64,000 nt of DNA from an uncultured Bacteroidia bacterium (GTDB lineage: Bacteria > Bacteroidota > Bacteroidia > Bacteroidales > Prolixibacteraceae). A model generated the notes under the pieces. The model was given only the letters and a program-made list of their open reading frames with translations, searched no databases and had not been told where the DNA came from. This document shows, in pieces, positions 1 through 64,000 of the stretch. Both the position numbers and the translations under genes were made by a program. Location: positions 62,001 to 126,000 of the forward strand of contig CAIVGL010000011.1 in NCBI GenBank assembly GCA_903905505.1. Direction: 5' to 3'. The stretch's first letter is position 1; the number at the start of each line of letters is the position of its first letter.

Positions 1-15
1 ATATGTCGGGCATTA

Positions 16-1014
16 TTATTTTTTATAGAAAACATGACCTGTAAGTAACAGACCAATAAAGACAAAAACCGCAAATAAAAGACTACTTGCGGCAAGCTGC
101 ATGCCTCCTGAAATAATATGTCCACTGGTGCAACCACCTGCCAGACGAGCTCCAAAAATAAGAATAAAACCTCCAATCAAAGCCCAAATAATTCGTTTGG
201 CTTTACTATCCCCTTTGTATTTAGACCAATTGTCAGCGATAAGACTAATTTTAAAATCTTTACGTAAGAGTGAAATTACAATCCCTGAGATAAATGACCC
301 AGCAAGAAAAATGACTTCCCAGTTACCTGACTTAACACTTTTTGTGAAGTATTCGTTTTGCGTGTTTCCTGCAATTAAATTAGCTAGATATGGGTAAGCT
401 GTCGATGCTCCCAGTTGCCGGTCCATGCCAGAGGTTAAGAAAAGTATCGCATTTAGTAGCGCTAATCCAAGTCCAGCCCAAATCCAAGTCCGATCACTTA
501 CTTTTTCTAGCTTATGCACCCAGAATGAAATTCCAATAAATAGCGCTCCAAAGGCGAAAATCAGAAGGTAGAACAATGGAGAATTTCCACTTGTCAATGA
601 ACTTAAAGAAATTATTCCTAGGTCTGGGCCTGTTAGGCTGCTGATGCTCGGAAGAATAGCTGTATAGAATAAACCGCCTAATAAGCCACCGATTAGTCCT
701 ATTCCTGCATCAATTGAACCTTCTCCGAGCGATACGATCATGGTGCCAGGGCAATAACCAAGTATGGCCATTCCTGCACCAAAAATTAATCCGCCAAGTA
801 TAACACCCGTTAAAATTAGAGGTTTGACGTGGTATGATGCCAGGTTGAAGTTGATTTCTAGATTGATCAAAATAATTCCAACGCCTATAGCAAAGGCAAT
901 AGCTTTAGCAACCTTGTAGTTTTCGAGTGTGGCCATACCACTAATGGTATCAAACTTATTCAGTTTAGCGCTTTGAAGTAGGGCACCAAAAATAAAGCCA
1001 TAGAGTAGTATCAT
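16..1014 (-). CDS. YeeE/YedE-family sulfur (thiosulfate-type) transporter
   Basis: 332-residue, highly hydrophobic integral membrane protein of the YeeE/YedE (DUF395, TsuA-like) family, which takes up thiosulfate or related sulfur compounds across the inner membrane. The two internal repeats each carry a glycine-rich cysteine motif: YCPGT (Cys88) and GGCTSGH (Cys295). These match the family's sulfur-relay cysteines. I find no third cysteine in the middle of the protein, which characterised thiosulfate importers have, so the substrate may differ. About nine membrane segments are visible. The start is an ATG at the right end. It is divergent from the acyl-CoA dehydrogenase gene. The family is clear; the substrate is inferred. 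Confidence 0.85.
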   Translation of the reverse strand: MILLYGFIFGALLQSAKLNKFDTISGMATLENYKVAKAIAFAIGVGIILINLEINFNLASYHVKPLILTGVILGGLIFGAGMAILGYCPGTMIVSLGEGSIDAGIGLIGGLLGGLFYTAILPSISSLTGPDLGIISLSSLTSGNSPLFYLLIFAFGALFIGISFWVHKLEKVSDRTWIWAGLGLALLNAILFLTSGMDRQLGASTAYPYLANLIAGNTQNEYFTKSVKSGNWEVIFLAGSFISGIVISLLRKDFKISLIADNWSKYKGDSKAKRIIWALIGGFILIFGARLAGGCTSGHIISGGMQLAASSLLFAVFVFIGLLLTGHVFYKK

Positions 1015-1188
1015 ATTCGTCTAGAGTAAGGTTGGTTATCTGATTGATTTCCGACAAATATAGCGAAATAAGAGTCTATTTATTAAGAATAATTGCTGTT
1101 TGGATGCAAAAGTTTAGTTGAAGTATTCGATTTTTTAATTTTTAAAGCCATCTTTGTAACATTATTTCACACAAATTTACATCTGAAT

Positions 1189-2718
1189 ATGTCGCAACAA
1201 CAATCCAGAGAAAGCCAAGTTACTAATTATCAAATTGATGACAGTGGTTTTAGACAGCGTTTAGAAGATTTTAAAGCTTCGATGAATCGCGCTTTTCATC
1301 AAATTGATAATATTGATGAGTTTTGTACCACACGTGGCTTACCGCCAGCGGTTTTGGCTGAGTTAATGTCAACCAATCCAATGGCTTTGTGTATCCCAAC
1401 TCAATATGGTGGATTAAATGGAGATGTAAAACACAATATTGCTGTAGTTTCTGCTGCTTCATACGAATCACTTGCCTTATCCTTAACTTTAGGGATCAAC
1501 AATGCACTGTTTATTCAACCATTTGCGAAATATGGTCAGGAAGCGGCAAAAGTTGAGGTTTTCAAGCGATTTTTGAATAATCAAGCTATGGGTGGTTTGA
1601 TGATCACTGAGCCAGACTTTGGTAGTGATGCCTTGAATATGACCACTTCATGCACGGAGAAAGATGGTTCTTATCATCTTAAAGGGAAGAAACATTGGGC
1701 TGGACTTACTGGTATGGCTGATTTTTGGATTCTTACCTCCAGACGTACCAGCGAATCAGGTAGTCTAATGCGTGATATTGAGATGTTTGTTTGCGATGTG
1801 CATGCAAAAAATCAAAATATTGTCGTTGAGGAGTATTTCGAAAATTTAGGCTTATATCAAATTCCATATGGCCGCAATCATATCGATGTGATCATTCCTG
1901 AGGATAGAAAGCTTATTCCAAAAACAAATGGTATTCAGATGATGCTTGATCTGTTGCACCGCAGTAGATTCCAGTTTCCTGGTATGGCATTAGGATTTGT
2001 AAAACGAATTCTTGATGAAGCGATTACACATGCTAAATCACGGTTGATTACCAATAAACATTTATTCGAATACGATCAAGTTCAACATCGTTTATCTCGC
2101 TTACAAGCTAATTTCACTATCTGTTCAGCTTTCTGTTTAAGATCGGGTGAGATAGGTGGTGTGGAGCACGATTTGTCGCCACTTGGTCTTGAAGCTAATA
2201 TCACCAAGAGTGTAACTTCTGATTTAATGCAAGAATCGGCACAGTCGTTATTGCAATTGGTTGGTGCTAAGGGATATAAATTAAATCACATTGCTGGTAA
2301 ATCGGTTGTAGATAGTCGTCCATTCCAGATATTTGAAGGTTCGAATGACATTCTTTACAACCAGATTGCTGAATCAGTGCTTAAGCTGATGAAAACTGCG
2401 AAGGAGAAAAGCTTCTATACATTCTTAAAAGGATATGCCGGTAGGGCTGCTGATAGAGTTCAAGAACTAGTAAGTTTCGATATTGAAGCTCCATTTGCTC
2501 AACGCAAACTAGTTGAATTTGGACAAGTAATGAGTCGGATTGTATCGCTTGATATGGTTCTTTACTTGGAAGAAAAAGGGTTTAGAAAGGATCTAGTGGA
2601 CAACGCTTTGCTTGTCTTAAAACAAGAGATCTCAACAATGATGAATACCTTCCACTACGCAAATACTGCCGTTGTGGTTGCGGATTATGAGGAGAAGAGC
2701 TTCTGGCTTGACTTCTAA
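1189..2718 (+). CDS. acyl-CoA dehydrogenase family protein
   Basis: FAD-dependent acyl-CoA dehydrogenase, which would oxidise an acyl-CoA thioester to the enoyl-CoA in the cytoplasm. Visible family features are the flavin-contact motif ITEPDFGSDA, a KHWAGLTGMADFW segment typical of the middle beta domain, and a C-terminal helical domain with IFEGSNDILYNQ, which resembles the family's C-terminal signature. I chose the ATG at 1189 (protein begins MSQQQSRES, 510 residues). The frame is open back to a TTG at 1093, but those 32 extra residues are hydrophobic and unlike the family. Substrate chain length cannot be told. No fatty-acid partner genes (electron transfer flavoprotein, thiolase) lie next to it. 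Confidence 0.85.
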   Translation: MSQQQSRESQVTNYQIDDSGFRQRLEDFKASMNRAFHQIDNIDEFCTTRGLPPAVLAELMSTNPMALCIPTQYGGLNGDVKHNIAVVSAASYESLALSLTLGINNALFIQPFAKYGQEAAKVEVFKRFLNNQAMGGLMITEPDFGSDALNMTTSCTEKDGSYHLKGKKHWAGLTGMADFWILTSRRTSESGSLMRDIEMFVCDVHAKNQNIVVEEYFENLGLYQIPYGRNHIDVIIPEDRKLIPKTNGIQMMLDLLHRSRFQFPGMALGFVKRILDEAITHAKSRLITNKHLFEYDQVQHRLSRLQANFTICSAFCLRSGEIGGVEHDLSPLGLEANITKSVTSDLMQESAQSLLQLVGAKGYKLNHIAGKSVVDSRPFQIFEGSNDILYNQIAESVLKLMKTAKEKSFYTFLKGYAGRAADRVQELVSFDIEAPFAQRKLVEFGQVMSRIVSLDMVLYLEEKGFRKDLVDNALLVLKQEISTMMNTFHYANTAVVVADYEEKSFWLDF

Positions 2719-2743
2719 ATCTTTGAAGGATTCCTAATTTCTC

Positions 2744-2927
2744 TTCTAATGTGACCTATGTGCCTAATGTGTTGAAAAGAAAAAAAATAAACACAATAGG
2801 ACACAGTAGGAAAAACACAGTAGACACAATAGGGTTTCTAATGTGATCTATGTGCCTAATGTGGTGAAAAGAAAAAAATGTAACACAATAGAGCACAATA
2901 GGGTAGCACAATAGACACAGTAGGTTT
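2744..2927. repeat. two-copy ~92 bp tandem repeat built of CCTAnTGTG words
   Basis: Two imperfect copies, 2744-2835 and 2836-2927, with a period of 91-92 bp. Each copy begins TTCTAATGTGA, continues with CTATGTGCCTAATGTG, has an AAAAGAAAAAAA spacer, and ends with several ACACAATAGG or ACACAGTAGG words. These words are the reverse complement of the opening CCTAnTGTG words, so each copy can also fold back on itself. It contains no coding sequence and is not a CRISPR, because spacers and repeats are not distinct. Confidence 0.8.
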
Positions 2928-2974
2928 TAAGGTGCCTTATTGAGTTATTGGTTATATTACTTAACTAAGATAAT

Positions 2975-3020
2975 TTAAAAGCTTAAAGCTAGTTTTCTGA
3001 AACTGGTTTTAAGCTTTTTT
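2975..3020. terminator. bidirectional hairpin terminator candidate
   Basis: Inverted repeat with outer arms AAAAGCTTAAA and TTTAAGCTTTT, inner arms AGTTT and AAACT, and a short loop, followed by a T run. The A-rich left arm and T-rich right arm let it work in either direction. It lies about 260 bp past the acyl-CoA dehydrogenase stop and 108 bp before the sulfatase start. Confidence 0.6.
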
Positions 3021-3127
3021 AGTTTTGGTAATTATTTTATTTAGATTTGATTTCTCATCTAAATTCAACATATTCATTTGATGATTTTGAAATTAAGTTT
3101 TACCTACCTTTTTAATCGGCATATACG

Positions 3128-4882
3128 ATGAATAAACTTAAACTTTTAGGGGTCGCGGCCTTCTCTTTTTTTAGTGTTAATCTAATTTTTGCTCAGATTT
3201 TAAAACAGCCCAATGTTCTTGTTATTCTAACTGATGATCAGGGTTATGGCGATTTGGGTATCAATGGGAATATCCATGTTAAGACCCCAGTTTTAGATCG
3301 TTTTGCAAAGGAGAGCGTCCGTTTTACTAATTTTTACGTCTCGCCCGTTTGCGCTCCAACTCGCTCAAGCTTGCTTACTGGGCGCTATTCGTTGAGGACA
3401 GGAATTCGAGATACATACGAAGGTGGAGCCATTATGGCCTCGAGTGAAATTACCTTAGCTGAAATTCTTAAGCAAGCTAAATACACAACAGGTATTTTTG
3501 GAAAATGGCATCTAGGTGATAGCTATCCGAGTCGGCCTCAAGATCAGGGTTTTGATGAAACATTGATCCATTTAGCCGGAGGTATGGGTCAGCCAGGTGA
3601 TTTTACTAATTATTTTAAAAAGGATAGTAGCTATTTTAATCCGGTATTATGGCATAATGGTACTAGAGAGTTCTATCCAGGCTATTGCTCAGATATATTT
3701 GCTGCAAGAGCCATTAAATTTATTGAAAAAAATAGGGGTAATCCATTCTTTTGCTACCTCACATTTAATGCACCACATGCCCCATTGCAAGTTCCCGATA
3801 AATACTACCTAAAATACAAGAATATTGATCCCTCGGCGGGTTACTCAGGTGATCCTAGGCCTTTCTCTACGATGACGGAGAAAGAGAAGGAAATGGCACG
3901 TAGGGTATATGCGATGGTCGATAATATCGATGAGAACATTGGTTTGATTTTGCAAAAACTTGATGATTTAAAACTTGCTGAAAATACGATTGTGATTTTT
4001 ATGACCGATAATGGACCTCAGCAAACCCGTTATAATGCGGGTATGCATGGTTTAAAAGCAACTGTTTATAGAGGTGGTATAAGGGTTCCATTCTATTTAA
4101 GGTATCCTAGTCGGTTTACAGGAGATAAAAATGTGGAACTAAATGCTGCTCACATCGATCTGTTGCCTACTCTTGCTCATTTGTGTAACGCAAAAGTCCC
4201 AAAAGATAGAAAGATTGATGGTAAGGATTTGGTTCCAGCCATGGATGGTCAGCAGGTCGATTGGAAGAATAGAAGTTTATTTTTTTATTGGACTCGCCGC
4301 TATCCTGAACTTTATAACAATATAGCCTTGCAAATAGGTTCAGATAAGCTGGTGGGAAATACAGATTACAATGCAAATACAGATCAATTTGAATTGTTTG
4401 ACGTTAATAAGGATCCGTATGAGCTAGATAATCGGGTTAATAAGGATCCGGTTTTAGCTCAAAGAATTAGGGATGAATTAGAAAAGCAGACTATGGAGTT
4501 AGTCAATTCAGAAAATCTGCTTCATCAGCCTCGGATAGTTATTGGAAGTAAATTCGAAAATCCTACCTACCTAAATCGCAACGATGCAACTGGACGACCG
4601 GCTAGTAATTCCCAAGAAGATCAATATGGATTCTGGAAAGTTAGTCTACGGGAAGGTACCTATAACATCCGTTTTAAATTTTTACACCCACTGAAAGGCA
4701 ATGGGAAATTGTACCTTGAAACAGGCACTTTTATTCAACAGAAAGTAAATCAATTGCCAGATACAGATGTGATTGAGATGAAGAATGTTAAGTTTTCATC
4801 TATGGATTGCGATTTCATCCCTTATTATAGCATTGGCTCGCAACGGATATTCCCTTTTTGGGTTGAACTGTCTAAAAATTGA
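3128..4882 (+). CDS. secreted type I (S1) sulfatase
   Basis: 584-residue formylglycine-dependent sulfatase that would remove sulfate esters from a carbohydrate in the periplasm or outside the cell. A Sec signal peptide ends near FAQ (residue 23). The metal-binding pair in LTDDQGYGDLG (Asp36, Asp37) and the maturation motif Cys75-Ala-Pro-Thr-Arg79 (CxPxR) are intact; Cys75 would be converted to formylglycine by a maturase, which is not in this window. GKWHLGD and a MTDNGPQ metal/substrate loop are also present. The C-terminal ~130 residues form an extra beta-rich part. It is followed by a Tat-leader oxidoreductase on the same strand. The exact S1 subfamily and sulfated sugar are not assigned. 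Confidence 0.92.
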   Translation: MNKLKLLGVAAFSFFSVNLIFAQILKQPNVLVILTDDQGYGDLGINGNIHVKTPVLDRFAKESVRFTNFYVSPVCAPTRSSLLTGRYSLRTGIRDTYEGGAIMASSEITLAEILKQAKYTTGIFGKWHLGDSYPSRPQDQGFDETLIHLAGGMGQPGDFTNYFKKDSSYFNPVLWHNGTREFYPGYCSDIFAARAIKFIEKNRGNPFFCYLTFNAPHAPLQVPDKYYLKYKNIDPSAGYSGDPRPFSTMTEKEKEMARRVYAMVDNIDENIGLILQKLDDLKLAENTIVIFMTDNGPQQTRYNAGMHGLKATVYRGGIRVPFYLRYPSRFTGDKNVELNAAHIDLLPTLAHLCNAKVPKDRKIDGKDLVPAMDGQQVDWKNRSLFFYWTRRYPELYNNIALQIGSDKLVGNTDYNANTDQFELFDVNKDPYELDNRVNKDPVLAQRIRDELEKQTMELVNSENLLHQPRIVIGSKFENPTYLNRNDATGRPASNSQEDQYGFWKVSLREGTYNIRFKFLHPLKGNGKLYLETGTFIQQKVNQLPDTDVIEMKNVKFSSMDCDFIPYYSIGSQRIFPFWVELSKN

Positions 4883-4989
4883 TATGTTGTAAAACATCTC
4901 TAATTAGATAAAGAATTAATTATCTTCGTTGCGTTATCGTACACGGAAAAAATTTATACGCCTATTCATTAACAATTTAAAATAGTATC

Positions 4990-6339
4990 ATGTCAAACAG
5001 AAGAGAATTTATTCAGAAATCGGCAATTGGTGCTGCTGGTCTAACCATTGGTGGTGTGGGTATGAGCTCAAAGAGTTATGGACGAATAATTGGTGCAAAC
5101 GATCGAGTTCAGGTTGGAATTCTTGGTTTCTCTGGTCGTTTTGAGAGTGCTCTAGGTTTAGCATTTCAGAAATATTCGAAAGAGATGAACTTCGAATTTG
5201 TTGCTGTTTGTGACATTTGGAACAAGCGTCGCCAAGATGGCCTTGATTGGATTAAGAAAAACAATGATACTACTGCTGTTGGTGCTCGTAATACCGATGA
5301 GTTTTATAATTTAAAACTTGATGCAACGATCATCTCAACAGCTGATTTTCAACATGCTGTGCTTTGTGGAGAGTCGGTTACAGCAGGGATGCATGTTTAT
5401 TGTGAAAAACCATTTGCTGAAACGATGGATGATGCTATCTATGCAAAGAAAGCTGTTAAGGATAGTGGTAAAGTTGTTCAGATAGGGTCTCAGCGACGTT
5501 CTGGTCCAAACTATCAAGCAGCTCATGATTTTATTCAAGCGGGTAAGTTTGGTAAGATATGTGCGGTTGAAATGACATGGAATGTAAATCAGCCAGGTCG
5601 TTGGCGTCGTGCCAAAGAGGTCGCTTCGATCAAAGAGTCGGACACCGATTGGAAACGCTTTTTACTAAATCGTCCTTATGAGAAGTGGGATCCACGTAAA
5701 TATTTAGAGTTTAGGTTGTTTTGGCCATATTCGTCAGGTATTCCTGGTCAGTGGATGTCGCATCAGATCGATACTGTACATTGGTTCTCTCATTTGCCTC
5801 ATCCACGTTCTGTAGCTGCTAATGGAAGTATTTATGTATGGAAAGATGGACGTAGAAACTTTGATACCATGAGTGCGGTATTTGATTACGGCCCATTGGA
5901 TAATAAGGAAGAGGGTTTCCAAGTGATCTATTCATCTCGTCAAACCAATGAGGCTGGTGGTGTTAAAGAGTGGTATTTCTCCAATGGAGGAAAGCTGGAT
6001 TTAGATACCAACAAGGTTACCTCTGAAGGTGGATTAAAAGAGAAATATGCCAAGGATATGGGCTATAAAGAGAATATGCTTGCAGAGTTTTTACTTCCAC
6101 AAGAGAAAGTGGAAACGAACTCAAATACTGGTGCAGACAGTTTAACCAATGCGCATATGAAGAATTGGATGGACTGTGTCCGAGCCAATAATCCAAAGAC
6201 TAACGCTCCTGTTGAGGCTGGGTATAGTCATTCAATTGCTAATATTATGACAACCGCTGCTCTTCGTACAGGAGAGAAAGCTACGTTTAATGAGAAAACT
6301 CAGCAAGTTATGGCTGGTGGTAAAGTTTTTAAATATTAG
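4990..6339 (+). CDS. Tat-exported Gfo/Idh/MocA oxidoreductase
   Basis: 449-residue NAD(P)-dependent oxidoreductase. The first 30 residues are a twin-arginine leader (NRREFIQKSA followed by a hydrophobic stretch), implying export to the periplasm with its cofactor. A Rossmann fold starts near VQVGILGFSGR, and the family's conserved lysine sits in YCEKPFAE. The larger C-terminal alpha/beta domain includes a W/H-rich segment (QWMSHQIDTVHW). It is 107 bp after the sulfatase and probably co-transcribed with it. Exported members of this family oxidise sugars or glycosides, or act as glycosidases; which applies here is unknown. Confidence 0.88.
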   Translation: MSNRREFIQKSAIGAAGLTIGGVGMSSKSYGRIIGANDRVQVGILGFSGRFESALGLAFQKYSKEMNFEFVAVCDIWNKRRQDGLDWIKKNNDTTAVGARNTDEFYNLKLDATIISTADFQHAVLCGESVTAGMHVYCEKPFAETMDDAIYAKKAVKDSGKVVQIGSQRRSGPNYQAAHDFIQAGKFGKICAVEMTWNVNQPGRWRRAKEVASIKESDTDWKRFLLNRPYEKWDPRKYLEFRLFWPYSSGIPGQWMSHQIDTVHWFSHLPHPRSVAANGSIYVWKDGRRNFDTMSAVFDYGPLDNKEEGFQVIYSSRQTNEAGGVKEWYFSNGGKLDLDTNKVTSEGGLKEKYAKDMGYKENMLAEFLLPQEKVETNSNTGADSLTNAHMKNWMDCVRANNPKTNAPVEAGYSHSIANIMTTAALRTGEKATFNEKTQQVMAGGKVFKY

Positions 6340-6350
6340 TTGTATTTCGC

Positions 6351-6402
6351 ATTCAGGCATAAAAAAAAGACGCAGAACTGCGTCTTTTTTTTATGCCTGA
6401 AT
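6351..6402. terminator. 25-bp perfect palindromic bidirectional terminator
   Basis: A perfect inverted repeat: arms 6351-6375 and 6378-6402 with a 2-base loop (AA). The core GACGCAG/CTGCGTC is flanked by eight A on the left and eight T on the right, then by ATTCAGGCAT/ATGCCTGAAT. It sits between the convergent oxidoreductase and sulfatase genes, so it can terminate transcripts from both strands. Confidence 0.9.
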
Positions 6403-6411
6403 TTTTATGAC

Positions 6412-7854
6412 TTATTTCCGATAGTTAGGATTTTTAGTAATCTCTTGTGCCCCTACTTGTTTTTTCCAGTTATACAATAGTTCGGTCAGTCTTTGCGCTT
6501 CTAAAGGTTTTTCATTTACAAGATTATGGACTTCAGAGAGATCTTCGGCTAAATTATATAACTCGGTATGACCATCTTCAAGGAATTCTATTAATTTCCA
6601 TTTGCCTTCTCTAACCGCACTTACTGGTACCATCGTTGGATAATAGTGCGGATAATGCCAAAAAATCGGTCGGTTATTCAGAGTCGTATCAGCAGAATTA
6701 TTCAAACGGCTATTGAAGCTTTTGCCATCTATTATATTCGAGTTCTTAATGCCGCATCGTTCTAATAGAGTAGGAAAGAAGTCGATGGTACTAATCGGAG
6801 TATCGATGGTCTGTTTTCCTTTCGAATTAAAAGGATCAAATATGATTGTCGGAATTCTTATCCCACCCTCATATAATGACCCTTTTCCCGAACGTAGAGG
6901 GTCATTGTTTGTGACTACGCGTTCTTTATACTTCAGAATATATCCTCCATTATCAGAGATGAAAATGACAATGGTATTCTGGGCTATTCCTAAGTCATCC
7001 AGCTTTTGTAATAACTTTCCTACATTATCATCCACCGCTTTTACTTTTGCCGCATAGATCTCGTTTTGATGTTTTAGTTGAGGGGTTAATTTATTTTTAA
7101 AATAAGCGATGTCATCAGCCTTTGCTTCTATTGGGGTATGAACATCGTAATAACATAGATTTAAATAAAATGGATGATCACCTGCATCTTGTAAGATCTT
7201 AATGGCTTCCTCTGTAAGCCTATCTGTTTGGTATTTGCCAGTTTGATCTTTGAAATATTTCCCTGCTCCATCGGTTTCTAGGTTGTCTAAAGGTATGTTG
7301 TCGCGCCCAAGAAAAGGATAGAAAAATGATTTAGGTGATCCACTTTGGCTTGTTCCAACACTGATATCAAAACCTTGATTTTTCGGATAGTGTAGCAAAT
7401 CACCGATATGCCATTTGCCTACATGAGCGGTTAGGTATCCGTTTTCTTTTAATTTCTCAGCAATGGTAACCTCCTCTAATGGCAAATCTACAATCGTGAC
7501 TGGTGGTATAAAAGGATGTGATATTTGCTCTTGACGATCGGTGCCTGAAGCTGCTTCTCTCCAAATAGTATAATGCAGTCTAGCTGGATATTTACCTGTC
7601 ATCAAGGATACCCGTGTTGGAGAGCAGATGGGCGCTGCGGAATAGCTATTTGTAAATACCGCACTTTTACTCGCTAAACGATCTAAATTTGGCGTCTCGT
7701 GCAAGTCGGCTCCGTAGCATCCAAGATCTGACCACCCTAGATCATCGGTAACAATAAAGATAATATTTGGTTTCTTTTGATCTGATTTATTCCCATAGGT
7801 GATGTTTGATAGCAAGAGACTTCCTGCCAAAAGTGGTAAATAGATCCGCTTCAT
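6412..7854 (-). CDS. secreted type I (S1) sulfatase
   Basis: 480-residue sulfatase with a Sec leader ending about residue 21. Metal ligands lie in VTDDLGWSDLG (Asp37, Asp38), and the formylglycine site Cys77-Ser-Pro-Thr-Arg81 (CxPxR) is intact. A KYPARLHYTIW segment follows the active site, and HVGKWHIGD and ISDNGG supply further conserved residues. It is a different subtype from the sulfatase at 3.1 kb, with a shorter C-terminus and SPTR rather than APTR. It is the last gene of minus-strand run B, 60 bp after a GH78 rhamnosidase, which suggests that it desulfates a rhamnose-containing glycan. Substrate not proven. Confidence 0.93.
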   Translation of the reverse strand: MKRIYLPLLAGSLLLSNITYGNKSDQKKPNIIFIVTDDLGWSDLGCYGADLHETPNLDRLASKSAVFTNSYSAAPICSPTRVSLMTGKYPARLHYTIWREAASGTDRQEQISHPFIPPVTIVDLPLEEVTIAEKLKENGYLTAHVGKWHIGDLLHYPKNQGFDISVGTSQSGSPKSFFYPFLGRDNIPLDNLETDGAGKYFKDQTGKYQTDRLTEEAIKILQDAGDHPFYLNLCYYDVHTPIEAKADDIAYFKNKLTPQLKHQNEIYAAKVKAVDDNVGKLLQKLDDLGIAQNTIVIFISDNGGYILKYKERVVTNNDPLRSGKGSLYEGGIRIPTIIFDPFNSKGKQTIDTPISTIDFFPTLLERCGIKNSNIIDGKSFNSRLNNSADTTLNNRPIFWHYPHYYPTMVPVSAVREGKWKLIEFLEDGHTELYNLAEDLSEVHNLVNEKPLEAQRLTELLYNWKKQVGAQEITKNPNYRK

Positions 7855-7914
7855 TCTAGTTCTTTTTATCGTATAATTCTTTTAAATAGCCACGAGTCAT
7901 TAGAAATCCGTCGC

Positions 7915-10326
7915 TTATTGAGTTACCAAAAGCGTATAGTTCCCTGCTGTTAATTTGCAGGTTGGAGCATTTAAATGGATTGTTTTTTTTGTGTCACCAT
8001 TTGTGATCAAACTTATGTTTTTAAATTTTTGAAAGGGTAACGATACCTCTGCTTCTGAACCCTTGGGAATGCGGATACTAAACTGTGTCATCGAACTGCT
8101 TTTCTTCTCCCAATTAGAGATTATTAGTCCTTGAGGTGACTTATAACTGCATTTGACATCGTGCAGATCTTTCGGAAGGAAAGGTGCAATAATGAACTTC
8201 TTAAATCCAACCTGATCCTCGGTTTGTCGAATGCCACCTAACCATCTGTAAGACCATTCCGAAACTGTTCCAAACATCGGGTGGCAGTTAGAGAAGGTGT
8301 TATCGCTCTCTTTCCAAGTTTCCCATAAAGTAGTTGCTCCTTTATCGATCATAAAGCCCCATCCTGGATATTCTCTAGAATTTACAATATTAAAAACCTT
8401 GTCGGAATAGCCAGCTTGTGAGAGCGCTTCAAGAATATATTTAGTTCCAAAAATACCGGTCGTAAAATGACCATTTACTCCATTTTTCAGTGCATTTAAA
8501 AGTGAGTCTGCTGCTGCTGGCTTCTCTTTTTCTGGGATGAGATTGTAGTATAGCAGTGTCGCAAAAAGTGTTTGCCGATTGATAGGGGATTTAACTGGGC
8601 TTTTCCAAAATGTGCCGACTAGTTGAGACGCAATATTTTTTTCTAGATCGGCAAATTTGTGTTCATTTTTCAGATCTTTTTTATAGGCAGCAAACTGCTT
8701 CATAATTTGAGCACATTTCAAGTAGTGTGTAGTGCCTATTAGTTCCACCGGCACTGGTATCATCGACTCATGATCTGCTAAACCTTTATGCACCATTCCG
8801 GTAGGATGTATTCGAGCCACTTTGTCCATCCATTTTAGGTCGAAGTCGTACATCTCATTCACTATGGCCGTATCGTTGTAGTACTTGTAAAGATAGCTTT
8901 GTGTGGTAAGGAGTGCTGATTCCCAGCTTATACCGCAGTATTTCATCACAAAAGGTGCGACATCCACAAATGCAGTATCCATCACCACATCAGTCCAGTC
9001 GTAAATAGTCTTTCTGTAAAATTGCTGCATGTCGTAATTGCAGATAAAAGATTCGCTTGTTGCATTTAAGTCACCACCATAACCAAATCGTTCGCGTCCT
9101 GGACAGTCCGATTGAACGCTCATTAAGTTATTGACGAATGTTAGTCTGGTTGCATCTTGAATAGAATTAAGCAATGCCGATGAAGAGCTAAATGAACCAT
9201 TTGATTGCACGTTGGTATGCAAAACGATCCCTTGGATATCAGCTAATGAAGGGGCTTGAGTGAGTCCTGTGATTTCAATATATCGAAAAACATGGAATGT
9301 AAATTCGGGAGTGTACCAGAGTTGTTTCTCTTTCCCAAAGATAAATTCGTCACTTTGCCATGCAATAGCTGGTGCTCCTGGTCCACCACGTCCTGCTTTT
9401 TTAATCTGACCGCAAACAGCAGTCATCAGATTTACTTCTCCATTGTCATAAATACGTTCTCCAAATCGAAGTGTGATTTTTTCCCCTTCGTTCCCATGCA
9501 ATCGAATTCGATATAGTCCAGTATAGTTAATCCCCATATCGACCACATACATCTGAGGTTTTGGAGAAGTTATTTTGATGGGCTTTTGCAGTTGCGTTTG
9601 CTGAATGGCGGGGAAAAAGGCTTTTTGCAGATCTCCACCTGGTCCATCCACTACACTAGCATTGGTCCATGATTGGTCTTTAAAGGATGCTTTCGACCAG
9701 TCGATTAACTCTTTACGTGCATCGTAAACTTCACCTAAGTAAATGCTATTTCGTAGTATGGGACCAGCAGCGAATTTCCAAGATGAATCGGTATTGATTG
9801 TTTCTTGATGACCATCTTTGTAGGTGAGCACTAGTTTTGCAATAAACCTTGGTCGACCAACTGACAATGTCTTTCTTAGGTTATAGGTGCCCCACATACG
9901 AAGGGGTAGTGGGTTGTAAAATCCATTGCCGATCGAAACACCAATACAGTTTTGTCCAGGCGTAATCTGTGGCGTAAGGTCATAAGTTGAATAGTATATT
10001 CGTTTGCTATAGGTGGTCCATGCTGGGTCTAGGAAATTCTTTCCAATCTTAGTTCCATTCAGCTTAGCACCATAATATCCTGCAGCTGTGATAAATAGTT
10101 TTGCTGATTTTAATTCACCAGTCACATTAAACGTCTTGCGAAACTGTGGTGCCGGATCATTTAAATAATACAATGAGTCGGAAGTCGGAAGAGGTTTATT
10201 ATCCCCAATCCATTGTGCTCCATTCAATTCATTTGGATCTGTTCCGCTTTTGGTCGGTTGACTAAAGCATGCTAGGGTTCCAACTAGGCCTAGGGTAAGA
10301 CTTAAGTATGCGGCTTTAAAGTTCAT
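7915..10326 (-). CDS. GH78 alpha-L-rhamnosidase
   Basis: 803-residue inverting alpha-L-rhamnosidase that would release terminal L-rhamnose. The N-terminus is a Sec or lipoprotein leader (Cys20 after GTLA is a weak lipobox). The order is an N-terminal beta domain with QWIG and YGAKLNGTKIG, a second beta domain, an (alpha/alpha)6 barrel, and a C-terminal beta domain. The catalytic-region motif DCPGRERFGYGGD lies near residues 405-418 and GATTLWETWKES further on, matching the DCPxREkxGW and TxxWE family motifs. It lies 68 bp downstream of the unclassified 765-residue protein gene in run B. It differs considerably from the second GH78 here, so the linkage cleaved probably differs. Confidence 0.92.
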   Translation of the reverse strand: MNFKAAYLSLTLGLVGTLACFSQPTKSGTDPNELNGAQWIGDNKPLPTSDSLYYLNDPAPQFRKTFNVTGELKSAKLFITAAGYYGAKLNGTKIGKNFLDPAWTTYSKRIYYSTYDLTPQITPGQNCIGVSIGNGFYNPLPLRMWGTYNLRKTLSVGRPRFIAKLVLTYKDGHQETINTDSSWKFAAGPILRNSIYLGEVYDARKELIDWSKASFKDQSWTNASVVDGPGGDLQKAFFPAIQQTQLQKPIKITSPKPQMYVVDMGINYTGLYRIRLHGNEGEKITLRFGERIYDNGEVNLMTAVCGQIKKAGRGGPGAPAIAWQSDEFIFGKEKQLWYTPEFTFHVFRYIEITGLTQAPSLADIQGIVLHTNVQSNGSFSSSSALLNSIQDATRLTFVNNLMSVQSDCPGRERFGYGGDLNATSESFICNYDMQQFYRKTIYDWTDVVMDTAFVDVAPFVMKYCGISWESALLTTQSYLYKYYNDTAIVNEMYDFDLKWMDKVARIHPTGMVHKGLADHESMIPVPVELIGTTHYLKCAQIMKQFAAYKKDLKNEHKFADLEKNIASQLVGTFWKSPVKSPINRQTLFATLLYYNLIPEKEKPAAADSLLNALKNGVNGHFTTGIFGTKYILEALSQAGYSDKVFNIVNSREYPGWGFMIDKGATTLWETWKESDNTFSNCHPMFGTVSEWSYRWLGGIRQTEDQVGFKKFIIAPFLPKDLHDVKCSYKSPQGLIISNWEKKSSSMTQFSIRIPKGSEAEVSLPFQKFKNISLITNGDTKKTIHLNAPTCKLTAGNYTLLVTQ

Positions 10327-10394
10327 GTTTTTAATTCTGATCGTTTAGTTTTTGACATTCTTATTTGTTCCACTGGCAATCAATATCAGGTTTG

Positions 10395-12692
10395 CTATTC
10401 TTGCACTAAAGGTGAAGGGATTTCAAGTTGAACCCAATCTTTTGTGATTTTCAAAAGTGCTTTAGGTATTTTTCCTTTTGATCCTTGTACCACTCCATGC
10501 CACTGTCTATTTTTATCTTTCCAAATTGAAAGATCCAGCGGGTTTTTAAGTTTAAGAGCAAAGTTTCCAACGGCGAAATAACTTAATCCTCCTGCCGCTA
10601 AGGCTTCAAGATTACCTTGATCGTCGAGGCGCACTGCTGCTAACCCTACCGCATCAAATGTCACGGACTGATTTTTTAGTTTAACTGTTGATTGAATAGG
10701 ATCGCCTGCCTTATTGTTTGTAGCAGCTATTTGCACAAATGTTCCATCCAATAAATGACTAAAACCACTTGTCGGGGGGGCATTTGAAACACAATTAAAC
10801 CCTTTTAGAAGAGTTGTGGCAGGGGATTGAAGTTCAATTTTTCTATCGTTCAAAACATCCAAGGCTTCACTTACAGCTTCGCTATTGGTGATGATAGTTG
10901 ACATTTTGCGAGGTAATAAGCTAGTAGCATTTACTATTTCAGCATCGAAATTTCTTGTCCAATCCCCCAGTCGAATGAGTCTTGTGGATTTTAGATTTGG
11001 ATTTGAAAAAAACATTCCAGTGGTATTGCCTTCAAATTCAGGATGATAAAGGATTGCGACATCATATCGTTGTTTTCCATAGGTTACATATCCGTCTTTG
11101 TCAACTTTTAAGCTGCCATTTGCGATCTCACTTGTAGGAATAAGGTCCGTAGCAATGCCCTCGCGCCAAAGATTACTGACTAGATCCATGCCAGGATCAT
11201 CGAATTGCGAGCCAGCCCAGTTCATCGTATTCGCATGACCAAAGATGACTGCAACATGACAATCTAAGGGTGCATTACTTATGAAGTTAAGCAATCGGAT
11301 TCTACTTTCTGCTATTAACAGCGGTTTCGTCAGAAAATCAAAATGTATATTCTTATTCTTTTCTGTAGATGGATAAACAGGATGAAAGCTAACTCTTCCA
11401 CCACCTAAAACGGATGTCCAGAGTGCTATTGGATAATCCTCCACTTTGGATGAATAGTACATATTATACCAGACTGAACTTCCCCATTTTTTTGAAAGCG
11501 CAGTACGCACGCCAAACGGAGTTATTTCATCTGTTTGTGCCCAATCACGTGTAGCTACCCACCAATCAAGACCATTTTTTGTATACTCAAACTGACTCGG
11601 AAAGGGCCACCAGGTTGCGTGCGCTAATACTACTGCCTTCGGACCAAATGCTTCTTTTGTAGCCTTGTAAAAATCATCTTCAATTTCATGATTGCGCTCC
11701 AAGGATTGGATCATAAAATAGTTTATAGCTTTTTGTTGCTCACTTAATTTACCCTGGATACCGAATTTCATAAGTAGACAATCGTATAACAGGTCGCGTC
11801 CATTGGTTCGTTTGGCGTAATCCTGTGCTCTAAATTTTGAGTACCAAACTTCTGTGTGGGTTTTGTCGTGGCTTATTGGAAATCCCCATTCATCCTTAAA
11901 TGCTCCTGCCAAGGGGATATCTCGATATCGGTTGATTATTTCGCGCTGAAAGGAGAGGAGGTGAGGGGAAAATAGATCAGGTGATAAGTGCGTGAATGAT
12001 GTTAAAATACATGCTTTATTTACTCCGTTAAGGTTTGTTTTGGGTAATTCAATTCCAATCGAATCTTTTGAATTGTATTTTACCTGGCATGATTCAGTGA
12101 TATCAGTTAGTGTTTTACCATCGATTCCGTTGATATCACTCGAATAAGCATAAACTCGAAGCAATTGACTTTTTAGTGGAATATAGTGGACTGTTCTGCC
12201 CGTATAATGGTCATTGAGATCATGACTTTTTACTACTGCATTGGATGTTTTTTCGTTCGATAGATTAACCTCACGAAGTATTAACATTTCCTGAAGTTCC
12301 TCGGGATAATGTGCTTCAAAATACCTTCGCGCTGCACGTACATCTAAGTCGGCCGTTAATTCAATTCCATGCTGGAGGGCATAATTAGCGGCTAACTTTA
12401 ATTGTGAATGGACCGATTCTTCAGTTAGCTCACGCTTATGCATTCTAATACTTGCAGAAATCAAGCCAAATGTAGAGTGACTGCTCACTTTATCAAGATA
12501 TTCTTTGTATCCCTCAGGGAGAAACTCTTTATCAAACCAAAACCAATTCGCCAATTCAGGCATCACCGTATTGGGAAGTCGGTAAGATTGTTGATCTGGC
12601 ACAAATGTGTTACCCAGATCATATTTTTCTTGAGTTATTCCTAAAAAAGGGTATACAAAAGATAAAGCTAGTACTAAGATCTTATAATTCAT
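10395..12692 (-). CDS. secreted glycoside-hydrolase-like protein, unclassified
   Basis: 765 residues with a Sec leader ending about residue 20. I do not recognise the family. The N-terminal ~430 residues look like a TIM barrel: beta-strand/helix alternation, LANWFWFDKEF near the start, an acidic AGAFKDEWGFP segment that could hold a catalytic acid, and a tryptophan-rich HATWWPFPSQFEY. The middle region (VAVIFGHANTMNWAG, YDVAILYHPEF) resembles the flavodoxin-like trimerisation domain of GH42-type enzymes. The tail is beta-rich. It lies between a Tat oxidoreductase and a GH78 gene in run B, so a glycan-degrading role is likely. The fold is inferred from pattern only. Confidence 0.6.
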   Translation of the reverse strand: MNYKILVLALSFVYPFLGITQEKYDLGNTFVPDQQSYRLPNTVMPELANWFWFDKEFLPEGYKEYLDKVSSHSTFGLISASIRMHKRELTEESVHSQLKLAANYALQHGIELTADLDVRAARRYFEAHYPEELQEMLILREVNLSNEKTSNAVVKSHDLNDHYTGRTVHYIPLKSQLLRVYAYSSDINGIDGKTLTDITESCQVKYNSKDSIGIELPKTNLNGVNKACILTSFTHLSPDLFSPHLLSFQREIINRYRDIPLAGAFKDEWGFPISHDKTHTEVWYSKFRAQDYAKRTNGRDLLYDCLLMKFGIQGKLSEQQKAINYFMIQSLERNHEIEDDFYKATKEAFGPKAVVLAHATWWPFPSQFEYTKNGLDWWVATRDWAQTDEITPFGVRTALSKKWGSSVWYNMYYSSKVEDYPIALWTSVLGGGRVSFHPVYPSTEKNKNIHFDFLTKPLLIAESRIRLLNFISNAPLDCHVAVIFGHANTMNWAGSQFDDPGMDLVSNLWREGIATDLIPTSEIANGSLKVDKDGYVTYGKQRYDVAILYHPEFEGNTTGMFFSNPNLKSTRLIRLGDWTRNFDAEIVNATSLLPRKMSTIITNSEAVSEALDVLNDRKIELQSPATTLLKGFNCVSNAPPTSGFSHLLDGTFVQIAATNNKAGDPIQSTVKLKNQSVTFDAVGLAAVRLDDQGNLEALAAGGLSYFAVGNFALKLKNPLDLSIWKDKNRQWHGVVQGSKGKIPKALLKITKDWVQLEIPSPLVQE

Positions 12693-12735
12693 TTCTATGG
12701 TTTTGGGAATAGTAGCATTGAATAGTCAAAGGTTA

Positions 12736-13965
12736 CTACTTGTCAAAATTTGGGATCTTCATCTGCTCACCATTTTTTAAAGCCGACTCATGGGCTATGA
12801 TCCCTGGCGCTGTATAGGCAAGTGCTTCATAGATGTTCACTTTGGGTTGACGTTTGTGTATCAGCGAGTCGATAAATTCATGAGTTATAAAGCTATGAGA
12901 GCCATCATGACCTGAGTTGTGACGTAAACCCTCTGGTAAAAGGTCGGTCTCCCACCACTTCGGTTGAAGGTATTTCTCCGTAACATTAGCTTTGATTTGA
13001 AACCCTCCATCATCTTTTGCATCCGTATCTGCAACCCGAACAATGGTATGTTCACTGGCTTCATTTTGAGAAGAGAAGAAACTCATTTTATCTCCCCTCC
13101 ACTCTGCTCGTTCGGAATTCAGAAGTGCACCCTTCCAATTTACTTCAACCCTAAACGGATGATTTTTATCGGTTTGAAAAAAGGCTGTTTCATTCCAGAA
13201 TGGGTTCTGATATGGATTATTCTTCAACATTGAACTATCGTCACCCCAGCCTAAACCACTCACACTTACAAGTCTCTCACCAGTCACAGATATCAGAAAG
13301 GAGGTGCAATGTGTTGGATATAAGAGGGGAGGTAATCCATGACGCCAGGTTGGTTTTCCATTTTCAAACCATAAGGTTTCTAGTCCTGGATGGTTGTATT
13401 CGGCTGCTGCACTAAAAATTTCACCAAATCGTCCCTCCTCATAAAATTTTTGAACCGAAATGGTATTCTGTCTGTAAGTGCTTGTTTCAGCCATCATATA
13501 GGTTAGACCTGTTCGACGCACTGCCTCTCTAAGTTTATAACAGTCTTCTATGTTAAGAGCCGCAGGAACAGCGCACAAAACATGCTTTCCAGCATCAAGT
13601 GAGGCTAAAACGTGCTTGAGATGATCTGGGGCAGGAGTGGCAATAAATACCGCATCTATCTTTGGATCATGCAATAGCTTTTCTAACGATTCATAGGTTT
13701 TAGAACACTTATAAGCTTTCATCAAATTCTCACGTCTGTCGGCCCGTAAATCACTCACCGCTTCCACGATACAGTTTGGATGTTCATGAAATTGGAATCC
13801 AGCTCCGAATCGGCCACCTATAATTCCAATCCGAATTTTTTGATCGGTTGATGGGAAATAAGCACCTGCAATATGAGGTAGAACAGTGAGTGCAGTAGCT
13901 CCTATAGCTGCATGTTCAATGAATTTACGACGACCGTTAGGTGTTTTAGAATCTAAATTTTGCAT
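12736..13965 (-). CDS. Tat-exported Gfo/Idh/MocA oxidoreductase
   Basis: 409 residues. A twin-arginine leader (NGRRKFIEHAAIGATALTV) precedes a Rossmann domain beginning IRIGIIGGRFGAGF. The segment KHVLCAVPAALN takes the place of the usual EKP motif, so the canonical lysine seems to be missing; this argues for an altered reaction or a non-oxidoreductase role. The C-terminal domain includes GHDGSHSFITHEF. It starts 3 bp after the upstream GH78 stop, so it is tightly coupled to it. It is diverged from the 449-residue protein at 5 kb. The family is sure; substrate and even redox activity are open. Confidence 0.85.
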   Translation of the reverse strand: MQNLDSKTPNGRRKFIEHAAIGATALTVLPHIAGAYFPSTDQKIRIGIIGGRFGAGFQFHEHPNCIVEAVSDLRADRRENLMKAYKCSKTYESLEKLLHDPKIDAVFIATPAPDHLKHVLASLDAGKHVLCAVPAALNIEDCYKLREAVRRTGLTYMMAETSTYRQNTISVQKFYEEGRFGEIFSAAAEYNHPGLETLWFENGKPTWRHGLPPLLYPTHCTSFLISVTGERLVSVSGLGWGDDSSMLKNNPYQNPFWNETAFFQTDKNHPFRVEVNWKGALLNSERAEWRGDKMSFFSSQNEASEHTIVRVADTDAKDDGGFQIKANVTEKYLQPKWWETDLLPEGLRHNSGHDGSHSFITHEFIDSLIHKRQPKVNIYEALAYTAPGIIAHESALKNGEQMKIPNFDK

Positions 13966-13968
13966 GAA

Positions 13969-16749
13969 TTACTTTTTAGGTGTTACATATTCCATTCTGA
14001 AGGTATAGATTCCAGAACCAACTTTAGTGAAGAATTTTCCGTCTCCATTCTTTTGGACGGTAATTTTTTTACCATCCTCTGTGATTGAATTCTTTTGTGC
14101 GGTTGGAAAGAATACCGTTGCACTTGAATTAGCTGGTATTTCAATCTTCATCTCTAGCACAGCTGCCTCTTTTTTCCAATCGCTTTTTATTAAACCATAA
14201 GGTGAATGATAGCTCGATTTAACCCAGGTAAGATCACCTACGATCTCTGGTCTAATAACGATATTCTTAAATGAAATCCCTCCTTCATCTTGCTTAATAC
14301 CACCTAGTCCTGTGTAAAACCATTCCATTAAATGACCAAGCATCAAGTGATTATTTGATACATTTTCTAATGCTGGCCATGATTCGGTTAAGGCCGTTGC
14401 CCCTTTTTTTAGCTGAAAGCCATATCCTGGAACATCATTACGGAAATTCATATCGAATAACAATGGTGAACAGCCATTTTCTTCAAGTGCTTTGACTAAG
14501 AAATGAAATCCAATATCACCAGCAGTAAGTGCTTTTTTCGAATCGTTTATCGATTCTACTAAGGATTTCACTACGTTTTTTCGTTCCTTTTCATCCACTA
14601 AGCCAACATATAATGGCATTGCAATCGCAGTTTGACTTCCTGTCGAATAGATTTTATTTTTTTTGTTGTAAAACTTCGCATTAAAAGCTTTTTTCACCTC
14701 GATGGCTAGATCATCAAGCTTGGTAGCTTCCTCTTTGTTGTTTGTAGCCCTAAGCATCTTGGCTAAAAGAATAATATCATAATAATAGATAGCCGTTGCA
14801 GTAAGCGCTTTCGGTGTTAGCTGTGCTTCTCCAAGCGGTTTAGGACCAAGGTCAACCCAGTCGCCTAGCCCATAATCAAGAATATGTCCGTCTGATTTTT
14901 TATCGAGATAATTGACATATTTACGCATCATCGGTAAAGCCTCCTCTACAACACTTAAATCGCCATACCACTGCCAGATCATAAATGGTAGAATTACACC
15001 CGCGCTGCCCCATTCGGGTGAGTCTCTAAATCCTCCGGAGAAGGGGACGAATTCAGGTGCAATATCTGGAACTAAGCCCTCGGTTGTCTGCGCATCTATC
15101 ATGTCGCGAATAGCTTTGCGATAGAGCGGATAAAGGTTGTAGTTATAAAACATAGAAGCCCCCATTAGATAGGTCTGCTCCAGCCATCCTAGTTTTTCGC
15201 GATGAGGGCAATCAGTCACAACACTTTGAACGTTACTTCTTATGGCCCAATCAATCAATGTGTTGATTTGATTGAATAATTCATTTGAACAACTAAATTC
15301 TCCAACTCTTGGAGCTGAATTGCAGGTATGAAGTAGCTGCATATTTATAATTGATGGCTTGTATTTGCCTGGCTTTTCAGATGCTGGTGCTCCGCCTTCT
15401 ACCATGACATAACGAAAACCATAATAGGTAAATTTGGGCCTCCAAGTCTCCACCCCTTCACCTTTTAAGGTGTAAGATAGGGTGTAAGGGGTGCCAGAAG
15501 CTTTTTGATTGATCTTACGATCTGGCGTGATCAATTCTCCAGGGGTCATCTTGATGATTGAGCCTCTCTTGCCTGTTACTTTTAGCTCTATAATGCCAGA
15601 GCAATTTTGACCAAAATCATATAAGTATTTGCCTGGTTCTGGGTGCTCAATATCTTTTGCATTGATCGTTTTGTGAATGGTAATTGGATTATCGGTTTCA
15701 CTAGTTAATTCCCCTTTAGGTTCAGTAGCTACAAGGGCTGACTTCCATTTAATCCCTTTGAAATCTGGCATGTTCCACCCTTTTTGCTCCGCTCTAGCAT
15801 CATAATCTTCACCGCCATAAATGCTTGAATACAAAATTGGTGATGGTGCACATTTCCATGTATTATCTGAGACTATGGTTTTCGATGTCCCATCGGTATA
15901 ATTAATTTTCAGTTTGCTGATCATCGTCGGATAACCATAAGCAATGACCAATTTCCGGTAGCGCTCACGATTGATGTTGTAAAAACCATTTCCAACGATA
16001 ACACCAATGGCATTATTTCCGGTCTTAATTTTCGCAGTCACATCATAGGTGTTATAAAGACAGACTTTAGTATAGTCAGTCCAGCCAGGAGTAAGAAAGC
16101 TCTCCCCGATTTTTTGTCCATTAATTGAAGCTTCGTAACTTCCTAGTCCACTTATAAAAAGGGTGGCATTTTTAATCTCTTTCTCTGCCTTGAATTCCTT
16201 TCTAAATAAGGGGACTACACTTCTTTTTACTGCTTTATTGCCAAGTTTTTCTCCGTCCCCATGAACCCCTGGGACAACCATCATATTTGCCGGAAGATTT
16301 TCATAGCTAATCCAAGTGGCTTTTTCCCAATCGGCATTCGATAATAGCCCCATTTCCCATGATGCCGGTTCACTCCATGCACTTTCTTTCCCTTTTTGAT
16401 TGAATACTTTAACCTTCCAAAAATATTTTTTCTCTGGATTTAAGGGAAGACCATTGTAGGAGATCGTGGCTGATTGACTTGATTTTACCACTTTAGAATC
16501 CCAGCAATCGCCAATTTGGTTATTTAGTTTGTCTAGGCTTTCTGAAACTAGAATCTGGTAAGTCGACTGGCTTATATCCCGATCTGACGAACGAATCTCC
16601 CAGCTTAAAAGTGGATTTTTAACAGCTAACCCAATCGGATTAGTTTTTGAGTCACATTTTAAATTGGTAGCCGAAAAATGAGTTTGAGCAAAATTCGAAA
16701 AGGTTAGAAACAGGGCTAGTATGAAAAGGTAATGTTTTAATCGGATCAT
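13969..16749 (-). CDS. GH78 alpha-L-rhamnosidase
   Basis: 926-residue GH78 enzyme with a Sec leader ending near NFAQ (residue ~22). A fibronectin-like N-terminal domain (NPLLSWEI, YFWKVKVFNQKGKESAWS) is followed by the rhamnosidase N domain (INGQKIGESFLTPGWTDYTK), the middle concanavalin-like domain (YDFGQNCSGI) and the (alpha/alpha)6 catalytic domain with VVTDCPHREKLGWLEQ near residues 508-524 and GATALTESWPAL. This is the canonical Bac_rhamnosid layout and length. Its ATG overlaps the stop of the preceding GH43-like gene as ATGA, so the two are translationally coupled. It would release alpha-linked L-rhamnose in the periplasm. Confidence 0.95.
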   Translation of the reverse strand: MIRLKHYLFILALFLTFSNFAQTHFSATNLKCDSKTNPIGLAVKNPLLSWEIRSSDRDISQSTYQILVSESLDKLNNQIGDCWDSKVVKSSQSATISYNGLPLNPEKKYFWKVKVFNQKGKESAWSEPASWEMGLLSNADWEKATWISYENLPANMMVVPGVHGDGEKLGNKAVKRSVVPLFRKEFKAEKEIKNATLFISGLGSYEASINGQKIGESFLTPGWTDYTKVCLYNTYDVTAKIKTGNNAIGVIVGNGFYNINRERYRKLVIAYGYPTMISKLKINYTDGTSKTIVSDNTWKCAPSPILYSSIYGGEDYDARAEQKGWNMPDFKGIKWKSALVATEPKGELTSETDNPITIHKTINAKDIEHPEPGKYLYDFGQNCSGIIELKVTGKRGSIIKMTPGELITPDRKINQKASGTPYTLSYTLKGEGVETWRPKFTYYGFRYVMVEGGAPASEKPGKYKPSIINMQLLHTCNSAPRVGEFSCSNELFNQINTLIDWAIRSNVQSVVTDCPHREKLGWLEQTYLMGASMFYNYNLYPLYRKAIRDMIDAQTTEGLVPDIAPEFVPFSGGFRDSPEWGSAGVILPFMIWQWYGDLSVVEEALPMMRKYVNYLDKKSDGHILDYGLGDWVDLGPKPLGEAQLTPKALTATAIYYYDIILLAKMLRATNNKEEATKLDDLAIEVKKAFNAKFYNKKNKIYSTGSQTAIAMPLYVGLVDEKERKNVVKSLVESINDSKKALTAGDIGFHFLVKALEENGCSPLLFDMNFRNDVPGYGFQLKKGATALTESWPALENVSNNHLMLGHLMEWFYTGLGGIKQDEGGISFKNIVIRPEIVGDLTWVKSSYHSPYGLIKSDWKKEAAVLEMKIEIPANSSATVFFPTAQKNSITEDGKKITVQKNGDGKFFTKVGSGIYTFRMEYVTPKK

Positions 16750-17675
16750 TTTGGGTTAATAAGTTCTTTAAAAAGTTTAGCTGATACTTTAAAAGCGGTG
16801 CCGTGTCTTGTGCCATCTGGAAACTTTATTTGGTCAGAAATATCTTCCCAATCTGTTAAGTTTTTAGATCTTACAGCTCCATAACGATGCTCGGTATACC
16901 TATCAAAGTAAACATAAACATAGTCATTTATTTCGATTGCTGTTGGTCCTTCAGCCCAATAATTCCCTGTTATTGGCTGGGATACTGCAGTTGGATAAGG
17001 TCCTGAAGCTGATTTTGAGCTGGTTAGTCGGATATTTTTCTCGGCAGGATTAGGATTCTCATTCTTTAATAAAAGGAAGTAGTTTTTGTTCCGGGGAAAT
17101 ATCGTAGCATCAATAACGCTGAATGCTGGATTGAAAAACATTCGTGTAGGTGTATATGATTTAAAATCGGTTGTCGTGGTGCAATACATTCGATGGTTTA
17201 AACCTTTTTCTTGTTTTGAATATTCTATTGGACTATGACGATCGGGGATGGTTGTGGCCCAGAAAATCAAATAATTCTTTGCCTTTGAATCGTAAATTAT
17301 CTCGGGTGCCCAGCAGTTCTTGGCTGTTGGCTCGTGGGCCATCACCGGAATAGCCATTTGCTCCGACCAATGAATGAGGTCCTTCGAATGAGCAACACCA
17401 ATTTGTTTATCTTTCCAACTGCAGGTCCATACCATATGAAAGATTCCATCTGGACCTTTTGTAATGCAAGGATCCCGCATAAGTTTATCGGGTCCAACAG
17501 TTGGTGTCAGGTAAGATTTCCCCTGGTTAAGAGCTTCCCACTTGAGTCCATCATGACTATAAGCCAAATGCAACCCATCTTGTCCATTGTCGGTGAAGTA
17601 ACAAAATAGTAATGTTTTGTCCTCCGCATTCACTTGCAGGGTTAGACACGTTAGTAATAGCAATAAATACTTCAT
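16746..17675 (-). CDS. GH43-like five-bladed beta-propeller glycosidase
   Basis: 309 residues with a Sec leader ending near VNA (residue ~17). The repeating pattern of a five-bladed propeller is clear: HLAYSHDGLKWE, MRDPCITKGPDGIFHMVWT, VAHSKDLIHWS, CWAPEIIYDSKAKNYLIFWAT and WAEGPTAIEINDYVYVYFDRY. The RDP, WAPE and AEGP acidic positions fit the catalytic triad of the GH43/GH117-type clan. These small propellers often accompany rhamnosidases and sulfatases in marine-glycan loci. It overlaps the following GH78 by 4 bp. The sugar it acts on is unknown. Confidence 0.8.
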   Translation of the reverse strand: MKYLLLLLTCLTLQVNAEDKTLLFCYFTDNGQDGLHLAYSHDGLKWEALNQGKSYLTPTVGPDKLMRDPCITKGPDGIFHMVWTCSWKDKQIGVAHSKDLIHWSEQMAIPVMAHEPTAKNCWAPEIIYDSKAKNYLIFWATTIPDRHSPIEYSKQEKGLNHRMYCTTTTDFKSYTPTRMFFNPAFSVIDATIFPRNKNYFLLLKNENPNPAEKNIRLTSSKSASGPYPTAVSQPITGNYWAEGPTAIEINDYVYVYFDRYTEHRYGAVRSKNLTDWEDISDQIKFPDGTRHGTAFKVSAKLFKELINPK

Positions 17676-17708
17676 TTTACCTTTCGGATTGAATTTGTGA
17701 ACTAGATT

Positions 17709-19070
17709 TTACTTGACTAAAATAGTCTTAATATTTAGAAATTCGCGCATTCCTATGGCAGAAAGCTCTCTCCCATAGCCACTCTGTTTAATCCCACCAA
17801 AGGGTAATCTTGGATCGGATTTTACAAAGTCGTTGATAAATACACATCCTGCATCAAGACCCTTTTCTGCGAGTAGTTTGGCCTTTGTGCTATCCCCTGT
17901 AAAAATTCCAGCTCCTAAGCCAAAGATGGTGTCATTGGCTATTTTTAAACCTTCTTCGATCGTTGTGAATCGGAATAAAGTGGCTACTGGTCCGAATAGT
18001 TCTTCGTGATAGGCTGGCATTTCTGAAGTTACATCACTTAACACAGTAGGAGGGTAGAAGGGAGCAGTCCCTTCTGGGATAAACCCGCCTAGCAAAAGCT
18101 TAGCGCCCATTGCACAACTTTTAATCACTTGTTGATGAAGCTCATCACGCAAGTCTATACGCGCTAAAGGACCGATTGTTATTTTGGGGTCTTGAGGGTT
18201 GCCAAAAGTAGCCAGTGACATCAGGCGGACAAATTCAGTCTTAAAAGCCTCGTAAATAGGATCTGCAATAATAAATCGCTTAGCGCCAATGCAACTCTGA
18301 CCAGCATTCAATAGTCGACTGGTTACACATAAGCGAGCCGCTTCAGGAATGTTCGCATCTTCAAGAATCAGATAGGCGTCGCTACCACCTAGTTCAAGAA
18401 CCGATTTTTTCAAGGCGAATCCTGCGGCAGATGCAACTGCTTTTCCTGCTGGCGCACTTCCTGTTAAGGTTACAGCCTTCACCAAGGGATGTTCAATGAT
18501 CCCTTTTACTTCTGACGATCGAACAAGAAGCGTTCGAAATACGTGCTCAGGAAATCCAGCTTCTAACACAAGGGCCTCAATGGCTAAGGCACAACCCGAA
18601 ACATTAGCTGCATGTTTTAAAACTCCAGTATTGCCAGCCATCAAGGTCGGTGCAAGAAATCTGAAGACTTGCCAAAATGGGAAATTCCAAGGCATCACGG
18701 CTAAAACGGTGCCAATAGGCTGGTATGAAATATACGATTCTGAGGCCTCGGTGGATATCGGCTCGTTTTTTAAAAATAATTCTCCATTTTCTGCATAATA
18801 ACCGCAAACCGAGGCACATTTTTCAATCTCGGCTAGTGCTTCACGATTGACTTTGCCTATCTCTGCAACTATAATATCCGCTAGCTTCTCTTTTTGACTT
18901 AATAAAAGTCCTTGGAGATTTTTCATTCGCATTCTCCTCTCTACAACGGTTGTATGCCGCCAACTTAAAAAAGCGGTGTCAACCTCCCTAAGAATAAGGT
19001 TGATATCCTCCAACGTATGTTCATGATACGATTTAATAAGATCTCCAGAGAATGGATTTATAGATTCCAT
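17709..19070 (-). CDS. NAD(P)-dependent aldehyde dehydrogenase (succinate-semialdehyde type)
   Basis: 453-residue cytoplasmic aldehyde dehydrogenase. The catalytic Cys260 lies in NAGQSCIGAKRF, the general base Glu226 in VLELGGSDAY, and the cofactor-binding segment is MPWNFPFWQVFRF/KHAANVSG. It is shorter than the ~490-residue norm and looks like the YneI/Sad succinate-semialdehyde dehydrogenase subgroup. It is the first gene of run B, 33 bp before the GH43-like gene. In a rhamnose locus a reasonable inference is oxidation of L-lactaldehyde, the product of rhamnulose-phosphate cleavage, but sequence alone does not fix the substrate. Confidence 0.88.
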   Translation of the reverse strand: MESINPFSGDLIKSYHEHTLEDINLILREVDTAFLSWRHTTVVERRMRMKNLQGLLLSQKEKLADIIVAEIGKVNREALAEIEKCASVCGYYAENGELFLKNEPISTEASESYISYQPIGTVLAVMPWNFPFWQVFRFLAPTLMAGNTGVLKHAANVSGCALAIEALVLEAGFPEHVFRTLLVRSSEVKGIIEHPLVKAVTLTGSAPAGKAVASAAGFALKKSVLELGGSDAYLILEDANIPEAARLCVTSRLLNAGQSCIGAKRFIIADPIYEAFKTEFVRLMSLATFGNPQDPKITIGPLARIDLRDELHQQVIKSCAMGAKLLLGGFIPEGTAPFYPPTVLSDVTSEMPAYHEELFGPVATLFRFTTIEEGLKIANDTIFGLGAGIFTGDSTKAKLLAEKGLDAGCVFINDFVKSDPRLPFGGIKQSGYGRELSAIGMREFLNIKTILVK

Positions 19071-19170
19071 AGTAGAATTATTTGAATCAAAAATAGGTGT
19101 AATCGTTGACCTTTAGGATCTAAAGGTGCGAAAGAAGTATATTTGCAAGGTAATATTAAAATTTATTTTT

Positions 19171-19971
19171 GTGCGCTATTTTATCCATGCCGCTTACAAT
19201 GGAAATAACTACCGAGGATGGCAGAAACTTCCTGGTATCGTTAGTGTTCAGCAAGTGCTAGAAACCACGCTTAGTAAGCTATTAAAAGAGCCAATTGCGA
19301 TTGTTGGTTGTGGCCGGACGGATGCTCAAGTTCATGCAAGTCAGTTCTTTTTTCATTTCGATTTATCCAAGAAAATGAATTTTGATCTATTGTTTCGTTT
19401 AAATAAATCGTTGCCGCACGAGATTTTAATCTACGATGTGATTCCGATGGATGGGACTCCGCATGCCCGTTTTGATGCCGTAGAGCGCAGTTATGATTAT
19501 TATTTACATACGTTTAATGATCCCTATCTTTTAGGTTTGAGTGCCTATTATCCACTTGTCAGCCCTAATCTCAATGCTATAAAACAGGCTATGGCACTGC
19601 TTACGAATTACAATGATTTTAAATGTTTTTGCAAATCACCTTTGAAATACGAACACACCATCTGTTACCTGTCCAACGCAGAATTGTATACCAATTTGGA
19701 TCAGACCATTCTCCGGTTTAGATTTACTTCGAATCGTTTTTTAGCAGGTATGATTCGAATAATTGTTGGTAAGCTGGTTCAGTTGGGCAAGGAAGAACTC
19801 TCTTTAGTTGAATTTGAAGACTATTTAAAACATCAGATTACACCAAAGACCATTGTTCCTGTGCATGCGCAAGGGTTATACCTCTCGAAGGTTACCTATC
19901 CATACCTCAATCTTCCCAATCGTTCAGTTCTTGGAAATGTTTTTCTTCAAAGCGTTAATTTGCTTGTCTAG
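19171..19971 (+). CDS. truA: tRNA pseudouridine synthase A
   Basis: Converts uridines 38-40 in the tRNA anticodon arm to pseudouridine. The nucleophilic aspartate is in CGRTDAQVHA (Asp51 counted from the start chosen here). VRYFIHAAYNGNNYRGWQ is the typical N-terminus, and RFTSNRFLAGMIRIIVG the typical C-terminal core. I chose the GTG at 19171 because it starts exactly at the conserved sequence; the frame is open to another GTG at 19126. It is a housekeeping gene inside a glycan-degradation island, pointing opposite to both flanking runs and ending 22 bp from the neighbouring convergent gene. Confidence 0.95.
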   Translation: MRYFIHAAYNGNNYRGWQKLPGIVSVQQVLETTLSKLLKEPIAIVGCGRTDAQVHASQFFFHFDLSKKMNFDLLFRLNKSLPHEILIYDVIPMDGTPHARFDAVERSYDYYLHTFNDPYLLGLSAYYPLVSPNLNAIKQAMALLTNYNDFKCFCKSPLKYEHTICYLSNAELYTNLDQTILRFRFTSNRFLAGMIRIIVGKLVQLGKEELSLVEFEDYLKHQITPKTIVPVHAQGLYLSKVTYPYLNLPNRSVLGNVFLQSVNLLV

Positions 19972-19993
19972 TTGTTCCCGGCTATTGGTGAGT

Positions 19994-22648
19994 TTAATTC
20001 TTTTTCATCAGCCACACTTCTGATGCCATAGTTCCCCATCCTCCTGAGTTTCTCCATTGTTCAACACTTACTCGATCTCCATAGCCAACATCTGATGCAC
20101 GTTCAAAACGAATGGTTAATTCGCCATCTAAAGTCGCTTCCATTGGGATGTCATAGGTAAAGAAATCAGACATCTGAAGCGGTAGTTCAACGTTTTTAGC
20201 AATCGGGATATTGTCGGCATAAATAGTTTCAGATTTCTGATTCATCCGCTTAGCGTAGCGTTCTTGAAACCATGGGCGAACTAACGTAAAACGTATTTTA
20301 TAAGCCGATTTTGGATCTAGATTGCTATAGTGTAGGGTTAATCCTTGTTTTTCATCTGACGTGTAATGCATTGATCGCTGAGATGGTCTGTTCCCTTCTG
20401 ACAACATTTTAGGTACATACGGCTGTCCATGGTCGTACGCATAGCCCTTCACTAGATGAGGAGCAATATTACATGTTCCTAAGTTATCGTAGAACCCACC
20501 AGCACCTGGATTCTCATAATCTACTATCGTAGAAAGTAACTCTTCTCTTTTCTTATTATCTGCAATTTTTGCACGCTCTAATTGGCGCTTTAGCCAGCCG
20601 AGTCCTATAAAATCATGCTTTAGATTGTAAAGTCCTTCACTGCGCTCACCAAAGAGTTTGTTACTTACATCACTAAGCTCTTTAGCCTCTTCTCTAAGAT
20701 CGATCATCTCTTTCGTTTCGGGTAGATCAAATAGTGTGAGTGCTTCTTGGATTCCATTTTTAGTGCTGCCACTTTTTATGGATTCAGCTATTAGTTTTTC
20801 AATCCGTTTTTGTAACTGTGTTTGCTGAATCGAACTAAGCTGGGTATATCTGTCTAAAGACCCTTTTTGCATGTATAAATGCCATAGCCAATCTTGATCC
20901 AGAATCTCTTTGGGCATTAACTTCCCGGCTTGTTTAACTAAGTCGTAGTAGCGCTTGATACCTAATTTCGTTGGCAATGGATTATCCGGTTGCTCAGTAA
21001 TATTATCTTCAAGAATATATAAAGCTTTAGACATTAGAGGAGCTGCCTCATTGCCAAACCAGGTGTTGCAATAATCGTTCACTACCGCTTCTAAGCTTGT
21101 CCGAGGAGCCCATAAAAGTCGTTGCCACATCCATTGATTAAAATGATCATGACGACCACTAGAGTGGGTGATATCTCCAACTCCATAGGGCATTAAGTCG
21201 TTGAAAATCCGAAAGTAATTTTTTGGACAAGCATAAAAAGAGAGTCGATTATAGACCATGGTTAAATATTGGTCGGGACGACGCTCATAGATATCATGAC
21301 TCCAGTGAGGAGGCAAGTTGCCATCCCGGTCTGGTCGTGGATACATCTGGATGAAAGCATGTTGTGCATATCTCCAGTGAGTTATCTCATTGTAGTATAA
21401 AAGTTTGACATTTGGTGGTAGTTGATGTAGGATCTCTTTTGGATAAAGGCTGTATGGCCCATAACCTGGATATCTGAATAGGTCCATACGGTGGGTTTGA
21501 CGATGGCCAGGCTGCCATGATGTAGCATCCGATCCAGGTCCGTATCCCCAAGCCCAAAGCCAATCACTTGGATTCTCTTGTAAGTACTTAAAAATAGCGT
21601 TGTCGTCGTTGTTTTGGAATTTTTGATTGGTGAAATAGACCTTCGTTTCTGGGTGATATTTATGTACAATAGCAGCCATTTTTTCAGCTGTTTTGATGAA
21701 TATCAACCCATATGGTTTACATCGGTCACATTCACATCCACCACCATCACCACCCCAGAATTTGACTAGATCAAAAGCAGGCTTGTCCTTGAAGTGTTTT
21801 TCACATAAGTCTAGCATATACTGATTTCCTTCGGGTACAGACAAGCAAACATAACCAGTACGTCCAATCGATTCTTTTGCTTCCCAGGCAGCAGGTATTG
21901 CCTCATTTAAGGCTGTGTTTGGACCAAAGTCACCTTGAGTCATTAGGCCATAGGATTTAATAAAATCAAACATTGCTCCGGTGTCAGTTGAGAAGATGTT
22001 AGCTCCAGCTAAGGCATAATCTAAAATAACCCGGTGGTATTCTTTGTCTGTGTAAGGTCTAGCTTTGCCAAGTTCTATGGCAATATGACTCTGTTGCACT
22101 TGCGTTCCTCTGATCTCAAATGCGGGTGCCGTTCTGACTTCAATATTATCAGGAAGTTGAAGAGCACCATTCCGAATGTTCGCTAGTCTGAGAATTTCTC
22201 CTACTGCATAAAGACAGCCGCGCTGATCAAGGCCAGCAGCGATTAAAAGGTTTTGATTCTCCAGTTTTTTAAGCAAAAATCCTTCTACTCCAGGCTCAAG
22301 GTTTGATAATGGAGTAAGCTGCTGTTTAATAAAAAAATCCTGAATCGATTTATTGATTTTTGGCATTCCAATAACAATCAGTAGAGCATCTTTAGGAGAT
22401 TCGATGGTACTGTTTTCACCTGTTGTTTGAACATTTACGACTCCAGCCTCCTTAAGTCGATCGGCTAATAGGTTTACAATATTGAGCTCTATCTTATTTT
22501 GGCCTGAGGCATGTTGAATCTTAACTGATTTATATTCTGCCCCTCGCACTGAGCTAAAGGAGAATATAAAGCTCGTAAGAAGACCTAAATAGAACAGATG
22601 ATTGAAAGATAGTCTATTGGTTGTTTTAGCCTTGGCGCGAATGTTCAT
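19994..22648 (-). CDS. large secreted GH20-N/TIM-barrel glycoside-hydrolase-like protein
   Basis: 884 residues with a long leader (hydrophobic core about residues 17-36). The N-terminal ~170 residues resemble the GH20/GH67-type non-catalytic alpha/beta domain (LLIVIGMPK, GFLLKKLENQNLLIAAGLDQRGCLYAVGEILRL). Then comes a TIM-barrel-like region with a striking FWGGDGGGCECDRCKPYG cluster, like the CxCxxC segment of DUF4838/alpha-glucuronidase-like proteins. A helical region and a C-terminal beta-sandwich follow. It is the last gene of run A. It probably acts on a uronic-acid- or amino-sugar-containing glycan, but no catalytic residue is assigned with certainty. Confidence 0.65.
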   Translation of the reverse strand: MNIRAKAKTTNRLSFNHLFYLGLLTSFIFSFSSVRGAEYKSVKIQHASGQNKIELNIVNLLADRLKEAGVVNVQTTGENSTIESPKDALLIVIGMPKINKSIQDFFIKQQLTPLSNLEPGVEGFLLKKLENQNLLIAAGLDQRGCLYAVGEILRLANIRNGALQLPDNIEVRTAPAFEIRGTQVQQSHIAIELGKARPYTDKEYHRVILDYALAGANIFSTDTGAMFDFIKSYGLMTQGDFGPNTALNEAIPAAWEAKESIGRTGYVCLSVPEGNQYMLDLCEKHFKDKPAFDLVKFWGGDGGGCECDRCKPYGLIFIKTAEKMAAIVHKYHPETKVYFTNQKFQNNDDNAIFKYLQENPSDWLWAWGYGPGSDATSWQPGHRQTHRMDLFRYPGYGPYSLYPKEILHQLPPNVKLLYYNEITHWRYAQHAFIQMYPRPDRDGNLPPHWSHDIYERRPDQYLTMVYNRLSFYACPKNYFRIFNDLMPYGVGDITHSSGRHDHFNQWMWQRLLWAPRTSLEAVVNDYCNTWFGNEAAPLMSKALYILEDNITEQPDNPLPTKLGIKRYYDLVKQAGKLMPKEILDQDWLWHLYMQKGSLDRYTQLSSIQQTQLQKRIEKLIAESIKSGSTKNGIQEALTLFDLPETKEMIDLREEAKELSDVSNKLFGERSEGLYNLKHDFIGLGWLKRQLERAKIADNKKREELLSTIVDYENPGAGGFYDNLGTCNIAPHLVKGYAYDHGQPYVPKMLSEGNRPSQRSMHYTSDEKQGLTLHYSNLDPKSAYKIRFTLVRPWFQERYAKRMNQKSETIYADNIPIAKNVELPLQMSDFFTYDIPMEATLDGELTIRFERASDVGYGDRVSVEQWRNSGGWGTMASEVWLMKKN

Positions 22649-22706
22649 TTAGAAAATTTATTTTCGTTAGTTTTTAACTCTAATTGAGCTTTTTATTAAA
22701 GCAATT

Positions 22707-22749
22707 TTCCCTTCTAACCATCACTCGAATGAATGAGGTTAGAAGGGAA
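22707..22749. repeat. intercistronic stem-loop
   Basis: 13-bp perfect stem (TTCCCTTCTAACC at 22707-22719 pairing with 22737-22749) with a 17-base loop, 24 bases past the stop of the isomerase/epimerase gene and before the last gene of run A. Neither strand shows a proper T run next to it, so it is more likely a processing or RNA-stabilising structure, or a leaky terminator, than a full terminator. Confidence 0.6.
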
Positions 22750-22772
22750 TAATTAGCACAACAACTTGTTGC

Positions 22773-23690
22773 TTATTTTTTCACTGTTAGTGCAGTCTTG
22801 CAATAATCTAAACATTTAGCTACTTCTTTTACTGCATCTGAATTTGCTGGAACTGTATATTCTAATTCGATGTCGCAAGTGATTGGCCATTTTTCCTTTT
22901 TAATTAAATTAAGGATATCTGCAATTGGCGTCTCACCTTCACCCCAAACTTGGTTTTTGTTTGGTACTGCAGCTTTGGGACCAGTTTTGTCTTTGATATG
23001 AAAACTAACAATACGGGTGTGAAGACGTTTGATCAGGGCAACAGGGCTTTCACCTGTCGCACCAAAATAATGACCACAATCAAGGTTCAACATGATTTTT
23101 GGACCCTTAGCTAATACTCTGTCAAAGCTGAAATTAGGATTCCCTGGTTGACCATGGTTGTGAAAAATAGCATATAGATTATGTTTCTCCGCAAATGGGG
23201 CAAAACGGGCAGCAGATTCTTCCGAAATCTCTGAGGTAATGCCTTGTGCTCCTAATGCTTTACAAGCATTGAATACATAGTCGATCTCCTCGTCAGACCA
23301 TCCTGCTTCTCCAAGTTTTAAAATATTAATCTTGATCCCATTAGAATTGAAAAGTTTGCGTGCTTCTTTGAATTTATCCATTGAAACGGTAGAGCGCCAT
23401 TTGCGAATAACCTGAGGATCGCTACTCGCTGGAATACCTGCAAATTGTTCTACAGCACCACCCATTAGTTCAACAGAGCTTAATCCTGCTTCTTTGGCAG
23501 CGTTAAGTATTCCATCAAGTGTTTGATCTGGTATGCTGCGAAAACTATAGGTTATCGTTCCAATTTGAACACCCGAAATTTTAGAGTTTTGTTTAGAGGC
23601 TGCAAATAAATTGGTTTGAGTACTAAGGAATAAAAGCACCATCACACTAAGTTTAAGCGCAGTTGAGATTCGATTTTTAGTTGTTTTCAT
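22773..23690 (-). CDS. secreted sugar isomerase/epimerase-like TIM barrel
   Basis: 305 residues of the xylose-isomerase-like/AP-endonuclease-2 TIM-barrel family. It has a Sec leader (hydrophobic core residues ~14-27, ending LFAA), so it works outside the cytoplasm, where sugar-phosphate substrates are absent. Metal-ligand-like segments are visible: SVELMGG, FHNHGQPG, MLNLDCGHY, SFHIKDK and CDIELEY. Exported members associated with Gfo/Idh/MocA enzymes act on oxidised (keto) glycosides as lyases or hydratases. That role is an inference here; 3-keto sugar epimerase or isomerase is an alternative. It sits in run A, 63 bp from the GH106-like gene. Confidence 0.8.
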   Translation of the reverse strand: MKTTKNRISTALKLSVMVLLFLSTQTNLFAASKQNSKISGVQIGTITYSFRSIPDQTLDGILNAAKEAGLSSVELMGGAVEQFAGIPASSDPQVIRKWRSTVSMDKFKEARKLFNSNGIKINILKLGEAGWSDEEIDYVFNACKALGAQGITSEISEESAARFAPFAEKHNLYAIFHNHGQPGNPNFSFDRVLAKGPKIMLNLDCGHYFGATGESPVALIKRLHTRIVSFHIKDKTGPKAAVPNKNQVWGEGETPIADILNLIKKEKWPITCDIELEYTVPANSDAVKEVAKCLDYCKTALTVKK

Positions 23691-23753
23691 AAGTTGATTT
23701 TCAAATAGTATTAGTTGTGAGTTGTAAAAGTAAGAATCCTTTTTAATATTTGG

Positions 23754-26700
23754 TTAATTAGAACGGATAAGATTAAATGGTTCCTCTAATCCATAATCCA
23801 TTAAGAAGTAGGCCGCACTATTGGGTGCTTTGTCTGGAGCTACATCCCAATCTCCTGGACCATTAATCCAACGCTCTCTGTCCTTGTAGAAATAGCCAAA
23901 GGTATTTTTTAGACTTCCGATTACCGTAACCGTAATCATATTATTTCCTGACTGGATATATTTCGAGAGATCTAATTCGTATGGAGGATAGGCAATAGCT
24001 CCTGCTTTCTTTTTATTTACATAGATTTCAGCAACTATACCATTCCATTTATTGAGCTTTAATTTATAGGTTTCATTAGATTTCGGGGCTTCGAAATTTT
24101 GAGAATAGGAGACTTTTTGCGAATAAAATGGATAGCCCATTGTTTTCCAAGAACCTAGTTTAGCTAACGTTCCAGTTGAAATTTCAAAACCTTTTGACAA
24201 GGGATTTAAAACAAAATCGCCTACAATATACGCTGGCATAAGCTCTGCATAGATCGACATTTTTTGCGCTTTTAAGGTTAAGGTATTTAAACCCTTCTGA
24301 ACTTTATCCCCAATTGGACTTTTGAAAAATTCACGGTCAATCCACCACTCATTTCCTTTTTCTACTTTTTGTCCATTGATTAGCACATCCCAGAGTTCAG
24401 GTCTTTCAACTACTACCGATAAGTTTTTAATTGTTTCTTTAGTCGCATTTTCGCCAATTGTAAAGTGATAGTTGACTTCAAATCCGGAGTTTACCTTAAA
24501 AGTGTCAAGGGCAATATAGTCTTGCTTGTATTGAATCTTATGCTGCCAAGGGTTACCCATTTTAAAGCCACTACTATCATAAAGAGCATGCATCCCTTTC
24601 ATGAAATAGACCTCCTTTAAATCAATGTTTCTAGATTTAAGATCAAGATAGTCGAGCACTAAAACATTTTCTTTATCCGGATGAACAGTTAAATCCCCAT
24701 TTCCAGCTACAACTTGTTCTTGAGACGAAACTTTTGGAATTGGATTTTCTCCGATGTTACTATTCGATAGGTAATAAAGCTCACTGCCAATAGGAGAGAG
24801 GGTTACTTCAAATGTTAATTGTCCATCCACCGATTTTGTAGGGAGTCTATAACATTCCCCGGTCAATAGATCCATTTTAATCACCGATTTTCCTTTGGCC
24901 TTTATTTTGGCTTTTGTTATGTCATAATTATTCGAATTAACAAAGAATAGCATTTGCCCATCTTCCATCATTCTGCGCTGGAAATACAGTTCTCCAGTTC
25001 TTGGTTCGCTCTCTTGAATTGAAAAATCAGGATCACTCAATAAATTTTTTGCACTTAACTCTTTAGTCTCTTTTGCAAAAGTCCATTGGTTGGCGTATTT
25101 CGATTTCAACGCATTAATACTCTTCGATTCTTTGCCGTCAAGGTAAGGGATACTGTCAGCAAAACTTAATATCTTTCCCCCCTTTTCTAAATACTCAGTG
25201 AGTAATTTATAAGTGTTTAGATCTATGTTCTGCATCGTTTGTGGTATGACCACAAGATTATAAGAGCGCTTGCCAACTACAAGGGTGTTTTTGTTAACTG
25301 ATCCAATAACTTTTAGCACATTTTCAGAGCCTAGGTCGTATTGATAATGATTTCGTTCTAAATCGTAGACAAATAACCTGAAATCTCTTTTGATAATCTC
25401 TGGAGTTGTATGCTTTATTTTTCTTCCAAAATACATCCATGAAGTTGTATTGGGTTGAAGCACTAACGTTTTATTAATCTGTTCTCCAGAAGCGGTTGCC
25501 ATGGAGATGCGTCCGATGTAATCGCCCATCATCTTGTAGTTCTCCCACCATGGTTCATGATAGGTAAATGATGGGGGATAATCAAATTTACGTACACCTT
25601 TAATGGTGTAGTAGGATAGATGTTGATTGACGAAATTTACCCCTAAAACCACCTCCCAGTCGACAAGTTTCTTCAGATTTGAGAATGGTATTTCCCAACC
25701 AGCACCGCCGTAAGTTTCGCTGAGCGTTCGTCGGTGCCCAGCTTGATTAGCTGCACTTTGAAGTTCTCTGATTGCTCTAGTGTTTCCAAATTGAGCCCCT
25801 TGCCCCTTTGGCGTATAGACATTGCCAAGCATATCAACCCCGGGCTGTTGTTGATAAATATAACAAGAAGCTTCGTCAAAACCGTCGGTAGGCATAGGCC
25901 AGCCATGCTCCCAGAAATGGCCAGTAAGTTGTAAGCCAACCGACTCGCAATATTGGGCATATGGTTTGATAAACCGCTCTACAAATAATTCGCTAAGAAG
26001 TTCGTAATAATCGTGCCTCACTTTTTTCCAATCACCAACTTCGTAAACGAGGGAGGGCAGTGTGATTTTTAAGTCGTAACCCCATCTTTTTTGAAATTCA
26101 TCGAACAAATCAGAAGTCCAACGGAGGTCAGTATCTTTGCCTATCGCAGCTTCTAGATTGGGTTCGTCGGTGAATATACCCACCAACGTTTTGCCAAATT
26201 CATCTCTGTCGTATTTTTCATACCCTTTCATCGTTATCTCGATGAATTTTTCAGTTACACCTTTATGCAGTAGGTCTACATATGGGAAGTTACCTAGCCA
26301 ATACGACTTTTTAGAATATGTTTTTTTAAAAAGATAGAATTCACCTTTCGATCCTAAATGTTGATCTTTAGTTTTTGTAATATCTGTAAATAGGTTGTTT
26401 TCTAGTCTGATTATAATATCATATTTAGCTGTGTCTAGCTTTAATATTTCTTGTTTTTCACAACTATAACCCGTTCCGTGATTATAGGATTCAGGCATCT
26501 GAGCTGCCACATGACCTCCGGCGAAACCACTAGGATATGAGTTCTCATCATAGATCCACACTTTCATCCCAAGTTCTTTCCCTTTGCGGACCGTATAGTC
26601 AAACAAATGATGCCAATCTTCTGAGATATATTCAGTCAAAAGTCCAGGTCGAGGATGAACAAACACTCCGCCTAATCCACCTTCTTTGAATTTCTTCATA

Positions 26701-26903
26701 TGAAAATCAATTCCTTCCTCCGTAATTTTATCGTTCCAGTCCCACAGTGGTGCCGTTCGATAGTCTGCAGGAGGGTCTACGAAGTTGCTTTTGAATGTTT
26801 GATAATCATGGATCCCTTCTGCTGTTGGCTTCGGTTTGCAATTAACCAATAGTAAGACAAGAGAAATCAATTGGAAAAACCGAATCAGATTTTTTTGTTT
26901 CAT
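23754..26903 (-). CDS. GH106-like lipoprotein glycoside hydrolase
   Basis: 1049 residues. The leader ends LLLVNC (Cys22), a plausible lipobox, so it is likely a membrane-anchored lipoprotein. The start of the mature protein (PPADYRTAPLWDWNDKITEEGIDFHMKKFKEGGLGGVFVHPRPG) matches the opening of GH106 alpha-L-rhamnosidases, as does MKVWIYDENSYPSGFAGG. A large barrel region contains FTDEPNLEA and GHFWEHGWPMP, and carbohydrate-binding-like beta domains occupy the C-terminal third. It is clearly more divergent than the other two GH106 proteins here, so a related but different specificity is possible. Confidence 0.8.
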   Translation of the reverse strand: MKQKNLIRFFQLISLVLLLVNCKPKPTAEGIHDYQTFKSNFVDPPADYRTAPLWDWNDKITEEGIDFHMKKFKEGGLGGVFVHPRPGLLTEYISEDWHHLFDYTVRKGKELGMKVWIYDENSYPSGFAGGHVAAQMPESYNHGTGYSCEKQEILKLDTAKYDIIIRLENNLFTDITKTKDQHLGSKGEFYLFKKTYSKKSYWLGNFPYVDLLHKGVTEKFIEITMKGYEKYDRDEFGKTLVGIFTDEPNLEAAIGKDTDLRWTSDLFDEFQKRWGYDLKITLPSLVYEVGDWKKVRHDYYELLSELFVERFIKPYAQYCESVGLQLTGHFWEHGWPMPTDGFDEASCYIYQQQPGVDMLGNVYTPKGQGAQFGNTRAIRELQSAANQAGHRRTLSETYGGAGWEIPFSNLKKLVDWEVVLGVNFVNQHLSYYTIKGVRKFDYPPSFTYHEPWWENYKMMGDYIGRISMATASGEQINKTLVLQPNTTSWMYFGRKIKHTTPEIIKRDFRLFVYDLERNHYQYDLGSENVLKVIGSVNKNTLVVGKRSYNLVVIPQTMQNIDLNTYKLLTEYLEKGGKILSFADSIPYLDGKESKSINALKSKYANQWTFAKETKELSAKNLLSDPDFSIQESEPRTGELYFQRRMMEDGQMLFFVNSNNYDITKAKIKAKGKSVIKMDLLTGECYRLPTKSVDGQLTFEVTLSPIGSELYYLSNSNIGENPIPKVSSQEQVVAGNGDLTVHPDKENVLVLDYLDLKSRNIDLKEVYFMKGMHALYDSSGFKMGNPWQHKIQYKQDYIALDTFKVNSGFEVNYHFTIGENATKETIKNLSVVVERPELWDVLINGQKVEKGNEWWIDREFFKSPIGDKVQKGLNTLTLKAQKMSIYAELMPAYIVGDFVLNPLSKGFEISTGTLAKLGSWKTMGYPFYSQKVSYSQNFEAPKSNETYKLKLNKWNGIVAEIYVNKKKAGAIAYPPYELDLSKYIQSGNNMITVTVIGSLKNTFGYFYKDRERWINGPGDWDVAPDKAPNSAAYFLMDYGLEEPFNLIRSN

Positions 26904-26966
26904 AACAGTTTAGATTAAATTGTTTGACTTAGGAGAAATTATGTTGAGATCATTTTGTAGTGTGTT

Positions 26967-28382
26967 CTAACAAATCTGAACCGTTTTAATACCTAGAATT
27001 TGTCCTAGTTTTTCAATTTTTTCGCCGATGTGCCCAACGCCAATTGCACAGTGGTGAGCTGGACCTTGTCGTGACCATTCATTAATAAATTGTTTTGCTC
27101 CAATCGAGAATCGGTAACAACTGTTAGTGTTTCCTATTTGCAATACGGGACCATCAACGGATTCTCCTTCCGCAACAAGTAGAATAACTCCATCTGTAGT
27201 CTCAACAACAGAAAGAAGCGTTACTGGTCCATGTTTTACGGTCATTTGAATAGATAATCCATGACCAGGTTTCCCATGATAGACTGGTAAGGGTACTAGA
27301 TTAACTCGCCCTTCCGCGATGGCAAAATGAGCAGGTCCATCATGACCTAACATCACCATGTTCTCTTTAAAGTCCATTAGGTAGAATTCCGAGAATGAAC
27401 CGCCAGCACCAAAGGCCGACATGATTTTCATGGCATGGGCATTTTTAACCTCGCATTCGCCCGCTACGGGTACTCCTTTGCCTGTTAATAGCGTATTTCC
27501 AGCTATCACTGAGGTAACTATATTTTCATAGTCATTGCCTGTTTCTCCTTCGTAGTAGTAAGCCAGTGAGTTTAACTTATGGCTGGCGATTAACTTATCT
27601 AAGGCCAGCGATGTTTGAGCTGCACGAGTTAATTCAGATGCTTCACAAGTTGGTGAAACAGCAAATTCTGTATCGAATTCTTTCAGTTTTAATTGGATCT
27701 CTGATTCGGTAACTTGATCTCTGAATTTTTTCAATTCACACATCTCTAGCAGTTCGAAATGAGTGCCAAAAACAGCTGATTGTTTGGTCATATCAGTATA
27801 AACATCCAACATGCCTCCATAGTAATGCCCCAATACTCCTAGTCTGTTGTTTCGCATGACTACAGAAACATGAGCTGCCTCTGTCCAACTACTAATCTCG
27901 TGCCAGGCCTCTTGATCCTGAAGGTATCCTGTTACGATATCATATTGAATGTTTGATCGATTAAATACACTCGCAATCTCAGGAACCGAGCAAGCCTGAC
28001 AATTTTCTAGCCAGATACCGGTCATTTTTCCGCGATCACCTAATTTATTAAATGCCACATAGTCAAGTTGTGCAACTGGCTGAAGATTGAGAATGATGAC
28101 AGGTATTTTTAGTCTCTGCGCAATCGGTAGTACAGTAGACGAAAGGGCATAGGTGGAGACATAAAGGAAGATCAGCTCAATATCTTGAGTTTTGAAAAAG
28201 TCGGCTGTTTCACGAGCTTTTTCAGGATTATCGACCATTCCAGCATCAATTACTTCAACTCCAAAACTGGATATTTTAGTACTTATCTGATTTTGATAAT
28301 TTACAAGTTTATCGAGTAATCCATCGAATTGACCCCAATAGGTATCGAGTCCAATGCCAAATAATCCGACTTTTGTTTTCAT
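26967..28382 (-). CDS. L-arabinose/L-fucose isomerase-family protein
   Basis: 471 residues, no signal peptide, so cytoplasmic. The N-terminal half (VGLFGIGLDTYWGQFDGL, IELIFLYVSTYALSSTVLPIAQR, VIILNLQP) and the rest (RLGVLGHYYGGMLDVYTD, GHDGPAHFAIAEG) resemble the AraA/FucI ketol-isomerase fold. It is about 30 residues shorter than standard arabinose isomerase. Lying between two GH106-type genes, it probably isomerises a sugar released by this locus; true L-rhamnose isomerase is encoded separately at 56.7 kb, so another sugar (for example an arabinose- or fucose-like one) is likely. Specificity unproven. Confidence 0.8.
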   Translation of the reverse strand: MKTKVGLFGIGLDTYWGQFDGLLDKLVNYQNQISTKISSFGVEVIDAGMVDNPEKARETADFFKTQDIELIFLYVSTYALSSTVLPIAQRLKIPVIILNLQPVAQLDYVAFNKLGDRGKMTGIWLENCQACSVPEIASVFNRSNIQYDIVTGYLQDQEAWHEISSWTEAAHVSVVMRNNRLGVLGHYYGGMLDVYTDMTKQSAVFGTHFELLEMCELKKFRDQVTESEIQLKLKEFDTEFAVSPTCEASELTRAAQTSLALDKLIASHKLNSLAYYYEGETGNDYENIVTSVIAGNTLLTGKGVPVAGECEVKNAHAMKIMSAFGAGGSFSEFYLMDFKENMVMLGHDGPAHFAIAEGRVNLVPLPVYHGKPGHGLSIQMTVKHGPVTLLSVVETTDGVILLVAEGESVDGPVLQIGNTNSCYRFSIGAKQFINEWSRQGPAHHCAIGVGHIGEKIEKLGQILGIKTVQIC

Positions 28383-28476
28383 CTGTTTCTGATCTATTTT
28401 ATGATTAATCTGGATTCTTAAATTTTATCGATGAAGGTAAGCTTAATTGGTGATTTTATAATCATAATCATTTCAA

Positions 28477-31380
28477 TTAATTGCTTGTTGATCCTATTTT
28501 CACCGGTCCGAGTAATCCTGAGTCTAGCAAAGGGGTTGTAGGCATAAGCATATTAAAGCGGAAGGTGTCATGTGTTTTGGTAAAGCGGTTCTCTTTGGGA
28601 AGATTTAGATCACCCACAACGCGGTTTGCCCAAAGGTTGATGATGTCGATCTCAAGCCGATTGCCTTTTGCTTTGACGGCCTCAGTAATTTCAACGCGCC
28701 ATGGTGCACACCATACTATTCCTAGCTTGTGACCGTTTAGGCGCACTTCAGCTACATCTTTCACATTCCCTAAATCAAGAAATAATCGTTCGCTTTTTTG
28801 TGAGCTCTTTAGGAGATTTCCTGCTTCTTTATTGAGGTCAAAGGATTTTTCATAGGTGGCTTTTCCGGAATAGAATTTTATTCCGTTCTCGGAACGCGTA
28901 ATCCAATTGTCCAACTTCGCAAAATCGGCTTCTGCCGGACCGCCCCATTGCGGATCGAATCGGACTTTCCACATATCGCTAATGTCAAAAGACTCTTTTA
29001 GTACGACTCCATTGTGCGACGCAATGCCCATTGCATGCTTATCAATTGGTTTTCGAAATACAATAAACCAGGAGTCAAAACGATCTAATTCTAAGGATAG
29101 CTGTGTGGAGCCATTTGCTTGCCGGAAATTTGCAGCTAGTTCTATTTTACCCGTCACTGCATTACATATCTCTGGTTGTTTTCCTGAGACACGAAAATTA
29201 AAATCGCGTGTCTCTTTCAAATTGGTCCTGTTGATGACAAAATAAATTTCTGCATCCCCATCGGTGCGATGGATATAATCAAATTTTTCAGGTTCTTGGG
29301 CTTGATCGGGATATGAAAAGTCAGGTTTGATGCCATCGGCGGTGAGCACTTCTCGAGGTGTTTTTCCCCATATTACCCTTCCATTTCCAAATTTACGTTC
29401 CGTGTGCTTTATTCCATCTAGATCCCCCCAGACTTCCCTGGCAATCTTTTGAACTTGTATATTCTCATTGGGGTAGTCTTTTAGTCCAGTAGAGCTCAGA
29501 GGTGGAGCACCAACAATTGTTGCTCCTTGAAGAACGAGTTCGCGTAATTTCGTAATCACTTCTAATGACATCTCTGTTGAGGGTACTGAAGAGACGGCTA
29601 ACTTCTGATACCGACTAACTTGCTTGCAGATTTCTGGAGATGTGGAGGTGCAATTCTGGAGAACTAGCAGCCGATAGCTCATTCCATCGGGCAGCACTAT
29701 TCTATGATTTTTTACACTCATTCGTTTAAGCAAAACCTCAGCATTCGAATAATCACAATCGTATCCCGGACCAAGTGATGGAATTAGGTATTTTGGAGGG
29801 GCTAATGTTGGAGGCCGTTCGCCTAGGTAGAAGCAAATGTCTGCCACAAATTTTCCTTGTTGGAGCATAAACTGACAACGTGATAGGTAGTCAAAGAATG
29901 GATTTGACTGCTCCCACCAGGTGATATTGGGCGTCCAATGTTGACCTGCACAAAATTCATATCCGGGTTTTCCGTCTGATGGTGGTTGGCACGTGGCCTG
30001 ATGCAGCATAATCCGATTGATTCCTTCACAAAAGGCATCGTTGGCATAGGGTTTTAGGTCTGATGGACCAAGAGACCAATGGGTTCGATCTTTCTCTTGC
30101 TGAGTGAACGATTCAGCCATGGCTTGCTGTTTGCCATAGATATGTGCCGCGGAGGCCGTTTGTTTGAGGTTTAGACGTAAATGTTTATCTGAATTATAGC
30201 CGTTAGGGGATTTGTAATGACCGTTTACCCAGAACTCACCGGCAGGCAAATCGCACCGACCAAGATTTTTCAAAACGTCCTGCGGTGAAATGTCGTTTGG
30301 ACCTCCCGCTTCATTTCCAACTTTCATCCCATACTTATGACATAACTCATTAAACCGACCATAGAAATTTTCTGCGACACAATCTTGAATCGTTCGATCG
30401 AAATCAGCTAGAAATCTCTTTGAAATTAGTGTGTCGGTAATGGTATAACCAGCCAGTGCAGGCATATAGCTCTTTAAATCGTAGCCTCGGAATCGTTGAA
30501 ATTGATGTTGGAAATCTTGAGTCCAGGTTAGTTTGCCACATTCCCAGCTATCCGACCAAAGATAATCGAGTTTTCCACCTGCTTTTTTTGCCTCTTCGAT
30601 GACCAATTTGCCCAGATGATCGAAGTGATCTTCAAGAGAAGCTGTATTTAAGTAGTCTATCTCGTAACCATCTCCACCTTTGAAGGTGTCACCCTCGGGA
30701 TAAGCATGCCATTTGCTCCACGGATGCCCCGTTAAAGTATATCCAGTTCTTAATATGACCCATTCGCCAGGTGGGACATCCCATTCGAGCTGACCATCGG
30801 CTTTAAGTTTAGCCGTTAAATCAATAATTGTCTTGGGATTAACTTTTTTCTCAGCCCCTTCAAGACGGAAAGCCTGTACCCAAATATCGTGGTAATAGCC
30901 GTCTACAGTCTCTGGCTGACCGAGCTTCCCTGCAAACTTTTTGGGTCCCTGGATTGTCAAATCGGTGTGAACCACTTTTTTCATGGCATTGTCTTGCGTA
31001 ACCCAAGGGCCCATCATCGTCCACCCTCCTGCAAGGTTAAAGCCGATCTCAATTTTTAGTCGCTTGGCTTCACGAACAGCATGCCGAAAAAGCTCACGCC
31101 ATTCTGAACTAAGAAAATCGACTCCTAAAAGTGGAGCCTGTCCAGCATAACCTCCGGTACAAATTAGGTTAACGCCGCTAATTCCTTTGGCTCTAAATTG
31201 CTCTAGATCTCTGGTGATCCCTGCCTTGTCCACGCGGTTGAATAGCCACCACCAATATACCCTTGGCTTAGCTGAGTCTGGAGGAGAAATAAATGATCTT
31301 TGTAACTTATCTGTATGTGTCATTAAAGAACACGTCAGAATCCATGACACGAGTAGAATAGCAACTTTTAAACACTTCAT
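28477..31380 (-). CDS. GH106 alpha-L-rhamnosidase
   Basis: 967 residues with a Sec leader (residues ~5-20). The mature start ISPPDSAKPRVYWWWLFNRVDKAGITRDLEQF is the GH106 signature, followed by ISGVNLICTGGYAG, LKIEIGFNLAGGWTMMGPWV and a barrel with YLWSDSWECG, GNEAGGPNDISP and AESFTQQEKDRTHW. The C-terminal beta domain has the jelly-roll pattern LFLDLGNVKDVAEVRLNGHKLG. It releases L-rhamnose, in characterised cases from rhamnogalacturonan-type glycans. It sits in run A, 94 bp upstream of the isomerase gene. Close in length and motifs to the GH106 at 33.3 kb. Confidence 0.92.
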   Translation of the reverse strand: MKCLKVAILLVSWILTCSLMTHTDKLQRSFISPPDSAKPRVYWWWLFNRVDKAGITRDLEQFRAKGISGVNLICTGGYAGQAPLLGVDFLSSEWRELFRHAVREAKRLKIEIGFNLAGGWTMMGPWVTQDNAMKKVVHTDLTIQGPKKFAGKLGQPETVDGYYHDIWVQAFRLEGAEKKVNPKTIIDLTAKLKADGQLEWDVPPGEWVILRTGYTLTGHPWSKWHAYPEGDTFKGGDGYEIDYLNTASLEDHFDHLGKLVIEEAKKAGGKLDYLWSDSWECGKLTWTQDFQHQFQRFRGYDLKSYMPALAGYTITDTLISKRFLADFDRTIQDCVAENFYGRFNELCHKYGMKVGNEAGGPNDISPQDVLKNLGRCDLPAGEFWVNGHYKSPNGYNSDKHLRLNLKQTASAAHIYGKQQAMAESFTQQEKDRTHWSLGPSDLKPYANDAFCEGINRIMLHQATCQPPSDGKPGYEFCAGQHWTPNITWWEQSNPFFDYLSRCQFMLQQGKFVADICFYLGERPPTLAPPKYLIPSLGPGYDCDYSNAEVLLKRMSVKNHRIVLPDGMSYRLLVLQNCTSTSPEICKQVSRYQKLAVSSVPSTEMSLEVITKLRELVLQGATIVGAPPLSSTGLKDYPNENIQVQKIAREVWGDLDGIKHTERKFGNGRVIWGKTPREVLTADGIKPDFSYPDQAQEPEKFDYIHRTDGDAEIYFVINRTNLKETRDFNFRVSGKQPEICNAVTGKIELAANFRQANGSTQLSLELDRFDSWFIVFRKPIDKHAMGIASHNGVVLKESFDISDMWKVRFDPQWGGPAEADFAKLDNWITRSENGIKFYSGKATYEKSFDLNKEAGNLLKSSQKSERLFLDLGNVKDVAEVRLNGHKLGIVWCAPWRVEITEAVKAKGNRLEIDIINLWANRVVGDLNLPKENRFTKTHDTFRFNMLMPTTPLLDSGLLGPVKIGSTSN

Positions 31381-31491
31381 TGTAATTTTTTGTCAGGTCT
31401 TATTGATTTAGTAATTAAATCGTTCGCTGAATTTATCTTCCAAGTAAATTTATAACAGTTAATCACTTTAAACGTTAGCCTAGTTTTTCCG

Positions 31492-33336
31492 TTAATTCAA
31501 GTTTGTTACAATGACATCATCTAGGAGAAATATCGCTGGCTGCAATACCGGTTTGTCAGCTCCATTTAATAATTGGTCGGTATCTCCTAATTTACGTGAT
31601 TCCCCAGTCCTGAATATAAGGCGCTCTAAACTATTTTCTTTCTGGTTTTTGCTGTTGATCTCTTTAACTTTTTTCCCATTAATAGAGATTGTGGCATGCC
31701 CTTTTTCCTGTTCTGATTTGATTTCTACCTTCAGCCATTTTCCTGCTAGATAGTTCTTTAGGATAGAAACTGACTGACTATCGGTAAATGTTATTGTGCC
31801 CTCTTTTGTAAGCTGAATAGTTAAGCTCTTTTGACCTTTGTTGTCTTGAATTTCAAAATTAAATAGAGCGTTAATTTGCATTGGTTTAACTCGGAATTTA
31901 GCATGTATTCCCTTTGATCCAGGAAACATTCTCAACGCCCGAGCATAATCTGTTGGATCACCATCTTTTAGTTCAAGACAATGATTGCTATTCTTTCCAG
32001 GTTCTAAAACAACCTTAATAGGTGCCCATTTAGGAGAATAGATGTTCCATTGAGGCACTATAGCTCCTAATGTGATTTTTTCAAACGTTTCGTTTGGGTA
32101 AGTTAAAGTTTTAGAATTTAAAGGAATCCTAGATAGCCAAATGTCCTCTTTATGTACACTGTAGATTAGCCATGTTGCTGTCGAATCGCTAAACGAATGA
32201 TCGGTAGACCATGGTGCAACTCCTCGAACGTATTGGTAACCAAAATCTTTGTATTTGCCTGGATAACGAAGAGGAGGATATTCACCATGAATTACTTGCA
32301 TATCGTTATAATGAATTCCGTCTTGTCCATGAACCATTACTAAGGGAAACCTTTTCCCCCTTTTAGGATCTGGATTGTAGGCTAATAGATAGCTGTTGTT
32401 ATAGTTTTTTTGTCCCCATACCTTGGCAGCCCCTGCTATTAAAGTTGAGGGTATCTCAGGCTCAGACCAATTTTCACCGCCATCAGCAGAGGTCGTTACA
32501 AACCCCATTTTTGATATCCCAACCCATTTAAGATCTTTACGTTGAAAGAAACTAAATGCCTTGCCAAAAGGATAAAATCCTTTGTATTTAGGTGTTTTAG
32601 AATGCCAACTCATCTTGCGATCTCCTAAGAATACCCCATAATCCTGTTGTTCCAAAAGCATCTTATTATTTAGAGCTTCAAAACATGCCCGTCTAAAAGC
32701 CGAATCGTGTGATGATTCATAAAATGGCGGCATCTTTTCAGTCGGATGGATCAGGGTGAAAATTGGTCCAAGAGAATGATCAGGTAGGATCTCTCTCACA
32801 AGAAGTACCGATTTTAAATTTTCAGTTACAATTCCATCACTGAGTTTTGCCGCACAGAAAGCTAACATTTTATCGTTCTGAGTATGATAAAAATAGAACC
32901 TAGTAGCCCAGGCAAGATTTCGAGGAAAAAGATCAGCCGGTTTTCTCCATTCAATCCCATCATTAGACGAGGAATATACAACTTTTGCTGGTGGCACATC
33001 TTCATCTTTTGGAGTCATATTCCAAGCTGCATACAATCGGCCCCGCCACTCCGCTAAATCCATATGGTGTGCATACGTCCATCCATCGGCATCGGCTATC
33101 TCTGGAGCATCACGCGTAGTTCGCAATAATTCAATATTAAGAACTCCTGGAGCCGGTGCAAGTCCTCCGTCTGGTAGAGAAAGATCTAATTGTAAGTGCT
33201 CATTACCACTTATTACAATAGAGGTGTCGCGTGGTGAGATTTCTCCGGTTGGATCATTAAGTGTAAAGTTATGCCTCCCATACACAAATATGGTCGCAAA
33301 ACTCAAGAGAAGAATTGTACTGTAAATCTTAATCAT
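31492..33336 (-). CDS. secreted sialidase-like beta-propeller with C-terminal LamG-like domain
   Basis: 614 residues with a Sec leader ending near VYG (residue ~20). Two Asp-box-type motifs are visible (SSNDGIEW and SADGGENW), the mark of sialidase/BNR propellers. Conserved arginines and the YNPDPKRGKRFPLVMVHGQDG segment lie between. From about residue 440 a concanavalin/LamG-like sandwich follows (FRVKPMQINALFNFEIQD, GHATISINGKKV). It is 12 bp downstream of a GH106 gene. Proteins of this sort in rhamnosidase loci need not cleave sialic acid; other exo-glycosidase activities occur in the fold. Confidence 0.8.
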   Translation of the reverse strand: MIKIYSTILLLSFATIFVYGRHNFTLNDPTGEISPRDTSIVISGNEHLQLDLSLPDGGLAPAPGVLNIELLRTTRDAPEIADADGWTYAHHMDLAEWRGRLYAAWNMTPKDEDVPPAKVVYSSSNDGIEWRKPADLFPRNLAWATRFYFYHTQNDKMLAFCAAKLSDGIVTENLKSVLLVREILPDHSLGPIFTLIHPTEKMPPFYESSHDSAFRRACFEALNNKMLLEQQDYGVFLGDRKMSWHSKTPKYKGFYPFGKAFSFFQRKDLKWVGISKMGFVTTSADGGENWSEPEIPSTLIAGAAKVWGQKNYNNSYLLAYNPDPKRGKRFPLVMVHGQDGIHYNDMQVIHGEYPPLRYPGKYKDFGYQYVRGVAPWSTDHSFSDSTATWLIYSVHKEDIWLSRIPLNSKTLTYPNETFEKITLGAIVPQWNIYSPKWAPIKVVLEPGKNSNHCLELKDGDPTDYARALRMFPGSKGIHAKFRVKPMQINALFNFEIQDNKGQKSLTIQLTKEGTITFTDSQSVSILKNYLAGKWLKVEIKSEQEKGHATISINGKKVKEINSKNQKENSLERLIFRTGESRKLGDTDQLLNGADKPVLQPAIFLLDDVIVTNLN

Positions 33337-33348
33337 TTGAACTTGAAA

Positions 33349-36300
33349 TTATGGTTTAGTCAAAATCTGAACTGGTCCTAATAATCCAGATTTTAATAGA
33401 TCCATCTCTTTTTTATAGTATTTGAATGTGGTGAAGGTATACCTGCCTGATGTTCTTGGCTTATTCTGGGTTAACCATTCGGGCCATTCTTTCCCAACTA
33501 TACCATCATCCGGATATTGATCATCCCCAATTAATCGGTTCGACCAAAGATTGGCAACTTCAATTTCTACCTGATTTAAGCCTTCAACAACAGCATCTGT
33601 AATATTTACTTGGAAGGGAGCAGTCCACACCACACCTAAATCCTTGCCATTAACTCGAACGCGTGCCATATTCATAACCTCACCTAAGTTAAGTAATAAC
33701 TCATGTTTCAGATTTTTAACTTGACTTGCTTTTAGATTAAAAGTGTTGCGATAGGTTGCAATTCCAGAGTAATATTTAATACCCGGTAAGGAATTCGTGC
33801 TCCAATCTTGTAGCTTGTCGAAAATAATATTTTTTGGACCTCCCCATTTAGGATCAAAGCTAACACTCCAGGGTTTTTGTAATTCTTCCAATAGTGTGGG
33901 TGCAGTATAGTTTTTCGAGACTAACTTTGCTTGTTTTAATCGAGGATTAAAGAGAACAAAGAAACTTTCGTAAGGCTCAAAATGAATTGGTATTTGTACT
34001 TGATTATCTAGTTTTTTCATCTCCGTAAGCTCCTTGCTGGTCCCTGTCATCGGATTCCAAAGTTCCGTTTTTCCACCTTCAGTTCTAAAGGTTAAGATTG
34101 GATCAATGGCTCCATTGGATTTGTTGGCAATAAAATAAATATCAGTGCCGTCAAGTCTCCGATGGGTATAACGCACTGGTCCTGTTGTTTCAAAATCTGG
34201 CTTGAGAGAGAGATCTTTTAAAATCTTTATTGTGGCCTCATAATCTGGGTATAATTCTGTTGTTTTTAAATTTGAAAATACCCCTCCCCAATAGATCTTT
34301 CCTTTGCCAACTGAAATTTTTGTCACCTCTTGAGGTACATCAAACTTGCCCCATAACATTAAAGCTTTTAATCCAACCTCCTGATCGCAGTCGGGATAAT
34401 TCATTAAACTAGGCGATTTGCGTGGTGGGTTTCCGACAATGATAGCTCCTTGGTTGACTAACGATTCAATTTTTGCTAATAAAGCTGGCGTAATTGTTTG
34501 GCTGTTAGGTAAAACCATTAAACTATAGGCTGCGCCAGATGGAAAGACAATCTTATGACCTTCTACCTTTGCTGTAAGAAGTTGTGAAGGGGAACAGCCA
34601 TCAAAATTATAGCTTTTCCGATCAGGCATAGGTTCTTCTCCTGTTAGCGCTGATGCTGGTGCTCGAAACACATGAGGCGCCCCCTCTGGAGTCAAATATA
34701 GGATGTCAGCCACTGATTGTCCTTGTTGTAAGGTATATTGACATCTTGTAATATAACGATGATAGCCATCAGCCATGGGCCACCAAGTCTGATTCCGATC
34801 CCAGTGAACGCCATAAGGACCCATTGTAGCTCCTGGTTTTAGGCTATCGCTGAGAAACTGATGTTGGAAAGTGTGGTATACGAATTTGTTTACACCTGAA
34901 GCAAAAGCCCAGTCACCTTGGTTTTTCATCGATCCTGGATATTTTTTCCAAGCATCATGACCTGCAGTAAACGATTCGGCTGCCACTACAGAAGCCCCAT
35001 TGATATGTGCGATGGAAGCAGCTTGGATGCAACTAAAAGAGGCGTTAAAACCATAATCCCAACTCCAAAATTCACACATGGGTATATCTGCTACTGCACC
35101 GAGTTCCATGTCAGCCGTTGGATTCATATCGTAAGGCTCAATGGAAAAGTTTAGATTGTATTTCTGGCCATACTTTTTAAGGTGTTTAGCATGATTTTCG
35201 ATCACAAGCTCTTGGCTGGTTAACCGTAGATCCCATAAAAATCGCTCACTGTTCTCTACACTTTCCAAAACTAGGCCAGTATAAACAGGGTAGTAGGGAA
35301 GGGGATCGTAGCCTCTACGTTTTATAAATTCGGCTCTGAAATTTGGAGTCCAGTTTTGTGAGCCCATCTCCCAGCTGTCCATGTGTAAACTTTTTAATCC
35401 ACCAGCCTTATTCTTATCTGGCATTCCAGTTTTATTAAACAGTTTCCCAGTAAAGTTTTCTAAGTGTGCATTGATCGCTGTAGTATCGAATTTATCGGCC
35501 TCAAAGCCAAGGCCGGGAAGCGGAGCTGGCCTAGTAATTGCTCCATTGTTTCGACTACCAAAACGCATGATCGTCCATTTCCCTTTAGGAGCTTTCCAAT
35601 CTAAGGTGCCATCAGGTTTCATGAACCGCGTGAGATCAATTAAATTTTTCTGCTTGATGATCGCACTCTCTTTGGGCTCATCGTAATTTAGTTGAGTTGG
35701 TAAGAATTGTTTGGTCCCTGGACTGGAGGTGTAAGGTGCTCTGTAGTAAAGGGCCTTTTCGTCACTATCGACAATTTTAGCTGAATCTTGCGGTGTGGGA
35801 AAGGCCAAAACCGCAACATCTTCATAGTAATTATTTCGTTTTTCTCTCAATTCGACACCTAAACCTTTCTCACCAAAATAGGGGGACCTATTCGAAGGCA
35901 TTGGAAGGATTATTGGTTTTTTGGTTTTGTTGGACACTTGTGTACTTGACGCCACTAAATGTTGCATCGACTGATGACCTGTAACCCATGGCCCGCCACT
36001 TCCTGCCCAGCCTGGACCAACACCTAATGTGATAGTAATGTCTAATCGTTCTGCTTCACGAACAGCATGGACAAATAGATTTTGCCATTGATCACTTAAT
36101 AAATCAACTTTGCCCCGTGGCACACCAACGTTTACCTCTAAAAATAATACATTCCCAATGCCAACAGCTTTCATCGATTCTAAATCAGCAGTCATCCCTT
36201 CTTTGGATATATTGCCATCCATGAAATACCAGTATACGCCAGGTCGCGCGGAATCAGGAGGGTTTTGAAAATTTTGGAATAAAGATGAGAAGGAAAGATC

Positions 36301-36390
36301 TTTTTGAGGGTCATTACAATACGCTACAGATAGGCTGTAAAATAAGACCGCGATTAGTAACAGGTTTTTCATAACGTTTGTGTTTTGCAT
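33349..36390 (-). CDS. GH106 alpha-L-rhamnosidase
   Basis: 1013 residues. The ATG at 36390 gives a leader beginning MQNTNVMKNLLL; a start at the seventh residue (36372) is equally good and gives a standard signal peptide ending near AYC. The GH106 signature NPPDSARPGVYWYFMDGNISKEGM is followed by ITITLGVGPGWAGSGGPWV, LHMDSWEMGSQNW, the glutamate-bearing SIEPYDMNP and AAESFTAGHDAW. The C-terminal jelly roll has LLLNLGEVMNMARVRVNGKDLG. It is 14 bp after the WbsX-like gene and 12 bp before the sialidase-like gene, so it belongs firmly in one operon. Confidence 0.93.
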   Translation of the reverse strand: MQNTNVMKNLLLIAVLFYSLSVAYCNDPQKDLSFSSLFQNFQNPPDSARPGVYWYFMDGNISKEGMTADLESMKAVGIGNVLFLEVNVGVPRGKVDLLSDQWQNLFVHAVREAERLDITITLGVGPGWAGSGGPWVTGHQSMQHLVASSTQVSNKTKKPIILPMPSNRSPYFGEKGLGVELREKRNNYYEDVAVLAFPTPQDSAKIVDSDEKALYYRAPYTSSPGTKQFLPTQLNYDEPKESAIIKQKNLIDLTRFMKPDGTLDWKAPKGKWTIMRFGSRNNGAITRPAPLPGLGFEADKFDTTAINAHLENFTGKLFNKTGMPDKNKAGGLKSLHMDSWEMGSQNWTPNFRAEFIKRRGYDPLPYYPVYTGLVLESVENSERFLWDLRLTSQELVIENHAKHLKKYGQKYNLNFSIEPYDMNPTADMELGAVADIPMCEFWSWDYGFNASFSCIQAASIAHINGASVVAAESFTAGHDAWKKYPGSMKNQGDWAFASGVNKFVYHTFQHQFLSDSLKPGATMGPYGVHWDRNQTWWPMADGYHRYITRCQYTLQQGQSVADILYLTPEGAPHVFRAPASALTGEEPMPDRKSYNFDGCSPSQLLTAKVEGHKIVFPSGAAYSLMVLPNSQTITPALLAKIESLVNQGAIIVGNPPRKSPSLMNYPDCDQEVGLKALMLWGKFDVPQEVTKISVGKGKIYWGGVFSNLKTTELYPDYEATIKILKDLSLKPDFETTGPVRYTHRRLDGTDIYFIANKSNGAIDPILTFRTEGGKTELWNPMTGTSKELTEMKKLDNQVQIPIHFEPYESFFVLFNPRLKQAKLVSKNYTAPTLLEELQKPWSVSFDPKWGGPKNIIFDKLQDWSTNSLPGIKYYSGIATYRNTFNLKASQVKNLKHELLLNLGEVMNMARVRVNGKDLGVVWTAPFQVNITDAVVEGLNQVEIEVANLWSNRLIGDDQYPDDGIVGKEWPEWLTQNKPRTSGRYTFTTFKYYKKEMDLLKSGLLGPVQILTKP

Positions 36391-36404
36391 TTATCGCATT
36401 TCAT

Positions 36405-37616
36405 TTATTTAAAGACACTCTTTATTGCTTTAAGGTATCCAAATTTATTTCTGGTGTCTGGTTCAAGATAACTTCCCTCACTCCATTCATTCCAAGAGTT
36501 TATAGTTATGATCCTTGCGCCGTTAGGATCTGACAACATCCTTTCTTTTGTCAGTTGCAAAGCTTTTTTAAAGTTTGCTGGTGTGTTATTTCCAATGGTA
36601 TTGGTAAATGGATATCCAAAATTTCCCCACACGGAACTTAAGTCACAGCGGGGTGTTGGATCCCAGCCCATCGAGACATTGGGATAATAGGGGACATTAA
36701 ATTCATTGGATGCTTTATCCCAAAATTGAAAGTATTTGTCGCGTACTTGGCTGTAATCTGTTTGTTGGTCAGGCAAGGCCACGTGATGGACCCACACGTA
36801 AGAGGTTGCCGAATCAAACCCTAAAAGTTTAATCAATTCGGGATAGTTGGCTGGAACTTTTTCAACGGGCAAGATGGGGCGCCCCCAGGCAACTATATTC
36901 CAATGAATCCCTTTGAGTCCAGCTTGAATGGCTTTGCGGTTTAGTCGTTCCATGGCCGCTTTGGTGGCTGAAACACTTCCAAACCCATCCATGAATTTTT
37001 GAATGTCATAGATAGAGAAATAAGCTTTGCCATCGATTTTCCAATAGTTGGATTTCGTGAAATACTGGTTGATTAATAGATCCCCAATCTCTTCAAATCG
37101 TTTAGCCGAAACCTTGCCTGGATAGAGTAGTTTGTGTTTTGCCCCTCTGGTATAGGGATGGATATCTTCCCAGTCGTGGTTGGCCCACATAAGTGCAAAT
37201 TTTACATTGTTCACATTTTTGGCCTTTAGAAACCCTTCGTCCAGACATCTGTTTAGAAATGGGCCATCTTCATACATATACCAGTCGAAAATTAGGCAGT
37301 CTACCTTGTTCTCTTTTGCGGCCTTGATTTTTTGTTCCATCACCTTGGGATCTTTTTCATCCGTATAGCCCCATAACGGAGTTTTCGGTTGATCGTTACC
37401 CTTAAATCTCGGCTTCGCCGCTTTTATTAATTCCCATTCCGACCAGTTTAATCCTTTGTTGGTGATATTTCTAGGATCATTGGTGTGGTAGTTGGGGAAA
37501 TAATAGGCGGCAATAGTAAATTTATTTTTAGTGTCAGCTAATCCATTTTTTTTGCTTGAAATAGCCAGCGCAATTGTTGAAGATGCCAGTGTTAGTATGA
37601 GAATTGGAATTTTCAT
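36405..37616 (-). CDS. secreted WbsX/GH99-like protein
   Basis: 403 residues with a Sec leader ending about residue 20. The start of the mature part (FTIAAYYFPNYHTNDPRN), NWSEWELIKAAKPRF, CLIFDWYMYEDGPFL, ALMWANHDWED and the closing ITINSWNEWSEGSYLEPD match the WbsX (PF14307) domain, related to GH99 TIM-barrel enzymes. The family was first noted in O-antigen clusters, but exported copies inside degradation loci are better read as glycoside hydrolases. It is the first gene of run A; its promoter should lie in the 221-bp gap before prfC, where I see no clear element. Confidence 0.85.
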   Translation of the reverse strand: MKIPILILTLASSTIALAISSKKNGLADTKNKFTIAAYYFPNYHTNDPRNITNKGLNWSEWELIKAAKPRFKGNDQPKTPLWGYTDEKDPKVMEQKIKAAKENKVDCLIFDWYMYEDGPFLNRCLDEGFLKAKNVNNVKFALMWANHDWEDIHPYTRGAKHKLLYPGKVSAKRFEEIGDLLINQYFTKSNYWKIDGKAYFSIYDIQKFMDGFGSVSATKAAMERLNRKAIQAGLKGIHWNIVAWGRPILPVEKVPANYPELIKLLGFDSATSYVWVHHVALPDQQTDYSQVRDKYFQFWDKASNEFNVPYYPNVSMGWDPTPRCDLSSVWGNFGYPFTNTIGNNTPANFKKALQLTKERMLSDPNGARIITINSWNEWSEGSYLEPDTRNKFGYLKAIKSVFK

Positions 37617-37837
37617 CGTCAGACGGAATTAATTTTTAGAGCTGAGTATTGAACGGTTTAGTCGATCCATTCAGGATCTTCGTTGTCGGTGTTATTTAGT
37701 TCAGCGAAATTAAGATGCAAGGTAATATTTTATCCTTAGTTTCAATGATGATTTAATGCAAAAGGCCTATGATATATTCACTATTTATTCAATTTTATTT
37801 CATTATTTCAACTAGATTTGCACCACGAAAATTAGAT

Positions 37838-39412
37838 ATGGGATTAAAAGAAGAAATACTACGCCGGAGAACCTTCGGAATTGTGAGTCATCCGGATGCA
37901 GGAAAGACAACCTTGACAGAGAAACTTCTGCTCTTTGGTGGGGCTATTCATGTTGCTGGTGCAGTGAAAAGCAATAAGATAAAAAAGGGGGCCACCTCCG
38001 ATTTTATGGAGATTGAGCGTCAGCGTGGTATCTCTGTGGCTACCTCGGTGATGGGTTTTGAGTTTAACGGTTATAAAGTAAATATCTTGGATACGCCTGG
38101 CCATCAGGATTTTCAAGAGGATACTTTTCGTACCCTCACGGCCGTCGATAGTGTGATCATCGTGGTCGATGCGGCTAAGGGTGTAGAGCCTCAGACCGAA
38201 AAATTAATGAGTGTTTGTAGGAGTCGTAAAACACCCGTTATCGTTTTTGTGAATAAAATGGACAGACCGGCCGATGATACGTTCGATCTGTTAGATGATA
38301 TCGAGAAGCAACTTCTGATTAAAGTTAGACCTTTAAGCTGGCCGATTAATAATGGTCCTGATTTTAAAGGGGTATATAATATCTATGATCAAAACTTAAG
38401 TCTTTTTGATCCGAGTATCACCGATATCCGCAAGGGGATAAGTTTTTCTGATATCCAAAGTCCCGAGCTTGAAAACTACATTGGTAAAGATGCCGCTGTT
38501 TTACGCGATGAGCTTGAGATTTTATCTGAGGTATATCCTGCCTTTGATATTGAGCAGTACTTAGCTGGCGACTTAGCACCCGTATTCTTTGGAAGTGCAC
38601 TCTATAATTTTGGCGTCAAAGAGTTGCTCGATACCTTTGTTCGCATTGCCCCTTCTCCAAGGGCTAAAAAGGCTGAGGAGCGTTTGGTGATGGTTGAGGA
38701 GGAGACCTTTACTGGTTTTGTATTCAAGATCCATGCGAATATTGATCCAAACCATCGGAGTCGAATTGCTTTTGTGAAGATCTGCTCAGGTAAGTTCGAA
38801 CGGAATAAGAACTACCGTCATATCCGACTTGGAAAAGTCTTTAAATACTCTAGTCCAACGGCTTTTATGGCTGATAAAAAAGAGGTCATCGATGAGGCTT
38901 TCCCTGGTGATATCATAGGTATTCCAGATACCGGAAACTTTGTGATTGGAGATACCCTTACTGAAGGGGAGATCCTTCATTATAAAGGAATTCCATCGTT
39001 CTCTCCAGAGATCTTTAGGTATATCGAGAATGCGGATCCAATGAAATCGAAACAGTTGGCCAAAGGTGTTGATCAATTGATGGACGAGGGTGTTGCTCAG
39101 TTATTTACAAGCCAGCTAAATGGTCGTAAGATTATTGGAACGGTGGGAGCCTTGCAGTTTGAGGTGATCGAATATCGACTGGAGCATGAGTATAATGCGA
39201 AATGTCGCTGGGAATCATTAGCTCTTTATAAAGCTTGTTGGATTCAAGGGGATGACAAGGCGATGTTAGAAGATTTTAAGAAGCGTAAATACAATAAGAT
39301 GTCCAAAGATAATCATGGCCGAGATGTCTTTATGGCCGATTCATCTTTTATCCTCGATATGGCCCAACGCGATTTCCCAGCTCTCCGGTTTCACTTTACT
39401 TCGGAGTTCTAG
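37838..39412 (+). CDS. prfC: peptide chain release factor 3
   Basis: GTPase that recycles release factors 1 and 2 after termination. The P-loop [10 protein letters not shown], switch [10 protein letters not shown] and the NKMD specificity motif are all present, with the RF3-specific [20 protein letters not shown] chose ATG 37838 ([20 protein letters not shown]), which gives 524 residues, the family's usual length; an upstream in-frame ATG at 37769 would add 23 hydrophobic residues. It is divergent from the WbsX-like gene and unrelated to the glycan island. Confidence 0.95.
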
Positions 39413-39448
39413 TCTAATCACACGTTCAAACAGCCACTTTTGACATTC

Positions 39449-40138
39449 TTAATGGATCTCGCTTTTGTTAAGTTGATTTAATAAAAGCCATTTTTCAATG
39501 GCATAAGCCTGAGTTTTCTCTGGGTCCCGATGACTGAAGATCATCGGTGTTGACTTAATGATAGTTTCTAAGAACCTTATAAGTTCATTGTCCTCTTCTT
39601 TGAATTTTGCATCGTTGCTCATCAGATGCTGTTCGGTAAGATCGCTCTCCAGATCATTTAGTCTCTTAATGAGGATTTTAAACTCGCGAACTAAAAGTTT
39701 AACAAATCCTAAGTCGATTAACTGATCTACACTTTTCTCGAATTGCCGCACTAAAATGACACTTTGATGCTGGATGTCTCGAATATTTTTTTTGTTAAAG
39801 GCAAGTTCGAGTTCTGCTAAAAGTGGATTTAGTTCGGCTTGTTTTTTTAGGGTTGAGTTCTTGCCTATGAAATGAGCGGTGTGCTTTAATAGGGGCTTGA
39901 AATCCCCAAGAAGTTTCTCTATCACCTCTTTTTCTTGAGCCGTCAGTATCTCGTTTGAAACCATTTTTAATCGATCTGAAAATAAGTTTATCTTTTGTTC
40001 CAGGTCGCTTAACGACTGCGCATTGAATTTTAATGCATTTTCTCCAAGAGTAGATAGGTCATGTTTGTATGTGCTAAGGATGTGATCTGCAAGAATTGGA
40101 AGGTCTGACCTGTTGATTCTGTAAGGAGGTGTTTTCAT
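39449..40138 (-). CDS. helical hypothetical protein
   Basis: 229 residues, no signal peptide or membrane segment, not recognised. It is charged and rich in leucine, lysine and glutamate with heptad-like spacing (for example LSDLEQKINLFSDRLKMVSNEIL and LLVREFKILIKRLNDLESDL), so mostly alpha-helical, perhaps coiled coil. It is convergent with prfC (36 bp apart). Codon use looks like its neighbours and the frame is clean, so I take it as real. Confidence 0.6.
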   Translation of the reverse strand: MKTPPYRINRSDLPILADHILSTYKHDLSTLGENALKFNAQSLSDLEQKINLFSDRLKMVSNEILTAQEKEVIEKLLGDFKPLLKHTAHFIGKNSTLKKQAELNPLLAELELAFNKKNIRDIQHQSVILVRQFEKSVDQLIDLGFVKLLVREFKILIKRLNDLESDLTEQHLMSNDAKFKEEDNELIRFLETIIKSTPMIFSHRDPEKTQAYAIEKWLLLNQLNKSEIH

Positions 40139-40456
40139 TATTCAAATTTTGAATATTAATGTTAAATGGACTTCAATAGAGATATGCCGCCAATAAATTA
40201 CAGTTGATACCCAACGGTTCTACCGCAATTGTTATTCCTGAGGCTGCCAAAAAATGCAGCAGAGAAGATTTTTAGGAATGGTTTATTTGCTTGGCTTTAG
40301 GCAAATGTGAATTGAACGAATTTAGTTCAAAACGAAGCTAAATCCAAATTTATTCTCACTTATTTTTATACTTTTAGAGGGTTTTTTAGGATAATAGGTG
40401 TTCCACCTAAACAATTCGCTTTAGGATGGGTTATTGTAATATAAAAGAGAAAAGGT
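40139..40456. other. divergent intergenic region with three stem-loops
   Basis: 318 bases between the divergent helical hypothetical gene and msrA. No ORF is credible. Three consecutive inverted repeats are visible: ATTCCT/AGGAAT enclosing GCTGC/GCAGC (40234-40279), ATTTGC/GCAAAT (40285-40306) and TTGAAC/GTTCAA (40312-40330). No clear promoter element was found. Confidence 0.5.
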
Positions 40457-41095
40457 ATGAGATCTATTTTGGTGTTTTTAGCAGTTTTAATGCCTATGAT
40501 TTTTTCTGAATTAAGAGGTTCAACACGTAATACTAATGCAATGGATGATAAGGATAAAACGACAAAAATAGCAGTTTTTGCTGGGGGGTGCTTCTGGTGC
40601 ACTGAAGCTATGTTTAGTCAATTAAAAGGGGTGCAGAAAGTTGTCTCGGGGTACTCTGGAGGGAGAGTGCCTAATCCAACTTACAAAGATGTTTGTGCCG
40701 GGACGACTGGTCATGCAGAATGCACTCAGATCACTTATGATCCCCATCAGGTGACCTTTGTTCAGTTATTAGAAGTTTTTTGGGCTACCCACGATCCAAC
40801 AACATTAAATCGTCAGGGTGCTGATGCCGGAACTCAATATCGTTCTGCCATCTTTTTTACCGACGAGAATCAAAAAGCGGAAGCACTAGCCTTGAAAGTA
40901 AAATTAGAAAAAGAGAAAATCTGGAGCGATCCAATTGTAACAGAGATTACTCAGTTTGAGAAGTTTTATCCAGCCGAAGACTATCACCAATCCTATTACG
41001 TGAACAATACCAGTCAAGGTTATTGCCGAATCGTAATTACCCCTAAGGTGGAGAAATTTAGAAAGATTTTTGCTGAACGGTTAAAAAGCAAGTAG
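40457..41095 (+). CDS. msrA: peptide methionine sulfoxide reductase A, probably exported
   Basis: Reduces methionine-S-sulfoxide in proteins. The active site AGGCFWCTE (Cys45) and downstream motifs GYSGGRVPNPTYKDVCAGTTGHAE, FWATHDPTTLNRQGAD and GTQYRSAIFF are all canonical. The 212-residue length includes an N-terminal hydrophobic leader (MRSILVFLAVLMPMIFSELRG), absent in cytoplasmic MsrA, so this copy may repair periplasmic or membrane-exposed proteins. It is convergent with the LexA-like gene, 9 bp apart. Confidence 0.93.
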   Translation: MRSILVFLAVLMPMIFSELRGSTRNTNAMDDKDKTTKIAVFAGGCFWCTEAMFSQLKGVQKVVSGYSGGRVPNPTYKDVCAGTTGHAECTQITYDPHQVTFVQLLEVFWATHDPTTLNRQGADAGTQYRSAIFFTDENQKAEALALKVKLEKEKIWSDPIVTEITQFEKFYPAEDYHQSYYVNNTSQGYCRIVITPKVEKFRKIFAERLKSK

Positions 41096-41104
41096 TCTTA
41101 CAGG

Positions 41105-41911
41105 CTATTTAGTTGGTATGATGCGATCTTTAATGAGGGCCACATCCTGCTTGAGTTGATTGATCGTATAGGCTAGATCTGCGGAGGTGACTTCCCCCGT
41201 TGGTAGCTCTTCGCTGATGTAGTGGATAAACCGCCAGATCTCACGAATCTCAACAACTGGTAGCTCGTATGGCTTGTAGGTTGGATTTAGAGAGATAAGA
41301 CCAATCTTACCCGTTTTGCTCATTTTATTTTCAATGACTTTAAACACAATACCTTCGTCGAGAGTCAAGACGACACAAGCTTCCCCATCTTTTATGCTCT
41401 TCCAGTCTTGAACGAATTCGCCCGTTATCCAGGCGCCATTTGGTATGGGAAGCATCGAGTCACCACTAATCTGAAAGGTTCTGTATTTTTTTTCGCGGGA
41501 GAGAAATGGAAGTTGAAAGACCGGTAACTGACCGACGAATTCAGGATTTGCAAATCCTCGGGTGTAACCGGCTTTAGCTTTTTCGGTTACTAGCTCTATG
41601 TTGTCTTTATTAGAGCTGTCTACCGTAGTGGTCAAAACTCTCAATTTTGAACCCTTCACAAATACATCAAATCCATTCTCTAGCTGACGCAGTTCACTCT
41701 CTTTTAATTGCGATAAGTCAACTTTAACCAACGTGTCAATAGAGATTCCAAAATAGTCGGAATAAGCAATCATCTGCTGGATGCCTGGTTGCGCTACGCC
41801 ATTCTCGTACCCACTTAGGGTTGGTCGTTTCATCTGTAACGCAAAGGCTACCTCATCTTGCGTACGCCCTCGTCGCTTGCGCATTAACTTGATATTGCTG
41901 TTGAAATACAT
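41105..41911 (-). CDS. XRE/S24 LexA-like self-cleaving repressor
   Basis: 268 residues. The N-terminal ~60 form an XRE helix-turn-helix (RTQDEVAFALQMKRPTLSGYENG). The C-terminal half is an S24 autopeptidase: nucleophile Ser152 in SGDSMLP, general base Lys191 in IVFKVIEN, and a scissile Ala114-Gly115 in KAKAGY. The spacings (A-G to Ser ~38, Ser to Lys 39) are nearly those of LexA and UmuD. It therefore should be a DNA-binding repressor inactivated by RecA-stimulated self-cleavage on DNA damage. It is transcribed divergently from dinB-dnaE across a 158-bp region with two palindromic operator-like sites, so it probably controls those genes and itself. Confidence 0.88.
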   Translation of the reverse strand: MYFNSNIKLMRKRRGRTQDEVAFALQMKRPTLSGYENGVAQPGIQQMIAYSDYFGISIDTLVKVDLSQLKESELRQLENGFDVFVKGSKLRVLTTTVDSSNKDNIELVTEKAKAGYTRGFANPEFVGQLPVFQLPFLSREKKYRTFQISGDSMLPIPNGAWITGEFVQDWKSIKDGEACVVLTLDEGIVFKVIENKMSKTGKIGLISLNPTYKPYELPVVEIREIWRFIHYISEELPTGEVTSADLAYTINQLKQDVALIKDRIIPTK

Positions 41912-41969
41912 CGTGTGATTTATATCATTTTTTTATAATCTTATTACTCTTGCTTGTTGTTTTTGTAAA

Positions 41970-42012
41970 ATAATGATTATATTATAATCGAAATAATGAT
42001 TAAAATATGATC
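41970..42012. promoter_or_regulatory. paired operator-like palindromes for the LexA-like repressor
   Basis: Two 20-bp direct repeats, 41970-41989 and 41993-42012, are identical at 17 of 20 positions and offset by 23 bp, about two helical turns. The first contains a perfect 15-bp palindrome (GATTATA-T-TATAATC, 41975-41989); the second a near match (GATTAAA-A-TATGATC, 41998-42012). The pair is centred almost equally between the two divergent starts (58 and 57 bp away). A further half-site TTAATC lies at 42017-42022. Binding by the adjacent repressor is inferred. Confidence 0.75.
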
Positions 42013-42069
42013 AAAGTTAATCGTTTTTTTCTTAAAACAAAATAGTCAACCAGAAATAAATTATCGGTT

Positions 42070-43314
42070 ATGCAGGAGATTAGTCAGCAATCGAACAAGA
42101 CTATTGTTCATTACGACCTTGATACTTTCTTTGTGTCGGTAGAGCGATTACAAAATAGTCAGCTAATCGGGAAGCCTGTCATTATAGGAGGTGGTTCAGA
42201 TCGGGGAGTAGTGGCTAGTTGTAGCTATGAATCTCGGTTGTTTGGTGTTCGCTCTGGTATGCCCATGAAGTTAGCCCGGCGGTTGTGCCCCGAATCTTTT
42301 CTGATTCGAGGCGATATGGAGCGTTATAGCCATTATTCTAATGTTGTAACACAGATTATTGCAGAACGAGCACCCATCTATGAAAAAGCGTCAATCGATG
42401 AACATTACCTTGATATCACGGGAATGGATCGTTTCTTTGGGTGTATGAAATGGGCTCAAGAACTGCGCCATACCATTGTTAAAGAGTCTGGTTTGCCCAT
42501 CTCTTTTGGCTTATCGGTGAATAAGACAGTCTCTAAAATTGCCACTGGAGAAGCCAAGCCAAGTGGTGAAAAAGAGGTCCCGCAAGGTGTTGTCAGACCA
42601 TTTCTTAATCCACTCTCCATTCGTAAAATACCGATGGTGGGTGCTAAGACCTATTATCTGCTTCGTTCCATGGGGATCGAAACAATTCGGATGCTGACAG
42701 AGATTCCAATGGAGATGATGCAGCAGGTGCTGGGTGAGAATGGGGCTATGATGTGGAAGAAGGCTCATGGAATAGACAATACACCCGTAAAGCCTTATTC
42801 GGAACAGAAATCGATGAGTACTGAGCAAACTTTTGAGCACGACACTACGGATGTTTATTTTCTAGAGCAACTCCTTGTTGGAATGACCGAAAAGCTCGCT
42901 TTTCAACTTCGGAAACAACAAAAAATGACCTCCTGCGTAACGGTCAAAATTAAGTACTCTAATTTTGATACCTATAGTCAACAGTTGCGTATTCCTTATA
43001 CTCAGTTTGATCATACACTGCTTGAAACAGCGAAAGATCTTTTTCGCAAGCTTTATCAACGACGCATGCTAATTCGACTTATTGGCGTTCGCTTTAGTCA
43101 CCTGGTTAGCGGCACTCAGCAACTTGATCTGTTTGAAGATACTTCCGAGCGGGTTAGCCTTTATCAAAGTATGGACCAGATCAGAAGTCGATTTGGCTCA
43201 TCGGCTATCCGTAGGGCTTCTGGATTGGCCGTTCGGCAGGCAATCGACGAGATGAAAATGGCTGCCCCGACAATTCCTTCGAGTCCCTTAATCATTAACC
43301 GAGGATATCATTAA
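42070..43314 (+). CDS. dinB: Y-family translesion DNA polymerase (DinB/UmuC type)
   Basis: 414-residue error-prone polymerase. Palm motifs: metal-binding HYDLDTFFVSVE at the N-terminus and the catalytic Asp-Glu in SIDEHYLDITG, where His replaces the usual Ala or Phe after Glu. Helix-hairpin-helix (IPMVGAKTYYLLRSMGI) and little-finger domains follow. A canonical sliding-clamp motif QLDLF occurs in the C-terminal tail (TQQLDLFED). It is 43 bp upstream of the dnaE gene and downstream of the paired operator sites, so it is probably damage-inducible. The DinB/UmuC/ImuB distinction is not resolved by eye, but an intact active site argues against an inactive ImuB. Confidence 0.92.
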   Translation: MQEISQQSNKTIVHYDLDTFFVSVERLQNSQLIGKPVIIGGGSDRGVVASCSYESRLFGVRSGMPMKLARRLCPESFLIRGDMERYSHYSNVVTQIIAERAPIYEKASIDEHYLDITGMDRFFGCMKWAQELRHTIVKESGLPISFGLSVNKTVSKIATGEAKPSGEKEVPQGVVRPFLNPLSIRKIPMVGAKTYYLLRSMGIETIRMLTEIPMEMMQQVLGENGAMMWKKAHGIDNTPVKPYSEQKSMSTEQTFEHDTTDVYFLEQLLVGMTEKLAFQLRKQQKMTSCVTVKIKYSNFDTYSQQLRIPYTQFDHTLLETAKDLFRKLYQRRMLIRLIGVRFSHLVSGTQQLDLFEDTSERVSLYQSMDQIRSRFGSSAIRRASGLAVRQAIDEMKMAAPTIPSSPLIINRGYH

Positions 43315-43357
43315 TCATAGACTCTTGCGATACTGATTTTAATTAGTTGATTGTATT

Positions 43358-46291
43358 ATGTTATTCTCTTGTCATACCTATTATAGTTTGCGTTACGGGA
43401 TTATGGATCCTGAAACATTGGTGTTGGAGGCGGTGAAAAATCGTCTGCCAGTGGTCATGATGGCTGATATCAACAATACAACTGGCATCATCGACTTTGT
43501 TAAAGAGTCTTTTAAGCAGGGTATTAAGCCCATTGCTGGAATCGATTTTCGCAATGGTGATCATCATCTGTATACTGGAGTAGCCCGAAATAATGAGGGT
43601 TTTCGCGAGTTAAATGAGTTCTTAACCCTTCACCTGATGCAAAAGCGGCCTTTGCCTGAGATCGCACCTTGCTTTAATCAGGCTTATGTCATTTATCCTT
43701 TTGGAGAAAGGGACGTCAATGAACTGCGTGACAATGAATTTGTGGGGGTTCAGCCATCGAATATTAACAGGCTTCGTTATCTCACGACAAAAAAACATTT
43801 TCATAAACTAGTCGTTTGTCAGCCTGTTACATTCTGCGGAAAATACGATTTCTTACTCCATAAACACCTGCGTGCGATTGATCATAATTTGCTGTTGAGC
43901 AAGATTACTTCAACGCAGATCGGGTGCGAGTCTGATCTGTTCCGTTCATTCGATGAGCTGCTCGTCGCTTTTGCTGATTTTCCAGAGATTCTACAGACGA
44001 CTAAACAGCTGATCGACGATTGCTCAATCACGTTCGATTTCAAGTCGATTAAGAATAAGCAGTGCTTTACAGTCAGTCGCTATGATGATAAATTATTGCT
44101 TGAAAAACTGGCGCTTGATGGATGGAAATACCGCTATGGGAACAATCCAGAAGCTCTGAAAAGAGTGTATCATGAGCTGGAAATCATTGATAAGCTTGGA
44201 TTTTCAGCCTATTTTTTAATCACCTGGGATATTATTCGGTACTCGATGAGTCGGGGATTTTACCACGTGGGAAGAGGTTCTGGGGCAAATTCAATCGTGG
44301 CTTATTGTTTGAAAATAACCGATGTCGATCCGATTGAACTGAACCTTTATTTTGAGCGCTTTTTAAATCCCAAGCGAACCTCGCCTCCCGATTTCGATCT
44401 CGATTTCTCGTGGCGCGACCGTGACGATATTCACGAATATATTTTTAAACGATATGGAAGGAAGCACACCGCTTTGTTAGGGGCCATGAATACTTTTCAG
44501 GGCAAGTCTATATTGCGAGAGCTGGGTAAGGTTTACGGGTTGCCAAAGCATGAAATTGATGCCTTAGCGGAAGAGACTCGGCTGGCAACCACTGGAAGCG
44601 AGCTTTATAAACAGATTTTTTCCGTTGGATCATTGCTGCAGGGGTTTCCAAATTTACGTACGATTCATGCAGGAGGCGTCTTGATCTCGGAAGAACCAAT
44701 CACATGCTACAGTGCATTGGATCTTCCGCCCAAGGGATTCCAGACTACGCAGTGGGATATGTATGTGGCTGAAGATATCGGTTTTGAGAAGCTTGATATT
44801 TTAAGTCAGCGAGGTATTGGACATATCAATGATAGTGTTGGCATTATTCAACGCAATAGAAAGATCAAAGTGGATATTCACCAGGTTAACGAACTTAAAA
44901 ACGATCCGAAAGTTAAGCAACAGCTGAAAATTGGAGAGACGATTGGATGTTTCTATGTCGAGAGTCCGGCGATGCGTGGTTTGCTCAAGAAACTCCAATG
45001 TGACAACTATATCTCCCTAGTCGCTGCTAGCTCGATTATTCGCCCTGGTGTGGCCAAGAGTGGCATGATGCGTGAGTATATTCATCGTTTTCATCACCCT
45101 CAAAGTTTTAGTTATTTGCATCCTGTGATGAAGGAGCAACTGGAGGAGACGTATGGTGTGATGGTTTTTCAGGAAGATGTGCTTAAGGTATGCCACCATT
45201 TTGCCGGTCTTGATCTGGCTGATGCCGATGTGCTTCGTCGTGCGATGAGTGGAAAATTCCGATCAAAACAGGAGTTTCAACGCATCACGGATCGCTTCTT
45301 TGATAATTGTCGTGCATTAGGTCGTCCTGAAGAGACCGCAAAAGAGGTCTGGCGACAGATTGAGAGTTTCGCAGGTTACTCCTTTTCAAAAGCTCACTCT
45401 GCTTCGTATGCTGTTGAGAGCTTTCAGAGTCTTTATCTTAAAGCTCATTATCCATTGGAGTTTATGGTCGCCGTGATTAATAATTTTGGTGGATTCTACC
45501 GAACATGGGTCTATGTCAACGAAGCTAAACGGTGTGGAGGGCAAATAGAATTGCCTTGCGTCAATAAAAGCTTTGATCAGACAACTATTTACGGTAATCA
45601 GATCTATTTAGGGTTTAATTTAGTGGCTAATCTGGAGCATAATTTCCAACATGATCTTGTTTCTGAGCGTACGCAAGGGGGCGAATTTGTCTCTCTTGAG
45701 GATTTCTTGCGGCGTGTTCCTATTGGCATTGAACACTTGATTTTACTCATCAGACTAGGTGCTTTTCGATTTGTAGGTAAGCCCAAAATGCAACTGTTAT
45801 GGGAGGCGCATATGTTATTGAATAAGTCCACTCCAAGTAGATCGAATCAACTGTTTGACCTTCCATCGAAAACGTGGGCCCTGCCAAGCCTTGAGCAGTC
45901 TGCTGTTGAAGCTGCTTACGATGAGTTTGAATTGCTCGGCTTTCCCGTTACGATGAGCTGGTTTGATTTGCTGCACACTCGTTTTCGTGGCGAAGCTTTG
46001 GCTGTTGATTTAGTTCGCTTTATCGGAAAGAAAATCCGGATGGTAGGACTTTTAGTTGCCTTGAAATATGTAAGCACTTCGAATCGTGAATTGATGTATT
46101 TCGCGAGCTTCTTAGATTGTTCTGGTGAATTTTTTGAGACCGTTCATTTCCCTTCTAGCCTAAAGAAATTTCCTTTCTCTGGAAATGGAGTCTATTTGAT
46201 TCTTGGGAAGGTTGTTGCTGAGTTTGGTCATCCGTCTATCGAGGTTGAGAAGCTGGCTAAGCTCCCCGTGCAGGGTGATCCAAGACGATAA
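43358..46291 (+). CDS. short DnaE-type error-prone DNA polymerase III alpha subunit
   Basis: 977-residue C-family polymerase, shorter than replicative DnaE (~1160) and close to DnaE2/ImuC. An N-terminal PHP domain is present but degenerate: FSCHTYYSLRYG, and MMADINNTTG where ALTDHxN is usual, so intrinsic proofreading is likely lost. The palm has GRGSGANSIVAYCL and PDFDLDFSWRDRDDI with the catalytic aspartates; FSKAHSASYAVES and a C-terminal OB fold (KIRMVGLLVALKY) follow. NQLFDLP near residue 829 could be a clamp-binding variant. It lies 43 bp after dinB and ends 1 bp from the convergent LytTR gene. Expected role: extension past lesions together with the Y-family polymerase. Confidence 0.9.
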   Translation: MLFSCHTYYSLRYGIMDPETLVLEAVKNRLPVVMMADINNTTGIIDFVKESFKQGIKPIAGIDFRNGDHHLYTGVARNNEGFRELNEFLTLHLMQKRPLPEIAPCFNQAYVIYPFGERDVNELRDNEFVGVQPSNINRLRYLTTKKHFHKLVVCQPVTFCGKYDFLLHKHLRAIDHNLLLSKITSTQIGCESDLFRSFDELLVAFADFPEILQTTKQLIDDCSITFDFKSIKNKQCFTVSRYDDKLLLEKLALDGWKYRYGNNPEALKRVYHELEIIDKLGFSAYFLITWDIIRYSMSRGFYHVGRGSGANSIVAYCLKITDVDPIELNLYFERFLNPKRTSPPDFDLDFSWRDRDDIHEYIFKRYGRKHTALLGAMNTFQGKSILRELGKVYGLPKHEIDALAEETRLATTGSELYKQIFSVGSLLQGFPNLRTIHAGGVLISEEPITCYSALDLPPKGFQTTQWDMYVAEDIGFEKLDILSQRGIGHINDSVGIIQRNRKIKVDIHQVNELKNDPKVKQQLKIGETIGCFYVESPAMRGLLKKLQCDNYISLVAASSIIRPGVAKSGMMREYIHRFHHPQSFSYLHPVMKEQLEETYGVMVFQEDVLKVCHHFAGLDLADADVLRRAMSGKFRSKQEFQRITDRFFDNCRALGRPEETAKEVWRQIESFAGYSFSKAHSASYAVESFQSLYLKAHYPLEFMVAVINNFGGFYRTWVYVNEAKRCGGQIELPCVNKSFDQTTIYGNQIYLGFNLVANLEHNFQHDLVSERTQGGEFVSLEDFLRRVPIGIEHLILLIRLGAFRFVGKPKMQLLWEAHMLLNKSTPSRSNQLFDLPSKTWALPSLEQSAVEAAYDEFELLGFPVTMSWFDLLHTRFRGEALAVDLVRFIGKKIRMVGLLVALKYVSTSNRELMYFASFLDCSGEFFETVHFPSSLKKFPFSGNGVYLILGKVVAEFGHPSIEVEKLAKLPVQGDPRR

Positions 46292-46292
46292 G

Positions 46293-47000
46293 TTACTGTC
46301 TAATCTTGAGGTTAAATTTAGTCTTGTAATTGTCTCCAATGGGAATAATCGATTTCCCGATTACGATTCTATTATTTTGAATAGAATCGATCTTTGCTAA
46401 GGAGATGATAAATGATTTATGAACTCTCACAAATCGATCATCAGGCAATAGCTCTTCGAATTTTTTCAGACTGTTTAGAGTGACAATCGTCTTGCCCGTA
46501 ATATGCACTTTGATATAATCTTTTAATCCTTCGCAATATAGGATATCCTCGAGATCGATTCGAATCGTGTTGTAGCCAGTTTTAACTAGGATAAAATCCA
46601 GATTTGAATTTTTATCGTGATTATTAGAACTTCCAGCTAACTCATTAAGTCGGTGTATTTGACTCGCCTTGTTTACACCTTTAAGAAATCGATCAAAAGA
46701 GAGAGGTTTTAATAAGAAGTCGGTAGCATCAAGGTCGTAACCCGAAATGGCATGTTTGCTATCTAAGGCAGTAAAGATGATTTGAGGTCTATTTCGAAGG
46801 CTTTTTACGATCTCAATACCTGTAATCATGGGCATTTCGATATCTAGAAAGACAAGGTCTATCGTATGTGATTGGATGTAATCAAGTCCTTCAAAAGGAT
46901 TTGTAAAACTTTTCAATAGGTTTAAGAATGGCAGTCGCCCAACCATCTCTTTGAGTAGTTCAACAGAACTCTTCTCGTCGTCAATAATTATGCAGTTCAC
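46293..47000 (-). CDS. LytTR-family response regulator
   Basis: 235 residues. A receiver domain has acidic residues Asp7/Asp8, phospho-acceptor Asp53 in LVFLDIEMP, and the conserved lysine in LLKPLSF. A LytTR DNA-binding domain follows (YCEGLKDYIKVHITGKTIVTLNSLKKFEELLP, FVRVHKSFIISLAKID). The start is a GTG at 47000, directly at the conserved MNCIIIDDEK. No LytS-like histidine kinase lies next to it, so the partner and target are unknown. Confidence 0.9.
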   Translation of the reverse strand: MNCIIIDDEKSSVELLKEMVGRLPFLNLLKSFTNPFEGLDYIQSHTIDLVFLDIEMPMITGIEIVKSLRNRPQIIFTALDSKHAISGYDLDATDFLLKPLSFDRFLKGVNKASQIHRLNELAGSSNNHDKNSNLDFILVKTGYNTIRIDLEDILYCEGLKDYIKVHITGKTIVTLNSLKKFEELLPDDRFVRVHKSFIISLAKIDSIQNNRIVIGKSIIPIGDNYKTKFNLKIRQ

Positions 47001-47114
47001 CTCGGCTACCGTTTAGATAATACATGGCTCAAAGATAACAACGAAAACCATAAAACAACAAACGCTAATCAGGCTCTTAGCGTCTATAGACGTTTGTTGA
47101 GATAGATACAAAAA

Positions 47115-47156
47115 AAAACATCGAATGTTATTCGGCTGAATAACATTCGATGTTTT
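47115..47156 (-). terminator. intrinsic terminator of the kelch lipoprotein gene
   Basis: 19-bp perfect stem (47115-47133 with 47138-47156) and a 4-base loop. Read on the minus strand it is followed by a run of nine T, 20 bases past the kelch gene stop. A classic rho-independent terminator. Confidence 0.9.
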
Positions 47157-47175
47157 AACATATGCTTAAGGATGC

Positions 47176-48189
47176 TTAGTCTCCAATCACTAATGAATCA
47201 AATGGTTTGAACTGCCAAATGTCGTTGAAATAAGAGCCTCCGCTTCTTCCTGTTGCGATATAAGCTTTATTGTTAATTACGATAGTAACTGCATTTTGAC
47301 GAGCACTACCTTCAAAATCTGATTTTTTTGTCCAGTTGTCAGCCGTGAAGTCGTATTCCCAGCAATCTAAGCGAACACCCGCATTATAACCAATAGCGAT
47401 ATATGCTTTAGAGCCAAGAACAAATGAAGAAGCATCTGAACGAGGAACAGTCCATTCGGTGTTTACATTAAGTTTGGCTTTTTGTGTCCAAGTAGCGGTA
47501 GCTGGGTCATACACCCACATGTCGATAAGACTCTGACCATTGTTTGCTCCAGTTGTTACATAAGCTTTGCCATTGTAGGTAAAGGCAGTTGCTCCCATAC
47601 GGCCATCTCCGCCCATACTGGCAATTTGAGTCCATTTATTAAGTGTTGGATCGTACTGGTAGAAATCTCTCATGTTGTTATCTTCCATCCCTTTTCCTGT
47701 TCCGATATAGCCATAGTTCCCGAGAGAGAATCCAACACCGCCATAGCGTGCTTTATCATCTATTCCAGTGCCTGCAGCAAAGTCTGCTTTTTGAGTCCAA
47801 GTATTGTTTGCTGGATTGAATTCCCAAAAGTCTTTTAGTTTGGTGATTCCATTATAACCACATCCAAGATATCCTTTTCCATTAATCACAAAGGCAATAG
47901 CCCCAATTCGTGGTGATCCAGGAAAATCTGCTAGTCTTGTCCAAAAATCATGAGTGGTATCCCACATCCAGAAGTCTTGTAGGTAATAGTTTAAGGCAGT
48001 ATTTGTTTGAGCACTATTAAAACCGAGTCCTAAATAAACTTTATCTCCAATTGCAAAAGATACAGCATTTCCTCTTGAAATTCCTTCAAAAGATGACGCA
48101 GCTGACCAGTTTCCGATATAAACAGTTGCACTTTTTTTGCATCCCAAAAAAAGCACGAGAACAAACATTACCAAAAATAATTTTTTCAT
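47176..48189 (-). CDS. kelch-repeat beta-propeller lipoprotein
   Basis: 337 residues from the ATG at 48189 (MKKLFLVMF); the frame extends to a TTG eight codons upstream. The leader ends in the lipobox LFLGC followed by KK, so it is a lipoprotein. About six kelch repeats are visible, each with a pattern such as GYLGCGYNG...DFWEFNPANNTWTQKADF, forming a propeller of the galactose-oxidase superfamily without obvious copper ligands. It is divergent from the DUF4270 gene; kelch and DUF4270 lipoproteins with an outer-membrane protein probably form one surface or periplasmic system. Function unknown. Confidence 0.88.
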   Translation of the reverse strand: MKKLFLVMFVLVLFLGCKKSATVYIGNWSAASSFEGISRGNAVSFAIGDKVYLGLGFNSAQTNTALNYYLQDFWMWDTTHDFWTRLADFPGSPRIGAIAFVINGKGYLGCGYNGITKLKDFWEFNPANNTWTQKADFAAGTGIDDKARYGGVGFSLGNYGYIGTGKGMEDNNMRDFYQYDPTLNKWTQIASMGGDGRMGATAFTYNGKAYVTTGANNGQSLIDMWVYDPATATWTQKAKLNVNTEWTVPRSDASSFVLGSKAYIAIGYNAGVRLDCWEYDFTADNWTKKSDFEGSARQNAVTIVINNKAYIATGRSGGSYFNDIWQFKPFDSLVIGD

Positions 48190-48538
48190 CAATTTACAAT
48201 TTATATATTTCAAATTTTAAATTTCGACAATGCGTAAATTTGTATTGTCTTTAAACGGGCGTTTGATATTTAATTGTTACTCCTAATACTTAATAAGGAG
48301 GCTCAAATCTAAGATAGGCTGGAGAGTTTTAAAAATTAAAAAGGATAAATAGCCAATTTTAATCGATATAAAGCTTGTTTTAATAGATTTGGCATATTTA
48401 AAGTTTTTTATTATTGTATTTTTAATTGTAATATTTTATCTAAGTAGTTGATAATTAGGTGCAAGTAGCTATGTGTTGTTTTTTTTATTTTTTATTCGTC
48501 GATAATAATGGCTTTTTGGTATAATAAATTAGGGTTAA
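48190..48538. other. divergent intergenic region, kelch / DUF4270
   Basis: About 350 very AT-rich bases. No gene is credible. A TAGATTTG matching the Bacteroidota -7 element TAnnTTTG lies near 48384-48391, and a TATAAT at 48520-48525, but neither has a well-placed upstream element. A small CTCCT/AGGAG inverted repeat is near 48282-48302. Confidence 0.4.
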
Positions 48539-49966
48539 ATGAAAAGTTCAAATACTTTCGCATCAAAAAATATGGAAAGAAGTTTTCGCGTTGTAGCTGT
48601 GTTTTTGTTTGCGGCCTCTCTTTTTTCTTGTGATTTCTCTAAAGTTGAAGATTTTACCTTAGGTAAAGATTTTGTTAAATCGACTTCAGGAGTAATTATG
48701 ATTGATACGATGAGTATTACTGCTTCAACCGTACACCTCGATTCGATTGTAACCATTCGAGCACCGCGTTTGTTAGTTGGTGGTGAGCAGAATAGCTCCA
48801 CTGGAAAGGTAACTGCCTCTCCCTATTTCCAGTTTGCTAATGGTTCGTTTCAAAATGATTTCCCCCAAAATTTAGTATATGATTCCATCGTTGTTAAATA
48901 CAATTACGATGGCTATTATATGGGTGATACCACGAAATTAATTTCATTCTCAGTTAGACTTTTAGATCACAAGCAAGGGTTTAACTCAAATGGATCTCTT
49001 TATAATATTTCGGCCTTTACCCCAAATTCTGACGGTCAACTCTATAACTCTTCTAAATTTAAATTAAAATCCGGAAGTTTAGCAGAGGCCAAAGTATACC
49101 CTCGTCCTCGTTCCAGAAAAGATTTTTACTTGCATCTTTCAGATACCTATGGTAAGCAATTATTTGATAAGATTCTGGCCAAAAACGATTCGTTGGAAAG
49201 TAGTTTGTATTTTCCTGTGTTTATGCCCGGTGTAGCCTTTGTATCTACCCCTGATGTTAATACTACATCGGTTGGAATTGCTCAGAATTCATTATCTCTT
49301 CGTGTGTATTACCACCAGCTGATTAGTCCAATTGAGGTTGTCAATAAAACTTATTTTAGCTTCCCTGTTAATGTCGGTGGAATGTGGTTTAATCAAATTC
49401 TTTATGATAGCCAAGGAAGTTTGTTGGCAAATTTTGGACTCAGTAAAAACTCGTTAACTGGAAATGCGGAGTTGTCTAGTGTTAATACTTCGAATCAGAC
49501 TTTAATTCAAGCTGGTAGTGGTATTTATACTAAATTAAGGATTCCTGGTATTCAGCAATTTAGAGGTTATGCTAAAAATTTGATTTTGATTAACGCAAAG
49601 ATTCAACTTATTCCTAGTCCAGGATCCTATTCGCTTACAAATCCTTTACCAGATTCTCTAGCTGTGTATGTTGTTGATCGCAGAAATGTTATCTCTTCGC
49701 AATTGACAAACTCATTAGGTAGTAATATTTTTGCGCTTAAATATGTTCCTATTGCTTTCGACGAGCCACCATACTATGTCCTTGACGTAACTTCCTTTTT
49801 CGAGTCTGAATCAGCTGCGCAAAAAACAACTGGAAACGCTTTAATGTTAGGCATGTTGAGTAATAAAGTGGGGCAGTCCTTGAATCATTTCTCGTTTTTT
49901 GGGAATTCAAATAATAGAAATCTCTTTAAAATGAATATTTATTGTTACATCGATAAGAGTAATTAG
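48539..49966 (+). CDS. DUF4270 lipoprotein
   Basis: 475 residues. Lipobox SLFSC at residue 31 (Cys20 if the ATG at 48572 is used, which gives a more usual leader length). The mature part follows the DUF4270 pattern: TMSITASTVHLDSIVTIRAPRLLVGG near the N-terminus, repeated beta-strands in the middle, and a C-terminal VLDVTSFFES segment. DUF4270 proteins are widespread in Bacteroidota, predicted to be outer-membrane lipoproteins, and have no established function. The gene is followed after 67 bp by a predicted outer-membrane protein on the same strand. Confidence 0.85.
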   Translation: MKSSNTFASKNMERSFRVVAVFLFAASLFSCDFSKVEDFTLGKDFVKSTSGVIMIDTMSITASTVHLDSIVTIRAPRLLVGGEQNSSTGKVTASPYFQFANGSFQNDFPQNLVYDSIVVKYNYDGYYMGDTTKLISFSVRLLDHKQGFNSNGSLYNISAFTPNSDGQLYNSSKFKLKSGSLAEAKVYPRPRSRKDFYLHLSDTYGKQLFDKILAKNDSLESSLYFPVFMPGVAFVSTPDVNTTSVGIAQNSLSLRVYYHQLISPIEVVNKTYFSFPVNVGGMWFNQILYDSQGSLLANFGLSKNSLTGNAELSSVNTSNQTLIQAGSGIYTKLRIPGIQQFRGYAKNLILINAKIQLIPSPGSYSLTNPLPDSLAVYVVDRRNVISSQLTNSLGSNIFALKYVPIAFDEPPYYVLDVTSFFESESAAQKTTGNALMLGMLSNKVGQSLNHFSFFGNSNNRNLFKMNIYCYIDKSN

Positions 49967-50033
49967 TTTTTAAATTTCCAGTATTCAATTTTTAATTGTC
50001 CATCAACTCAATACCTATTAATCTAATTTTTGA

Positions 50034-51263
50034 ATGAGAAGGATAACCTTAATAATCATATTTACTCTGTCTGCATACTTTTCTTTTGGACAGAATAACA
50101 CGAATTCCCCGTATTCTGCTTTCGGGATCGGTGAGCTTGAGACTTCTGATGGGACTCGAAACTTTGGAATGGGCGGAAGTGGTAATGCTTTAAGGTCCGA
50201 TATCTTTATAAATCTTGCTAATCCTGCCTCATTAACCGCTTTGCCACCGCAAAGTATGGCTACCGATGCGGGGATTAACTTTAGATATACAAATCTTAAA
50301 AATGACATTAACTCAGTGGAGGTGCTCAATGGCAACCTTAGCTGGGCTGCAATAGCTTTCCCGATCAATCGGAAAATAGGAATTAGCTTTGCTCTAAATC
50401 CTAAAAGTAATGTTGGCTATACCATTTATAGTACAAAAAGTTTAGATGGCACGATCATGAGCTATCCGGTGAAATATTCGGGTAATGGAGGTTTAACTGA
50501 AGCATCCTTCTCTATTGGTGCTGCTGCTGCTAAACATTTATCTTTAGGACTTCGCTCTTCGGTAGTTTGGGGAAGCATGATTGAAACAAATGTGGATTTA
50601 CCTCCGATGGGCTCTACCATAACTCGAGTTGACAATGTCAATTACATTGGGGCAACCTTAAAACCGGGATTTCAATTTCATACCAAGCTGAGTGAAAAAA
50701 CTTATTTTACATTAGGAGGTACTGCTGAATTAAGTAGTTATCTAAATGGATCTTCAAACTTAACTGTCACCTCAGGTACGACATTGGTTATGAGTGAAGT
50801 GAATAAACATAGTCAACTTGAATTGCCATTTAAAGGGGGACTCGGTATGTCTTTGGAGTTTAATCGCAGGTACATTGTAGCGGCAGATTACACTCGCAGT
50901 GACTATCGCAAGGCATCTGTGAATTTAGATGTAAAGGGACTTGCCCTAAATGAAACTTATCATGTGGGAGTTGAGTTAGCTCCGAAATTCGATGCTCAAC
51001 GATTAGGCCAAGTTAAAAGATACCGTATTGGAGCTTTGTATCAGACCGGTTACCTTGTCGTTTCAGGTGTTCAAATAAATAGCTATGCTGCTACCTTTGG
51101 TGTCTCAATGCCAATTCGAAAAGATAGGAACTCATTAAATGTCTCTATGGAGATTGGTAAACAAGGCTCTCTTCAGAGCAACTTAATCCTTGAGAATTAC
51201 TGTAAACTAAATCTTGGATTCTGCCTTTGGGAGAGATGGTTTATTCCACGTAAATACGATTGA
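50034..51263 (+). CDS. predicted outer-membrane beta-barrel protein
   Basis: 409 residues with a Sec leader ending near FGQ (residue ~19). NSPYSAFGIGEL followed by GMGGSGNALRSDIFINLANPASLTAL is the pattern of the FadL/PorV-like barrels of Bacteroidota, in which an N-terminal plug precedes 14 strands. Alternating polar/apolar strands fill the rest, ending LNLGFCLWERWF. It is downstream of the DUF4270 lipoprotein and probably co-transcribed. It may be a hydrophobic-compound transporter or a surface-assembly partner; ligand unknown. Confidence 0.75.
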   Translation: MRRITLIIIFTLSAYFSFGQNNTNSPYSAFGIGELETSDGTRNFGMGGSGNALRSDIFINLANPASLTALPPQSMATDAGINFRYTNLKNDINSVEVLNGNLSWAAIAFPINRKIGISFALNPKSNVGYTIYSTKSLDGTIMSYPVKYSGNGGLTEASFSIGAAAAKHLSLGLRSSVVWGSMIETNVDLPPMGSTITRVDNVNYIGATLKPGFQFHTKLSEKTYFTLGGTAELSSYLNGSSNLTVTSGTTLVMSEVNKHSQLELPFKGGLGMSLEFNRRYIVAADYTRSDYRKASVNLDVKGLALNETYHVGVELAPKFDAQRLGQVKRYRIGALYQTGYLVVSGVQINSYAATFGVSMPIRKDRNSLNVSMEIGKQGSLQSNLILENYCKLNLGFCLWERWFIPRKYD

Positions 51264-51332
51264 GCTACCGGTGTAGATCTATTTCAGTATCCCCCTCAAA
51301 CTTGATCTGATCTAACTCTTGTCTTGTAAGGA

Positions 51333-51572
51333 TTACTTCGTTTGAAATAGTGTCGCTAAAGCTATTATTGCAATGACCAACCCGAAAAGACTCAGGATCG
51401 ACAATGGATTAGCAAAGTTTACTGTCCAACCCATTCCTTGCATCCTTTTAGGCGGAAAAATTCGCCGATCTAATTTATTGAAATAAAAAATCCCTAGCTT
51501 CCAATTCTTTGGATCAGTGCGCCAGGTCTCAAATGTTTCTTTGTCCGGTTTATTAGATGATTTCATTTTCAT
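51333..51572 (-). CDS. DUF5808-like small membrane protein
   Basis: 79 residues from the ATG at 51572; another ATG at 51566 is possible. The frame runs 31 codons further up but that extension is not protein-like for the family. WKLGIFYFNKLDRRIFPPKR...GWTVNFANPLS matches the DUF5808 pattern, followed by one C-terminal membrane segment (ILSLFGLVIAIIALATLF). Function unknown. It is divergent from the methyltransferase gene. Confidence 0.7.
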   Translation of the reverse strand: MKMKSSNKPDKETFETWRTDPKNWKLGIFYFNKLDRRIFPPKRMQGMGWTVNFANPLSILSLFGLVIAIIALATLFQTK

Positions 51573-51707
51573 TTGGATTATTAAATGAGACAATTGAAAT
51601 AATAGCAAATTAACAGCTAATTTTTTAAATAAGTAGGTTAATTTTATACCAATTATAGATCTCATTATTCAGAATGATCTTCACTGTTTTATACCAAATT
51701 TAAAATA

Positions 51708-52319
51708 ATGAAAGAAAAATGGAATGAACGTTATAGTCAGGTAGGTTTTGCATATGGTGAAATACCCAATGAATTTCTTCGTAGTTCATTGGCTCATGTT
51801 CCCCTTGGAAAAATCTTATTTCCTGCAGAAGGAGAAGGTCGTAATGCCATATATGCCGCAACGTTGGGCTGGGACGTCTTCGCATTTGATCTGAGTGATG
51901 AAGGAAAAAAGAAAGCTCTTTTGTTAGCAGACAAACATCAGGTAACCATTGATTATCAAGTTGCTGAATTTGATCAGGTCTCATTTAGTCAAGATCAGTT
52001 TGATGCTATAGCGCTTATCTATGCTCATTTTTCTGCTGCCACAAAATCTGATTATCACCATATTCTTCAGTCTTATCTTAAAAAAGGTGGACTTATTATT
52101 TTTGAAGCATTTAGTAAAAATCATCTTCCTTTGCGCAAAAATAATCCATCCGTTGGCGGACCTGATGATTTAGACATGTTATTTTCAATGGCTGAAATAA
52201 GGTCTGATTTTGAGGATTTTGATATCCTGGAGCTCAGCGAAAACGTAATTGAACTTAATGAAGGCCTTTGCCATGTGGGAACAGGATCTGTAATTCGATT
52301 TGTTGGACGGAAAAAATAA
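51708..52319 (+). CDS. class I SAM-dependent methyltransferase (TehB-like)
   Basis: 203 residues. The SAM-binding motif I is modified as LFPAEGEGRNAIYAATLGWDVFAFDLS, close to the TehB/thiopurine-methyltransferase subgroup that uses E-G-E-G-R-N. Motif post-I and motif IV (FDAIALIYAHFSA) follow, and LKKGGLIIFEAFS is motif V-like. TehB-like enzymes methylate tellurite, selenium or thiol compounds. It starts a plus-strand group with a Crp/Fnr regulator 6 bp downstream, then rhodanese and OsmC, suggesting a sulfur or oxidant-stress role. Substrate unproven. Confidence 0.85.
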   Translation: MKEKWNERYSQVGFAYGEIPNEFLRSSLAHVPLGKILFPAEGEGRNAIYAATLGWDVFAFDLSDEGKKKALLLADKHQVTIDYQVAEFDQVSFSQDQFDAIALIYAHFSAATKSDYHHILQSYLKKGGLIIFEAFSKNHLPLRKNNPSVGGPDDLDMLFSMAEIRSDFEDFDILELSENVIELNEGLCHVGTGSVIRFVGRKK

Positions 52320-52325
52320 ATTGGT

Positions 52326-52937
52326 ATGGAAGCGAACCAGGATCTCTTTAAAACACTATTAAATCAGGCTGTTTATGCCTCTGGACAGATAAAACGCTTT
52401 CCAGCTGGAAGTACCATTCTAAATGTTGATGCTTACATTAAAACCATACCCATAGTTCTTTCTGGTAGTATTAAGGTTATTAAGACTGATGCTGAAGGTC
52501 GAGAGCTTCTATTGTACTATATTAAACCTGCAGAGAGCTGCATTATGTCGTTTTTGGCAGGATTACACAACGATACAAGTAAAATTACCGCGATCATTGA
52601 AGAAGATGCCGAAATATTGCTAATCCCGATCGCCAAGGCCAGCGAATGGATTCGAGAATTTCCAGAATGGTCGGACTTTATTTTTACGCTCTATCAAAAG
52701 CGCTTTGAAGAACTACTTGAAGTGGTTAATTCTGTCGCTTTTCAGAAAGTCGATGCTCGGCTGTTAACTCTGCTTCGACAGAAATCAATTCTATTCCTGT
52801 CGAAAGATATTCGTGTAACGCATCAACAACTCTCCGATGATCTTGGAATCTCACGTGAGGCGGTTAGTCGAGTCCTAAAACAAATGGAGAAAGATGGCCT
52901 AATCGTCCTTTATCGAAATAGAATTCAGCTTATGTGA
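52326..52937 (+). CDS. Crp/Fnr-family transcription regulator
   Basis: 203 residues. A cyclic-nucleotide-binding-like barrel (residues ~20-120; PIVLSGSIKVIKTDAEGRELLLYYIKPAESCIM) is followed by a winged helix with recognition helix ISREAVSRVLKQMEKDGLI. It has only one cysteine in the barrel, so it is not an iron-sulfur FNR. Arginines typical of cAMP binding are not evident, so the signal is unknown. It is 6 bp after the methyltransferase gene and 141 bp before the rhodanese gene. A TGTGA-N6-TCACt site overlaps its stop codon and could be its own operator. Confidence 0.9.
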   Translation: MEANQDLFKTLLNQAVYASGQIKRFPAGSTILNVDAYIKTIPIVLSGSIKVIKTDAEGRELLLYYIKPAESCIMSFLAGLHNDTSKITAIIEEDAEILLIPIAKASEWIREFPEWSDFIFTLYQKRFEELLEVVNSVAFQKVDARLLTLLRQKSILFLSKDIRVTHQQLSDDLGISREAVSRVLKQMEKDGLIVLYRNRIQLM

Positions 52938-52948
52938 CCTTTATCACT
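52933..52948. promoter_or_regulatory. Crp-like dyad between regulator and rhodanese genes
   Basis: TGTGA-N6-TCACT, matching the classic Crp half-site consensus at 9 of 10 positions, overlaps the Crp/Fnr stop codon and lies about 130 bp upstream of the rhodanese start. The consensus is from enteric Crp; Bacteroidota regulators of this family may read other sequences, so this is a candidate only. Confidence 0.4.
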
Positions 52949-53078
52949 GACAGCGTTTGTTGATGTCCCTACTTTTGCTTCTGAAATCAGACTTCAATGA
53001 TTCTTTTGCGATTCTTCCAAATCTAAAGGATTTCATGTTTTGCTGTTTCGTTGGTATTCATCTAAAAAATAAACAAAC

Positions 53079-53390
53079 ATGTTTGACTCAATTAAAAATT
53101 TATTCAGTATTGAAAAAACTGATTATGCTCAGCTGGTGAAAAATGGTGCCCTTATTATTGATGTTCGAAGTAAAGGTGAATATGCTGGTGGTCATATTGG
53201 TGGCTCAATAAATATTCCAGTTGATCAATTGGCCCAAAACATTAAAAAGTTAAAGGATAAGAAAAAACCAATCATCACCTGCTGTGCTTCGGGTATGCGC
53301 AGCGCCTCAGCAAAGAGTATACTCTCATCGAATGGAATTGCTGAAGTCTATAACGGCGGCGGATGGTATAGTTTACAATCAAAAATTTAA
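53079..53390 (+). CDS. single-domain rhodanese-like sulfurtransferase
   Basis: 103 residues, cytoplasmic. IIDVRSKGEYAGGHIGGSINIP is the CDC25-type entry motif; the active loop is Cys69-Ala-Ser-Gly-Met-Arg74, with a second cysteine (Cys68) just before it, and GWYSL near the end. It would carry sulfane sulfur as a persulfide. The OsmC gene starts 4 bp after its stop, so the two are co-translated; both point to handling of reactive sulfur or peroxides. Confidence 0.9.
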   Translation: MFDSIKNLFSIEKTDYAQLVKNGALIIDVRSKGEYAGGHIGGSINIPVDQLAQNIKKLKDKKKPIITCCASGMRSASAKSILSSNGIAEVYNGGGWYSLQSKI

Positions 53391-53394
53391 CGCT

Positions 53395-53838
53395 ATGGAA
53401 CCACATTTTTACAATGTTGATGTGAGCTGGAAAAATACCCGTATGGGCCAGTTGTCGTCGCCTGAGTTAGGTCTAGCTGAAGATAAGGCTATTGTTGTAA
53501 CCACGCCACCTGAATTTCCAAATGGTATTGCTGGGTTTTGGTCACCTGAACATCTATTTACAGCTGCTGTGAGTAGCTGTTTGATGACCACCTTTCTAGC
53601 TATTGCTGAAAACTCGAAATTGGAATTTGTTTCTTTCTCCTGTAAGTCAAGTGGTAAGTTAGAGCAAATAGATGGAAAATTTCAAATGAGCGAAGTGCTT
53701 CTTGAGCCTACTGTAGTTCTTAAAGATGAAAAGGATAGCGAAAGAGCAGAGCGTGTACTTCAGAAATCGGAGGCGGCTTGTTTGATTTCTAATTCCATAA
53801 CGTCTAAAATTACAATGATCACCACAATCAAATTTTGA
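53395..53838 (+). CDS. OsmC/Ohr-family protein
   Basis: 147 residues from ATG 53395 (MEPHFYNVDVSW); the open frame extends upstream inside the rhodanese gene, which I reject as start. OsmC pattern: PPEFPNGIAGFWSPEHLFTAAVSSCLMTTFLAIAE with the first active cysteine in SSC, and the second in KSEAACLISNSI. Such proteins reduce organic hydroperoxides or bind reactive sulfur species. Operon partner of the rhodanese. Confidence 0.9.
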   Translation: MEPHFYNVDVSWKNTRMGQLSSPELGLAEDKAIVVTTPPEFPNGIAGFWSPEHLFTAAVSSCLMTTFLAIAENSKLEFVSFSCKSSGKLEQIDGKFQMSEVLLEPTVVLKDEKDSERAERVLQKSEAACLISNSITSKITMITTIKF

Positions 53839-53927
53839 TTTAAGGTTAAACCTGATAAAGGTGCCTAAACCTATTGTCGGAAAGTAAAAAAGTTGTTAGT
53901 TTTAAACAAACTAATAACTTCCTACTC

Positions 53928-55073
53928 ATGAGAAAATTTGTATTGTTTTTAATTCTTATAGTGCCGTTGGGAATTGGCTTAATCGCTCAGAATTCAGCCT
54001 ATAATGGGATGCAAAATGGTCTTAACAACCTTTATATGCTCTCAAATGCCAAAAGTCGTTCCGTAAGTCCGGAGAATTTCACAGGGGAGAAAGGCAAAGG
54101 TGGAATGGCCAAACTTGGTGAAGGGGCGGCCTCTGAAGCTGCTCGTGAGCTTGGACAAGGATGGAAAGTAAATCCATATGTAACTATTGCTAAAGGCCAG
54201 ACTTTTACCCTTGCGGAGATTGATGGAGAAGGTTCAATCCAGCATATCTGGATGACTCCAACTGGGAATTGGCGTTTTTCAATCTTGCGAATTTATTGGG
54301 ATGATGAAAAGGAGCCTTCCGTAGAATGTCCTGTAGGCGATTTCTTTGGAATGGGGTGGGGGCAATACTCTCCTTTACAGTCTTTGGCGGTGTGCGTAAA
54401 CCCAGGCAGCGCCTTCAATTGTTACTGGCAGATGCCTTTCCGCAAGAAATTCAAGATTACGATGGAGAATATTGGGGATAAACCAATGAGCGTCTATTAT
54501 CAAATTGACTATACATTGACAGAAGTTCCACAAAATGCATCTTATTTTCATGCTCAGTTTCGTCGGACTAACCCAATTAAATATAAAGATGTTTATACGA
54601 TTGTTGACCAAATAAAAGGTAAAGGACAATATGTCGGTACCTATTTGGCCTGGCAATCAAAAAATAATGGCTGGTGGGGCGAAGGGGAAATTAAATTCTT
54701 TATGGATGACGATAAAACCTTTCCAACCATTTGCGGGACCGGCCTAGAAGATTACTTCTGTGGATCTTATAATTTTGATCGGAATGGGAAATATACTGAA
54801 TTTTGCTCACCTTACACTGGTTTACATCAAGTTATTCTCCCCGATGCGGCCTATCATCCAAGCTTGCGCTTTGGACTTTATCGTTGGCATATCACCGATC
54901 CAATTCGGTTCGAAAAAGATTTAAAAGTTACCATTCAAGCCTTGGGATGGAGAAGCGGTGGTCGCTATCTTCCTTTGCAAGATGATGTGGCCTCAGTCGC
55001 TTTTTGGTACCAAACTGAACCTCATCAACCCTTTCCAAAACTTCCATCGAAAGATGATTTAGAGGTTAATTAA
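53928..55073 (+). CDS. GH172 (DUF2961) glycoside hydrolase
   Basis: 381 residues from ATG 53928, with a Sec leader ending LIAQ (residue ~21). Upstream frame to a TTG at 53874 is unlikely to be used. DUF2961/GH172 features: GEGSIQHIWMTP, FFGMGWGQYSPLQSLAV, MPFRKKFKITMEN and GTGLEDYFCGSYNF. Known GH172 members are exo-acting on alpha-D-fructofuranoside or D-arabinofuranoside linkages, so this one may trim a furanosyl residue. It precedes the rhaT-rhaM-rhaA genes, separated by a terminator, so it is a neighbour in theme rather than in the operon. Confidence 0.87.
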   Translation: MRKFVLFLILIVPLGIGLIAQNSAYNGMQNGLNNLYMLSNAKSRSVSPENFTGEKGKGGMAKLGEGAASEAARELGQGWKVNPYVTIAKGQTFTLAEIDGEGSIQHIWMTPTGNWRFSILRIYWDDEKEPSVECPVGDFFGMGWGQYSPLQSLAVCVNPGSAFNCYWQMPFRKKFKITMENIGDKPMSVYYQIDYTLTEVPQNASYFHAQFRRTNPIKYKDVYTIVDQIKGKGQYVGTYLAWQSKNNGWWGEGEIKFFMDDDKTFPTICGTGLEDYFCGSYNFDRNGKYTEFCSPYTGLHQVILPDAAYHPSLRFGLYRWHITDPIRFEKDLKVTIQALGWRSGGRYLPLQDDVASVAFWYQTEPHQPFPKLPSKDDLEVN

Positions 55074-55091
55074 AGTTTTATTTCTTGGATG

Positions 55092-55140
55092 ACGTGTGAA
55101 TTTGACCTTTCCTTAGATCGAATTCACACGTTTGTTTTTA
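55092..55140 (+). terminator. intrinsic terminator after GH172 gene
   Basis: 11-bp perfect stem (ACGTGTGAATT at 55092-55102 with AATTCACACGT at 55121-55131), 18-base loop, followed by TTGTTTTT. It starts 18 bases past the GH172 stop and separates that gene from the rhamnose genes. Confidence 0.8.
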
Positions 55141-55238
55141 CTTCAAAACCAACATGGAAAATTTCAAGATAAAATATCGCGAAAAAATAGGGCTGCTACA
55201 TGGCTAAATCACCAATGATTTACTATCTTGCCGACGAT

Positions 55239-55254
55239 CAAATCGCTCGATTTG
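55239..55254. promoter_or_regulatory. palindrome upstream of rhaT, candidate operator
   Basis: CAAATCG-CT-CGATTTG, a perfect 7-bp inverted repeat with a 2-base centre, 53 bp before the rhaT start and after the GH172 terminator. Position and symmetry suit a dimeric regulator of the rhamnose operon; no such regulator gene is in this window. Confidence 0.45.
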
Positions 55255-55307
55255 TAATTAATCATCGGGTCGTGAGATTTAAAACTAACTAAATTTATAG
55301 AATAATT

Positions 55308-56363
55308 ATGCAAGCATTATTAGGTGTTTTATTTCACTCGATTGGCGGATTTGCGTCGGGAAGTTTTTACATGCCATTTAAAAAGGTAAAGAATTGGGCA
55401 TGGGAGAGTTATTGGATTGTTGGAGGATTATTTTCGTGGTTGATCGTTCCACCTCTAGCAGCATGGTTTACTGTTCCAGGCTTTGCAGAGATCATACATG
55501 CTACTTCATTTGGAATCTTAGCTATGACATTTGCGATGGGACTTATCTGGGGTATTGGCGGCTTAACCTATGGTTTAGGTGTTCGATATCTAGGTATGTC
55601 ATTGGGAAACTCAGTAACGCTTGGGTTTTGTTCAGCTTTTGGAGCATTGGTTCCTTCGATCTACTATAGCTTTGTTCAGACTGCTGGAAAGGTCTCTTTT
55701 ACTCACATGATTTCGCATTCAGGAGGTCAGCTTGTGCTCTTAGGTGTGGTTGTCTGTCTTACTGGTATTGCAATATCTGGTCGTGCTGGAATGCTAAAAG
55801 AGAAGGAGATCTCTATCGAGGCTAGTCAAGCAAGTGTAGCTGAATTTAGCTTAACCAAAGGTCTTGTAATCGCGGTCATATCTGGGATATTAAGTTCGTT
55901 CTTTAACTTTGGAATTGAAGCAGGTAAACCAATGGCTGAAGCAGCTGTTCAGGCTGGATTTAATCCATTATTCCAAAATAACGTAACCTTTGTGGTCTTA
56001 TTATGGGGTGGCTTAACCACAAACTTAATCTGGTGCATGATTTTAAACTTCCGCAATCATACCTTTGGCGATTATATCAATGTTAAAACACCTTTGGCCT
56101 CTAATTATTTCTTCTCAGCATTGGCTGGGACAGCATGGTTTATGCAATTTTTCTTCTATGGAATGGGAGAGAGTAAACTTGGAAATGGGGCAAGCTCTTG
56201 GATTTTACATATGTCAACAATCATATTAACTGCAAACATGTGGGGTTTATACAATAAAGAGTGGAAAGGCGTTTCTAAAACGACCTCTCGGACTATTGTC
56301 ATTGGAATTGCTTTAATCTTGCTTTCAGTGGTTATTGTTGGAATAGGTAATTCTATTCTATAA
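55308..56363 (+). CDS. rhaT: L-rhamnose-proton symporter
   Basis: 351 residues with about ten membrane segments. GVLFHSIGGFASGSFYMPFKKVKNWAWESYW at the N-terminus, WGIGGLTYGLGVRYLGMSLGNSVTLGFCSAFG and VLLWGGLTTNLIWC are characteristic of RhaT. It imports L-rhamnose with protons across the inner membrane. It is the first gene of rhaT-rhaM-rhaA (7- and 20-bp gaps). Confidence 0.95.
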   Translation: MQALLGVLFHSIGGFASGSFYMPFKKVKNWAWESYWIVGGLFSWLIVPPLAAWFTVPGFAEIIHATSFGILAMTFAMGLIWGIGGLTYGLGVRYLGMSLGNSVTLGFCSAFGALVPSIYYSFVQTAGKVSFTHMISHSGGQLVLLGVVVCLTGIAISGRAGMLKEKEISIEASQASVAEFSLTKGLVIAVISGILSSFFNFGIEAGKPMAEAAVQAGFNPLFQNNVTFVVLLWGGLTTNLIWCMILNFRNHTFGDYINVKTPLASNYFFSALAGTAWFMQFFFYGMGESKLGNGASSWILHMSTIILTANMWGLYNKEWKGVSKTTSRTIVIGIALILLSVVIVGIGNSIL

Positions 56364-56370
56364 CGATAAT

Positions 56371-56685
56371 ATGAAACGATATGCATTTAAGATGCAGCTT
56401 AAAGAGGGTTGTGCTGCAGAATATCGTAAACGTCATGATGAGATCTGGCCTGAAATAAAAGAATTACTAAAGAGTTCAGGTATTTGTGACTATTCAATTT
56501 TTCTTGAGGAGTCATCAAATACCCTCTTTGCTGTTCAAAAGCAATCAGGTGAGCTCTCTTCTCAGGATATGGGAAGTTATTATTTAATTGAAAAATGGTG
56601 GGCCTATATGGCTGATATTATGGTTGTAAATCCAGATAATTCGCCAGTAATATCTGATTTAGATGAGGTTTTTTATTTAGAATAA
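56371..56685 (+). CDS. rhaM: L-rhamnose mutarotase
   Basis: 104 residues, the family's normal length. KMQLKEGCAAEYRKRHDEIWPEI with the catalytic His22 and the downstream YLIEKWWAYMADIM match RhaM. It interconverts alpha and beta L-rhamnose so that the isomerase is supplied with its preferred anomer. Between rhaT and rhaA. Confidence 0.95.
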   Translation: MKRYAFKMQLKEGCAAEYRKRHDEIWPEIKELLKSSGICDYSIFLEESSNTLFAVQKQSGELSSQDMGSYYLIEKWWAYMADIMVVNPDNSPVISDLDEVFYLE

Positions 56686-56705
56686 TGAGTTTAAATGAAT
56701 AGATT

Positions 56706-57971
56706 ATGAAAAAGGAATTTGTGCTTCGTGCTTACGAGTTGGCTAAAGAGCAATATGCAACCTTAGGTGTAGATACTGATGCTGCAATTGCAAAAATGAG
56801 AGATGTCAAAATTAGTCTTCATTGTTGGCAAACAGATGATGTTGGTGGCTTTGAGAAGCCCGATTCTTCCCTTGGCGGAGGAGGTATTCAGGTGACTGGA
56901 AACTACCCTGGAAAAGCTCGTTCAATTGTTGAAATGAAATTGGACTTGGAAAAAACGATGTCTTTATTGCCTGGCAAACAGCGCTTAAACTTACATGCTA
57001 TCTACGGTGATTTTGGAGGTCAGCTGGTCGATCGTGATCAGATTGAATTAAAACATTTTCAAGGTTGGATCGATTGGGCCAAAAAACTGGATATTGGTCT
57101 TGACTTTAATGCCTCTTGTTTTTCTCACCCAAAATCAAATGACGGATTTACCCTTTCGAGTAAGAACGAATCAATTCGTAAATTTTGGGTTGCTCATGTA
57201 AAGAAATGTCGTCAGATTGCTGCCGAGATGGGAAAACAACAAGGATCACCTTGTGTTCATAATTTATGGATTCCCGATGGATCTAAAGATGTACCGGTAG
57301 ATCGAGGCGGACACCGTGCTATTCTAAAAAAATCACTCGATGAGATTTTTGCCGATAAACACCCGAAAGAATATCTAAAAGATGCGATCGAATGTAAGCT
57401 TTTTGGCATTGGATCTGAAGCAATGGTTGTAGGATCACACGAGTTCTATTTAGGTTATGCGATTCAAAACAAGACGCTTCTTTGCCTAGATAATGGTCAT
57501 TTTCACCCGACAGAACAAGTAGGCGATAAGATCTCATCTTGCCTGTTGTATTTGGATGAATTGCTTTTGCATGTTACTCGCGGCATTCGTTGGGATAGCG
57601 ATCATGTGGTTACGTTCAATGAAGAGATTATGCTCATCGCTCAGGAAGTTATTCGTTGCAATGCACTTAGTCGTGTTAATGTCGGCCTCGATTTTTTTGA
57701 TGGTAGTCTAAACCGAATTGGAGCCTATGTTATCGGTACTCGAGCAGCACAGCAAGCTTTTCTTTTTGCCCTGCTAGAGCCAACAGAGCTGATTAAACAA
57801 TATGAAGAGAAGGGTAAGAGTTTTGAACGTCTTGCTTACTTGGAAGGGCTTAAGACAATGCTTTTTGGAGCGGTGTATGATAAGTATTGTTTAGATAACG
57901 GAGTTGCTGTTGGCTTAGATTATGTGACAGAAATACAGCAGTACGAAGCTGATTTCCTTAGCAAACGTTAG
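56706..57971 (+). CDS. rhaA: L-rhamnose isomerase
   Basis: 421 residues, like E. coli RhaA. VKISLHCWQTDDVGGFE, RLNLHAIYGDFGG, LDFNASCFSHPK, VHNLWIPDGSKD and LCLDNGHFHPTE carry the metal and substrate ligands. Converts L-rhamnose to L-rhamnulose in the cytoplasm. The next genes of the pathway, rhamnulokinase and rhamnulose-1-phosphate aldolase, are not in the window. Confidence 0.96.
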   Translation: MKKEFVLRAYELAKEQYATLGVDTDAAIAKMRDVKISLHCWQTDDVGGFEKPDSSLGGGGIQVTGNYPGKARSIVEMKLDLEKTMSLLPGKQRLNLHAIYGDFGGQLVDRDQIELKHFQGWIDWAKKLDIGLDFNASCFSHPKSNDGFTLSSKNESIRKFWVAHVKKCRQIAAEMGKQQGSPCVHNLWIPDGSKDVPVDRGGHRAILKKSLDEIFADKHPKEYLKDAIECKLFGIGSEAMVVGSHEFYLGYAIQNKTLLCLDNGHFHPTEQVGDKISSCLLYLDELLLHVTRGIRWDSDHVVTFNEEIMLIAQEVIRCNALSRVNVGLDFFDGSLNRIGAYVIGTRAAQQAFLFALLEPTELIKQYEEKGKSFERLAYLEGLKTMLFGAVYDKYCLDNGVAVGLDYVTEIQQYEADFLSKR

Positions 57972-58067
57972 GTCGTCGATATCTTCAAAATAATAGGTCG
58001 CTTTATTGCCACTGAAAAAGGTAACTTTAACTATAATCATTAGGGTGTGGCATTAAACGATTTTAGC

Positions 58068-60524
58068 ATGAACGATCAATTGCAATTAGCTTTTGATTTT
58101 GTTCAGTTCACTGGAAAAAACGTTTTTCTAACTGGAAAAGCAGGAACTGGAAAGACAACTTTTCTGCACCAACTGAAAAGTAATTCTCATAAACGCATGA
58201 TTGTTGTCGCACCAACAGGTGTGGCGGCAATTAATGCTGGGGGTGTCACTATTCATTCCTTTTTTCAGCTCCCATTCGGACCTTTTATCCCTTCTGAAAA
58301 GGTCCCTGCAGCGAATCTCCAACATTTTAATCGGGATAAAATTTCAATACTTAAGAGTCTCGATCTTTTAGTGATTGATGAAATAAGTATGGTGCGTGCC
58401 GATCTTTTAGATGGTATCGATAGCGTACTTCGTCGATATAAAAATCGAAACTTACCTTTTGGAGGTGTTCAACTTCTGTTGATTGGCGATCTACAACAAC
58501 TCACCCCAGTTGCTAAGGAAGAGGAGTGGAGATTGCTAAGCTCTTTTTATGAGTCGGTTTACTTTTTCAGCAGTTTAGCCTTGAAAAAGACCGACTATGT
58601 CACGATTGAATTAACCCACATATTCCGACAACAAGACCAAAAGTTTATTGATATCCTCAATAAGATCCGTGAGAATAAGTTTGATCCACAAACCTTAACT
58701 CAGCTGAATGAACGCTATGTGCCTGGATTCACCGGAAAAGATGGAGATGGGTATATTCATCTGACGACCCATAATGCGCAGGCTCATGACCTAAATAGAG
58801 CGAAATTGGCTTTGCTGACCTCTAGAGTTCAATCTTTTAAGGCTCATGTAGAAGGTGAGTTTCCTGAGCACTCCTTTCCAGCAGATTTTGACCTTCATCT
58901 AAAAATTGGGGCTCAAGTTATGTTTGTGAAAAATGATTCTTCCCGAGAGAAACTTTTTTACAATGGGAAAATAGGAGTCGTTACGGCTATTGATGATGAT
59001 ACTGTTCATGTTCGATGTGCAACCGACAATCAGGATATTGTTGTGGGACGGACCGATTGGTCGAATACCAAATATTTTATGGATGAACAGTCGAAAGAGA
59101 TTAAAGAATCAATCATCGGCTCATTTAATCAAATCCCATTGAAACTGGCTTGGGCCATAACGATTCATAAAAGTCAAGGTTTAACGTTTGAGAAGGTTAT
59201 TGTTGATGCAAACGCTGCCTTTACACATGGGCAGGTTTATGTGGCATTAAGTCGCTGTAAGACCTTAGAAGGGATTGTGCTTAGTACTCCAATTGCAAAT
59301 CAAAGTATGAGTAGCGACCAGAAGGTGACGCAGTTTAGTTTGGAATTTAGACAGAACCTTCCAGGCAAGGATCTTCTAGAACAGTCTAAATTAGAATTTG
59401 AACGTCAATTAATCCTTGAGTTATTTGATTTTAAGACTTTATTTCGTGGCTCATTGTATAATTTGAAATTAATTGACGATCACCAAGAGAGTGTTCTTCC
59501 TATTTTAAAATCTAACTTCCAAGAGATTAATAGTTTCGTTAAGCAAGAATTATTTGAAGTCTCGGAGAAATTTCAAGTTCAACTGGTTCAGTTGCTAACC
59601 GCTCAAATTGAACTAAAAGATAATCAAGCATTACAGGTAAGAATTAAACAAGCTAGTTCTTATTTTACTGAAAAATTAGAATTAAATCTAATATCAAAAT
59701 TCAAAGATATAGATCTAGATATTGATAATAAGGCGGTTAAGAAATCTATAGATGAGGCATTTGCCAAATTTATGAAAGAGGCTAATTTAAGGCAGGCCTG
59801 TTTATTAGGTTGTCTGAATGGCTTTAGCGCACAAGGGTATATGGAATGTCGGGCTAAGGCATCGATAATGATTGACGCCAAAAAAACAACCATGAAATCA
59901 AGTGCCACCGCTGGAGCCCCTTCAGGTGAAAATGCTAAACTTTATAAATTGCTAAAGAATTGGCGTAACCAGAAAGCTTCAGAATTAAATAGTGATGCTT
60001 ATCTTGTCTTACCGCAAAAGACGTTGATAGAACTTTGTTCTAAGCTGCCCCGCTCAGTTGCGGCTTTAAAAACAATAAAGGGACTCGGAGTAAAAAAAAT
60101 AGCTCAATTTGGGAATGATATCCTTGGAATAATTGGAGCTTTTTTAGGCAATACTTCAGTTGATGAGGCTCCTGCTTCAGAAGGTGCAATTAAGAATGAT
60201 CAGGAACATAAAACTAAAGTAGACACGAAGCTTCTCTCTTATGAGCTATTTCAGTCTGGAAAATCAATTACTGAGATAGCCACCGATCGTGGCTTATCCT
60301 CCTCTACAATCGAAGGTCATTTAGCTCATTATCTTGAAATGGGTAAGATCGATATCGCTAGACTAGTGTCGAATGAGAAAATCTCGATTATAACGAATTG
60401 GGTATTGACAAATAAATCGATGAGCTTAGGTTTGGCTAAAGCTGGATTGGGTGAATTAATGACCTATTCTGAGTTAAGCTTTGTACTTAAGCACCTTAGA
60501 AATCAAGAATCATTTAACGATTGA
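58068..60524 (+). CDS. Pif1-like helicase with HRDC and C-terminal helix-turn-helix
   Basis: 818 residues from ATG 58068 (a GTG at 58047 is an alternative adding seven residues). Walker A LTGKAGTGKTTF and Walker B LLVIDEISMV open a RecD/Pif1-type SF1B helicase; PIF-type motifs VAPTGVAAINAGGVTIHSFF, WAITIHKSQGLTFEKVIVD and VALSRCKTLEG follow. Then come a long helical linker, an HRDC-like domain (LYKLLKNWRNQKASELNSDAYLVLPQKTLIEL...GLGVKKIAQFG) and an HTH_40-type tail (SYELFQSGKSITEIATDRGLSSSTIEGHL). This helicase-HRDC-HTH layout is common in Bacteroidota. Role in replication or repair is inferred. Confidence 0.88.
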   Translation: MNDQLQLAFDFVQFTGKNVFLTGKAGTGKTTFLHQLKSNSHKRMIVVAPTGVAAINAGGVTIHSFFQLPFGPFIPSEKVPAANLQHFNRDKISILKSLDLLVIDEISMVRADLLDGIDSVLRRYKNRNLPFGGVQLLLIGDLQQLTPVAKEEEWRLLSSFYESVYFFSSLALKKTDYVTIELTHIFRQQDQKFIDILNKIRENKFDPQTLTQLNERYVPGFTGKDGDGYIHLTTHNAQAHDLNRAKLALLTSRVQSFKAHVEGEFPEHSFPADFDLHLKIGAQVMFVKNDSSREKLFYNGKIGVVTAIDDDTVHVRCATDNQDIVVGRTDWSNTKYFMDEQSKEIKESIIGSFNQIPLKLAWAITIHKSQGLTFEKVIVDANAAFTHGQVYVALSRCKTLEGIVLSTPIANQSMSSDQKVTQFSLEFRQNLPGKDLLEQSKLEFERQLILELFDFKTLFRGSLYNLKLIDDHQESVLPILKSNFQEINSFVKQELFEVSEKFQVQLVQLLTAQIELKDNQALQVRIKQASSYFTEKLELNLISKFKDIDLDIDNKAVKKSIDEAFAKFMKEANLRQACLLGCLNGFSAQGYMECRAKASIMIDAKKTTMKSSATAGAPSGENAKLYKLLKNWRNQKASELNSDAYLVLPQKTLIELCSKLPRSVAALKTIKGLGVKKIAQFGNDILGIIGAFLGNTSVDEAPASEGAIKNDQEHKTKVDTKLLSYELFQSGKSITEIATDRGLSSSTIEGHLAHYLEMGKIDIARLVSNEKISIITNWVLTNKSMSLGLAKAGLGELMTYSELSFVLKHLRNQESFND

Positions 60525-60567
60525 CAATTTTTTCATTATTTTTATCCTTTGTAATTATACTTTACCG

Positions 60568-62136
60568 ATGAGAACAAAACTTAAACAAAATATTATGCGC
60601 TTACTTATTATTCTATTGATCGTATTGAGTTTTTCAACCTCTTTCGCTAATTATGGGATTAAACTAGCTGAGATGCCAATTATTCCAAAGCCTTTTTCTG
60701 TCGTTTCTGGTAAAGGATCATTCAAGTTATCTGATAAATCTGAAATTTGTCTGTCGACATCCAATATTGAAGTAAATAAGATTGGAGCTTTTTTGCGTGA
60801 GAAGTTAAGGCCTGCAACTGGTTTTATGTTGCCTGTTGTGGAGTCAGCCGATCAAAATGGAAAAAATAATATTTACCTTGTTTTATCTCAAACGAATTCA
60901 GTTTTAGGGGATGAAGGTTACCAATTAACAATTGGCGCTAGTCGAATAGAGATTTTGGCTAATAAGTCAGCCGGTCTTTTTAATGGTGTTCAGACTTTAA
61001 GACAACTATTTTCAGAGAAAATTGAATCATCGACTCATCAGAATGATTCCTGGATTATTCCAGCTGGTGTTATTCGAGATTTTCCCGAATATTCGTATCG
61101 GGGATTTATGCTTGATGTCGCTCGTCATTTTTTCTCTGTCTCAGATGTTAAACGTTACATTGACCTTGCCTCTATGTATAAGATGAATGTTTTTCATATC
61201 CATCTCTCTGATGATCAGGGTTGGCGGATTGAGATTAAAAAATGGCCTGAACTAACTGCAACAGGTGGCAAGTCTCAAGTTGGTGGAGGCACTGGTGGTT
61301 TTTATACCCAAGAACAATATCGCGATATTGTTAAGTATGCTGCTGCACGAAATGTGATGGTGGTACCCGAAATCGATTTGCCTGGTCATACCAATGCAAT
61401 GCTTGCAAGCTATGCACATCTGAATTGTGATACTAAGGCAAAAACATTATATACTGGCACTGAGGTTGGATTTAGTGCAATTTGCACATCAAAAGAGTCG
61501 ACATATACATTTATTGAAGATGTTTTTAAGGAGATTTCTGAAATGACGCCTGGTAACTATATACATATCGGTGGGGACGAATCACATGTTACAAAACTCG
61601 AAGATTATATTCCATTTGTAAATCGGATGCAGGGCATTGTTGCTAAATTAGGCAAGCATGTCATTGGTTGGGACGAGATAGCTCTTTCGGACTTAAAGGC
61701 AAATAGCTTTGTGCAATATTGGGGAAAGGCTGAAAATGCTGTTCTTGGGGTTCAAAAGGGGGCTAAAGTAATCATGTCACCTGCTATGTATGCCTATTTG
61801 GATATGAAATATGATTCGTTAACTCCCTTCGGTCTGAATTGGGCTGGCTATCTTGATGTTCAGAAGAGCTATGATTGGATTCCTGAAAGTATTGTCCCTG
61901 GTATAAAAAGAGAAAATATTCTTGGAGTGGAAGCACCAATTTGGACAGAGTCTATTTCATCCATGAAAAATATAGAATATATGGCATTCCCACGCATTGT
62001 TGGGATTGCAGAGGTTGGATGGTGCTCCGCATCAACTCGGAATTGGAAGGAATACAAGCTTAGATTAGCGAAACAAGGAAAGCGATTAAAGGTTTTGGGA
62101 GTTAATTATTATCCTTCAACGCAAATAGCATGGTGA
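60568..62136 (+). CDS. GH20 beta-N-acetylhexosaminidase
   Basis: 522 residues from ATG 60568; ATG 60595 (MRLLIILLIVLSFS) also gives a good Sec leader. The ORF runs upstream into the helicase gene, which is not a credible start. A GH20b domain (residues ~50-150; IYLVLSQTNSVLGDEGYQLTI) precedes the barrel, with GFMLDVARHFF, HIHLSDDQGWRIEIKKWP, PEIDLPGHTNA and the catalytic Asp337-Glu338 in IHIGGDESH, then QYWGK and GVEAPIWTE. Removes terminal GlcNAc or GalNAc by the substrate-assisted mechanism, in the periplasm. Not obviously part of the rhamnose operon. Confidence 0.95.
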   Translation: MRTKLKQNIMRLLIILLIVLSFSTSFANYGIKLAEMPIIPKPFSVVSGKGSFKLSDKSEICLSTSNIEVNKIGAFLREKLRPATGFMLPVVESADQNGKNNIYLVLSQTNSVLGDEGYQLTIGASRIEILANKSAGLFNGVQTLRQLFSEKIESSTHQNDSWIIPAGVIRDFPEYSYRGFMLDVARHFFSVSDVKRYIDLASMYKMNVFHIHLSDDQGWRIEIKKWPELTATGGKSQVGGGTGGFYTQEQYRDIVKYAAARNVMVVPEIDLPGHTNAMLASYAHLNCDTKAKTLYTGTEVGFSAICTSKESTYTFIEDVFKEISEMTPGNYIHIGGDESHVTKLEDYIPFVNRMQGIVAKLGKHVIGWDEIALSDLKANSFVQYWGKAENAVLGVQKGAKVIMSPAMYAYLDMKYDSLTPFGLNWAGYLDVQKSYDWIPESIVPGIKRENILGVEAPIWTESISSMKNIEYMAFPRIVGIAEVGWCSASTRNWKEYKLRLAKQGKRLKVLGVNYYPSTQIAW

Positions 62137-62144
62137 TCGGAGGT

Positions 62145-63047
62145 TTAATCCTCTAATTCTAGTGCAGTGGAGGTCTCGTGTACTTCTCCGGGTTCTAGGC
62201 TGACGATATCGTTAAGTGCATTAACAGCCTCAATGCACACAAAATTCTGGTAGTCATCGTCTGGCATATCTTTCAAGGCTTTGCATTTGTCTGGTCCGGG
62301 ATTCCAAACCGTTGTCACATGGCTTCCAGTTTTGTGAATCCGAATGCTTCGGTTAAGATTTGGATCGGTTAAGATATAAGGACCAGCTGTATACAAATAG
62401 TTTCTATCCACTTCTTGATCAATCCTAAGATTCTCTTCCTTTTGCTGGTTCAAAAGCTTTCCTGAATCATCTTGGTAATTGATACTTTGTAATCCTTCGA
62501 TAGAACTGTCCCTGATTTGCTTGACTTTTAGGTAGGTGTGCAGTGCACAACTATAGTCAAACGGCAGATCTGATTGATTGGTAACTCTTAAAGTCGCAGT
62601 TACGGTTTTCCCAATTACAAAAATCATTTCAGCTAAGAAATCGAATGGCCAATATGATTTTGTTATAGCGGACGATTCTAGTCTTAGTTTAATTTCTGTT
62701 TCATTTTCAGTTGTGATACGTGTTTCGAATAACTCCCAATTTAGAATTCGGCCAAAGCCATGTTGAGGTTTTGTTTGATCTGAAGGATGAGGTCCAAACC
62801 AAGGAAAGCACACAGGAATACCACCTCGAATAGCTTTACCTTCCTTAAAAAAACTAGTAGGACTTAGCCAAAGAATATCGACTTTGTTTTTAAGGGTATA
62901 GCTGATAATTTGAGCGCCATATAAGCAGATTTGAGCATCGGCGAATCTATTTGTGACATTTATTGCAACAAATTGGTTGTCAAGCTCTATGAGGCTAAGT
63001 GATCCAGGAATAGAAAACTGAGCGTTTAGGTTATTTAAATCTATCAT
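62145..63047 (-). CDS. D-hexose-6-phosphate mutarotase-type aldose epimerase
   Basis: 300 residues, cytoplasmic, YeaD-like galactose-mutarotase fold. AQICLYGAQIISYTLK, IRGGIPVCFPWFGPHP, QHGFGRILNWE, CALHTYLKV and FVCIEAVNA are the family's conserved blocks. It interconverts alpha and beta anomers of hexose 6-phosphates. Convergent with the GH20 gene (8 bp apart) and 17 bp from the barrel protein gene upstream on its strand. Confidence 0.9.
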   Translation of the reverse strand: MIDLNNLNAQFSIPGSLSLIELDNQFVAINVTNRFADAQICLYGAQIISYTLKNKVDILWLSPTSFFKEGKAIRGGIPVCFPWFGPHPSDQTKPQHGFGRILNWELFETRITTENETEIKLRLESSAITKSYWPFDFLAEMIFVIGKTVTATLRVTNQSDLPFDYSCALHTYLKVKQIRDSSIEGLQSINYQDDSGKLLNQQKEENLRIDQEVDRNYLYTAGPYILTDPNLNRSIRIHKTGSHVTTVWNPGPDKCKALKDMPDDDYQNFVCIEAVNALNDIVSLEPGEVHETSTALELED

Positions 63048-63064
63048 GGAATCAAATCGATTTT

Positions 63065-64000
63065 TTATTTGCGGATATGGTTGTATAAAAGGTAGCCAAA
63101 ACTTACTTGTAAGTATAAGCGAGGATCGCTATTACTATAATAGTTTAGAAGTAAGCTTGCGGGCCCAAATGGGGTGTGATAGACTAGTCCACCACTGCCA
63201 AGAAAGGCACTCGAAGTAAATAGCTTGTCCTTATATATAGGTGCTTGATTCATTCCGCTTGTAATTTCTTTAAAGGGTTGAAAATAGTATCCTTCAAGAC
63301 GAAAGTGGGTACTTGATGAGATCGGTATAATGGCTTTTAGACCACCTGCGATAAAATTATTAGAGCGAAGATAGGGTATGTAACGCATGGAGCTATTCAC
63401 GGTAGGAGAGTAGGCCTGTGCCGCAAGTAATGTCGAGGTGTAGTTATTAAACAAAGGTTTATTTGATAGATACGAATCGGTTGATATTCCAATATTAAGC
63501 CATTTAAAGGTCTTGATGTATTTCTCGTAACTTAGGTTTAGTTGTAGGTAATTGTGTGCTTTTTTATGCGAAGTATTTAATGGAAACAGTGTTCCTGGGT
63601 CTTCTTTTTCAGCCCCAAAGAGATAACCTAATTCGATATTAAGCATTTTGCCTTCAGTTGGATATTGTTTTTTATTAAAGGCCCTTGTTTCAAATCTCAC
63701 ATGTGCATTACCTGCCGTAAAGGTTGTTTCATCAGGAGAATCGCTTTTGGTGTAGTTGATAGTCTGGTAGTAGGCATCTGATTGATTTAGAAAATCTATT
63801 CCAACATCCCATTTGGAAGTTGTTTTATCCGGGAAACTAAGGTTAAAGCGGATTTTATCATCATTGCGAATGATGTAATGAGAAAGATTGTTCTCGAAAA
63901 TCAACTGAGTTGCGCCGGAGAAGAAATCGGTTCTGTTTTTAATGAAATATAGTTCTAGCGATAATGGATGCTTAGTGGTGAAGTTAAATCGTGTTCCAGC
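63065..64000 (-). CDS. C-terminal part of an outer-membrane beta-barrel protein (possibly patatin-like phospholipase)
   Basis: The reading frame is open to the window edge, so the gene is truncated here; at least 311 residues are visible. The TTG at 63904 is not a real start since the protein-like frame continues upstream (GTRFNFTTKHPLSLELYF). The visible part is a run of amphipathic beta-strands: LNIELGYLFG, NYLQLNLSYEKYIK, LEGYYFQPFK, and the end PFGPASLLLNYYSNSDPRLYLQVSFGYLLYN. That ending resembles the BamA-type barrel at the C-terminus of Bacteroidota patatin-like phospholipases. The phospholipase domain, if any, lies outside the window. Confidence 0.6.
   Translation of the reverse strand, partial: AGTRFNFTTKHPLSLELYFIKNRTDFFSGATQLIFENNLSHYIIRNDDKIRFNLSFPDKTTSKWDVGIDFLNQSDAYYQTINYTKSDSPDETTFTAGNAHVRFETRAFNKKQYPTEGKMLNIELGYLFGAEKEDPGTLFPLNTSHKKAHNYLQLNLSYEKYIKTFKWLNIGISTDSYLSNKPLFNNYTSTLLAAQAYSPTVNSSMRYIPYLRSNNFIAGGLKAIIPISSSTHFRLEGYYFQPFKEITSGMNQAPIYKDKLFTSSAFLGSGGLVYHTPFGPASLLLNYYSNSDPRLYLQVSFGYLLYNHIRK

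Follow-up and report, generated by a model that had tools for sequence, protein, structure and literature searches.

Repressors with an S24 peptidase domain undergo RecA-stimulated self-cleavage, which relieves repression, and the dimers of one such protein, lambda CI, cooperate on adjacent OR operators that lie ∼23–24 bp apart. For the non-canonical LexA proteins, the SOS regulators of the Bacteroidetes, the text of Sanchez-Osuna et al. 2021 (PMC8565304) describes two motifs, CTAA-N5-TTAG and GGA-N5-TCC. The same text accepts diverged palindromes within the family, one of which faces an error-prone polymerase gene; the E. anophelis case, with TTAC-AAATT-GTAA, faces an error-prone polymerase gene and is mitomycin-induced. 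At least two sites are described in several SOS promoters (PMC8565304, section 12), the imuA-imuB-dnaE2 cassette is named, and both motif groups are reported to be absent from the Bacteroidales.

The window, i.e., the whole 64-kb stretch of Prolixibacteraceae DNA analysed here, contains a gene for a 268-aa repressor (41105..41911, minus strand) that diverges from the gene of a 414-aa Y-family (DinB/pol IV-like) polymerase (42070..43314, plus strand). The second gene of the cassette (43358..46291, plus strand) encodes, according to domain models, a 977-aa DnaE-like (C-family) polymerase. The repressor matches HTH_3 (PF01381; 4.3e-13) in its N-terminal part and Peptidase_S24 (1.3e-09) in its C-terminal part; the LexA model gave no match at E ≤ 0.001, HTH_3 taking the place of the winged helix of canonical LexA. 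A putative cleavage bond (A114-G115) and a putative catalytic dyad (S152/K191) were located in the protein. The Y-family protein carries the motif SIDE, which we take to have catalytic meaning. No phage genes were recognised by eye among the window ORFs.

The repressor resembles the non-canonical LexA proteins, as these are presented in the text of PMC8565304, by its HTH and S24 domains and, judging from the letters, by its Ala-Gly bond and Ser-Lys dyad, as well as by a predicted operator in its own promoter and a palindrome with a 5-bp spacer. As in the imuA-imuB-dnaE2 cassette under LexA, a Y-family and a DnaE-like polymerase lie under an S24 repressor. However, no gene separates the repressor, Y-family and DnaE-like genes, and therefore no ImuA is present inside the cassette; in addition, unlike the ImuB that the text of PMC6511836 describes as catalytically dead, the window Y-family protein passes the pol IV model cut-off and keeps SIDE, so that neither ImuA nor an inactive ImuB is found in the cassette. 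HdiR (Streptococcaceae) and UmuDAb (Moraxellaceae) are also S24 repressors over mainly error-prone polymerases, as in the window genome, and the text of PMC8565304 assigns them to other clades.

The initial annotation had pointed to two operator-like repeats between these divergent genes, and direct re-reading of the sequence bore this out. Operator 1, ATAATGATTATATTATAATC (41970-41989), is on the repressor side and operator 2, ATAATGATTAAAATATGATC (41993-42012), on the polymerase side; neither is assigned to a strand. The two copies are identical at 17/20 positions, are separated by GAA and are offset by 23 bp start to start. Their location midway between the starts is exact, the ATGs at 41911 and 42070 having their midpoint at 41990.5. 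The first repeat contains, as claimed, the perfect 15-bp palindrome GATTATA-T-TATAATC (41975-41989), and the imperfect palindrome of the second (41998-42012) is off by one base per arm and also at the centre base. A possible further site with 3 mismatches (41926-41940) was rejected, as it is lost in locus L006 and altered in L007. When the 158-bp intergenic region (80% A+T) was submitted to 5000 dinucleotide shuffles, a 17/20 direct repeat at a spacing of 20–60 had p = 0.007 and a palindrome with 7-bp arms p = 0.076. With these values the window taken by itself is suggestive at most, and the decision falls to comparison.

A repressor homologue at E ≤ 1e-20 is present in 126/140 genomes of the window's family. 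From among the matches listed, 129 repressor loci, including that of the window, were taken and sorted by N-terminal signature into groups A1 (22, with the window), A2 (33), A3 (25), B (19), C (17) and D (11), L080 and L086 being set aside as broken or partial. In a search that allowed spacings of 19–28, pairs were found at 20/22 A1, 33/33 A2, 24/25 A3 and 16/19 B loci, and all 93 pairs were at 23 or 24 bp. Because this search fits its own model, held-out tests were made with spacings of 22–25. A matrix trained on A1 retrieved a pair within 300 bp at p ≤ 0.02 at 32/33 A2, 23/25 A3 and 11/19 B loci; at the same limits it did so at 1/16 C and 1/11 D loci. Conversely, a matrix of 73 pairs from the A2, A3 and B relatives, with none from the window's subgroup A1, scored the window pair at 39.8, compared to 14.3 for the best shuffle (p = 0.0002, the floor of the test) and 7.9 for the next unrelated place in the window. 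Held-out matrices also retrieve the pair next to repressors with 49–62% identity, and not in this family alone but in others of the order. At one locus of the family set, L034, the repressor is intact and no pair was found in the first 1000 bp.

The A1 matrix was further applied, with spacings of 18–30, to the best 80 of 502 loci of named genomes, which are mostly MAGs with unchecked names and include 'Bacteroidia' and 'Bacteroidales' bacteria, Prolixibacteraceae, Marinilabiliaceae, Lentimicrobiaceae and Plebeiobacterium. Outside the genus, a pair no more than 300 bp away (p ≤ 0.02) was found at 51/66 of these loci, with a spacing of 23 bp in 42 and of 24 bp in nine; once the training contigs L189, L198 and L201 were removed, 48/63 remained, the spacing being 23 bp in 42 and 24 bp in six. 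Within the genus, where all are training contigs, the pair was found at 10/14 loci. No pair was present within 300 bp at 15/66 loci outside the genus and 4/14 inside, some of these misses being due to the end of a contig or to a long intergenic region (L014 has its pair at a distance of 947 bp). All four loci named Lentimicrobium or Lentimicrobiaceae (L164, L167, L193 and L206) have the pair; NCBI places Lentimicrobiaceae in the Bacteroidales and Prolixibacteraceae in the Marinilabiliales. Finally, a pair profile at E ≤ 1e-4 matched in 7/24 other families of the order, each represented by one genome. The pair is thus conserved upstream of related cassettes across the family and the order, at 23 or 24 bp, as the operator interpretation had predicted for relatives.

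The palindrome had also been offered as a motif for a genome-wide regulon search. In the window genome, the exact 15-mer GATTATAnTATAATC occurs once, and with ≤2 mismatches allowed it was found at 23 places, the reversed control at 21; given this lack of excess, the motif alone shows no regulon there, and the scan as proposed picked out none. What held of the proposal is the pair, whose profile leads to DNA-damage genes in relatives. The word TGATTA-N5-TAATCA occurs at ≤1 mismatch at 18 places of the window genome, two of which are the pair itself; at 13 of the other 16 single-site places, viewed by eye, no DNA-repair gene was recognised. At ≤2 mismatches, the same word gave 293 places in this genome compared to 176 for the reversed control. 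With R1, a sequence-only pair profile built from 27 sequences including the window's, the cassette was retrieved at E 2e-9, followed by the same place reversed (0.28) and then by a value of 0.4; the cassette E value is partly given by construction, the absence of other places is not. The cassette is therefore the only place found for the pair in the window genome (2.9 Mb, 97% complete), in part because no SRAP or rSAM_link_UDG genes are found in that genome. recA was rejected as a target: its ORF starts 14 bp after another ORF, and no pair site was reported on its contig.

A different picture was obtained with the 140 genomes of the family, searched at E ≤ 1e-4 under strict filters with 40 candidates from each genome submitted to scoring. 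The scan returned 98 rows in 78 genomes, corresponding to 96 places distinct by coordinates, 75 at repressor cassettes and 21 elsewhere. Twenty of the 21 non-cassette places are at DNA-damage genes: SRAP (8), dnaE homologues (5), rSAM_link_UDG (3), pol IV (2, both on the cassette contig), umuDC (1) and a UvrD/PcrA-like helicase (1), the last ∼100 bp from the pair with an AI-2E transporter gene on the opposite side. The one exception in the family is a good pair (G078:C232, 5973-6012, L273; E 2e-5) with nothing recognised nearby. Outside the family, a good pair without a recognised DNA-damage gene (G152:C120, 9165-9212, L260; E 7.5e-7) has as neighbours a 101-aa ORF of no family that starts at the site and a DRTGG-domain ORF. 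Two weaker pairs lie beside a sugar transporter and a zinc-ribbon ORF (G153:C186, E 0.005) and beside no recognised family (G116:C436, E 0.01). A smaller search with a looser cut-off added SRAP (G093:C258, G136:C15), rSAM_link_UDG (G132:C59), pol IV (G132:C63, G161:C68) and a dnaE whose start is ∼530 bp from the pair (G152:C140:36678). Among the 27 non-cassette sites measured, a count that leaves aside the places at G152:C120, G153:C186 and G116:C436, 16 were at 23 bp and 11 at 24 bp, a spacing that the profile favours. DinB/DnaE, umuDC, SRAP (COG2135) and COG1573-COG4277 are targets in common with the non-canonical LexA proteins as listed in the text of PMC8565304. Control of canonical SOS genes beyond the repressor's own is suggested by operator sites in the relatives alone.

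SRAP as a general marker was rejected, the pair being present in 0/30 of the best SRAP loci (whole loci scanned, best score 6.8). There are two kinds of SRAP: the 30 best-scoring without the pair, and, in a part of the same genomes, more diverged ones with it. In nine SRAP promoters (L270, L274, L275, L281, L282, L309, L313, L315 and L316), one palindrome ends in the start codon (...AATCATG), and the operator thus covers the translation start.

The anatomy of the pair was tabulated from 138 intergenic regions that remained after five duplicates were dropped, spacings of 23 and 24 alone being tried. A score of 12 was exceeded in 128/138 regions, and 115 non-identical windows, including our own, were retained. 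In these windows, where operator 1 is kept, the consensus of each site is TGATTA, an A+T-rich centre and (A/G)(T)C, and the bases between the sites vary. Beyond the palindrome, a TA is found at +23/+24 of operator 2 (T 77%, A 83% of the 115 windows). The main sigma factor of the Bacteroidota recognises TAnnTTTG at −7 (−12 to −5) and TTTG near −33, as stated in the texts of PMC7366714 and PMC9723704; the text of PMC7366714 reports that a search for the −33 motif in Flavobacterium johnsoniae did not find it. The window has its TA at 42018-42019, as the first two bases of TAATCGTT (42018..42025, plus strand); this putative −7 box for the polymerase gene has TA alone in common with TAnnTTTG. The −33 position is occupied by AATG (41995-41998), within operator 2, and the remainder of both boxes is a poor match. 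On this reading, operator 2 would span about −33 to −17 of the predicted polymerase promoter, which it would thus overlap. A sigma-70 scan returned 2 sites with 1.9 expected, and a search for the repressor promoter in the 115-window table gave nothing convincing. At A and B loci, operator 1 is located between 6 and 947 bp from the repressor start codon. In L319, an IS110-family transposase gene (1322-2137) is present between a subgroup B repressor and the polymerase gene, and the operator pair adjoins the polymerase start.

The operator reading of the repeats is upheld by the pair kept at related cassettes, its spacing there of 23 or 24 bp and its association with DNA-damage genes in relatives. 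The pair is very probably the tandem, auto-regulated operator of the adjacent non-canonical-LexA-type repressor, and the polymerase cassette damage-induced. Each palindrome would be occupied by one repressor dimer, and the two dimers would touch. Through operator 2, placed at about −33 to −17 of its promoter, the polymerase transcript would be repressed; through operator 1, placed over the start region of the repressor gene, the repressor would control its own transcript. DNA damage would then lead, through RecA filaments, to cleavage at A114-G115 and induction of the polymerase cassette. The geometry would fit both cooperative binding and the shutting of both divergent promoters, and a spacing of 23/24 bp is consistent with a cooperative operator of the lambda type. 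As in lambda OR, a protein with a CI-like HTH and an S24 domain faces adjacent operators ∼23–24 bp apart between divergent promoters, with autoregulation; unlike in lambda OR, there are two sites rather than three, and the targets are chromosomal DNA-damage genes.

Alternatively, the repressor might bind each site on its own, non-cooperatively, and promoter elements alone would then dictate the fixed spacing. We consider this unlikely, though more probable than the other alternatives. In its favour, operator 2 is at a fixed distance from the promoter-like TA, and PMC8565304 describes several SOS promoters with at least two sites in a main text in which 'cooperativ' does not occur. However, the spacing of 23/24 bp persists although operator 1 may be as near as 6 bp or as far as 947 bp from the repressor start, and it is found in 27/27 of the non-cassette sites measured, a figure biased by the profile.

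The adjacent repressor and the pair are linked by position and conservation, a link that would also be compatible with another regulator binding between the two genes while the HTH-S24 repressor acts elsewhere. This is very improbable in view of how protein clades and operator words match. When 47 selected proteins were placed in a midpoint-rooted tree, which carries a long-branch warning for the D rows, single branches set A2, A3, B, C and D apart from the rest, but not A1. The A groups have the word TTGATTA, with TGATAA as the second site in A3; B has TGACTA/TGACGA; C has TTGTTA-N7-TAACAA at 15/16 loci; and D has the published CTAA-N5-TTAG at 4/11 loci. Clades A1/A2, A3, B and C thus each have their own word beside their own gene, even when paralogues share a genome: several genomes hold more than one repressor group, e.g., G037 with A3 (L064) and B (L089). 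More than anything else, this match of clade to word points to the adjacent repressor as the protein that binds the pair. The presence of the published word in clade D also argues against a different regulator, as does the position of most remote sites at DNA-damage genes, where an S24 repressor would be expected to act.

The putative cleavage and catalytic residues A114, G115, S152 and K191 are invariant in 25/25 A-group and 19/19 A-to-D proteins chosen and aligned. The aligned A, C and D proteins have a tail of ∼35 residues behind the S24 domain (window 41105-41218). Subgroup B lacks this tail and still has the 23-bp pair. In subgroup C, a model-free test gave 23 as the best direct-repeat spacing at 16/16 loci; the mixed spacings of the fitted search (23 at 6/16, the rest at 19, 20, 21 or 28) were rejected, as the choice of start codon had removed the first site. 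The C loci L096-L106, L108, L109 and L111-L114 encode ∼40%-identical paralogues, with TTGTTA-N7-TAACAA and its repeat 23 bp away upstream of the repressor; the ORFs that C repressors face (L101, L098) have 249-251 aa, with a start resembling that of ImuA, and 498 aa. In subgroup D, canonical sites are 19 bp apart in L095, L110 and L132, and the ORF facing the repressor in L095 begins, by eye, like rSAM_link_UDG. The published (CTAA-N5-TTAG) and the new specificity therefore coexist within one family.

Being inverted, the repeats might also fold as a hairpin in RNA or DNA (a terminator, attenuator or origin) rather than serve as a protein-binding site, but this is less probable still: no terminator-like pattern was found, 41800-42200 contains no Rfam family, the site is between divergent starts, its arms are A+T-rich and a second copy follows at a fixed spacing. 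A chance repeat in A+T-rich intergenic DNA, or the leftover similarity of close relatives, has only the p values of the window alone in its favour (0.076 for the palindrome, 0.007 for the repeat) and can be dismissed, since 0/5000 shuffles reach the window's score and held-out matrices retrieve the pair from other families of the order as well as next to repressors of 49–62% identity.

The predicted operator specificity of the repressor differs from both published motifs: TTGATTA-N5-TAATCAA is found here, in a tandem pair at 23/24 bp, instead of those given in the text of PMC8565304. CTAA-N5-TTAG is present in 0/80 and GGA-N5-TCC in 1/80 A-group loci (first 150 bp). As the text of PMC8565304 accepts diverged palindromes, this mismatch sets the repressor outside the two named subgroups but does not remove it from the family. 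The main text of that paper contains no mention of Marinilabil-, Prolixibacter-, Draconibacter- or 'cooperativ', and a partial literature search found no other work on the SOS motif of these clades, although it may stand among the diverged palindromes of Table S10 of PMC8565304. In our best reading, the specificity TTGATTA-N5-TAATCAA lies outside both motifs of PMC8565304, in clades that its main text leaves unnamed or, for the Bacteroidales, reports without the regulator.

Taken more broadly, the balance of evidence tips slightly towards an obligate two-dimer SOS box, with palindromes locked at 23/24 bp, that controls DNA-damage genes in the Marinilabiliales and Bacteroidales, Lentimicrobiaceae included. 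Its paralogous repressors would have radiated in words (TTGATTA, TGATAA, TGAC[TG]A, TTGTTA) and kept the geometry, giving several insulated damage-response circuits per cell. If true, the two-dimer SOS box would extend to an order, the Bacteroidales, that the text of PMC8565304 reports without these regulators. The paired-site geometry outlives changes of the operator sequence, and the same geometry with different words, and with paralogues in one genome, provides a natural series for the evolution of repressor specificity. With the pair as a profile, SOS-type control can be sought across a large environmental clade left unnamed in the main text of PMC8565304. The pair also suggests which genes turn on mutagenesis in these organisms: most likely, it keeps mutation-causing polymerases off until DNA damage occurs in a large group of environmental Bacteroidota.
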